Shown here: one piece after another, positions 1 to 37,085 of the stretch | Position numbering within the stretch: the stretch's first letter is position 1 | How the letters are laid out: the number at the start of each line of letters is the position of its first letter | Translations under genes and position numbers: made by a program | NCBI GenBank assembly: GCA_937925855.1 | Contig: CALAMO010000064.1 | Span: forward strand, 1-37,085 | DNA from: an uncultured Thiotrichaceae bacterium | GTDB taxonomy: Bacteria; Pseudomonadota; Gammaproteobacteria; Thiotrichales; Thiotrichaceae | Reading direction: 5' to 3' | Length of the DNA stretch: 37,085 nucleotides | The notes under the pieces: generated by a model | What the model saw: the letters and a program-made list of their open reading frames with translations, nothing else | Databases searched by the model: none | What the model was told of the DNA's origin: nothing

Positions 1-1
1 A

Positions 2-310
2 CGCGGCTGGATCAATTACTTTGGTATCGCCAGTGGTTATCAGCGATGCGTTGAATTGGATCATTGGATTCGGCGCAGAGTAAGAATGGCCTACTGGCGG
101 CAATGGCGCAAGCCTCGCACCAAAGTGAGAAACTTAATGAGATTGGGCGTACATGTGCAGGCTGCGGTGGCGGGTGGTATCACCAGCAAAGGGCCATGGC
201 GCAGTGCTAAAACCCCGGGGATTAATCAGGCGTTATCGCTGGATTATTTGAAATCTGAAGGGCTTTATTCGCTGCGTGATGGTTGGATCGCGCTTCACCA
301 TGCTAAGTGA
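2..310 (+). CDS. ltrA: Group II intron reverse transcriptase/maturase, C-terminal part
   Basis: The open frame is already in progress at base 2 and ends with TGA at 308-310. The visible ~102 residues match the maturase (GIIM/domain X) region of bacterial group II intron proteins: GWINYFG near the start, WIRRRVRMAYWRQWRKP, a glycine-rich link, and SKGPWRSAKTPGINQAL. The maturase binds the intron RNA to assist splicing and reverse splicing. The reverse transcriptase palm would lie left of the window. No HNH endonuclease follows, as expected for class C introns. Whether the full protein is intact cannot be seen. Confidence 0.85.
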   Translation, partial: RGWINYFGIASGYQRCVELDHWIRRRVRMAYWRQWRKPRTKVRNLMRLGVHVQAAVAGGITSKGPWRSAKTPGINQALSLDYLKSEGLYSLRDGWIALHHAK

Positions 311-312
311 AA

Positions 313-379
313 CGCCCTGTGCGGAGCCGCATGCAGGGTGTTGTGGGGGCTGGAGGTTAGAGTCCTCCGGCTACCCGAT
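313..379 (+). ncRNA. Group II intron domains V and VI
   Basis: Bases 313-340 fold as domain V. A CGCCCTG arm pairs with CAGGGTG, there is a short bulge, and an upper TGCG/CGCA stem closes the four-base loop GAGC. The 5' triad is CGC rather than AGC, which is characteristic of class C introns. Bases about 345-373 form a domain VI hairpin (GCTGGAGG with CCTCCGGC), followed by the 3' end CTACCCGAT. This RNA is the catalytic core and branch region of the intron. The pairing was done by eye. Confidence 0.75.
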
Positions 380-391
380 TATGAATGCTCA

Positions 392-1093
392 TTAATCTAG
401 GATAAACCCACCCCAGTTTATGACGCAGTAACAACACATCAGAGCCGTAATCGTTAAACTCGTGTGCGTTAGCCACACCTTATTTTGGCGGTACACCGAG
501 TAGCCCCCTATACATATTATTGGGATAAATAGTACAACTGCTAATAAAACACCAATAACATAAATCCAAGTTAACGCATTATAAAAGTGTCCGAAATACG
601 GTATGTTCTGAATTACATTTGAAGTGCCTCGTGCGCCACCTTCCGCTCCATTCATCAGCTCGACTACGATTGGCCCCATTAAAAATACGATAGATACTAA
701 GCAAAACGAGTCTCTAATTTTTCTATGTTTAATCGAGCATGCAATTAGAAACGTTAACCCCGCCGATAAAATTCCCGAGTACGCCGAAAAATATTGCCTA
801 TGATAGCTGGCACTTCCAGATTGTACAAAGCCATGCATAGTCATATACCAATATTGAAAAGCCAAATAAGAAACTAGAGCTATGCATAAAAATGGATTAG
901 CACTTTCTATCCTATTTCCTACAAAAAAGGAAGTTTGACTCAGACAATAAAAAATAAAGTAAAAATACCAAAATCCGGATAACCAAATTACGACATGCAG
1001 AAACTGATCAAAGTACCCATCTTTTTCGATAAGGATCAAATGAAGTGTCTCAAATATTAAGAACGCAATAGTTACAGCCAATCTATATCGCAA
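392..1093 (-). CDS. Hypothetical multi-pass membrane protein (integron cassette gene)
   Basis: I do not recognise this 233-residue protein. It is very hydrophobic, with about seven probable membrane segments spread from the N terminus to the last 25 residues, and no signal for a soluble domain. The start is TTG, preceded by AAGGA at 7-base spacing and lying about 20 bases inside the attC cassette boundary, a compact layout typical of gene cassettes. Base composition is more AT-rich than the core genes further right. Its 3' end runs up to the group II intron, which seems to occupy this cassette's own attC site. Function unknown; an inner-membrane location is likely. Confidence 0.7.
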   Translation of the reverse strand: MRYRLAVTIAFLIFETLHLILIEKDGYFDQFLHVVIWLSGFWYFYFIFYCLSQTSFFVGNRIESANPFLCIALVSYLAFQYWYMTMHGFVQSGSASYHRQYFSAYSGILSAGLTFLIACSIKHRKIRDSFCLVSIVFLMGPIVVELMNGAEGGARGTSNVIQNIPYFGHFYNALTWIYVIGVLLAVVLFIPIICIGGYSVYRQNKVWLTHTSLTITALMCCYCVINWGGFILD

Positions 1094-1113
1094 ATTTCCG
1101 TCCTTCTCGAATT

Positions 1114-1174
1114 CATAACGCCTTGCACAGCGGAACGAGCGTAGTGAGGTTCCGATGCTGCAACTTGTTATACG
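1114..1174 (-). other. attC recombination site between two integron cassettes
   Basis: This ~61-bp imperfect palindrome has the layout of an attC site. On the minus strand it opens with CGTATAACAA (R'' side) and closes with GGCGTTATG (R' side). Between them TTGC/GCAA, AGC/GCT and GGAAC/GTTCC arms pair around a loop read as CTCACTACGCTCG, with unpaired bases in one arm. Extrahelical bases of this kind set strand choice by integron integrases. It sits exactly between the stop of the DUF5071 gene and the start of the membrane-protein gene, as expected for cassettes read on the minus strand. Confidence 0.8.
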
Positions 1175-1177
1175 CTT

Positions 1178-1555
1178 TTAATTGCATTGCTCTAGAACCT
1201 CAAGGGCTACAATATTTACTTCTTCTGATTTTTCGCTCTCTGTCGGAGTGTCTACAATTTTATTAAGTATAGGCTTTAAAGAATGAATAGTCTCTTTTGA
1301 GGATTTACTTAACAAGCCTGAAATAACAAAATACTTCCAGGTTTCATCGGTGCCCAAAAGGATAGTTTTAATATGTGGAACTAATGGAGAACCAATATTC
1401 TTGAGACGGTCGCAGATAAGAGAGGCTACAGGCCAATTGATATCTTGTACCCATTCCAGAAGTTCTGGAATATTTTTAATTATAATATCATCAGACGTAT
1501 TAGCTAGTTCTTTACAAGCTTGAACATCAAATTTGTCAGAAGGAACTATATTCAT
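1178..1555 (-). CDS. DUF5071 domain-containing protein (integron cassette gene)
   Basis: This 125-residue soluble protein carries the DUF5071 signature LLEWVQDINWPVA (about residues 32-44), followed by a helical region with WKYFVISGLL. Family members are small alpha-helical, repeat-like proteins of unknown function, often found in genomic islands and cassette arrays. The stop codon lies a few bases before an attC. On the coding strand GTTATACG (1564-1571), 8 bases upstream of the ATG, looks like the R' crossover point of the upstream cassette boundary. No strong ribosome-binding site is visible. The call rests on the motif and length. Confidence 0.8.
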   Translation of the reverse strand: MNIVPSDKFDVQACKELANTSDDIIIKNIPELLEWVQDINWPVASLICDRLKNIGSPLVPHIKTILLGTDETWKYFVISGLLSKSSKETIHSLKPILNKIVDTPTESEKSEEVNIVALEVLEQCN

Positions 1556-1571
1556 TTATCTTACGTATAAC

Positions 1572-1840
1572 AGTACATTGAACAGACTCTCGGTTGATTG
1601 ATCTCAATAGAATCCATTTAACTTAGCAACAGCCTAACATAATCCAGCCAATCATCAAAAAAACCGAACAAATAACCACTCAAGCCAACCTCACCGACTG
1701 CGGACTCTCATCTATCTGCTCAAACAAATCCGCCTAACCCCCGCATACTCCACACTATCCTATAAATTATGCGTCTGTAGCGCATATCCACAACCGAACA
1801 CTCCCGGCTCACACCTGGACATTGTAAAAGTAGTAATGAC
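1572..1840. other. Gene-free junction between the cassette array and the TA locus
   Basis: No intact gene is visible here. The left part should hold the upstream partner of the cassette boundary (attI or another attC), but I find no convincing palindrome. The right part holds a decayed copy of the sulfatase 3' end (see the pseudogene at 1675-1790). The segment is where cassette-array DNA gives way to chromosomal sequence. Confidence 0.5.
1675..1790 (-). pseudogene. Decayed duplicate of the sulfatase gene 3' end
   Basis: This stretch aligns with the last ~135 bases of the sulfatase gene at 2585-2720. Shared blocks include CCACTCAAGCCAACC, GACTCTCATC, CTCAAACAA, TAACCCCCGCAT and AAATTATGCGTCTG. 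Read on the minus strand it gives QTHNL-stop-DSVEYAGV, against QTHNLWDSAEHAGV in the intact gene, then goes out of frame; it also lacks about 24 bases near the middle. It is a nonfunctional copy in the same orientation as the intact gene, separated from it by the tumE/tumA pair. Confidence 0.85.
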
Positions 1841-2194
1841 TTATGCAGCTAACTGTAGATGTGTTTCGACATTGTCCCACGGTACAAATATCAAGCCGTC
1901 AGTGTCTTTCTCGACTAAACCAACTTCAAGCAAAGCTTGCACATCAGTATGAGTGTTTTTGTAGTCACGTTTTAATACGCCTGAGAGCTTTCTAATGCTG
2001 TAATGGCCGTGTTTTCTAAGAGCAGTTAGTAGCTCCCATCTTTTGGGCGTTAGGTAGCTTAGGAAACCAGGCATGGATTCAAAACTGAGTTGATTTAGAG
2101 GCACTGCTTGCTGACCGGTTTCCCAGGCGCTCATCACATTGTCGAAGTCACCATCTGTGTTGCCAATTTTTATTATCAATGTACTATTTTCCAT
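1841..2194 (-). CDS. tumA: TumA-type antitoxin, winged-helix DNA-binding protein
   Basis: This 117-residue protein is the expected partner of the TumE-like gene just upstream. It resembles the HVO_A0114/MarR-like putative DNA-binding family: a variable N-terminal third, then a winged helix around residues 47-105 with LTPKRWELLTALRKHG, a recognition segment KRDYKNTHTDVQALLEVGLV, and a beta-wing. The chosen start, MENSTLI, overlaps the upstream gene by 11 bases, giving translational coupling. A start 24 bases earlier is possible but would extend past the conserved N terminus. By family analogy it neutralises the toxin and probably represses the shared promoter. Confidence 0.75.
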   Translation of the reverse strand: MENSTLIIKIGNTDGDFDNVMSAWETGQQAVPLNQLSFESMPGFLSYLTPKRWELLTALRKHGHYSIRKLSGVLKRDYKNTHTDVQALLEVGLVEKDTDGLIFVPWDNVETHLQLAA

Positions 2195-2477
2195 CGTTCC
2201 GAATCTCCTGAATATCATCGTAAAAATCGCTAAGCAGCTGCTTTATATCGAAAAAATCGTATAAATATTCGACATCTCTTATGTGTTTATGATCACCTTT
2301 ACCTCGCTCATTGTCGTAACCAACAATACGTTCACCATCTTTGCCGTAGAAGAAGCGATACTTATATGAATGTTCACTGCCCAATACTGGCTCAGGTAGC
2401 TCCCATACGACCATTTCTCTTATTGCACCATCGTCATAGCGAGTTTTACGGTTTACTATCAACTTAGCTTTATTCAT
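2184..2477 (-). CDS. tumE: TumE-family toxin (DUF6516)
   Basis: This 97-residue protein has the conserved DUF6516/TumE core: KAKLIVNRKTRYDDGAI near the N terminus, then VWELPEPV, YKYRFFYG, GERIVGYDNERGKGDH and a helical C-terminal tail. Members are toxins of two-gene toxin-antitoxin modules with toxin first, as here. The mode of action is not something I can read from the sequence. An upstream ATG at 2486 lies inside the predicted -10 box, so the ATG at 2477 (MNKAKLIV) is preferred. No Shine-Dalgarno sequence precedes it, which fits a nearly leaderless transcript. Confidence 0.8.
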   Translation of the reverse strand: MNKAKLIVNRKTRYDDGAIREMVVWELPEPVLGSEHSYKYRFFYGKDGERIVGYDNERGKGDHKHIRDVEYLYDFFDIKQLLSDFYDDIQEIRNDGK

Positions 2478-2484
2478 ATATGGC

Positions 2485-2513
2485 ATAATAAACCATATGG
2501 TATGCTTTGTAAA
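2485..2513 (-). promoter_or_regulatory. Predicted tumE-tumA promoter with embedded operator
   Basis: On the minus strand, TTTACA (2508-2513) and TATTAT (2485-2490) are separated by exactly 17 bases. The spacer contains the perfect 10-bp palindrome ACCATATGGT (2492-2501), and a related ATATGG lies at 2478-2483. Transcription would start about seven bases past the -10 box, which is at or next to the ATG at 2477. The palindrome between the boxes is a good candidate for repression by the winged-helix antitoxin. Not tested. Confidence 0.6.
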
Positions 2514-2589
2514 ATTTACTATCGACCACTATAAAACCGGAACCGTCCCAGTCAAACTGCATAACAACTTCATTCCAAAACAAAACCAC

Positions 2590-4152
2590 TCAAGCCAACC
2601 GCCCCGACTGAGGACTCTCATCCATCTGCCCAATCAACAACTGCGTCAACTGCTCAAACAACTCTGCCTTAACCCCCGCATGCTCAGCACTATCCCACAA
2701 ATTATGCGTCTGCCGCACATCATGCTTAAGATCATAAAGCTCCCCCCAATCCTCCCCCTTATAAACATTCAACTGCCAATCCGCCGTCACCACCGTCCGC
2801 ACCCGCGCACGCGGCTCAAACCCATGCCGCGCAAACCCATCATTAAACTCAATCAGCAGATTATCCCGAAACCGCTCAGCCCCATGCACACAGTCCATAA
2901 AACTCCGTCCCTGCATCCCGAAATAAGGATCAACGCCTGCCCGATCCAGTATCGTAGCCGGAATATCAATGGTCGAGGTGAGCGCCGGAGTCACCCGTCC
3001 ACTGCGCGTAGCCGGATCAGACCATATCATCGGCACCCGGTTAATCGAGCGTAACACCCACGGCCCTTTCATCAATAAATTAAAATCGCCGAGGTAATCC
3101 CCATGGTCAGCATTAAACACAATCACCGTGTTCTCATACTCACCGCTATCCTTCAGCGTCTGAATAATCTCACCCACCGCATCATCAATCATCGTAATCA
3201 TGCCAGCCGTCAACGCCATCGCCTCGCGCACCTCACGATCGGTCGCCATAAACGCATGCTGCGGCGTTTCCTGCCCGCCGTGTTCTTCGAAGTACTGGCG
3301 TGCATGCAACAAAGGCGGCGGCGGATTGCGGTGATCCTCAAAGCGCGAGGGCAGCTCAAAGTCATCAGGATCATACATATCCCAATACTTACCCGGCGGA
3401 TTAAACGGATGATGCGGATCAGGGAATGATACAAAAGCAAAAAACGGCTGCTCCGCGTGCTTCTGCCCACTCAGATAATGCTTAGCGCTGTCGCGAATAT
3501 ACGCCGTGCTATAACTCTCCTCCGGCACCGGCGTACGATAAGCCTGCGTGCAGGTGTAATTATGCGGCAGCTGGTTCTTCGGGTCGTGTAATTCCTGCCA
3601 GTTCGGGTGTTTCTTCTTAAACCACTGCTTGTAGTGCCCCCCCGCCTTATCGCCGTGTGCCGTGACCACATCCACATAATCAAAGCCATAATAAGGCGTC
3701 GGAAAATCAAAATGCTCGCTCTCCTGATAACGCTCCGGCTCCTCATACCCATAGTTACCCGGCTCCGGTTTCCAGGCTTCTTTAATCGGGCCATTCAACC
3801 CTGTATCCGGGTGCCGTGCCACCATCTTGGTCATCGGTTGCAGGTGACTCTTACCGATAGACGCAGTGGCATAACCGCTGGCCTTCAACACATCAACAAA
3901 GGTATTAGCACGCTCGGGCAAGGTACAGCCGTTATAGCGCAGCCCATGCAAGGACGGCATACGTCCGGTCATAAAACTGGCGCGGTTTGGCATACATACC
4001 GGCGTGGCGACATGGCATTCGTCAAAGCGTGTGCCCTGCGCGGCGATGGCGTCGATATTCGGGGTTTTGACCACGGGATGGCCGTAACAGCCGAGCCAGT
4101 CGGCGCGTTGTTGGTCGACCATTAGGTAGAGGAAATTAGTTTTACTTGTCAT
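2590..4152 (-). CDS. Sulfatase-family hydrolase (formylglycine type)
   Basis: This 520-residue enzyme belongs to the alkaline phosphatase/sulfatase superfamily. Metal-binding residues appear in LMVDQQRADWLGCYGH (residues ~10-25). The modification motif CMPNRASFMTGR (~53-64) holds the cysteine converted to formylglycine, with the required proline and arginine (CxPxR). Further motifs are GKSH (~99), FPDPHHPF and NADHGDYLGD. No signal peptide is seen, so it is probably cytoplasmic. It could be an arylsulfatase, a phosphonate monoester hydrolase or an alkyl sulfatase-like enzyme. It lies downstream of a TRAP transporter on the same strand, suggesting that the imported compound is its substrate. 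Its 3' end is duplicated at 1675-1790. Confidence 0.85.
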   Translation of the reverse strand: MTSKTNFLYLMVDQQRADWLGCYGHPVVKTPNIDAIAAQGTRFDECHVATPVCMPNRASFMTGRMPSLHGLRYNGCTLPERANTFVDVLKASGYATASIGKSHLQPMTKMVARHPDTGLNGPIKEAWKPEPGNYGYEEPERYQESEHFDFPTPYYGFDYVDVVTAHGDKAGGHYKQWFKKKHPNWQELHDPKNQLPHNYTCTQAYRTPVPEESYSTAYIRDSAKHYLSGQKHAEQPFFAFVSFPDPHHPFNPPGKYWDMYDPDDFELPSRFEDHRNPPPPLLHARQYFEEHGGQETPQHAFMATDREVREAMALTAGMITMIDDAVGEIIQTLKDSGEYENTVIVFNADHGDYLGDFNLLMKGPWVLRSINRVPMIWSDPATRSGRVTPALTSTIDIPATILDRAGVDPYFGMQGRSFMDCVHGAERFRDNLLIEFNDGFARHGFEPRARVRTVVTADWQLNVYKGEDWGELYDLKHDVRQTHNLWDSAEHAGVKAELFEQLTQLLIGQMDESPQSGRLA

Positions 4153-4196
4153 GGGATTTTGTACCTAAACAATTTTTCAAGGTTACTGATCCGGTG

Positions 4197-4408
4197 TCGA
4201 ACCCTTCCCCAGCCCTCCCCTTATCAAGGGAGGGAGTCTAATCATGCCATTCAGCATAATTATGCAGAACAGAGGAAGTCAGAATGCCTGATAGAATTAA
4301 AGCTTAGCCGTTGGGCATAATGTAATTTAGAACCAAGGCAAAACTTCCTCCCTTGATATCGAACGTTTTGCAAAAACGTTGCCTAGGGAGGATTGAGGAG
4401 GGGTTCAA
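4197..4408. repeat. MITE-like inverted-repeat element between sulfatase and TRAP genes
   Basis: This ~210-bp stretch without a gene has inverted ends. The left begins GAACCCTTCCCCAGCCCTCC (4199 on), and the right end read in reverse begins GAACCCCTCCTCAATCCTCC. Inside are CCCTCCCCTTATCAAGGGAGGG (a hairpin by itself, 4213-4234), a second TCCCTTGAT, and the palindromic AACGTTTTGCAAAAACGTT (4362-4380). It looks like a nonautonomous mobile repeat. No coding capacity is seen. The remaining bases of this gap, 4153-4196 and 4409-4454, show nothing notable. Confidence 0.6.
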
Positions 4409-4454
4409 CAGTAGTAAACAAAGCTCCTACTTGCCAGAACGCCACCACAATTAT

Positions 4455-6779
4455 CTACACTTGCACCCTGGCCCTCAAAACATGCCACCCAACAACCCCC
4501 AAAGCCACCACAATCGCTGGCCCATAAACCACCGCTGGCCCAAACATCACCAGCACCGCCACCGCCAGACGCAATAAGACTTCCAGTACGGACAGCCCCT
4601 TGTGGTCAAACGCCGACAGCGCACTCGATACCAGATACAGGGCCAACATCAGACGCAGGCTCAGAAACAGTATCCACCCCGTAGGTATCTCGCCATCATA
4701 ACCCGGCAGATAACCACCACCCGCGCCCGGATTCAGCACGGCCTGTTCAATCAGCAGCAGCTCGGGGTAGACCGCAAATACAAACGGGATAGTGAACATA
4801 ACAATACCCGATTTCACCGCCGAAAAGCCGGTTTGCAGCGGATCGGCTTTGGTAATCGACGCCGCCGCAAAAGCAGCCAGCGCCACCGGCGGGGTAATTG
4901 CAGACGCGACCGCAAAGTAAAAGATAAACATGTGTGAGGTAAAGGTCGCGATACCCAGCCCAACCAGCATCGGCCCCATCAGCAAAGCCACATTAATATA
5001 AGCAGGCACCGCAGGCATGCCCATACCCAGCAGCACCGCCAGCAACATCGTCAGCGCCAGCGCAAACAGCTGGAAGCCAACGCCGCTACTCACATCAAAC
5101 GACTTGAGGAAACTTAGCACGTCCACGGATACAAATTTCGCTAAGCCGGTAAAGTTCAGCGACACATCAATCACGGTGACCGCCACAAACATCAGAAACA
5201 GCGTTGAAATCGTCACTCCGGCTTTGGACAGCCCTTCAAAAATCTTCGCCGGTTTCGCGCGGAACTCCCGATCCACAAACATCAGGAGCAGCAACAATAC
5301 CACCGCCCACCACCCAGCGGCGCTGGCATCCCCCGCTGCATTCTGCACCAGCTCAACGATCCAGGGCATAGCAACCACGTTACAGCCGCCGCCACTTAGG
5401 TCAACAACGCTGCCTAACTGAATCGCCAGCCAGCTACAGGCCACGCCGTCTTTTGGAGTCAATAACAGAGCCAGCACCAGTAGCACCGGGCCAAAGACCT
5501 GAATCAAATGCAGGCGATCCGCCCGTGTCAGCCGCATTTCATCCGGCAAGTCGTCACCCACCGCTGTAATATTCTGTTTACGCGCCTGAAAAATCACCGA
5601 CAAAAATAAGCAGTAGAAGAAAAACAGCGCCGGAATAGCGGCCGCGATAATAATGTCCCGGTAAGGCACACCGGTGAGCGATGACATAATAAACGCGGCC
5701 ACCCCCATAATCGGCGGCATAATCGCCCCACCGGATGAAGCCGCCGCTTCCACGCCGCCAGCGAAGACTTTAGAAAAGCCGCGCTTAAGCATCATCGGAA
5801 TAGTGAGAACGCCGGTAGACAAAACGTTAACCACCGGGCCGCCGGTGATCGTACCGAACATGGCGGAAGAAACAACCGCTGCGTGCGCCGGGCCGCCTCT
5901 GACGTTGCGGGTCAGCGAAAATGCCAGTTTGATTAGTGCCTTACCGCCCGCACAGCGCCCAAACAGCGCACCCAGAATCACATAGGGAAAGACCAGGAGC
6001 AGCAGGATATTAATAAAGCGCCCCAACAACCCGGCATTATTATTAATCAGCGCATCGCGCACAAATTCTCCCCCCGACGCTAAACTACGCGGCTCTTCAC
6101 TGCTGAGAATGGTAACGAGGTATTTATTCTGATCCTCCGCCCCAAAAAAGTACCAGTTCATCACCGTGCCAAAGGTATACACCGCGACCAGAATTGACAC
6201 CAAGACCAGCGGCAGACCCCAGACTTTGATGTTGTACACCAGAAAAACAATCACCGAGGCGAAAATAATCAACGGTAACCAGGTTGAGGTGGTGTTCATA
6301 CAGGCCGGATCATCCGCCGAATCCGGTACCGGTAAGCCCAGCAGTTCCGCCGTCTCCACTTCAGACTGCAAGGCTTCGGCCACCAATCTGGCACGGTCGC
6401 CAGAGACCACATCCAACAGACACACCGCTTCCAGCTCAATCAGGTAGGCCAGCGCAATAGCCAGCGCAGCCAATACCAATGCAATATCGAGGAATAACCC
6501 AAACCTGCGTGTGCTAAGCGGCTTATCGACCCACTCCCGCCACATCGAATGTTTGACCGCAACAATCAGCATCATCCAGAAAAAGACAAGGGGATACAGC
6601 CATTCGGTGGGGAAGCGGCGGATTTTAAAGAAATCCAGCCCGGTCATGGAACGCCAGAGTTCGTCCCAGCCCGGAATGGCGGGCGTTACATTGACCAGTC
6701 CAACGATCACCAGCGCCAGACCTAGCCAATAAACGAGGCGGTCGGTTGTGGATTTGGATGGAGATTGCTGGTTTGTCAT
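4455..6779 (-). CDS. Fused TRAP transporter permease (small and large subunits), TAXI-associated type
   Basis: This 774-residue protein has about 18 or more hydrophobic segments. The N-terminal ~230 residues correspond to the small four-helix subunit and spacer. From about residue 240 the DctM-like large subunit begins, recognisable by PYVILGALFGRCAGG, GGPAHAAVVSSAMFGTITGG, GVEAAASSGGAIMPPIMG and later LGMGMPAVPAYI and SAITPPVALAAFAAA. Such fused permeases work with TAXI-type binding proteins and use an ion gradient to import small organic acids. The matching binding protein lies just upstream on the same strand. The substrate cannot be read from the sequence. Confidence 0.92.
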   Translation of the reverse strand: MTNQQSPSKSTTDRLVYWLGLALVIVGLVNVTPAIPGWDELWRSMTGLDFFKIRRFPTEWLYPLVFFWMMLIVAVKHSMWREWVDKPLSTRRFGLFLDIALVLAALAIALAYLIELEAVCLLDVVSGDRARLVAEALQSEVETAELLGLPVPDSADDPACMNTTSTWLPLIIFASVIVFLVYNIKVWGLPLVLVSILVAVYTFGTVMNWYFFGAEDQNKYLVTILSSEEPRSLASGGEFVRDALINNNAGLLGRFINILLLLVFPYVILGALFGRCAGGKALIKLAFSLTRNVRGGPAHAAVVSSAMFGTITGGPVVNVLSTGVLTIPMMLKRGFSKVFAGGVEAAASSGGAIMPPIMGVAAFIMSSLTGVPYRDIIIAAAIPALFFFYCLFLSVIFQARKQNITAVGDDLPDEMRLTRADRLHLIQVFGPVLLVLALLLTPKDGVACSWLAIQLGSVVDLSGGGCNVVAMPWIVELVQNAAGDASAAGWWAVVLLLLLMFVDREFRAKPAKIFEGLSKAGVTISTLFLMFVAVTVIDVSLNFTGLAKFVSVDVLSFLKSFDVSSGVGFQLFALALTMLLAVLLGMGMPAVPAYINVALLMGPMLVGLGIATFTSHMFIFYFAVASAITPPVALAAFAAASITKADPLQTGFSAVKSGIVMFTIPFVFAVYPELLLIEQAVLNPGAGGGYLPGYDGEIPTGWILFLSLRLMLALYLVSSALSAFDHKGLSVLEVLLRLAVAVLVMFGPAVVYGPAIVVALGVVGWHVLRARVQV

Positions 6780-6811
6780 TGTGGTTTAGCTCGGTGTATT
6801 AGAGTGGTGTT

Positions 6812-6924
6812 AAACACCCTCACCCCCCCAGCCCCCTCTCCCTCATAGGGCGAGGGGGAGCAAGTGCATGATTTCTTTAGCCCCTCTCCTTTTGAGGGAG
6901 AGGGGTTGGGGTGAGGGTGTTTTA
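6812..6924. repeat. Inverted-repeat element between the two TRAP genes
   Basis: AAACACCCTCACCCC at the left (6813 on) is repeated as its reverse complement at the right, GGGGTGAGGGTGTTT (6908-6922). Each side continues into CCCCTCTCCCTC-like sequence, so nearly 30 bases at each end can pair. A further partial copy of the end (GCGAGGGTGTTAA) lies at 6973-6985 beside the stop of the binding-protein gene. This family of CACCCTCACCCC repeats is common between genes in many proteobacteria. It may reduce readthrough from the binding-protein gene into the permease gene. No gene lies in 6780-6989. Confidence 0.65.
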
Positions 6925-6989
6925 AGGCTTATGCCTTTTACTGCCCACTCTAAATTAGAACGAGGGGGCAAAGCGAGGGTGTTAAAATC

Positions 6990-8048
6990 TTAAGACTTAG
7001 CACACTCCGGCACTTCATGCCCCGCCTCTTCCCATGCTCTGACCGCACCAGGATGAAACTTAACCGGATTAGGCCCACACAGGCCCGCCACCTTAGGATC
7101 CAGCACACCAAAGTTAATGCTTGCCATAAACGGTGCCAACGCCTTGATCTTGTCAATGTTCTCGATATGCGCCTTGGTCAGCTGATAAGCAACTTCTTCA
7201 TCCATGCTTGCATTCACCATGTCACCACCGGTAATCGCCATGCCACGGAAGGTGTCATCCTCAGAAATGACCGTCCAGCCATCGCCAAAGCTGGCTTTCA
7301 CATCGGCCATCGGAATGCTAAAGGCGACTGACCCCGGCTTATTAAGCAGCTTTTGCCCGGCCTCGGACTCAAATTTATCTTTTGGCAGCGAAATAGCTGT
7401 CATCGCACCGGAAGCGCTAATGCGTGTCACCCTTGGCCCCGGAAACAGGTCGGTGATAACCGCAGCATCGGCAGTTCCATCAATCACCGCTGAGGCGACC
7501 TGGTTCCAGTTAACTGTCACTGACTCATAGTCTTTGTCTGCCTTAAAGCCGGTCACCAGCTGGATCAGCGCTTTAGAATTAGACGTTGCCGCACCGCGCG
7601 GTGGGCCGTTTAACACCTTGCGCCCGTTCAAATCTTCCCAGCTTTTAATGCCTTTAGCGTCAAAGGCGTAGAGATAGAACACGCTCAGCGTGTAGGGGTA
7701 AAGCAGGCGGATTTTCTTCCCCAGCTCAGCACCTTTCTCCTTACCCAGTTTGCCGTAAGGCCCAGCACCGCGCGTCATCAGGAAGGGCAGAATAAACGGG
7801 CCGTTAACAATATCAACCTTACCTTCGGCTACGGCCTGCATATATACCGTACCGGTCTGGCCATCTTTTAATTGAATATTCGCGATACCGCGTTCCGATG
7901 CATATTCCACCAAAGCGGTTGCGGTCAGCCCGACCGGTGTACCGGCCCCGGCGGTTTGTGATGTTAAGTTGACTTCGGCCGCCATGGCTGCCGATGTCAG
8001 CAGGGTACTAGCGACAACAACGGCTGCCGTTTTAAACAATTTATGCAT
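6990..8048 (-). CDS. TAXI-family TRAP transporter substrate-binding protein
   Basis: This 352-residue periplasmic binding protein begins MHKLFKTAAVVV with a signal peptide ending at AMA-AE (about residue 23). The TAXI-like N-terminal block (LTSQTAGAGTPVGLTATALVEYA) and later LNGRKVLNGPPRGAATSN and DAAVITDLFPGPRV support the family. The start at 8048 has GGAGG at about nine bases spacing; an ATG six bases upstream would be too close, and a start at 8093 would put extra sequence before the signal peptide. It captures the ligand for the fused permease at 4455-6779. The gene is divergent from the DUF3179 gene. Confidence 0.88.
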   Translation of the reverse strand: MHKLFKTAAVVVASTLLTSAAMAAEVNLTSQTAGAGTPVGLTATALVEYASERGIANIQLKDGQTGTVYMQAVAEGKVDIVNGPFILPFLMTRGAGPYGKLGKEKGAELGKKIRLLYPYTLSVFYLYAFDAKGIKSWEDLNGRKVLNGPPRGAATSNSKALIQLVTGFKADKDYESVTVNWNQVASAVIDGTADAAVITDLFPGPRVTRISASGAMTAISLPKDKFESEAGQKLLNKPGSVAFSIPMADVKASFGDGWTVISEDDTFRGMAITGGDMVNASMDEEVAYQLTKAHIENIDKIKALAPFMASINFGVLDPKVAGLCGPNPVKFHPGAVRAWEEAGHEVPECAKS

Positions 8049-8157
8049 ACTCATTCTCCTCCATAAAATGCTAGCGCTGCTATAAGTTACCACAAGCGCT
8101 ATGCCACGCCGCAGCTGTTAGCTATTTCAGAATATTACCGCATAAATTTGTTGTTAT

Positions 8158-8176
8158 TGTTCGTGAAAAGCGAACA
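8158..8176. promoter_or_regulatory. Palindromic operator candidate in divergent intergenic region
   Basis: TGTTCG-TGAAAAG-CGAACA is a 19-bp inverted repeat with perfect 6-bp arms. It lies in the ~200-bp region between the divergent TAXI binding-protein gene and the DUF3179 gene, a natural place for a regulator controlling one or both. The cognate regulator is unknown; the LysR gene at 9491 is a possible but unproven candidate. Confidence 0.4.
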
Positions 8177-8251
8177 TAATGAGCGCAATTCCCGCCATTA
8201 ATACCTCGAAGGATTTTAATTATAGTAGTTAAGCTTTGGAGGAGTTTCTGC

Positions 8252-9442
8252 ATGCTTACTTTGTTTTATTTGATTTTGATCGCACTTGTTCTAGCCGAGC
8301 TGATTAAGGGGCTAAGTGCCAATGGTACTCCGCCACTTCTGCAGAAATACCCCTGGCAGATGGATTTGGCCTACTTCATGTGGGTGAATATTAAGCTTAT
8401 CCGCAGCGTACTCATTGTGGCCCTCATCTACATCGCCTTAACCCTTCCTGAGGTAAATCGCGTCTCTATTTTGATAGGGGGCACTACCCTAGGGCTTATT
8501 TGGGCCGGCATTTACTGGGTGTTTAATCACTATTGGGTCGGCAGGAAAAAATTTGATCCCTTGACCAAGCTGGTTTTTGCAACAGCAGAAGACAGCAGCA
8601 TTGACCCCAAAATACGGGTGATGGGTGTCAATATTAACGGTCAACAGAAAGCATATCCGGTGAGTATGCTGTTTTACCATCACCAAATTGGTGACATCGT
8701 CGGCCATCAGCCGGTTTGGGTGACCTACTGTGGTTTGTGTCGTAGCGGTAGGGTCTACGACCGGCTGGTTGATGGCCGAACGCTGGAATTTCAGCTGGTG
8801 GGTGCGATTACTTATAACGCAGTACTGAAAGATTTTCAGACCGAAACCTGGTGGCGGCAGGAAACTGGCGAAGCGGCTAAAGGCTATTATGCGGGCCGAA
8901 CGCTGGATGATATTTTCTTTGAGGAAATGAGCCTGGAAAACTGGTTGGCTAAATATCCTGCATCAGACATTCTTCAATTCGATCCCAATTACGCAAAGGC
9001 TTATAACATCCGCGATAAGATTATGAACTATGAGGCGAGCCTGCCCGGCTGGCATATGCAGGAAACACCCGCGATGATTATCGGGGTGGAAGCCGGCGAG
9101 CAGGCGCGGGCTTACGACTGGGATGAAATGAAAAAACGCCGCATGCTGATGGATGAGTTGGCGACGACGCCGCTGCTGGTGCTCAGTTCGGCGGATGAGT
9201 CTTATGCCTTTGTGTACGACCGCAGTGTGGCGGGTGAGACGCTGGAATTTGCGTTTAATGATGAGGTATTGACCGATACCCAAACGGGTTCACAGTGGGA
9301 TCAATTTGGGCGCTGTATTGCCGGTGAAATGACCGGTACACAGCTCCAGCCGTTGCAGGCTTATCAGCAGTACGTCCGTGCCTGGGCGTCATTCCATGGT
9401 CACACTGATTTCTACGACTTTAATGCTGCCGCTCACGCTTGA
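8252..9442 (+). CDS. DUF3179 domain-containing membrane protein
   Basis: This 396-residue protein has three predicted membrane segments in the first ~90 residues (one at the extreme N terminus and two around residues 45-90), then a soluble DUF3179 domain. The diagnostic block is VWVTYCGLCRSGRVYDR (about residues 155-171) with its CxxC pair, followed by FQLVGAITYNAVLKDF and a WWRQETGEA segment. A good ribosome-binding site (GGAGG) precedes the ATG. The family has no established function, though the cysteine pair suggests metal or redox chemistry at the membrane. It is divergent from the TRAP genes and upstream of a LysR gene. Confidence 0.87.
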   Translation: MLTLFYLILIALVLAELIKGLSANGTPPLLQKYPWQMDLAYFMWVNIKLIRSVLIVALIYIALTLPEVNRVSILIGGTTLGLIWAGIYWVFNHYWVGRKKFDPLTKLVFATAEDSSIDPKIRVMGVNINGQQKAYPVSMLFYHHQIGDIVGHQPVWVTYCGLCRSGRVYDRLVDGRTLEFQLVGAITYNAVLKDFQTETWWRQETGEAAKGYYAGRTLDDIFFEEMSLENWLAKYPASDILQFDPNYAKAYNIRDKIMNYEASLPGWHMQETPAMIIGVEAGEQARAYDWDEMKKRRMLMDELATTPLLVLSSADESYAFVYDRSVAGETLEFAFNDEVLTDTQTGSQWDQFGRCIAGEMTGTQLQPLQAYQQYVRAWASFHGHTDFYDFNAAAHA

Positions 9443-9490
9443 TTCTAAGCTATGCGTGCGGCCTAAACGGACAGGGCGCAGCCACCCGCT

Positions 9491-10435
9491 ATGAACGAAC
9501 TGGAATCCATGCGTGCGTTTGTTAAAGTGGTTGAAACCGGCAGCTTTACTGAAGCTGCGCGTCAAATTGGTACGGTCAAATCAGTGATTACTAAGCGGGT
9601 GAATCAGCTGGAGGAGCATCTCGAACTACAGCTGCTGCAACGCTCAACTCGGCGCTTGAGCATTACCGATGGTGGGGCTGATTTTTATGAACGTGCCGTG
9701 CATTTACTCGCTGAGCTGGATCAGGCGAAGGCCGCGGTTAGTTCGGTGGAGTGGGGCCTAAGCGGTAATTTCCGGGTCGGCTGTGTCTCGGCGTTCACAG
9801 CGGCTTATCTGGCTGACGACCTGTGTGAATTTCAGCATGAGCACCCTGAATTAAAGATTGAGCTACAGCAGCATGATCGTTTCTGCGACCCCGTGCAGGA
9901 GGGTTTTGATGTCTGTTTGCAGCCCTCAGGCCCGGCGCGGGGAATTTTAGAGAAGGTCGACATCCTGCCGCTCAGCCGCTTGATTGTCGCCACCCCCGCC
10001 TACCTCAGCAAATATGGTCAGCCAAAACAGCCGGAAGAACTGACCGCACACCGCTTCGCCCACAATAATCATATTGAGCCGGACTGTATCATTCGTTTTC
10101 ACAGTCCGGGGCGTAAGCTCGAAGTCGCCATTAATCCCGATATTCTGACGAATAATATCTGGATGCTGCGCGCAGCCCTCAGGCACGGCGAACATATGGC
10201 AATGATGCCCGCGTTCTTTATTGAGAAAGAGCTGCTTGCAGGGACATTAGTTCCGGTATTACCGACGCTTAGCATTCCCTGTCCCCAGCTTTCTGCCTAT
10301 TACCGGCGCTCGTCATTCGTGCCGATGAAGGTGCGTATTTTCATTAACTTTTTACGTCGCAAGTATGGCGATGCGCCGCCCTGGGAACAGCGAATAGTTC
10401 AAAAACGCACAGAATTAGCACCGGCGTTAGCTTAG
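9491..10435 (+). CDS. LysR-family transcriptional regulator
   Basis: The 314-residue protein has the usual LysR layout. An N-terminal winged helix-turn-helix (residues ~4-62) includes MRAFVKVVETGSFTEAARQIG and the recognition helix VITKRVNQLEEHLELQLLQRSTRRLS. An effector-binding domain from about residue 90 includes GNFRVGCVSAFTAAYLADDL. It is co-oriented with the two AhpD-like genes 69 bases downstream and may control them; the more usual LysR arrangement is divergent. A perfect 10-bp stem-loop overlaps its stop codon. The effector is unknown. Confidence 0.92.
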   Translation: MNELESMRAFVKVVETGSFTEAARQIGTVKSVITKRVNQLEEHLELQLLQRSTRRLSITDGGADFYERAVHLLAELDQAKAAVSSVEWGLSGNFRVGCVSAFTAAYLADDLCEFQHEHPELKIELQQHDRFCDPVQEGFDVCLQPSGPARGILEKVDILPLSRLIVATPAYLSKYGQPKQPEELTAHRFAHNNHIEPDCIIRFHSPGRKLEVAINPDILTNNIWMLRAALRHGEHMAMMPAFFIEKELLAGTLVPVLPTLSIPCPQLSAYYRRSSFVPMKVRIFINFLRRKYGDAPPWEQRIVQKRTELAPALA

Positions 10436-10462
10436 GCGCTTTACAGCAAGAACGCCTAAGCT
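10429..10462 (+). terminator. Perfect stem-loop at the end of the LysR gene
   Basis: AGCTTAGGCG (10429-10438) and CGCCTAAGCT (10453-10462) are perfect inverted repeats around a 14-base loop. The left arm includes the LysR stop codon. No run of T follows, so it is not a classical intrinsic terminator. It could attenuate readthrough into the AhpD-like pair, protect mRNA ends, or bind a protein. Confidence 0.45.
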
Positions 10463-10503
10463 GGCATCGGCTAGTCTAGATGGACGCTAAGAGGAAACAG
10501 CAC

Positions 10504-11085
10504 ATGAGTAATTATAACCACCGGCAGGACTTAGAAATGGGGCACTGGCCGGAATTACGCGCAACCTTTAATGACTTGATCGAGGTGGTGTGGACGGAAA
10601 AGGCATTGAGCGAACAGTTTAAACAGGAGCTGTTTACTATGGCCAGCCTTGCCAGTGGCTGCCAGCATTGTCAGTCCCACGGTGCTTTTCACCTCCAGTC
10701 CATCGGTGCGGGCCGAGACCGCATTCGCGCTCTGTGGGACTATGAAACCTCTGAGCTATTTAGCGCTGCCGAACGGGCTGCGCTGGACTTGGTGCGGGCG
10801 GCAGCACAAATTCCCAATGCGACGACCCCGGAGCATTTCGCTGAGCTGCGTAAATATTATACCAATCTACAGATCATCGAAATCTTAGCGGTGAACAGCA
10901 TGGCAGGCTGGCTTAACCGTTGGAATGACACGATAGCCACGGTAACCGATCAGGAGTCGGTCGATTGGGCCACAGAAAATCTTGCCGATGTCGGTTGGCA
11001 TATCGGTAAGCATACCGGCGAGACGGAAGAACAACGTAAAGCCCACCCGCTTAATTTGGGTTGGATTAGAAAAGAGGATCAATAA
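10504..11085 (+). CDS. AhpD/carboxymuconolactone decarboxylase-like protein, copy 1
   Basis: This 193-residue protein of the AhpD-like superfamily has the redox-type motif SGCQHCQSHGAF (residues ~50-61), a CxxC with a histidine three residues after the second cysteine. Classical AhpD has CxxCxxxH, so spacing differs by one. A helical core RAALDLVRAAAQIPNA and IIEILAVNSMAGWLNRWND follow. Such proteins act as peroxidase-like thiol enzymes or decarboxylases; substrate unknown. The start MSNYNHRQ has GAGG upstream, and the in-frame ATG 24 bases earlier lacks one. It lies two bases before a close paralogue. Confidence 0.85.
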   Translation: MSNYNHRQDLEMGHWPELRATFNDLIEVVWTEKALSEQFKQELFTMASLASGCQHCQSHGAFHLQSIGAGRDRIRALWDYETSELFSAAERAALDLVRAAAQIPNATTPEHFAELRKYYTNLQIIEILAVNSMAGWLNRWNDTIATVTDQESVDWATENLADVGWHIGKHTGETEEQRKAHPLNLGWIRKEDQ

Positions 11086-11087
11086 AC

Positions 11088-11666
11088 ATGAGCGCTTACA
11101 ATAACCGGCAGGATTTTGAGATGGGCCTGTGGCCTGAGTTACAACAGACCTTCTTGACACTGGTGAAAACTATTCAAGTCGATAGGGAATTGACTCGCCA
11201 GCAAAAAATTGAGCTGTTTACCATGGCGAGCCTGTCCAGCGGTTGTCAGCACTGTCAGTCCCACGGTGCGTTTCGCCTGAACTCCATGGGCGTCGATAAG
11301 GAGCGTATTCGTGCTATCTGGGAGTATGAAACCTCCCCGCTGTTTAGCGCTGGCGAGCGGGCTGCGCTTAATTTAGTGCGTGCTGCCGCGCAAATCCCGA
11401 ATGCGTCCACGCCAGAACATTTTATTGAGCTGCGCAAACATTACACTAATTTACAGATCATTGAGATTTTGGCCGTAAATTCCTTGGCGGCTTGGCTTAA
11501 TCGCTGGAATGACACCATCGCGACTGTGACTGATCAGGAGTCTATTGACTGGGCCACAGAAAACTTATCTGACCTAGGCTGGCATGCCGGTAAGCATACT
11601 GGCGATGACACTGAACAACGTAAAGCGCACCCCGTAAACGTAGGCTGGGTGGATAAAGAGCAGTGA
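11088..11666 (+). CDS. AhpD/carboxymuconolactone decarboxylase-like protein, copy 2
   Basis: The 192-residue product aligns along its whole length with the preceding one: shared FTMASL-SSGCQHCQSHGAF, AALNLVRAAAQIPNAST, HYTNLQIIEILAVNSLA and GWHAGKHTGD. The ATG is two bases after the upstream stop, with AGAGG overlapping the end of copy 1, so the two are surely one transcript. The CxxCxxH motif is kept in both, suggesting that both are active rather than one decaying. A hetero-oligomer is possible because AhpD proteins assemble as multimers. They precede an ArsS-containing operon, but a role there is only a guess. Confidence 0.85.
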   Translation: MSAYNNRQDFEMGLWPELQQTFLTLVKTIQVDRELTRQQKIELFTMASLSSGCQHCQSHGAFRLNSMGVDKERIRAIWEYETSPLFSAGERAALNLVRAAAQIPNASTPEHFIELRKHYTNLQIIEILAVNSLAAWLNRWNDTIATVTDQESIDWATENLSDLGWHAGKHTGDDTEQRKAHPVNVGWVDKEQ

Positions 11667-11802
11667 AGTATACGATTTCATACCTTCTATAGTGCGAAAC
11701 CCGCAGCGGACAATCTGCCGCGCGCCAAAATTGATTTATAAAATTCAGCATCCATACCCGCCATGCTATCGTAGAATACCCTAACACTTTTTCATCACCT
11801 GT

Positions 11803-11830
11803 GAAGCCTACGGCAGTGACCGCAGGCTTC
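11803..11830 (+). promoter_or_regulatory. Stem-loop upstream of the TVP38-oxidoreductase gene
   Basis: GAAGCCT (11803-11809) pairs with AGGCTTC (11824-11830). Inner CGG/CCG bases extend the helix past one A-C mismatch, closing a six-base loop. It ends 19 bases before the start codon at 11850, in the probable leader. There is no T run after it, so it is a candidate translational or attenuation element rather than a clear terminator. The rest of 11667-11802 shows nothing I can name. Confidence 0.35.
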
Positions 11831-11849
11831 CAAACTTAGCAGGGTTATC

Positions 11850-13982
11850 ATGAACAAAAAACTCATCATTGTCGGGCTGATCATTGCGGCTATTGCGGCT
11901 TTCTTCATCTTTGACCTGGGCCGATTTTTCTCGTTGGACTACATCAAATCCCAACAAGATGCTTTCTCGGCCTATTACGCCGCCAACACGGTTAGCACGC
12001 TGCTCATCTTTTTTGTGGTTTACGTCGTTATGGCCGCACTGTCACTGCCTGGCGCTGCAATTATGACCATCCTGGCCGGTACCTTATTCGGCTTGGTGAC
12101 CGGGGTGATTATTGTCTCCTTCGCCAGTACGCTCGGTGCAACCCTGGCTTTTTTGGTCTCGCGCTACCTGCTGCGTGAGACACTGGAGCAGCGTTATGCG
12201 GATAAGCTGGGGGCGATTAATGACGGCATTCAAAAAGAAGGCCCGCTATATCTCTTCGCCATGCGCTTGGTGCCGCTGTTTCCCTTCTTCCTAGTGAATC
12301 TGTTGATGGGGCTGACTCGGATTAAGACGCTGGTTTTTGCCTTAGTGAGTCAGGTTGGGATGTTGGCGGGAACGGCGGTTTATGTGTACGCTGGTACACA
12401 GCTCGGCCAGTTAGACTCGCTCGCCGGTATTCTATCTCCCGGTTTGATTTTTGCATTTGTACTACTAGGTATTTTCCCCATGGTTGCCAAGAAGATAATG
12501 GATCATATTCGCAGTAATAAAATTATGAAGCGATTCAACAGGCCGGAATCATTCGACAATAATCTGATTGTCATTGGTGCCGGTTCGGGCGGTTTGGTGT
12601 CGGCTTATATTGCTGCCGCAGTGAAGGCCAAAGTCACACTGATCGAAAAACATAAGATGGGTGGCGACTGCTTGAATACGGGTTGTGTGCCGAGTAAGGC
12701 GTTAATTCGCACCGCGAAAGCGTTATCTGATGCCAAACACTCCGAGAAATATGGCATTAAGCGGATGGAGGCGGAATTTGATTTTAAAGCGGTCATGGCG
12801 CGGGTGCAGCAGGTGATCACTAAAATTGAGCCACATGACTCCGTCGAACGTTACACCCGTTTAGGCGTTAATGTGGTGGAGGGCGCGGCGAAAATTATTG
12901 ACCCCTATCGGGTTGAAGTGAACGGTGAGACGCTGACCACGCGCAATATTATTATTGCTACCGGTGCACGTCCGCTGGTACCGGCGATTCCAGGGCTGGA
13001 TAACATAGATTACCTCACTAGTGACACGGTGTGGGCGTTGGAAGAGCAGCCGGAGCGTTTGATCGTCTTGGGGGGCGGGCCGATTGGCTGTGAGCTGGCG
13101 CAGGCTTTTGCTCGCTTGGGCACTCAGGTGACGCAGATCGAACGTTCAGCAGAAATTTTAATTCGGGAAGATGATGAGGTCGCCGCCGAGGTGCGCCGGC
13201 AGTTTGATGCCGACGGCGTTCGTGTCCTGACCAGTCACAATGCGCGGGAATTTATCACCGAAGACGGCACGCACTACCTAATCTGTGAGCATAACGGTTC
13301 TGAAGTTAAGATTGCCTTTGATAAGGTGTTGCTGGCGCTGGGGCGCACCGCTAATGTGACCGGCTTTGGCTTAGAAGAACTGGGCGTGGAGCTGTCAGAG
13401 CGCGGTACGATACAGGCCGATGAGTTTCTGGCGACTAACTACCCGAACATCCATGTAGTGGGCGATGTGACGGGGCCGTATCAATTCACTCACACCGCCG
13501 CGCATCAGGCTTGGTTTGCCAGTGTGAATGCGCTGTTTGGCAGCTTTAAGCGTTTCAAAGTCGATTATCGGGTGATTCCGTGGGTGACGTTCACCGATCC
13601 AGAAGTGGCACGAGTCGGCCTGAGTGAGAAAGATGCGCAGGCCAAAGGCATCGCCTATGAAGTCACTACCTACGGCATTGATGATCTGGATCGGGCGATT
13701 GCGGACAGTGCTGACACCGGGATGGTAAAAGTACTCACGCCGCCGGGTAAGGATAAGATTCTGGGGGCGACGATTGTGGGTAAAAATGCCGGTGATTTAC
13801 TGCCTGAGTTTGTGCTTGCGATGAAGTATAATCTTGGCATGAATAAAATATTGGGCACAATCCACGTCTATCCGACGATGAGTGAGGCGAACAAATACGC
13901 GGCTGGCGAGTGGAAACGTGCGAATGCACCACAGAAGGTGCTGGAATGGGTAGAAAAATACCATGCCTGGAGAAGAAAATAA
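11850..13982 (+). CDS. TVP38/TMEM64 membrane domain fused to flavin disulfide oxidoreductase (MerA-like)
   Basis: This 710-residue fusion has two parts. Residues 1 to ~225 form a VTT (DedA/TVP38) membrane domain with a GTLFGLVTG segment and FAMRLVPLFPFFLVNLLMG. From ~232 it is a class I pyridine nucleotide-disulfide oxidoreductase: FAD motif VIGAGSGGLVSAYIAA, redox-active CLNTGCVPSKAL, NAD(P) motif VLGGGPIGCELAQAFARLG, FAD motif NIHVVGDVTGPYQFTH and a dimerisation domain ending HVYPTMSEANKYA. It resembles mercuric reductase but lacks the heavy-metal domain and the C-terminal Cys pair. It probably passes electrons from NAD(P)H to a thiol or metal(loid) substrate at the membrane. The next gene overlaps its stop (TAATG). 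Confidence 0.9.
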   Translation: MNKKLIIVGLIIAAIAAFFIFDLGRFFSLDYIKSQQDAFSAYYAANTVSTLLIFFVVYVVMAALSLPGAAIMTILAGTLFGLVTGVIIVSFASTLGATLAFLVSRYLLRETLEQRYADKLGAINDGIQKEGPLYLFAMRLVPLFPFFLVNLLMGLTRIKTLVFALVSQVGMLAGTAVYVYAGTQLGQLDSLAGILSPGLIFAFVLLGIFPMVAKKIMDHIRSNKIMKRFNRPESFDNNLIVIGAGSGGLVSAYIAAAVKAKVTLIEKHKMGGDCLNTGCVPSKALIRTAKALSDAKHSEKYGIKRMEAEFDFKAVMARVQQVITKIEPHDSVERYTRLGVNVVEGAAKIIDPYRVEVNGETLTTRNIIIATGARPLVPAIPGLDNIDYLTSDTVWALEEQPERLIVLGGGPIGCELAQAFARLGTQVTQIERSAEILIREDDEVAAEVRRQFDADGVRVLTSHNAREFITEDGTHYLICEHNGSEVKIAFDKVLLALGRTANVTGFGLEELGVELSERGTIQADEFLATNYPNIHVVGDVTGPYQFTHTAAHQAWFASVNALFGSFKRFKVDYRVIPWVTFTDPEVARVGLSEKDAQAKGIAYEVTTYGIDDLDRAIADSADTGMVKVLTPPGKDKILGATIVGKNAGDLLPEFVLAMKYNLGMNKILGTIHVYPTMSEANKYAAGEWKRANAPQKVLEWVEKYHAWRRK

Positions 13983-14941
13983 TGCGACCAAATGAATTTG
14001 CGCTGCGCTTGCAGCAGGAAAATCTATACCTGAAGCGAAAGGAAATCACCACACTCCAAGTCAATATCGGCAAGCTGTGTAATCAAGCCTGCCATCATTG
14101 TCACGTCGAAGCGGGGCCGAAGCATCCTGATAATATGGTGTTGTCCACGGTGGAGCGCCTGCTGGATTTACTGCGCGCCGCGCCGGAGGTACAGCTGGTT
14201 GATATTACTGGCGGAGCACCCGAGATGAATCCGCATTTCCGCTACTTTGTGACTGAGATTCGGAAGATGGGGCGCGATGTTATTGATCGTTGTAATCTGA
14301 CCGTGCTGTATGAACCGGGTCAGGAAGATACCGCTGAATTTCTAGCGGAGCAGGGCGTGCAGATCGTGGCCTCATTGCCGTGCTATACCAAAGAAAACGT
14401 CGAAGAGCAGCGTGGGCGCTTTGTGTTCGATAAGAGCATCCAGGGCCTACGCTTGCTGAATAGTTTGGGTTACGGTCAGGCAGGCTCCGGCTTACAGCTG
14501 AGTCTAGTGTACAACCCGAACGGCCATTTCCTGCCCCCGGGGCAGGCGGAGCTGGAAGCAGATTATAAGGCACGACTGCGCGAAGACTTTGGCATTGAAT
14601 TTAACCAGCTGTTCACCATTACCAATATGCCGATTAAACGCTACCTGCATTCGCTGGAGCGTGAGGGCGAGCTGGATAATTACATGCAGCTGCTGCTGGA
14701 CAACTTTAATGTCAGTGCGGCGATGGGGGTTATGTGTACTAATTTGGTGTCGGTTGGTTTTGACGGCTCAATTTATGACTGTGACTTTAATCAGATGCTG
14801 GAAATGCCGGTGAGCGGTGCGGCACGCAATGTGATGGACATTGAACACCTCAATGACATTACACACCGGATTGAGATTGCGAATCATTGCTTTGGGTGTA
14901 CCGCTGGGGCGGGTAGCTCTTGTGGTGGTTCGTTGACTTAA
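13982..14941 (+). CDS. arsS: ArsS-type radical SAM protein (arsenosugar biosynthesis family)
   Basis: This 319-residue protein has the radical SAM cluster motif CNQACHHC (CxxxCxxC, residues 33-40) followed by HVEAGPKHPDNM. It also has the C-terminal cysteine set of the ArsS/DUF3641 family (MGVMCTNL, YDCDFNQML, NHCFGCTAGAGSSCGGS). ArsS proteins build 5'-deoxy-5'-dimethylarsinoyl-adenosine from SAM and methylated arsenic. The start at 13982 overlaps the upstream stop by one base, giving tight coupling. No methyltransferase arsM is in the window, so the arsenic role is a family inference. The end of the gene is duplicated at 15954 (see repeats). Confidence 0.85.
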   Translation: MRPNEFALRLQQENLYLKRKEITTLQVNIGKLCNQACHHCHVEAGPKHPDNMVLSTVERLLDLLRAAPEVQLVDITGGAPEMNPHFRYFVTEIRKMGRDVIDRCNLTVLYEPGQEDTAEFLAEQGVQIVASLPCYTKENVEEQRGRFVFDKSIQGLRLLNSLGYGQAGSGLQLSLVYNPNGHFLPPGQAELEADYKARLREDFGIEFNQLFTITNMPIKRYLHSLEREGELDNYMQLLLDNFNVSAAMGVMCTNLVSVGFDGSIYDCDFNQMLEMPVSGAARNVMDIEHLNDITHRIEIANHCFGCTAGAGSSCGGSLT

Positions 14942-15005
14942 AAGTTGGTCTGTCTTAGCTGATTATTTTGGCTGTTAGCTCAATGTGGCTGACAGCCTGT
15001 GATCT
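14927..15005 (+). repeat. Direct repeat, copy 1: arsS end plus dead signal-peptide start
   Basis: This 79-base stretch aligns without gaps to 15954-16032 (offset 1027). By eye about 80% of bases match, including 29 identical bases from AGCTGATT to CTCAATG. It contains the last arsS codons, then a reading frame like the serine-hydrolase signal peptide: LKVGLS-stop-LIILAVSSMWLTACDL. The in-frame TAG and the lack of any following body show that this copy is a fragment. Confidence 0.85.
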
Positions 15006-15110
15006 CAAGCGGCGCAGTGAGAGAGACATCGCATTGTAATTGAATTTCTATTCCCCTGGCTATGCTGTAATCTGTATCCAAAATGAACAATTGGCACGAG
15101 GGAAATGCGC

Positions 15111-15743
15111 ATGAACCAACACCTAACCATCGTCGATCACCCATTGGTACAGCACAAGCTCACTGGTATGCGCGATGAGACCACGTCGACCCACCACTTC
15201 CGCCAGCTAATGCGTGAAGCCAGTCAGCTACTCGCTTACGAAATTACCCGCAACTTGGCGATGACCACGCGATGCATCACTACCCCGATGCAGGTAATGG
15301 ATGCGCCTGTTGTTGCCGGTAAGAAAATGGCGTTGATTTCCATTTTGCGTGCGGGTAATGGTTTACTGGATGGCGTACTTGATCTGGTGCCAGCGGCGCG
15401 GGTAGGTTTTGTTGGTCTGTACCGCGATGAGGCAACGTTGCGACCCGTTAAATACTATTTCAAGGTGCCTAATAACCTGGAGGAGCGGCTGGTGATTGCG
15501 GTTGATCCGATGTTAGCGACGGGAAATTCGTCGGTCGCGGCGATTGATATGCTGAAAGAAGCGGGTGCGACGAATATCCGTTTTCTGTGTTTGTTGGCGG
15601 CGCCAGAAGGGGTGGCGCGCATGAAGGAGGCCCATCCTGATGTCCCCATTGTGACCGCGAGTTTGGATGAATGCCTTAATGAACATGGTTACATCGTGCC
15701 GGGTTTGGGCGATGCGGGGGATCGTATGTTTGGGACGCGGTAA
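15111..15743 (+). CDS. upp: Uracil phosphoribosyltransferase
   Basis: This 210-residue enzyme converts uracil and PRPP to UMP in pyrimidine salvage. The PRPP-binding loop is [16 protein letters not shown] (about residues 128-143). Other conserved parts are the N-terminal [44 protein letters not shown], and the uracil-binding C terminus [16 protein letters not shown]. The start at 15111 has GAGGGA at seven bases; an ATG six bases earlier would overlap it. The gene is bracketed by the 79-base direct repeats, so in this lineage it may have been inserted here with its flanks. No uracil permease gene is adjacent. Confidence 0.95.
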
Positions 15744-15768
15744 ATGTAGCGTTAACTCACCCAGTTTC

Positions 15769-15813
15769 TCAGCTGTAGGTTCTGAACTCTTTGGTATCCA
15801 ACAAATATTTCAT
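15769..15813 (-). pseudogene. vapC: vapC toxin remnant (first codons only)
   Basis: The ATG overlaps the stop of the upstream antitoxin fragment (ATGA), the classical vapBC coupling. It opens a frame reading MKYLLDT, the usual first residues of VapC PIN-domain toxins including the first catalytic aspartate. After that the frame departs (KEFRTYS) and stops. All remaining PIN-domain acidic residues are missing, so no toxin is made. Confidence 0.7.
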
Positions 15814-15944
15814 TCAAACAATACCTCGCGCTGTTGATTTTCTGGTTGCATGCGGCCTTGCTCCATAAAATCGGGCGAAAACTGTTCTAGGCTTTCAAAC
15901 AGATTGCCAGGTGTCGTCGTTTGGTATGTAATAATCTTTTGCAT
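15810..15944 (-). pseudogene. vapB: vapB antitoxin remnant (C-terminal part)
   Basis: A 44-codon open frame whose second half, FESLEQFSPDFMEQGR then MQPENQQREVLF, matches the toxin-binding C terminus of VapB antitoxins (the DFM, Q and RE-F pattern). The N-terminal AbrB/SpoVT DNA-binding domain is absent. The frame begins only about 10 bases from the edge of the direct repeat at 15954. With the vapC stub this is a broken vapBC operon, probably left after recombination. A peptide might still be made, but there is no toxin here to bind. Confidence 0.7.
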
Positions 15945-15953
15945 CAATCTGAT

Positions 15954-16032
15954 GGTTCGTTGACTTGAAGACTGGCTTGACTCAGCTGATTATTTTGGCT
16001 GTTAGCTCAATGGGGCTAACCGCCTGCGATTT
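15954..16032 (+). repeat. Direct repeat, copy 2: arsS-like end plus live signal-peptide start
   Basis: This copy of the 79-base repeat begins with GGTTCGTTGACTTGA, which would encode the arsS C terminus GSLT and a stop. It continues into the working start of the serine-hydrolase lipoprotein. In this version the TGA of the arsS-like end overlaps the TTG start (TTGA), suggesting that the two genes were once directly coupled. Confidence 0.85.
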
Positions 16033-17158
16033 AGGTGTCGTTAGACCAGGGTTGGCTACGGCTAACGCGGATATCGCGGGGCACAGCCAAGTTCAGGCAG
16101 ATTGGCTCAGTCGGTTTGACCTCGCGCTTCAGGCGGCACAGCAAGCAAACCGTATTCCCGGCATGGCGGTTGCGGTGGTTGAGGGTGACCATACCTTGCT
16201 GGCCAAGGGTTACGGCCTGCGTGACGTCGAGAACAAATTACCGGTAGATGCTGATACCCTGTTTCATATCGCTTCCACTCAGAAGTCGATGAATGCCCTG
16301 TTGATTGCAACGCTGGTGGACGATGGCGTGGTTGAGTGGGATGCCCCCGTGGTGCAGTATTACTCGGATTTCCAACTGAGCTCAGCCGCATCGACGCAGC
16401 GCGTCACCCTGCGCCATTTGTTAAGTATGAGCAGTGGTCTTCCTGGTGAGGCGGAAGCATCGCTGCCGCTGGATGCAGACGTGCAGGATGTGTTTGAGGT
16501 GGCGCGGCAGGCGACATTATTGGCGCAGCCTGCTGAGCAGTTCAGCTACAGCAATCTATCAGCCAGCATCGCGGGTTATATTGCGGTGATGGCCAGCGTT
16601 GGTAATGATCAGCACCTATTAAAAGATTATGCCAGACTATTGCGCGAGCGCGTTTTGCAGCCCATCGGCATGTCTCGCTCAACTACACAGATCAGCTTAG
16701 CCCGTCAAGCGGGCAATCTGGCCAAGCCTTATGCTATTTCTTGGTGGGGCTCGGCTGTGCAGCGCGCTTCAATCGATAGCGATGAGGACATTCTGGCACC
16801 TGCCGGGTCGCTAAAATCCAGTGCAAAAGACATGGCGCGCTATCTCAGCACGCAGTTAGGCCATGGCCTTGCCCCCAATCAAACGCGGGTGGTTGCTGCG
16901 CGTCAGTTACGAGAAACATGGCAGCCTGTGCTTAATGGTTATGCTTTGGGTTGGTTAAAGACAAATTATAACGGCATGGAAGCGCTGCTGCATACCGGCA
17001 GTTTTGATGGCTATGCCAGTGTCATTGTGCTGCTGCCTGCGGCACAGATGGCCTTCGTGCTGCTGGCGAACTCAGCGGCGGCTGAGGGTCTCACCGAATC
17101 AGTGCACAAAAGCTTTATTGACGCGCTGCAACGTCGTTCAAATGAGGGGGTGTTTTAG
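15965..17158 (+). CDS. Serine hydrolase lipoprotein, class C beta-lactamase family
   Basis: The 397-residue protein has a short hydrophobic signal with a lipobox at MGLTAC (cysteine 21), so it is probably a lipoprotein. The penicillin-binding fold motifs are present: STQKS (SxxK, ~109-113), YSNLS (YxN, ~197-201) and LHTGSFDG (HTG, ~346-353). Relatives include esterases, D-aminopeptidases, peptidoglycan-active enzymes and class C beta-lactamases; the sequence alone does not tell which. The start is TTG without a clear ribosome-binding site. It is supported by the signal peptide and by the TTGA overlap with an arsS-like end upstream. Starting at the ATG at 16010 would destroy the signal. Confidence 0.85.
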   Translation: MKTGLTQLIILAVSSMGLTACDLGVVRPGLATANADIAGHSQVQADWLSRFDLALQAAQQANRIPGMAVAVVEGDHTLLAKGYGLRDVENKLPVDADTLFHIASTQKSMNALLIATLVDDGVVEWDAPVVQYYSDFQLSSAASTQRVTLRHLLSMSSGLPGEAEASLPLDADVQDVFEVARQATLLAQPAEQFSYSNLSASIAGYIAVMASVGNDQHLLKDYARLLRERVLQPIGMSRSTTQISLARQAGNLAKPYAISWWGSAVQRASIDSDEDILAPAGSLKSSAKDMARYLSTQLGHGLAPNQTRVVAARQLRETWQPVLNGYALGWLKTNYNGMEALLHTGSFDGYASVIVLLPAAQMAFVLLANSAAAEGLTESVHKSFIDALQRRSNEGVF

Positions 17159-17240
17159 TGTGGCGTTTGGCTTTTTTACGATGAGAGCCATTTCGGCGGC
17201 TGTATCGGTGTCAGGGGGATGGCTACGCCTATATTTACCG

Positions 17241-17269
17241 TGAATCCCCGCGCACTTATCTGGTATAAT
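17241..17269 (+). promoter_or_regulatory. Predicted gyrA promoter
   Basis: A perfect -10 box TATAAT (17264-17269) is preceded by TGG, an extended -10. A weak -35 candidate TGAATC (17241-17246) lies 17 bases upstream. It ends 35 bases before the gyrA ATG. The strong extended -10 with a poor -35 is plausible for gyrase, whose promoters are often supercoiling-sensitive. Confidence 0.6.
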
Positions 17270-17304
17270 CCATCCCTTCATTTCGCTTGGAAAAACGACA
17301 TAAT

Positions 17305-20013
17305 ATGGCTGACTTTGCCAAGGAAGTTCTCTCTGTAAACCTCGAAGATGAAATGCGCCAGTCCTATTTGGACTACGCGATGAGTGTTATTGTCGGTCGC
17401 GCTTTGCCTGATGCGCGTGATGGGCTTAAACCCGTTCACCGCCGCGTGCTCTATGCCATGGGTGAAATGGGTAATGATTATAATAAGCCCTATAAAAAAT
17501 CAGCACGCGCCGTCGGTGACGTCATCGGTAAATACCACCCGCACGGTGATACCGCTGTCTATGACACCATCGTACGCATGGCCCAGCCGTTTTCGCTGCG
17601 TTATATGCTGGTTGATGGGCAGGGTAACTTCGGTTCAGTCGACGGTGATGCCCCGGCAGCTATGCGTTATACCGAAATTCGTATGTCGAAGATCGCCCAT
17701 GAGCTCATGGCTGATCTTGATAAAGAAACGGTGGATTTTGCCGATAACTATGACGGTTCTGAATCAGAGCCGACGGTTTTCCCCACGCGCCTGCCGAACT
17801 TATTGGTTAATGGCTCTTCGGGTATTGCCGTCGGGATGGCGACTAATATTCCACCGCACAACCTGGGCGAAGTGATTGATGCCTGTCTGGCGATGATCGA
17901 CCAGCCAGACATTGAGCTGGAAGCGCTGATGGCAATTTTGCCGGGGCCGGATTTCCCGACCGCAGGCATTATCAATGGCGCTCGCGGCATTCGCGAAGCT
18001 TATCGCACCGGGAAAGGCCGGATTCATGTGCGTGCCCGCGCCGAAGTCCAAACCAGCGATAAAGGCAAAGAAACCATTATTGTGCATGAGCTGCCCTATC
18101 AGGTGAATAAAGCACGTCTGATGGAGAAAATTGCCGAACTGGTCAAAGATAAAAAGTTGGAAGGCATCTCTGAGATGCGCGATGAGTCGGATAAAGACGG
18201 CATGCGCATGGTGATTGAGATTAAGCGCGGTGAATCCGGCGAGGTGGTCCTGAATAATCTGTATAAGCAGACGCAGCTCCAGACCGTGTTCGGCATTAAT
18301 ATGGTGGCGCTGCTAGACGGCCAGCCCCGCTTACTAAGTCTACCGCAGATACTGGAAGCCTTCCTGCGCCACCGGCGTGAAGTGGTTACTCGCCGTACGA
18401 TTTATAATCTGCGCAAAGCGCGGGAAAGGGCGCACATCCTTGAAGGTCTGGCGGTCGCGCTCTCGAATATTGATGACGTGATTGCACTGATTAAAAATGC
18501 ACCGACGCCCGCAGAGGCCAAAGTAGGGCTATTAAGTCGCGGCTGGAACCCAGGTATTGTGAGTGAAATGTTGGTGCGAGCCGGATCGGATGCCTGTCGT
18601 CCCGACGGTTTGGGGCCAGAATATGGTATCCGGGCGGAGGATGGTTTGTACTGGCTGTCCGACGTACAGGCGCAGGCGATTTTGGAACTGCGCTTACATC
18701 GCCTCACGGGTCTAGAAAAAGATAAGATTTTAACCGAATACCGGGAACTGCTGGGCCGGATAGAGGATTTGCTCGATATTCTGGCTGATCCTGATCGCTT
18801 AATGCAGGTCATTCGGGATGAACTGGTTGAGACGCGAGAAACGTTTAACGACGAGCGTCGCACTGAGATCGACCCGATTGGGGAAGACCTGAACCTGGAA
18901 GACCTCATCGCGGATGAGGAGGTTGTGGTCACGCTGTCGCATGCGGGTTATGCCAAGGCACAGCCGTTGGATACCTATCGGGCGCAGCGCCGGGGTGGGC
19001 GCGGTAAAGCCGCCACGTCGATGAAGGAAGAGGACTTCATTGAGAAACTGTTTGTCGCCAGCACCCACGATACCATTTTGTGTTTCTCCAGCCGAGGCCG
19101 AATGTACTGGCTTAAGGTCTACCAGCTGCCGATGGCAAGCCGCAATTCACGCGGCCGACCGATGGTGAACCTGTTGCCGCTGGAAGAGGGCGAACGCATT
19201 AACGCCATCCTGCCGATTCGAGAGTATACCGAAGGCTGGTATGTGTTCATGGCGACCTCTAACGGCACAGTGAAAAAGACCCCGCTGCGTGATTTCTCGC
19301 GTCCGCGCAGCGCTGGCATCATTGCGCTGGATCTGCGTGATGATAATTACCTGATTGATGTTGGCCTAACCAATGGCGACAGCGAGGTGATGCTATTCTC
19401 GTCTTCCGGTAAAGCGATTCGCTTTAATGAAAGGGACGTGCGCCCGATGGGACGTACCGCCGCTGGGGTGCGTGGCATTAAGCTAGAAGATGATCATCAG
19501 GTGAATGCGCTGATTATTCTGCAAGACGAGGGTGAAATACTGACCGCCACTGAAAACGGCTACGGCAAGCGCACCCACAAAGAAGAATTTTCACAGCAGG
19601 GGCGTGGCGGTATGGGCGTGATTGCGATTCAAACCTCAGAGCGTAATGGCCGTTCGGTCGGGGCAGCTCAGGTATCAGATCGCGATGAGATGATGCTGAT
19701 TACTGATGGTGGCACGCTGGTGCGCACGGCGGTGGATGAGATTTCGGTGGTCGGACGTAATACCCAGGGTGTGACCCTGATTCGTCTGACCTCGGGTGAA
19801 AAACTGGTACAGATTGCGCCGATCCCAAATACAGGGGATGAGGATGATGACGAAGTAGCGGCTGATGGGACGGATGCGGTGGATGATGCTGCTGTTGAGA
19901 CTGATGCAGCGGTAGCACCCAATGCCGAAGCATCTACTGACAGCATGTCCGAGGGTGATGCTGCTGATTCTACCAAAGAGCCATCAGAGCCGGGTGCTGA
20001 TGATGCAGATTAA
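17305..20013 (+). CDS. gyrA: DNA gyrase subunit A
   Basis: The 902-residue breakage-reunion subunit of gyrase works with GyrB to introduce negative supercoils. The N terminus [17 protein letters not shown] aligns without gaps to E. coli GyrA, placing the catalytic tyrosine at 122 ([11 protein letters not shown]). In the quinolone region, [15 protein letters not shown] has threonine at 83 and aspartate at 87. The GyrA box is QRRGGRG (~561-567), followed by beta-pinwheel repeats. The last ~60 residues are a highly acidic Asp/Ala/Glu tail. A TTG-initiated start 18 bases earlier is possible, but MADFAK matches the family start. Confidence 0.97.
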
Positions 20014-20183
20014 TTGGGTAGTGGAAGGCCCGGTCGAACACTCAGGCTAGCTCCTGCAATATGCTAGTCAGTAGGGGCAGACCTTTGTGCTCGCTCTTAC
20101 TTTCGCAATGCGCCTGAGGAGAGGATATCGGGGGAGGGTGTTTAGTGTTATGGGTTATGGCACCCAATTAGGAGAGAGACCAA

Positions 20184-21263
20184 ATGGATAAAGAGCTATC
20201 AGCGCTGCGTGAGCGTATTGATGCGCTGGACGCAGAGATTTTAGAGCGGCTTAATCGGCGTGCGCAGTGTGCGGAAGAGGTGGCAGAAATCAAGCTGGCG
20301 GAAGACCCAAACGCCAAATTCTATCGCCCGGAGCGCGAAGCGTGGATTTTAAACCGCATGCAGGAGATGAATACCGGGCCGCTGCGCAATGAACAGATCA
20401 CGCAGATTTACCGTGAAATCATAGCCTCCTGTCTAGGATTGGAAGAGTCACTGTGCATCGCCTATCTTGGCCCAGAAGGTTCTTTTACGCAGGAAGCCAC
20501 CCTCAAACACTTCGGTGGTATCGTGGCGACTCGCTCGATGGAGTCGATTGATCAGGTATTTCGTGAGGTGGCGACCCGGCGCGCGCGCTATGGTGTGGTG
20601 CCGATTGAAAACTCCACCGAGGGCGTGGTGACGCATACCCTGGATATGTTCATGCAGTCCGACCTGCGTATCTGCGGTGAAATCAGCCTGCGCATCCAGC
20701 AGAACCTGATGGGTAAAACGGCTGAACTATCGGCCATTGAGCGGGTGTATTCCCACCAGCAGTCGCTGGCACAGTGTCGGCACTGGTTAAGCCAGCATCT
20801 GGCGCATGCCGAGCAGATTGCCGTCAGCAGTAATAGTGAGGCCTCACGCTTGTGCGCGCAGGATTCTGCTGCGCTGGCGATTGGCCCCAAGCAGGCCGCC
20901 CAGATTTATGGGCTGGAGATCGTACAGGCCGCGATCGAAGATAGCGCCAGTAATACGACGCGCTTTTTAGTGATTGGTGATCAGCAGGTTGGCCCCAGCG
21001 GGCGCGATAAAACCTCGCTGCTGGTGTCTACTCCAAACCGTCCGGGTTCGCTGTTTGACATTCTAAAACCCCTGGCCGCCAACGGGCTGGACATGACGCG
21101 GATTGAATCACGCCCGGCGCGCAATACAAACTGGGACTATATGTTCTTTTTGGATGTCAACGGCCATGAGCAGGATGCCGCACTGATAGAAGCGCTGGCT
21201 TTACTCCAGGCCGACGTTGATCTGGTGCGCGTGCTGGGGTCGTACCCGGTGGCGGTGGTGTGA
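20184..21263 (+). CDS. pheA: Bifunctional chorismate mutase/prephenate dehydratase (P-protein)
   Basis: This 359-residue enzyme converts chorismate to prephenate and then to phenylpyruvate for phenylalanine synthesis. The AroQ-type mutase domain spans residues 1-85 (ALRERIDALDAEILERLNRR). The dehydratase domain begins at CIAYLGPEGSFTQEA (~93) and includes PIENSTEGVV and the catalytic SNTTRFLVIG. The regulatory ACT domain follows (TSLLVSTPNRPGSLFDIL with ESRPA). GGAGAGAG lies at good spacing before the ATG. Many gammaproteobacteria have serC between gyrA and pheA; here 170 bases without a gene separate them. Confidence 0.96.
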   Translation: MDKELSALRERIDALDAEILERLNRRAQCAEEVAEIKLAEDPNAKFYRPEREAWILNRMQEMNTGPLRNEQITQIYREIIASCLGLEESLCIAYLGPEGSFTQEATLKHFGGIVATRSMESIDQVFREVATRRARYGVVPIENSTEGVVTHTLDMFMQSDLRICGEISLRIQQNLMGKTAELSAIERVYSHQQSLAQCRHWLSQHLAHAEQIAVSSNSEASRLCAQDSAALAIGPKQAAQIYGLEIVQAAIEDSASNTTRFLVIGDQQVGPSGRDKTSLLVSTPNRPGSLFDILKPLAANGLDMTRIESRPARNTNWDYMFFLDVNGHEQDAALIEALALLQADVDLVRVLGSYPVAVV

Positions 21264-21276
21264 GGGCTGAAACGTG

Positions 21277-21777
21277 ATGGATGAGACCGAAAAAGTCTAT
21301 GCGGAACGCCCCAATAAAACGGCTTTAAAGCGTGAGGCCGAAGCGAATAAGGCGCTGATTCTCCGCATGATGCGGCTGGGTGAGGGTCTGTATAAGAAAC
21401 TGGAGCTGTCAGAGACGCTGCGCACGGCGGTAGATGATGCTAAGCGCTTTAAGAAGCAGGCGCTGAAACGGCAGTTGATTTATACCACTGGCCTCATGCG
21501 CAACGAAGACCCCACGGCGATTGTGGCGCAGATCGATGCGCTGGAACGCCCGCAGCGGCAGGCGGTGGACGAATTTCATCAGCTGGAACAGTGGCGCGAT
21601 CAGCTGCTGGCCGGTGACAATGGCGTGCTCGATGTGCTGTTGCGGGAATATGGCGAGCTTGATATTCAGTATCTGCGCCAGCTCGTGCGCAATGCTGCCA
21701 AAGAAAAGCAGCAGCAGAAAGCACCGAAGTCGGCCCGTTTATTATTTCAGTATTTAAAAGAATTGGTTAAAATATAG
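21277..21777 (+). CDS. darP: Ribosome-associated protein DarP/YjgA (DUF615)
   Basis: The 166-residue helical protein matches YjgA, renamed DarP, which assists late 50S subunit maturation. Conserved features are NKTALKREAEANK near the start, KRQLIYTTGLMRNED in the middle, and the C-terminal signature AKEKQQQKAPKSARLLFQYLKEL. The ATG at 21277 is preferred; a GTG three bases earlier is equally placed relative to GAGGG. It follows pheA closely and is probably cotranscribed. Its last bases overlap the convergent rluA gene by 11 bases. Confidence 0.9.
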   Translation: MDETEKVYAERPNKTALKREAEANKALILRMMRLGEGLYKKLELSETLRTAVDDAKRFKKQALKRQLIYTTGLMRNEDPTAIVAQIDALERPQRQAVDEFHQLEQWRDQLLAGDNGVLDVLLREYGELDIQYLRQLVRNAAKEKQQQKAPKSARLLFQYLKELVKI

Positions 21778-22432
21778 GCTCGCTATGCCAGCGCAGCGCC
21801 GCACCGCTCACCGGATGAGTGAAACCCAGGCAGGTCGCGTGCAGCAATAGGCGGTCGGACTGCGCGTATACCGCTGGTGTGGCATAAAACTCATCGCCCA
21901 AAATCGCATGGCCCAGGCTCATCATATGCACCCGCAGCTGGTGGGTACGCCCCGTTAACGGCTCCAACTCGACCCTACTAGTGTCAGTCTGGGAGTCGTA
22001 ATGCAATAGCTGGTAGCGGGTTTGCGAGGCTTTGCCGTGCTCATCATCTACCTTCTGGCGCGGTCGATTCGGCCAGTCTGTGATTAGGGGTAGGTCAATG
22101 CTGCCGTGCTCTTGGGCTAGCTGGCCGCTGACCACCGCGATATAGCGTTTATGCACGGCGCGCTGCTGAAACAAAATGCTGAGTGCGCGCTCCATAGCCT
22201 TACCGCGCGCCAGCACCATAAGACCGGAAGTGCTCATATCGAGGCGGTGGACGGTTAATGCCTCGGGGTAGACCTGCTGTACCCGGCGCAGCAAACAGTC
22301 CTGCTTTTCTATGCCCCGCCCCGGGACTGACAGCAGGCCCGCTGGTTTATTAAGCACGAGCAGCTGTTCATCCACATACACGCTATCCAGTCCTTCATCC
22401 GGCGGCGGGAGATAAGCCGTACCGGTGCTCAT
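21767..22432 (-). CDS. rluA: RNA pseudouridine synthase RluA
   Basis: The 221-residue protein matches E. coli RluA in length and sequence blocks: NKPAGLLSVPGRG, the catalytic block VHRLDMSTSGLMVLARG with its aspartate, DLPLITDWPNRPRQKV, GRTHQLRVHMMSLGHAILGD and a final HATCLGFTHP. RluA isomerises U746 of 23S rRNA and U32 of some tRNAs. The ATG overlaps the stop of the upstream MFS gene by four bases, so the two are translationally coupled. The 3' end overlaps convergent darP. Confidence 0.92.
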   Translation of the reverse strand: MSTGTAYLPPPDEGLDSVYVDEQLLVLNKPAGLLSVPGRGIEKQDCLLRRVQQVYPEALTVHRLDMSTSGLMVLARGKAMERALSILFQQRAVHKRYIAVVSGQLAQEHGSIDLPLITDWPNRPRQKVDDEHGKASQTRYQLLHYDSQTDTSRVELEPLTGRTHQLRVHMMSLGHAILGDEFYATPAVYAQSDRLLLHATCLGFTHPVSGAALRWHSEPIF

Positions 22433-23769
22433 GCCCTGGGCGTCTGCGGCGCGGTGGCTGGGCTGGCGTCATGTTCTGCTGCGTGCTGTTCCTGTTCTTC
22501 CCGCTCTTCCTGCTCTTCCTGCTCCTGCTCTTCCTGCTCCTGATCTTCCTGGTACTCAATCGCGAGTTCAGAGGCGACCTGAGTGGACGAGCTATACAGC
22601 GGCACATAGGAACCGGTATCGGCCACCGCAATGGCGTCGCTTTGCGTCATGCGATACAGGCTGTACAGACAGATGAGGCCGGATAAGACCGCAATAAACA
22701 GGAAGAAACCCGATGGCCCGGTCTTTTGCATCAGATATCCCACTAAGATTGGGCCACCCATAGCACCGACGCCATTGATAAAGATCAAACCGCCGGAGGC
22801 CGAGGACATCTGTTCGTACTCCAGGTGGTCATTGGTATAGGCCAGCAGCAGCGGGTACAGTGGATTCGTGGTGCCACCAATCAGCAGCGCAATTCCCAAT
22901 AGCACCCAGACCGAATCACTGGCTAGCATACCCAACAGCGCACTAAAGGTGCCCATAGCAGTAATAATCACAATCAGTAGCCGTCGGTCCATGCGATCAG
23001 ACAGCCAGCCAATCGGAAACTGGAAGAGCATGCCACCGGCATAAATCGCCATGGTGAACCAGGAAATCTCCAGCACGGAAAACCCGCGTTCCGCTGCGTA
23101 GATAGAGGCCATGCCAAACAGGGCAGAGAATACCCCGCCCATGAGAAACAGGCCAACGCAGCCCAAGGGCGAGACCCGCATTAACTCACGCAGGCTCATC
23201 GGTTTTGAGGTTTGAAACACTGGGGCCGGTGAAGCCGACAGCAGAATAGGGGTGAAAGACACCGAGACCAGCACCGAAATCAGTACAAACAGGCCGTAGC
23301 CCGCCGGATCAGAAATATTCAGCAGCAACTGACCGATAACAATACCCGCCATTTGGATCATGGTATAGAGCGACAGTGCCTGACCGCGATTTTCAGTGGT
23401 GGAGCTGTCGTTAATCCAGCTTTCGGCCACCACATAGAGTCCAGACAGGCAAAAGCCGACCACTAAGCGCAGAAACCACCAAAAGACTGGATCAACGTAG
23501 ACGGCATAGAGAATAAAAGCCGCAGAAACCAGCGACCCCAGCGCGGCAAAAACCCGCACATGGCCGACCCGTCGCAGCAGCATGGGGGCGATCTTCGACC
23601 CGCCCAGAAAGCCGATGAAATAGGCCGACATGACCATCCCCATCCAGCCCGGATCGATCTGTTCTAATGTGCCGCGCACCCCAAGCAAAGTACCCTGTAG
23701 GCCGTTGCCTATCATGATCAGCAAGATGCCGAGCATCAAGGCCCAGCTACTGCGCAATACGGTTAACAT
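22429..23769 (-). CDS. MFS transporter with Glu/Gln-rich tail
   Basis: The 446-residue protein has twelve predicted helices in residues ~5-385 and resembles the YcaD-like MFS group. The loop 2-3 motif region reads SAYFIGFLGGSKIAPMLLRRVGH; a second G-x-x-x-D-R motif is GWLSDRMDRR. After the last helix the C terminus (about 405-430) is a cytoplasmic run of Glu/Gln built from short EQEEQ-type repeats, encoded by GAGCAGGAA-like units that could vary in number. Substrate unknown. Coupled to rluA by a four-base overlap. Confidence 0.88.
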   Translation of the reverse strand: MLTVLRSSWALMLGILLIMIGNGLQGTLLGVRGTLEQIDPGWMGMVMSAYFIGFLGGSKIAPMLLRRVGHVRVFAALGSLVSAAFILYAVYVDPVFWWFLRLVVGFCLSGLYVVAESWINDSSTTENRGQALSLYTMIQMAGIVIGQLLLNISDPAGYGLFVLISVLVSVSFTPILLSASPAPVFQTSKPMSLRELMRVSPLGCVGLFLMGGVFSALFGMASIYAAERGFSVLEISWFTMAIYAGGMLFQFPIGWLSDRMDRRLLIVIITAMGTFSALLGMLASDSVWVLLGIALLIGGTTNPLYPLLLAYTNDHLEYEQMSSASGGLIFINGVGAMGGPILVGYLMQKTGPSGFFLFIAVLSGLICLYSLYRMTQSDAIAVADTGSYVPLYSSSTQVASELAIEYQEDQEQEEQEQEEQEEREEQEQHAAEHDASPATAPQTPRA

Positions 23770-23911
23770 GGCGCGGTCTCCATCATTATTATTAATGAAC
23801 GTGCATGCGGTAAAAAAGTTGCGTTATACGCCTAAATTAGACTGTAGGCTAGCGTTTTGCGTGCCGTTTCGTAAAATTTTTTACCGGCCAAAAGCGGTCC
23901 TTAATACGCCG

Positions 23912-24511
23912 CTAACGCCGCCGATAATCCCACGGTGCCTGCGGCTGGGCATCGCGCCACAGGCCAAGCTGCTGCTGGCGCGCGATGCGCTCAGCCTGTG
24001 CGTAGGCGCGTCGATCTTGTGCGCTTTGCTCTGCGGCATAGGCGCGGTAATGCCAGCCACAGCCCAGCTGAATCATGCGCAGTGCAACGTCGCTGCCCTG
24101 CCAGCTGACTTTAGCGACCAGCCGCTGATAGCGGTCGCGCTTATACACCTCAACCGCCACCCGCTGCCCGCTTAATAAGCGCCGCGCTTTGTCGGTGCAG
24201 TATTTGCCATAAGCCTGCCGGTTTTCCGGTGCATCAATACCCTGGAGTCGGATGGTGTAGGCCTCGCCATCCTGGCCCACGACGGTGAGTGAATCGGCGT
24301 CGGCCACTTTAGTCACTCGGCTGTGCGCCAGCCGCGTGGCAACCGCTGGCAGAGGGTGCAGCGCCCCACGCTCTGGCAGCGGCTGGAAAGAGCCGGTGCT
24401 GGGGGTGAAGTCATCACCCACTCCGCTGCATGACTTCAGGCTGAAGCATAAAACCAGCAGCGCAATTAGACTCAGTCCGGCTTGCTTCAGGGGGTTACTG
24501 CGCCTTTTCAT
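23912..24511 (-). CDS. Thermonuclease-like (SNase) protein with signal/lipobox
   Basis: The 199-residue protein begins with a positively charged signal segment and a possible lipobox (SLKSC, cysteine 29). A staphylococcal-nuclease-like domain follows at ~65-175. Matching parts are VTKVADADSLTV, YTIRLQGIDAPENRQAYG (catalytic Arg and Glu) and YKRDRYQRLVAKV (second catalytic Arg region). It is probably an exported Ca-dependent nuclease of the envelope. The lipobox with lysine at -2 is atypical. The start overlaps the end of tesA by 17 bases, so the two form an operon. Confidence 0.85.
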   Translation of the reverse strand: MKRRSNPLKQAGLSLIALLVLCFSLKSCSGVGDDFTPSTGSFQPLPERGALHPLPAVATRLAHSRVTKVADADSLTVVGQDGEAYTIRLQGIDAPENRQAYGKYCTDKARRLLSGQRVAVEVYKRDRYQRLVAKVSWQGSDVALRMIQLGCGWHYRAYAAEQSAQDRRAYAQAERIARQQQLGLWRDAQPQAPWDYRRR

Positions 24512-25214
24512 CAGTGTCGGCGCGGGTGCTAGCAGACTCGGCGGCGGGCCTTAAGGCGTCGGCGAGCACCGTCCACACCGTTTCGAGTATCAGGGGCTGG
24601 GCAGCGGCGGTTGGGTGCAGGCCATCTTCCTGCATCAGCTCAAAATCCAGGGCGACCTGTTCCAGAAAAAACGGGTGTAGCGGTACGGTATACTGCGCAG
24701 CCAGATCACTGAATACTTGGTCGAAACGGTCGGTATAGCGCATGCCGTAGTTAGGTGGGATTTTAATGCCTAGCAGCACCGGCTTGGCGTCTGCTTGCAG
24801 GGACAGTTCCAGCATGTGCTCAAGGTTCTCCTGCATCTTAGCCGTCGCCAAACCGCGCAGGCCATCATTTGCGCCCAACGCCAGCAGCACATAATCCGGC
24901 TGGTGCGCCTCCAGCGCAGCGGGCAACCGGGTCAGCCCCCCAATGGTGGTTTCGCCACTGATACTGCCATTGACGACAGTATGGCTGTCTTTTAACTTGT
25001 CCTGCAATAAATTGACCCAACCTTGTTCTACTGGGATGCCGTAGGCGGCGCTGAGGCTGTCGCCCCATACCAGAATCACTGGTTTAGCGTTGGGTTCAGC
25101 TGCCTGCGCCGCAAAGACCCCGATCGGAGTTGGCAATAATGTGCTGCCGAAGAGGGCAACGTATAGTGCCAGAGATGCTAGCATTGACCGTAAAACAAGA
25201 TAGAGATGTTTCAT
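24495..25214 (-). CDS. tesA: Arylesterase/acyl-CoA thioesterase I (GDSL family)
   Basis: The 239-residue periplasmic SGNH hydrolase shows a signal peptide from MKHLYLVLRSML to about FAAQAAE. Block I is VWGDSLSAAYGI with the nucleophilic serine, block III is LLALGANDGLRG with the catalytic asparagine, and block V is DGLHPTA with the Asp-His pair. TesA has thioesterase, esterase and lysophospholipase activity. An in-frame start at 25274 would add 20 residues before the signal peptide and run into ybbA, so 25214 is preferred. It is divergent from ybbA, the same arrangement as in E. coli. Confidence 0.92.
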   Translation of the reverse strand: MKHLYLVLRSMLASLALYVALFGSTLLPTPIGVFAAQAAEPNAKPVILVWGDSLSAAYGIPVEQGWVNLLQDKLKDSHTVVNGSISGETTIGGLTRLPAALEAHQPDYVLLALGANDGLRGLATAKMQENLEHMLELSLQADAKPVLLGIKIPPNYGMRYTDRFDQVFSDLAAQYTVPLHPFFLEQVALDFELMQEDGLHPTAAAQPLILETVWTVLADALRPAAESASTRADTDEKAQ

Positions 25215-25232
25215 TAAAGGGTACCGAAAAAG

Positions 25233-25946
25233 ATGAATAAGACAGTGATTGAGACCCGCGCCTTGCGTAAACATATCCCCGCCAGCGGCGAAAAAAATAC
25301 GGATAGGCGTGATTTACTTATTTTGCAGGATATTAATCTTACGGTACAGGCCGGTGAATCGGTTGCGATTACCGGTACCTCGGGTTCGGGTAAAAGTACC
25401 TTATTGGGGCTGTTGGCCGGGCTGGACACGCCCAGCGGCGGCGAACTACGGCTATTAGGCCGCGATATTGCACAGCAGGATGAGGATCAGCGCGCTGAAA
25501 TCCGCCTAGGCAAGGTCGGCTTTGTGTTCCAGTCTTTTCATTTGCTCGATAATCTGACTGCGCTAGAAAACGTTATGCTGCCGCTGGAGCTGGCGAGTGG
25601 GCAGCGCGCAATTCGCACGCTGGCGGAGGCGGCGCTGACGCAGGTCGGGCTGGCGGAGCGTATGCAGCATTTAGTGAATCGCCTGTCGGGCGGGGAGCAG
25701 CAGCGAGTGGCTTTAGCGCGCGCTTTTGTCACCCGGCCACAGGTCTTATTTGCGGATGAGCCCACGGGTAATCTGGATAAAACCACCGGGAAAGAAGTGG
25801 CGGATCGCCTGTTTAGCCTGCAAAAAGAACAGGCTACCACGCTGGTCTTGGTCACGCATGATGAAACGTTGGCGGCGCGCTGTGACAATTGGTATCGGCT
25901 GGATGCGGGCGTGCTAACGGCTGAAAAAATAGCAGAGGTCGCCTGA
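25233..25946 (+). CDS. ybbA: ABC transporter ATP-binding protein YbbA
   Basis: The 237-residue ATPase of the LolD/MacB type carries Walker A GTSGSGKST (~48-56), Q-loop FQSFH, signature LSGGEQQRVALARA, Walker B VLFADEPTGNLD and the switch VLVTHDE. It pairs with the FtsX-like permease YbbP encoded three bases downstream. This family moves or extracts envelope substrates without classical import. Its start codon lies only about 18 bases from the divergent tesA start, so the two promoters must lie within or overlap the opposing genes. Confidence 0.93.
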   Translation: MNKTVIETRALRKHIPASGEKNTDRRDLLILQDINLTVQAGESVAITGTSGSGKSTLLGLLAGLDTPSGGELRLLGRDIAQQDEDQRAEIRLGKVGFVFQSFHLLDNLTALENVMLPLELASGQRAIRTLAEAALTQVGLAERMQHLVNRLSGGEQQRVALARAFVTRPQVLFADEPTGNLDKTTGKEVADRLFSLQKEQATTLVLVTHDETLAARCDNWYRLDAGVLTAEKIAEVA

Positions 25947-25949
25947 TCC

Positions 25950-28469
25950 ATGAGCGTGCATTCGCCTGAAACAAACCCGGCGGCTGAGTCCGCTAACGGC
26001 TTCATGACGCGGCTCGGCGTCTTTGCGCTGCAATGGCGGCGGCGCTGGCGGCTGTCTGAAATGCGCCTGCTGTTTGTAGCGCTGCTGGTATCAGTGGTGG
26101 CGGTGTCCTCGGTTGGGTTTTTTACCGATCGGGTTGACCGAGCGATGTCGAAACAAGCCAGCCGCATTTTAGGCGGTGATTTGGTGCTGTCGTCTTCGCG
26201 CCCGCTGGCGCAGGACTACCGCGACCAGGCCCGCGAGGCGGGCGTCACCCAGGCCGAAAGTATTGCGCTCACTAGCATGGCGGCCAAGGGGGATGAACTG
26301 CAGATTTCGCGCGTGAAAGCGGTGTCTGGCCAATACCCACTCCAGGGCGAGCTGGAAGTGGCCAGTGCGCTCGATGCGCCCGGCCAGCCGGTGGCGGGGC
26401 TACCCGCCAGCGGCGAGGTTTGGGCGGAGGCGCGCCTGTTTACCACGCTGAACGTACAGCCCGGCGATAGTATTCAGCTGGGGCGGCAGTCGTTCACCCT
26501 GAGCCGCGTACTGACCAAAGACCCAGCGCGGGGCACGAATCTGTTTCAAATGGCGCCACAGGTCATTATGAACCTAGCTGATTTAGCGGCCACCGGCTTG
26601 CTGTCACCCGCGAGCCGCGCGGGTTTCGATCTGATGTTTACCGGCTCAGACGGCGCGATTAATGACCTGCGTGCTGCGCTGAAACCCCGCTTAAAACCGA
26701 CCGAACAAATTCGCTCGCTCGATGACGGTGTGCCGACGGTGCAACAAGCCTTGCAGCGGGCTGGGCGCTTTCTGGGGCTGGCGGCCCTGCTGAGCGTGGT
26801 GTTGGCGGGGGCGGCGATTGCGCTGACGGCGGCCAGTTTGGTGCGGCATGAGATGCGGGCGGTGGCGGTTTTGAAGGCGTTTGGGCTGCCCCGGCGCACG
26901 ATTTTATGGGATTACCTGTTGAATTTATGGGTGGTCGCACTGCTGGCGGCGCTGCTTGGGCTACTGCTCGGGTTTGTGCTGCAATTTTTACTGGCCGGTT
27001 GGCTGGCGCGTTTTGTGGATATTAGCCTGCCCGCGCCGGGCAGCTGGCCGCTGGTAACGGGTTTACTGACTGCGTTAATCATGGTGACTGGCTTTGCGCT
27101 GCCGTACTTGCTGCGGCTGGTTGATACTTCGCCGATGCGGATTTTACAAGGTGCGATGCAGGGGCAGAATCAGGTGTTCTGGCTGGTGAGTGCGGGTATT
27201 GTCCCGGCAGTATTTGGCTTGCTCTGGCTACAGGCCGGAGACAGTTTATTGGCGCTGTGGCTGTTTGGCGGCATTGTGCTGGCGCTCCTGGTGTTTTGGC
27301 TGGTGGCGACCCTGTTTTTACGCGGCGTGGCACGGCTGAGCCTGCGCCCGGGTTGGGAGTGGCTGGCTCTAGTGCGGCATTCTCGCCGCTCGGCCTTATT
27401 AGTGGTGGTGTTTGCCACCGGCTTATTTACGCTGCTGCTGCTGACGGTGCTGCGTACAGATCTGATTGGGCGCTGGCAGGCCACACTGCCGGATAATGCG
27501 CCGAATTATTTCCTCATTAATATCCAGCCGCAGGAAGTGGATGAGGTGCGTGCGTTCCTCACCCAGCGTGCGATTGAGGCCGACTTATACCCGATGATTC
27601 GTGGCCGCCTAACGCAGATTAACGGCCAGCCGGTGAGTTCGGCTGATTATGAAGACCCCGGTTCGAAACGCTTATTACAGCGTGAATTTAACCTGTCGTC
27701 GTTTGCAGATTTCCCGGCGACTAATGTGCTGCTCGCCGGAGAGTGGTTTGACGGTCAGTCGACAGCGGGCTTCTCGATTGAGCGGGGCGTGGGTGAAGAA
27801 CTGGGCTTTGGGCTGGGGGATAGCCTCACTTTCGACATTGCCGGGCTGCCTTATCAGGAAACCATTACCAGCATTCGTGAGGTGAGCTGGGACAGCATGG
27901 CCCCGAACTTCTTTGTGGTGGCCGCGCCGGGGGCTTTCGCGGATAAGCCACAGACGTTTATCACCAGTCTGTATATTGATCCGGCGCAGACCCGCACCGT
28001 GCCCGCGCTGATTCGGCAGTTTCCGGGGGTGACTGCGATTGATACCGGGGCTATTGTGGCCCAGATACGCTCGCTGATTGATCAGGCGACCTTTGCGGTG
28101 CAGGGGATTTTTGTGTTCACCCTGATCACTGGGGTGATTGTGCTGCTGGCGGCCTTACAGTCGCAAAAGGCCGAGCGCCGCCGCGAAATTGCGGTGCTGA
28201 AATCGCTGGGCGCGGTGCATAGCACGCTGAAAAAGCGCATTTGGCTGGAATTTGTCTTGCTGGGCGGGCTGGCGGGCTTACTGGCGGCGCTGTTTACGTT
28301 GTTGGCGAGTAATCTACTGGGCTATTACCTGTTTGAACTGGAGGTGGCGCTGAATCTGTGGATTGTGCTGGCGGGGGTGATCGGTGGTGCCGCGCTGGTG
28401 AGCGGGGCGGCGTGGTTTAATTTACGCGGCCTGCTGGAGATTACGCCGGTGGCGCTGTTGAAGGGCTGA
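25950..28469 (+). CDS. ybbP: FtsX-like ABC permease YbbP
   Basis: The 839-residue inner-membrane protein is a long type VII ABC permease. It has one N-terminal helix (~32-55), a periplasmic domain (~56-270) and three helices with VRHEMRAVAVLKAFGLPRRTIL. A second pair of FtsX units follows, with the repeated coupling motif ERRREIAVLKSLGAVHSTLKKR near residue 745. Length and layout match E. coli YbbP (about 800 residues). With YbbA it probably acts on lipids or envelope complexes alongside TesA; the physiological substrate is unsettled. Confidence 0.92.
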   Translation: MSVHSPETNPAAESANGFMTRLGVFALQWRRRWRLSEMRLLFVALLVSVVAVSSVGFFTDRVDRAMSKQASRILGGDLVLSSSRPLAQDYRDQAREAGVTQAESIALTSMAAKGDELQISRVKAVSGQYPLQGELEVASALDAPGQPVAGLPASGEVWAEARLFTTLNVQPGDSIQLGRQSFTLSRVLTKDPARGTNLFQMAPQVIMNLADLAATGLLSPASRAGFDLMFTGSDGAINDLRAALKPRLKPTEQIRSLDDGVPTVQQALQRAGRFLGLAALLSVVLAGAAIALTAASLVRHEMRAVAVLKAFGLPRRTILWDYLLNLWVVALLAALLGLLLGFVLQFLLAGWLARFVDISLPAPGSWPLVTGLLTALIMVTGFALPYLLRLVDTSPMRILQGAMQGQNQVFWLVSAGIVPAVFGLLWLQAGDSLLALWLFGGIVLALLVFWLVATLFLRGVARLSLRPGWEWLALVRHSRRSALLVVVFATGLFTLLLLTVLRTDLIGRWQATLPDNAPNYFLINIQPQEVDEVRAFLTQRAIEADLYPMIRGRLTQINGQPVSSADYEDPGSKRLLQREFNLSSFADFPATNVLLAGEWFDGQSTAGFSIERGVGEELGFGLGDSLTFDIAGLPYQETITSIREVSWDSMAPNFFVVAAPGAFADKPQTFITSLYIDPAQTRTVPALIRQFPGVTAIDTGAIVAQIRSLIDQATFAVQGIFVFTLITGVIVLLAALQSQKAERRREIAVLKSLGAVHSTLKKRIWLEFVLLGGLAGLLAALFTLLASNLLGYYLFELEVALNLWIVLAGVIGGAALVSGAAWFNLRGLLEITPVALLKG

Positions 28470-28523
28470 GCTATACGGGCGTGGCCTGAGGCTGCGTTTT
28501 GCCCGACTATTTGAGTGTGGGCA

Positions 28524-28552
28524 TAGACGTGTCGGGCCGGGTTCGGTATTAT
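28524..28552 (+). promoter_or_regulatory. Predicted promoter of tRNA-Arg
   Basis: TAGACG (28524-28529) and TATTAT (28547-28552) are separated by 17 bases and end 18 bases before the tRNA. An inverted repeat GCCCGAC/GTCGGGC (28501-28537) overlaps the -35 side and may also mark the end of ybbP transcription, but it has no T run. Confidence 0.4.
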
Positions 28553-28570
28553 CGCTTCTCTGCTTTATCT

Positions 28571-28647
28571 GCACCCTTAGCTCAGCTGGATAGAGCGTCG
28601 CCCTCCGGAGGCGAAGGTCAGAGGTTCGAATCCTCTAGGGTGCGCCA
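28571..28647 (+). tRNA. tRNA-Arg (anticodon CCG)
   Basis: A complete 77-base cloverleaf including encoded CCA. Acceptor GCACCCT pairs with AGGGTGC; the D arm is GCTC/GAGC. The anticodon stem TCGCC/GGCGA encloses loop CTCCGGA with anticodon CCG (reads CGG, arginine). The T arm AGAGG/CCTCT encloses TTCGAAT. tRNA-Arg genes are common island attachment sites, and a restriction-modification island follows. No second copy of its 3' end and no integrase were found in the window. Confidence 0.97.
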
Positions 28648-28677
28648 TTTTCAGGCTTTCTCATTTGCAGGAAGCCC

Positions 28678-28713
28678 AAAAACCCCGAACTGGTAACGGT
28701 TGCGGGGTTTTTT
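28678..28713 (+). terminator. Intrinsic terminator after tRNA-Arg
   Basis: AAAAACCCCG (28678-28687) and CGGGGTTTTTT (28703-28713) form a stem with a 15-base loop followed by a T run, a classical intrinsic terminator. The A run before the stem makes it potentially bidirectional. The following 28714-28855 holds no gene I can support and must contain the hsdM promoter. Confidence 0.85.
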
Positions 28714-28855
28714 ATTGGCTAACGTCCCCCGATAAATCCCCTGATAGGCCGCTACTTTGGCGGTATAACTGACGGTATTAAACGGTGTGGGCATTGCTTC
28801 ACCTAACCGCTAGGCCGTAAACTGCACGCTACCTCAAACCGAAATCGGGCACCCA

Positions 28856-30436
28856 ATGTCAGAAGAACAAAAGCGTATTCTGCAACAGCAGCTATGGAAT
28901 ATTGCGAATACCCTGCGCGGTAAAATGAATGCGGATGAGTTCCGCGATTATATTCTGGGCTTTATTTTCTATAAGTACCTGTCTGAAAAAATGCACCTGT
29001 ATGCCAATGACTTAATGTCGGAGGATGGTATCGACTACACCACCTTGAATGAAAGCGATGCTGATGATGCGGCGATGATTGCTGAAATTGCGGGTGAGGC
29101 GGTTAAAAAACTCGGTTTTACGCTCAAGCCTGCTGAACTCTTCAGCAGCGTGGCGCAGCGGGGTCAGGTTGATGCAGCGGGGGATGCGGCGCTAGATCAT
29201 TTTATTCTGGATGATCTAGGGCGGATTCTGCGTAATATTGAACGCTCGACGATGGGCACCGATAGTGAGGATGATTTTAATCAGCTGTTTGAAGACCTGG
29301 ATCTGACTTCCAGTAAATTAGGCAAGACGGAAGCCCAGAAGAATGAGCTGGTGGCGCGGGTGCTGAGCCATTTGGATGCGATTGATTTCCGTTTGGGTGA
29401 GACCGATGCGGATGTGTTGGGTGATGCTTATGAATACCTGATTGGTGAATTTGCCAGCGGTGCGGGGAAGAAGGCCGGTGAATTTTACACGCCGCAAACG
29501 GTATCGACGATACTGGCGCAGTTGGTGACGGCGGATAAAACCATTCTGAAGTCGGTTTATGATCCGACCTGTGGTTCGGGTTCGCTGTTGTTACGGGTGG
29601 CGAAGGAGGTGCAGGAAGTCGCGCATTTCTACGGACAGGAATTGAACCGCACCACCTATAACTTAGCGCGCATGAATATGATTCTGCACGATGTGAATTA
29701 CCGGCGCTTTGATATTGCGCAGGAGGATTCGCTGGAGCGTCCGCAGCATATTGACGCGCGGTTTGAGGCGATTGTGGCTAATCCCCCGTTCTCTGCGCAT
29801 TGGAGTGCGAACCCGCTGTTTTTGACCGATGACCGTTTTTCGCAGTATGGCAAGCTAGCGCCTAAGACGAAGGCGGATTTTGCGTTTGTGCTGCATATGG
29901 TGCATCACCTCGCGGATAACGGCAATATGGCGGTGGTGCTGCCGCATGGGGTGTTGTTTCGGGGCGCGGCTGAGGGGCATATTCGGAAGCATTTAATTGC
30001 TGAGCGTAATATTCTGGATGCGGTGATTGGTTTACCGGCGAATATCTTTTATGGGACGAGTATCCCGACGTGTATCCTGGTGTTTAAGAAGTGTCGGACG
30101 CGCCCGGATAAGGTGTTGTTTATTGATGCGAGCCAGGGGTTTTCTAAAGAGAAAAATCAGAATGTGTTGCTGCCGGAGCATATCAGTAAGATTATTGGGA
30201 CGTATAAGCATTGGATTTCACAGGATAAATACAGTGCGGTGGTGCCGCTTAGTGAGATTCGGGAGAATGATTATAATCTGAATATTCCGCGTTATGTGGA
30301 TACCTTCGAGGAGGAGGAGCCGGTTGATTTGGCGGCGGTGGTGGCTGATTTGAAGGCGCTTGAGGGGGAGATGATTGAGACGGATAAGGCGATAGCGGGG
30401 TTTTGTGAGGAGTTGGGTATTGGGAGGCCGTTTTGA
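28856..30436 (+). CDS. hsdM: Type I restriction-modification system, DNA methyltransferase subunit
   Basis: The 526-residue N6-adenine methyltransferase has an HsdM N-terminal helical domain (LWNIANTLRGKMNADEFRDYIL) and the GEFYTPQTVS motif before the SAM fold. SAM motif I is DPTCGSGSLLLRV (~240-252), and the catalytic motif IV is NPPFS (~304-308). It modifies the target site with HsdS and forms the core of the HsdR2M2S1 restriction complex. hsdS starts within its stop codon (TGATG). The gene is the first of the three and lies 200 bases after a tRNA. Confidence 0.95.
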   Translation: MSEEQKRILQQQLWNIANTLRGKMNADEFRDYILGFIFYKYLSEKMHLYANDLMSEDGIDYTTLNESDADDAAMIAEIAGEAVKKLGFTLKPAELFSSVAQRGQVDAAGDAALDHFILDDLGRILRNIERSTMGTDSEDDFNQLFEDLDLTSSKLGKTEAQKNELVARVLSHLDAIDFRLGETDADVLGDAYEYLIGEFASGAGKKAGEFYTPQTVSTILAQLVTADKTILKSVYDPTCGSGSLLLRVAKEVQEVAHFYGQELNRTTYNLARMNMILHDVNYRRFDIAQEDSLERPQHIDARFEAIVANPPFSAHWSANPLFLTDDRFSQYGKLAPKTKADFAFVLHMVHHLADNGNMAVVLPHGVLFRGAAEGHIRKHLIAERNILDAVIGLPANIFYGTSIPTCILVFKKCRTRPDKVLFIDASQGFSKEKNQNVLLPEHISKIIGTYKHWISQDKYSAVVPLSEIRENDYNLNIPRYVDTFEEEEPVDLAAVVADLKALEGEMIETDKAIAGFCEELGIGRPF

Positions 30437-31674
30437 TGGCGAATGTGCCGGTTTTGCGGTTTCCGGGGTTTAATACTCCATGGAATAACATTCGTCTATT
30501 TGATGTATGCAAAGTTATCACTAAGGGAACAACTCCTGGCTCCTTTTCTACAAAAGGGGTCAATTACATTAAGATTGAATGCCTGATTGACAGTGAGTTT
30601 TCAAAAGACAAATGCTTGTCAGTTGAAGAGGAGGTTCACACAGGTATTCTGCGACGGTCTATCTTGCAAGAGTGCGATATTTTGTTTGCTATTGCAGGTG
30701 CTACGGTTGGAAAAATAGGGGTTGTCAAAAAAGAAATTTTGCCTGCCAATACTAATCAAGCTTTTGCGATTATTCGGTTGAAAAATAAAAAAATGCTTTG
30801 GTTTGTGTTTTATACATTACAATCAAAAGCGATCATGATTTACATAAATCAGTGCTTATCGGTCGGTGCCCAGCCTAACCTGAGCCTGAAACAAATGGGG
30901 GATTTCCAATTTTTTACTGGAGCCATTGAAGAACAAAAAAAAATAGCCAATTTCCTCACCACCACGGACACTAAAATCCAGCAACTCCAACAAAAACAAA
31001 CCCTGTTGCAGCAATACAAAAAAGGCGTGATGCAGCAGCTTTTTAGTCAGGCATTGCGGTTTAAGGATGATGATGGGGGGGATTATCCTGATTGGGAGGA
31101 GAGCCAGCTGGGAGATATTGGTAAAACCTATAATGGTTTAACAGGAAAAACAGCGGTAGACTTTGGTTCAGGAATGCCTTTTGTAACTTATAAGCAAATA
31201 TTTGATAGTACTCAAATAGACTTAAGTAAGTGCTCTTTTGTAGCAATTAGCGAAAATGAAAGGCAAAATAAAGTCAGATCAGGAGATGTGTTTTTTACAA
31301 TTTCTTCTGAAACCCCATCAGAAGTTGGCTACTCATCGGTATTGCTTAATTGTGTTGGAAATGTATATTTGAATTCTTTTTGTTTTGGCTATAGAGTGAA
31401 ATCTAAGGAAAAATTGCTTCCTGAATATGCTCAATACGCATTCATGAGTGATGGTTTTAGAAGAAAAGTCGTTAGGTTGGCACAGGGAAGTACTCGCTAC
31501 AATATGTCGAAAACTGGACTGATGAATTTAAAATTATTTTTGCCCACGAAACTAGAACAACAAAAAATCGCCAACTTCTTCTCTGCCATAGACAAAAAAA
31601 TCACCCAAACCACCCAACAACTCCACCAAGCCCAAGCCTTCAAAAAAGGCCTCCTCCAACAGATGTTCGTTTAA
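30436..31674 (+). CDS. hsdS: Type I restriction-modification system, specificity subunit
   Basis: The 412-residue protein sets the DNA target. There are two target-recognition domains (~1-150 and ~200-350), each followed by a conserved helix: EEQKKIANFLTTTDTKIQQLQQKQTLLQQYKKG (~160-195) and EQQKIANFFSAIDKKITQTTQQLHQAQAFKKG (near the C terminus). The recognition domains are visibly more AT-rich than hsdM or the conserved helices, consistent with domain exchange. The ATG at 30436 shares one base with the hsdM stop. The target sequence cannot be predicted by reading. Confidence 0.93.
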   Translation: MANVPVLRFPGFNTPWNNIRLFDVCKVITKGTTPGSFSTKGVNYIKIECLIDSEFSKDKCLSVEEEVHTGILRRSILQECDILFAIAGATVGKIGVVKKEILPANTNQAFAIIRLKNKKMLWFVFYTLQSKAIMIYINQCLSVGAQPNLSLKQMGDFQFFTGAIEEQKKIANFLTTTDTKIQQLQQKQTLLQQYKKGVMQQLFSQALRFKDDDGGDYPDWEESQLGDIGKTYNGLTGKTAVDFGSGMPFVTYKQIFDSTQIDLSKCSFVAISENERQNKVRSGDVFFTISSETPSEVGYSSVLLNCVGNVYLNSFCFGYRVKSKEKLLPEYAQYAFMSDGFRRKVVRLAQGSTRYNMSKTGLMNLKLFLPTKLEQQKIANFFSAIDKKITQTTQQLHQAQAFKKGLLQQMFV

Positions 31675-31676
31675 TC

Positions 31677-34583
31677 ATGTGCTCAGTCGAATCAGAACAG
31701 CAACTCGAAGATAAACTCATCCAGCAGCTCCAAACCCTGGGCTACGAATACGTCGAAATCCCCGATGAAGCCGCATTGCTGGCTAACCTGAAAACCCAAC
31801 TCGAACACCACAATGACATCACGCTAAGCGCCAACGAATTTCAGCAAGTACTCAACCACCTCAACAAAGGCAATGTCTTCGATAAGGCGCAAACCCTGCG
31901 CGATAAAATGGCTTTACGCCGCGAGGCGGTACAAGAATTACCAGCACGCTACCAGCTTCAACCCGCCGCCGTCGCACGGGACAGCGGTGACATTGAATAC
32001 CTCGATTTTATCGACCAGATCGAGTGGTGCCAAAACCGCTACCAAGTCACCAGCCAAGTCACCCTGGAAGGCGAGTATGAAAACCGCTATGACGTCACCC
32101 TGCTGATTAATGGCCTACCGCTGGTGCAAATTGAACTCAAGCGCCGGGGCGTGGAGTTAAAGAAAGCCTTCAACCAAACCAACCGGTATCAGCGCCATTC
32201 CTACGGCGCGGGCGCAGGCCTGTTCCAATATATCCAGCTATTCGTGATCAGCAATGGCGTGAACACCAAGTACTACGCCAATAACCGCAAGCAGTCGTTT
32301 AAGTTCACCTTCTTCTGGGCGGATAAGCAGAATAACCTGATCACACCGCTGGAAGATTTTTCCAAGGCTTTCCTGGAAAAATGCCACCTATCAAAGATGA
32401 TCACCCAGTACATAGTGCTGAAGCAAACCGACAAGGTGCTGATGGTGCTGCGTCCGTATCAGTATTATGCGGTTGAAGCCATTATCGACAAGGTGAAAAA
32501 CAGCACGCACAACGGCTATATCTGGCACACTACCGGCTCTGGTAAAACCCTGACCTCATTCAAAGCCGCACAGATACTGGTCAACCTGCCCAAAATTCAT
32601 AAAGTGGTGTTTGTGGTCGATCGTAAAGACTTGGACGACCAGACCAGCCGCGAATTTAATGCCTTCAAAAAAGACAGCGTGGATGGCACCGATAATACCC
32701 GGCAGTTAGTCACCCAAATGACGGCGAATACCGATAGCCCGCTAGTAGTGACCACGATCCAGAAACTCAATAACGCCATTAGCCGGGAGCGTTACAAGCA
32801 ATCGATGGCGGCACTGCGGGATAAGCGCATGGTGTTTATCTTCGATGAATGTCACCGCAGCCAGTTCGGTCAAACCCATAAAAGCATCACTGAATTTTTC
32901 AACAACGTACAGCTGTTTGGCTTTACCGGTACGCCTATCCTAGAGAAAAATGTCGCCAGCAATCAGTTTGGCAGGCGCACCACGAAAGATTTGTTTGGCG
33001 AGCGCCTGCATGATTATGTGATTACCGATGCTATCCGCGATGACAACGTGCTCAAATTCTCCGTGGAGTATGTCGGGCGTTATAAGGATAAAAAAGACAG
33101 CGGGACTTACCGTGATATTGAGGTCGAGGGTATCAATACCCAAGAGCTGATGGAATCGGATAAGCGTCTCCAGCCTATTGTGCAATACATCCTCGATCAT
33201 CATGACAGGAAGACACACAACCGCGACTTCACTGCGATGTTCTGTGTCAGCAGTGTCGATATGCTCTATCGCTATTATGAGCTATTCAAGGCCGCGCAGG
33301 CGGATAGGGAAAGGCCGCTACGCATCGCGACGATATTCAGCTATACCGCGAATGAAGACGATAAGGCGGCCAACGACGATTACACCGATAGCGACCCGCT
33401 CAAGGACGACGGTACGGTCAACCTGCACAGCCGCGATAAGTTGGATGCCTGCATCGCTGATTACAACACGCTATTTGGCACCAGTTATTCCACCAAAGAC
33501 AGCCCGTCGTTTTACAACTATTACCGCAATATTGCTAAGCGGGTGAAGGATGGTGAGGTTGATATTCTGTTGGTGGTGAATATGTTCCTGACCGGTTTTG
33601 ATAGTCCACGCCTGAATACGCTCTATGTGGACAAGAACCTCAAGTACCACGGGCTGATCCAGGCGTTTTCCCGCACCAATCGCCTGAGGGGTGACGTAAA
33701 ATCACAGGGCAATATTGTCTGTTTTCGTAACCTCAAAGACGCGACGGACGAAGCGATTACCTTATTCGCCAATAAAGAGGCGAAAGAGACGATCCTGTTG
33801 GAGCCTTATGAACATTATATCGATCAATTCCGCGAGGCGCTCAGGACCCTAAAGTCGATTGCCCCAACGGTCGGGAGTGTGCACGAACTGCCGGATGAAA
33901 AGGCGCAGCTGGCTTTTATCAAAGCTTTCCGGCAGGTGATGCGCCTGCGAAACGTGTTGGAAAGCTTCACTGATTTTAAGATTGAGGATACCGGGCTGGA
34001 TGAGCAGGAATTTGTTGATTACCGGACGCAGTACCTTGACCTGCATGACAAGGTAAAAACGGATACCCAGAAAGAAAAAGTCTCGATCCTCAATGACGTG
34101 GATTTTGAGCTGGATTTGATCCATCGTGATGAGATCAATGTGGCCTATATCCTGCAATTATTGGGCAAGCTCAAAGACGAAAAAGACAGTGGTGAGCAGC
34201 AGCGCCAGCGCAAGGCCATCCTTGATATGGTAGCGGGTGATGCCAAACTACGCAGCAAGCGTGATCTGATTGAACGCTTCATTAACGACAATCTGCCGAA
34301 TATCCCTAACTCCGCTGCGATACCCGAGCACTTCAGCGCCTTCTGGAAGGAGAACTACACGGCAGCCTTACAGGCCATCTGCGACGACGAGCAGCTTGAC
34401 CCCGATAAGGTAAAGGACATGATCCAGCGGCACCTGTTCACCCAGCGTGAGCCGCTACGGGATGATGCGATCGATGCGCTGAAGTTTAAGCCAAAACTGA
34501 TGCAGCGCAAGCAGATCGGGCAGCGGGTGCTGGATAAGATTATGGGGTTTGTGCGGACGTTTATTCATGATGCGCCGGAGTGA
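31677..34583 (+). CDS. hsdR: Type I restriction-modification system, restriction/translocase subunit
   Basis: The 968-residue motor-nuclease has an N-terminal PD-(D/E)xK nuclease core (YDVTLLINGLPLVQIELKRRG, ~140-160). The SF2 helicase follows: Walker A HTTGSGKTLTSFKA (~284), DECHRSQFG (~390), FGFTGTPI and a late motif VVNMFLTGFDSPRLNTLYVDK with AFSRTNR. A C-terminal helical part contacts the methyltransferase. It translocates DNA and cuts far from unmodified sites. The start is three bases after the hsdS stop. All key residues are present, so the system looks active. Confidence 0.95.
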   Translation: MCSVESEQQLEDKLIQQLQTLGYEYVEIPDEAALLANLKTQLEHHNDITLSANEFQQVLNHLNKGNVFDKAQTLRDKMALRREAVQELPARYQLQPAAVARDSGDIEYLDFIDQIEWCQNRYQVTSQVTLEGEYENRYDVTLLINGLPLVQIELKRRGVELKKAFNQTNRYQRHSYGAGAGLFQYIQLFVISNGVNTKYYANNRKQSFKFTFFWADKQNNLITPLEDFSKAFLEKCHLSKMITQYIVLKQTDKVLMVLRPYQYYAVEAIIDKVKNSTHNGYIWHTTGSGKTLTSFKAAQILVNLPKIHKVVFVVDRKDLDDQTSREFNAFKKDSVDGTDNTRQLVTQMTANTDSPLVVTTIQKLNNAISRERYKQSMAALRDKRMVFIFDECHRSQFGQTHKSITEFFNNVQLFGFTGTPILEKNVASNQFGRRTTKDLFGERLHDYVITDAIRDDNVLKFSVEYVGRYKDKKDSGTYRDIEVEGINTQELMESDKRLQPIVQYILDHHDRKTHNRDFTAMFCVSSVDMLYRYYELFKAAQADRERPLRIATIFSYTANEDDKAANDDYTDSDPLKDDGTVNLHSRDKLDACIADYNTLFGTSYSTKDSPSFYNYYRNIAKRVKDGEVDILLVVNMFLTGFDSPRLNTLYVDKNLKYHGLIQAFSRTNRLRGDVKSQGNIVCFRNLKDATDEAITLFANKEAKETILLEPYEHYIDQFREALRTLKSIAPTVGSVHELPDEKAQLAFIKAFRQVMRLRNVLESFTDFKIEDTGLDEQEFVDYRTQYLDLHDKVKTDTQKEKVSILNDVDFELDLIHRDEINVAYILQLLGKLKDEKDSGEQQRQRKAILDMVAGDAKLRSKRDLIERFINDNLPNIPNSAAIPEHFSAFWKENYTAALQAICDDEQLDPDKVKDMIQRHLFTQREPLRDDAIDALKFKPKLMQRKQIGQRVLDKIMGFVRTFIHDAPE

Positions 34584-34590
34584 TGCGGGG

Positions 34591-35091
34591 ATGTATTGGC
34601 TTAAGCTAAGTTATCAGTTTATTAAAAAGTATTGGATTATTTTTTTTGGAGTTATTCCGGTAATTAGCGCTTCAATACTTTGGGGTTCCATTGTTTTTAA
34701 TAATATAACCACAGGTATGAAAAATCTTCATGATATGGACAAAGATAAAAATACTAGCTCCTCTCCGACCCAAGGTCAGGGATTGCATGAAGAGTGTGAT
34801 GCAGTTGTAGAAGTTACAGTGAAATTCTTAGATAAAATTTCAGATGATTTGCCTGGTTTAAAAATTTTGGGCAAAAACAAAGAAGGAGAGCGTTGTTTTG
34901 AGATGCAGGGGGCAAAGCTTGACTATGTTAATGTTTATAAAAGAAAATTTTTCTATGATAGAGAAAAGTGCTTTTCTGAGGAAGGTAAAGAAGTTGAGTT
35001 TTTCTTGGAAACGACTGGCCGTGAATATAATATTGAAGATGGGGCTGGGTTTACGAATGCCTGCAAAAGCTTTGAGATAACAATTGAATGA
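34591..35091 (+). CDS. Unknown membrane-anchored protein with four cysteines (island gene)
   Basis: I do not recognise this 166-residue protein. It has one N-terminal membrane helix (IIFFGVIPVISASILWGSIV, ~15-34), a polar linker, and a soluble domain with four cysteines (EECDAV, ERCFEM, EKCFSE, NACKSF) that could form two disulfides, so it is probably periplasmic. The start MYWLKL lies seven bases after the hsdR stop; longer starts inside hsdR are possible. The DNA is clearly more AT-rich than hsdR. The next gene overlaps by four bases (ATGA), so the two are made together. Confidence 0.65.
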   Translation: MYWLKLSYQFIKKYWIIFFGVIPVISASILWGSIVFNNITTGMKNLHDMDKDKNTSSSPTQGQGLHEECDAVVEVTVKFLDKISDDLPGLKILGKNKEGERCFEMQGAKLDYVNVYKRKFFYDREKCFSEEGKEVEFFLETTGREYNIEDGAGFTNACKSFEITIE

Positions 35092-35825
35092 GGTTAAATA
35101 TAGGTGTGAGTAATTATATTTTAAGGTTTTTCTATGGTGTGCTTTTATTAGCTTTTCCGATTAATGAAGCGGTTTCAGCTTGTTTCTATGTGCATGTGAA
35201 TATTATAACTTCAACTGGGAAAATGCTTGATCGGCCAAATATTGATCTTTCGATAGAGAACTCTGGTATTATTAAAGGAAGTAAGAAAGATTCAACGGAT
35301 TCTCGGGGTATTGCTTGTATTCCTTACAATGAAGATACAGTAAAGCCTGGTGATGAAGTTAAGTTGCTCCTTGGTGTGCCCGGTAAAGATACAAAAGAAG
35401 GTAGAACCCCTTGGTCAACTTGGAAATTGCTTTCCCCTTATCAGGGTGTTGCTTATCTTCCCAACATAGAAAAAGCCAGAATGCCTTTGGAGATTATTAT
35501 TGCTCCACAGTCAGTGGTGACTTCACTCATGAGCTATCGCAGTGCTGATGAGGGAAGTAAAGTAAAAAATGAAACGTGTGCCAGCAGTGCTAATTCATCT
35601 ATGCTACAGATTATTGCCCTAAAAAATAAAGAAAGAGCTGAATTGCTTGTGAATTCTTTGCGGCAAAATCAAAAATACTCAGCTTGTTTGTCCAGCATTG
35701 TTACAGCAAAAGGTGTGCTTTATAGGGTTCGTGTTGAAATTAAAGAACCTAAAGATCTGCAAGGTATTTGTGTTGATATTAAAAGAAATTACTTGCTTGA
35801 TTCTGATTTCTCGTGTGATGTTTGA
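35088..35825 (+). CDS. Unknown exported protein with SPOR-like C terminus (island gene)
   Basis: The 245-residue protein has a signal peptide (about residues 10-32, ending near AVSA). Residues ~33-105 form a beta-rich region with DSRGIACIPY and KPGDEVKLLLG, reminiscent of Ig-like or carboxypeptidase-regulatory folds. The C terminus (~170-240) looks like a SPOR domain: LQIIALKNKERAELLVNSLRQ then VLYRVRVEIKEPKDLQGICVDIKRN. SPOR domains bind denuded peptidoglycan. The assignment is from pattern only. Base composition is AT-rich like its partner, and it overlaps that gene by four bases. Confidence 0.6.
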   Translation: MRLNIGVSNYILRFFYGVLLLAFPINEAVSACFYVHVNIITSTGKMLDRPNIDLSIENSGIIKGSKKDSTDSRGIACIPYNEDTVKPGDEVKLLLGVPGKDTKEGRTPWSTWKLLSPYQGVAYLPNIEKARMPLEIIIAPQSVVTSLMSYRSADEGSKVKNETCASSANSSMLQIIALKNKERAELLVNSLRQNQKYSACLSSIVTAKGVLYRVRVEIKEPKDLQGICVDIKRNYLLDSDFSCDV

Positions 35826-35852
35826 TTGTAGTAAAAGTAACTGAGGTTTTTG

Positions 35853-36860
35853 ATGTTGCAACTGGGGATGCTGAAACAAGTGGATTTGAGGGATGTATGG
35901 GAAAATGAAGCCCGTGATTTTACTCCCTGGCTAGCGAAAGAAGCTAATCTTGCGCTATTAGGTGATGTGATCGGCATCGAACTGGAGCTGGAAGCCCAGG
36001 AACAAAGTGTCGGCTCATTCTCAGCAGACTTGCTCTGTAAAGACACCGTAAATGATAACTGGGTAGTCATCGAAAACCAGTTGGAAAAAACCAACCACAC
36101 TCACTTAGGCCAGCTACTGACTTATGCCTCTGGCCTGAAAGCCGTAACCGTAGTTTGGGTGGCGAAAAAATTCACGGATGAGCACCGTGCTACCTTAGAT
36201 TGGCTGAATGAAATCACCAGCGAAAAGTATAACTTCTTTGGGCTTGAAGTAGAGCTATGGCGCATAGGTGATTCTGATGTCGCCCCCAAGTTCAACATTG
36301 CATCGAAGCCCAACGACTGGAGTAAAAAGCTAGTTTCCCGTACTGCACAGAAAGTGGCAAATGAGACGCTTACCGATACGAAAACACTACAATTAGCGTT
36401 CTGGGAAGGCTTTAGTGAATATGTGGCAAACCAAGGCTCATTTATCAGGGCAACAAAACCTTTGCCACAGCATTGGATGAATATTGCACTAGGCAAAAGC
36501 GGCACCAAATTAAGCGCTATTGTCACTGTCTATGATTCAGAAAGTAACAGCTATGATGCACAGGAAATTCGGGCAGAAGTTGTGCTTTATGACCAGGATT
36601 CAAAAAACTATTTTCAAGGTCTTTACCAGCAAAAAGAACAGATTGAGCAGGAAGTAGGTGCAGGGTTGAAATGGCATAACCCAGAAAATACACGATTGTG
36701 CCGCATCTACCTACGCAAGACGGTTAACCTTTCGGATCGGGCAGCATGGAATGAAAAGCATGATTGGATTTTGACAAAACTAGAAAAGCTCCATCAGGTA
36801 TTCTCACCGCGAATTAAAGCCATGAAATTTACTGAGCTAACACATAGTATTGAGGAGTAA
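35853..36860 (+). CDS. DUF4268 protein, PD-(D/E)xK nuclease-like
   Basis: The 335-residue protein has the DUF4268 layout: an N-terminal DVWENEARDFTPWLA, then a restriction-like core with SADLLCKD and VVIENQLEKTNHTHLGQLLTYASG (D and E-x-Q, ~50-90). A DUF4268 C-terminal domain includes FWEGFSEYV and RCRIYLRK-like sequence. Members occur often in restriction and defence islands, and some may act as nucleases or nuclease decoys. The start ATG at 35853 has GAGG at six bases. It follows the exported pair on the same strand, though base composition returns toward the average. Confidence 0.85.
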   Translation: MLQLGMLKQVDLRDVWENEARDFTPWLAKEANLALLGDVIGIELELEAQEQSVGSFSADLLCKDTVNDNWVVIENQLEKTNHTHLGQLLTYASGLKAVTVVWVAKKFTDEHRATLDWLNEITSEKYNFFGLEVELWRIGDSDVAPKFNIASKPNDWSKKLVSRTAQKVANETLTDTKTLQLAFWEGFSEYVANQGSFIRATKPLPQHWMNIALGKSGTKLSAIVTVYDSESNSYDAQEIRAEVVLYDQDSKNYFQGLYQQKEQIEQEVGAGLKWHNPENTRLCRIYLRKTVNLSDRAAWNEKHDWILTKLEKLHQVFSPRIKAMKFTELTHSIEE

Positions 36861-37005
36861 TGCAGCATACGGTAGGTGTAAAACTCCAGACCTGATCTGA
36901 CAGTTTGATTTTCAGTACTTCAGCTACAGCCTTCATCCGTCGAACGCTGCTGGGAAAATGAATGTTGGAGACTGTAAACCCAAGTGTGTATCTGCTCCCT
37001 AATGG
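36861..37005. other. Gene-free stretch ending at a probable IS boundary
   Basis: No gene is supported in this segment. Near its right side, GGAGACTGTAAACCCAAGTG (36967-36986) lies just outside the transposase stop and has the look of an IS256-family terminal inverted repeat, so the element probably ends near 36967. The opposite end lies outside the window, so the repeat cannot be confirmed. Confidence 0.45.
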
Positions 37006-37085
37006 CTACAGATAATTTTGTAGGCGTTCATCGAACTCAATCATAAAGCGGTTGAGCGCTGCTTTCCAGTTACGTATAGGCATCG
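37006..37085 (-). CDS. IS256-family transposase, C-terminal end
   Basis: Only the last 26 codons are in the window: MPIRNWKAALNRFMIEF then DERLQNYL and TAG. The W-x-x-A-L-N-x-F pattern is the usual C terminus of IS256-family (mutator-type) DDE transposases. The catalytic residues and start lie to the right. It closes the restriction-modification island on this side. Confidence 0.65.
   Translation of the reverse strand, partial: MPIRNWKAALNRFMIEFDERLQNYL

Follow-up and report, generated by a model that had tools for sequence, protein, structure and literature searches.

The window analysed in this work is the whole of a 37,085-nt contig from an uncultured Thiotrichaceae bacterium, the last of the 64 contigs (C64) in its genome (G000), and carries restriction genes at its right-hand end. 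A tRNA-Arg (ccg) gene was located with ARAGORN at 28571..28647 on the forward strand, just left of these genes, and may mark the edge of an island. It is followed on the same strand by hsdM, encoding the type I methyltransferase (28856..30436; Pfam N6_Mtase/HsdM_N, with NCBIfam TIGR00497 above cut-off), hsdS, encoding the specificity subunit (30433..31674; Pfam Methylase_S and PADLOC Specificity_I), and hsdR, encoding the restriction subunit (31677..34583; Pfam HSDR_N and EcoR124_C, with NCBIfam TIGR00348 above cut-off). Together, and in this order, the three genes identify a type I restriction-modification system by Pfam, PADLOC and NCBIfam models. Three more forward-strand genes follow. Gene A (34591..35091, 166 aa) starts after a gap of 7 nt from hsdR and overlaps gene B (35088..35825, 245 aa) by 4 nt, and a DUF4268 gene, starting at 35850 (TTG) or 35853 (ATG) and ending at 36860, lies a further 24 or 27 nt downstream.

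The preliminary description of this DNA placed two overlapping AT-rich genes between hsdR and the DUF4268 gene. Both genes are real. Their GC content is 34.3% for A and 37.0% for B, with 38.6% in hsdS, approximately 50% in hsdM and hsdR and 52.9% across positions 1-28000 of the window. A terminator scan of the region 34300-37085 gave no terminator-like site on the forward strand, and promoter-like matches in the same region were at chance level (5 found versus 5.1 expected). Because the contig stops at 37085, any genes beyond the DUF4268 gene are hidden; the contig end lies 225 nt past that gene (36861-37085) and the right edge of the island falls outside the visible sequence.

The DUF4268 gene

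The protein encoded by the last gene matches Pfam DUF4268 with 97.9 bits (cut-off 27) and the PADLOC candidate PDC-S11 with an E value of 1.9e-119. It may be a nuclease; none of the nuclease families reached cut-off for this protein. DUF4268 has been noted alongside the GmrS/GmrD restriction domains in a portion of PMC4619093. The gene had previously been grouped with A and B as one set, and this grouping did not survive comparison with the other genomes that carry an A-B type module (described below). Five of the six other module-bearing family genomes have no DUF4268 match (95 relatives, E 1e-10; G427 not included), and of the three genomes among the 95 that were matched by the DUF4268 protein, only the genome of the window also carries the module. 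Relatives of the DUF4268 protein were present in 60 plasmid records. In the four inspected, the listed annotation is free of type I genes for roughly 8 kb to either side, or for 5.6 kb on a single side of one record. One of these relatives has a restriction endonuclease gene about 2 kb away, with an adjoining methyltransferase gene, in a gene table that is incomplete. A DUF4268 gene in G037 precedes an open frame that resembles, by eye, the opening part of a C5 methyltransferase. On the strength of its absence from the five other module genomes searched and of the plasmid neighbourhoods, DUF4268 was ruled out as a part of the module, and the gene is probably an independent defence gene.

Gene A encodes a membrane-anchored protein with four cysteines

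Protein A consists of approximately 15 residues, a single hydrophobic segment at residues 16-34 and a domain containing exactly four cysteines (69, 102, 127 and 158), all of them C-terminal to the hydrophobic segment. Searches with protein A against Pfam, PADLOC, NCBIfam and PHROGs gave nothing at the limits applied, and PDB sequences gave no match either. The hydrophobic segment, the cysteine positions and the profile scans agree with the earlier account of A as a membrane-anchored four-cysteine protein of no recognised family. Judged from this layout, the domain would be located in the periplasm, where the four cysteines probably form two stabilizing disulfides. A does not qualify as an effector protein of the TIR, SEFIR or CHAT kind, with no corresponding Pfam or PADLOC match and only those 15 or so residues ahead of the membrane segment. 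Homologues of A were sought in viral contigs, plasmids and the 95 relatives, as distinct from the genome_contigs, phage, class and phylum samples used for B. No close homologue was present in the plasmids or in a pattern-limited scan of the viral contigs, and the 95 relatives gave a single weak match carrying five stops. Single-sequence structure models of A and B had mean pLDDT values of 62 and 47, respectively, and were judged too poor for fold searches.

Gene B encodes a putative exported protein with a SPOR domain

Protein B possesses a hydrophobic export-type N-terminus (residues 5-23), six cysteines, a beta-rich leading domain and a SPOR domain (Pfam PF05036; residues 172-232, nucleotides 35601..35783 on the forward strand). 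The SPOR match scores 23.4 bits against a Pfam cut-off of 21, and together with the export-type N-terminus it agrees with the earlier proposal of an exported protein with a possible SPOR domain. The leading domain resembles CarboxypepD-reg in relatives of B. Pfam makes no CarboxypepD assignment for the B protein of the window, and such matches were below cut-off in all scanned proteins except one, from G028, which was at cut-off.

When a four-row profile was compared with solved structures, the nearest was 1x60 (a CwlC-type SPOR domain, E 0.006, the entry being named as a sporulation-specific amidase), followed by the SPOR domain of RlpA (E 0.35 to 0.51). In the RlpA domain, residues Q270, R302, R309 and R311 touch denuded glycan, as set out in a part of PMC6895207. 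Residues Q174, R213 and R215 of B align with Q270, R309 and R311 of RlpA, R302 falling outside the comparison, and B therefore has both the glutamine and the basic residues expected for glycan contact. Across the six SPOR-type members of the B family, the position of Q270 is occupied by Gln in all six and that of R309 by Arg or Lys in five, while Arg at the position of R311 is found in the B protein of the window only. Four DedD proteins aligned alongside have the Gln and both Arg, and because of this the contact residues are no marker of a defence role. Wall binding by B is plausible from these residues. The protein would be secreted to the periplasm and bind peptidoglycan strands stripped of their peptides.

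Most rows returned by SPOR profile searches covered the SPOR part alone. Six such matches were inspected, of which five (L002, L004, L007, L016 and L049) were rejected as DedD by gene order and one (L050) as the end part of a TolC-like protein; coverage alone was the reason for excluding the other SPOR-only rows. The first SPOR-only matches to B were DedD genes in the order folC-dedD-cvpA-purF. This raises the possibility, which we consider doubtful, that A and B are an envelope pair for division or wall maintenance, similar to DedD or FtsN, carried into the island as passengers with no defence role. SPOR domains are normally used by septal wall proteins, according to part of PMC6895207, and the window's SPOR domain and DedD have both Arg where the other module members are mostly without them. 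AT-rich DNA beside a tRNA gene also fits a recent arrival. Against the passenger explanation, B carries an additional leading domain that is absent from DedD.

Relatives of gene B share the leading domain

No close homologue of B was found in plasmids, in 50,697 phage records or in pattern-limited scans of viral contigs and genome_contigs. A weak first match (E 0.004) came from G011, a genome belonging to the same family, in a protein with the same layout (27% pairwise identity to B over 186 columns, E 6e-9). Stepwise profiles added proteins from G033 (E 1.3e-7), from a second contig of the window's own genome (G000:C32, E 3.3e-13), from G016 (E 5.7e-31) and from G427 (E 6.4e-27), each of which was outside the profile at the moment of its detection. 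In total, eight further proteins with the leading domain of B were identified, five with a SPOR domain, two with TPR repeats and one interrupted. The SPOR domain exceeds the Pfam cut-off in all six SPOR-type members, B included. In G028 and G027, the leading domain is joined to TPR repeats in place of SPOR. The interrupted frame is that of G232, a genome outside the family, in which the leading domain common to B is followed by TPR repeats recognised by eye only, nothing in it being significant in Pfam.

A leading-domain profile built from all nine proteins, B itself included, matched 7 of 63 family genomes (8 loci, E up to 0.001), 3 of 369 class genomes (the window's own, G011 and G232, at E up to 1e-4) and, among 398 phylum genomes, the window's own genome only; the three samples overlap. 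The module is rare, occurring in those 7 of 63 family genomes and, across the wider samples, in a single additional genome, and the leading domain is rare outside the family of the host at the sensitivity used.

Membrane partners are encoded upstream of B-type genes

In seven of the nine loci, the gene immediately preceding the B-type gene encodes a membrane protein. The two-gene arrangement, consisting of an exported-type protein with the common leading domain and SPOR or TPR repeats preceded directly by a membrane-anchored partner, is present in the window as B and A. Distances from the stop of the partner to the start of B are -4 (window), 6, 7, 15, -4 (G427), 3 and 253 nt (G027). Two partners are TIR-anchored (G000:C32 and G028), with a TIR domain, a membrane helix and an outer domain in that order (TIR_2, E 2.7e-20 and 1.8e-16). 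The G033 partner has the same arrangement with a SEFIR domain (Pfam SEFIR, E 1.4e-17) and that of G027 with a CHAT domain (E 4.6e-7). The remaining three, those of the window, G016 and G427, are effector-less. The G016 partner, an open frame, has a pair of membrane helices plus an outer domain and matches no effector, and that of G427, by reading only, is a membrane segment, with four cysteines after it, and a small outer domain, spread over two overlapping frames. Of the two loci outside this count, G232 is cut by the contig end and G011 is partnerless, since its next upstream gene, 46 nt away, encodes a hydrolase. The G011 gene is a solo B among housekeeping genes, an arrangement that suits the passenger explanation given above; the TIR, SEFIR or CHAT domains on partners elsewhere are at odds with it.

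Within the window's own genome, the G000:C32 locus (L047:8644-10185) is a second copy of the module, in which a protein of TIR-helix-CarboxypepD-like layout accompanies an exported SPOR protein. At L083:405-4260 and L082:6299-9202, CHAT- or TIR-membrane proteins are encoded together with CarboxypepD-like TPR proteins bearing an export-type N-terminus. These pairs represent a variant form of the module with TPR repeats.

The outer domains of the partners from G000:C32, G033, G028 and G027 match CarboxypepD-regulatory models, below cut-off except for G028, which is at cut-off. Among the five other partners compared by shuffle test (300 shuffles), only 4 of the 10 pairs of outer domains were clearly related. 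When the domain of A was compared with the outer domains of the six other partners, 19% to 90% of 1000 shuffles scored equally or better, and hhalign gave a probability of 0.3%, with 20 of 100 shuffles as high-scoring. A CarboxypepD-type domain in A, suggested by eye, was unsupported in the shuffle tests. A relationship to the G427 partner was likewise unsupported; both proteins contain four cysteines, with gaps of 33, 25 and 31 in A versus 33, 24 and 16 in the G427 partner, and their similarity was not significant. Sequence comparison thus gives no relationship of A to the domains of the TIR, SEFIR and CHAT partners. As it is by shuffle test related to none of the six partners, A is a positional and topological equivalent of them and not a demonstrated homologue.

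This equivalence could mean that A is a TIR- or SEFIR-anchored partner degraded to the loss of its effector, which would make the pair in the window a relic without function. A shares position and topology with those partners and has no effector, and the similar G427 partner, lying in two overlapping frames, may itself be broken. We regard a relic as very unlikely, given that both frames of the window are open, that the window and G427 alike have the 4-nt overlap with B, that the effector-less partner of G016 is also an open frame, and that the domain of A is not visibly the same as that of the TIR and SEFIR partners.

Genomic contexts of the module

In G033, another type I system contains the SEFIR pair between its hsdS and hsdR genes, in opposite orientation. 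A transposase-like gene, which we take to be IS66, is located within the hsdS region, and small overlapping open frames with no Pfam match, presumably resembling a C-terminal fragment of DarG, lie beside hsdS (L017:8891-9419). The pair of G016 starts 522 nt after mad8, the last gene of a MADS operon matching mad2, mad5, mad6, mad7 and mad8, in which the methyltransferase is scored higher by a type II model than by mad2. Genes for capP-like and SMODS proteins lie upstream. Directly after the G016 pair, a second membrane protein (L080:7858-8331) contains a repeated 'SPAIN..GDV' motif and has no Pfam match.

The G427 locus (L081:3019-13620) is a chromosomal integron, in which the pair forms one two-gene cassette between attC-like repeats, the repeat after the pair overlapping the end of the B frame. 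The integrase scores 437.9 bits with TIGR02249 (cut-off 265), and the cassettes include Abi_alpha (5e-31), beta-lactamase-family and GFA genes. The assignment as attC-like is based on tandem repeats at cassette spacing and on the integrase; the folding of two of these repeats was no better than that of shuffles. The integron copy suggests that a pair of the A-B type can travel together without a third gene. At G000:C32, the matches of a MoxR-type ATPase and of an S8 peptidase to defence families all stayed below cut-off.

Recognised defence neighbours are present at four of the nine loci, or at three of eight if the window, whose choice was not blind, is left out; the neighbours of the other five loci, two of which are short contigs, were judged by eye from ORF lists. 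At three more the partner bears TIR or CHAT, and two have neither, one of these two being cut by the contig end. These loci do not show homologues to lie mostly outside defence islands, the outcome named beforehand as a refutation, although such a distribution is still conceivable. Relatives of B did turn up in the co-occurrence check next to genes for restriction, MADS or abortive infection, or with TIR, SEFIR or CHAT membrane proteins. HSDR_N genes are frequent in the 7 family genomes, with 31 rows, or approximately 30 genes, in 27.5 Mb. The chance of lying within 5 kb of an HSDR_N gene is about 1.1% per locus, giving a probability of 0.003 for the two of eight loci observed but 0.07 for one of seven without the window. 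That the two genes recur together, next to restriction, MADS and integron genes, is a further point against passengers of division or wall maintenance. Overall, the preliminary description stands as regards the genes, the SPOR domain and the four-cysteine anchor, is supported by the defence-type neighbours of relatives, and has lost the DUF4268 gene as part of the set.

Co-location with restriction and MADS also bears on a simpler function. Restriction and MADS act on DNA that has already entered, and A and B could complement them by mechanically blocking phage DNA entry, in the manner of superinfection exclusion, without sensing or signalling. The approximately 15 residues that precede the membrane segment of A would fit such a block, as would effector-less partners at three of the seven partnered loci (the window, G016 and G427). 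However, it leaves the TIR, SEFIR and CHAT partners of the same B family unexplained. Exclusion proteins are often prophage-borne, but neither the phage records nor the pattern-limited scan of viral contigs contained a match to B. A purely mechanical block is improbable.

A proposed two-gene envelope module

The sequences establish the architecture of the proteins, the recurrence of the pair, the gene order and the contexts. We tentatively interpret A and B, with a confidence somewhat short of even, as belonging to an undescribed envelope module of two genes that moves as one and is often located in defence islands. They would be its effector-less form, with an exported protein that binds the wall cooperating with a partner in the membrane, and we infer that the pair has a role in defence. 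B would be exported to the periplasm, where its SPOR domain could hold glycan strands stripped by a phage lysin, an entry enzyme or wall damage, while its leading domain would bind the outer domain of the membrane partner. Wall binding by B might then cluster or release the partner, and where the partner carries TIR, SEFIR or CHAT a cytoplasmic effector would be switched on. Because A is without an effector domain, the output in the window would be at the membrane, as a block to DNA entry, a pore or a change in permeability, or A would recruit another protein.

A bolder version, possible though we lean against it, is that the module is a modular trans-envelope immune receptor, in which an exported SPOR or TPR protein reads peptidoglycan damage and docks on a membrane partner with an exchangeable cytoplasmic end (TIR, SEFIR, CHAT or nothing). 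If so, the effector-less form within the type I operon of the window would link restriction of DNA with sensing at the wall. The two-gene module, if correctly interpreted, would account for envelope proteins within a restriction operon and would represent receptor-like detection of attack at the envelope, with a layout loosely similar to that of animal Toll receptors. It is a small, portable unit of two genes, one copy being an integron cassette, and is directly testable.

Comparison with known systems

Such an envelope pair is undescribed among the titles and abstract beginnings of the matches listed in the open-access literature. No open-access paper contains both 'SPOR domain' and 'TIR domain', which is no proof of novelty, and none combines any two of 'SPOR domain', SEFIR and 'carboxypeptidase regulatory'. 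In two comparative studies of conflict systems (PMC8195603 and PMC7159879), 'carboxypeptidase' does not occur and 'spor' occurs only within words such as sporadic. The parts are known, and their combination appears undescribed in the open-access literature, including these studies and passages of PMC10907252. The membrane-associated EACC1 conflict system (System 4) likewise comprises two genes, the first encoding a protein with a single membrane helix, but is described with a variable many-domain region, in a text that has neither 'carboxypeptidase' nor a mention of SPOR (PMC7159879).

B shares its kind of wall-binding domain with the SPOR proteins of division, DedD, FtsN, DamX and RlpA. In contrast to these, B has a leading domain, an upstream membrane partner and an island context, and lies outside the folC-dedD-cvpA-purF cluster. 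The bacterial immune sensors known so far mostly respond to phage within the cell, Zorya being an exception. Zorya is a membrane-embedded defence complex with a periplasmic domain that binds peptidoglycan and is important for function, as stated in part of PMC11890865, and it resembles the proposed module in having a wall-binding part within a membrane defence assembly. However, Zorya works as a motor driven by ions and has its effector, for example the ZorE nickase, as a separate component, whereas the wall-binding part of the module would be a separate exported protein, and no motor gene was seen. PADLOC gave no ZorA or ZorB match among the six island proteins (within the best 25 of 121 rows for hsdS and the best 25 of 60 for hsdM).

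Among catalogued systems, bSEFIR (PADLOC PDLC03957) has a model that matches the G033 partner over residues 2-263 (E 1.7e-50). The A protein of the window differs in being without a SEFIR domain. Whereas bSEFIR is a single-gene anti-phage protein, the G033 partner adds a membrane helix and a CarboxypepD-reg-like outer domain, and an exported SPOR protein accompanies it.
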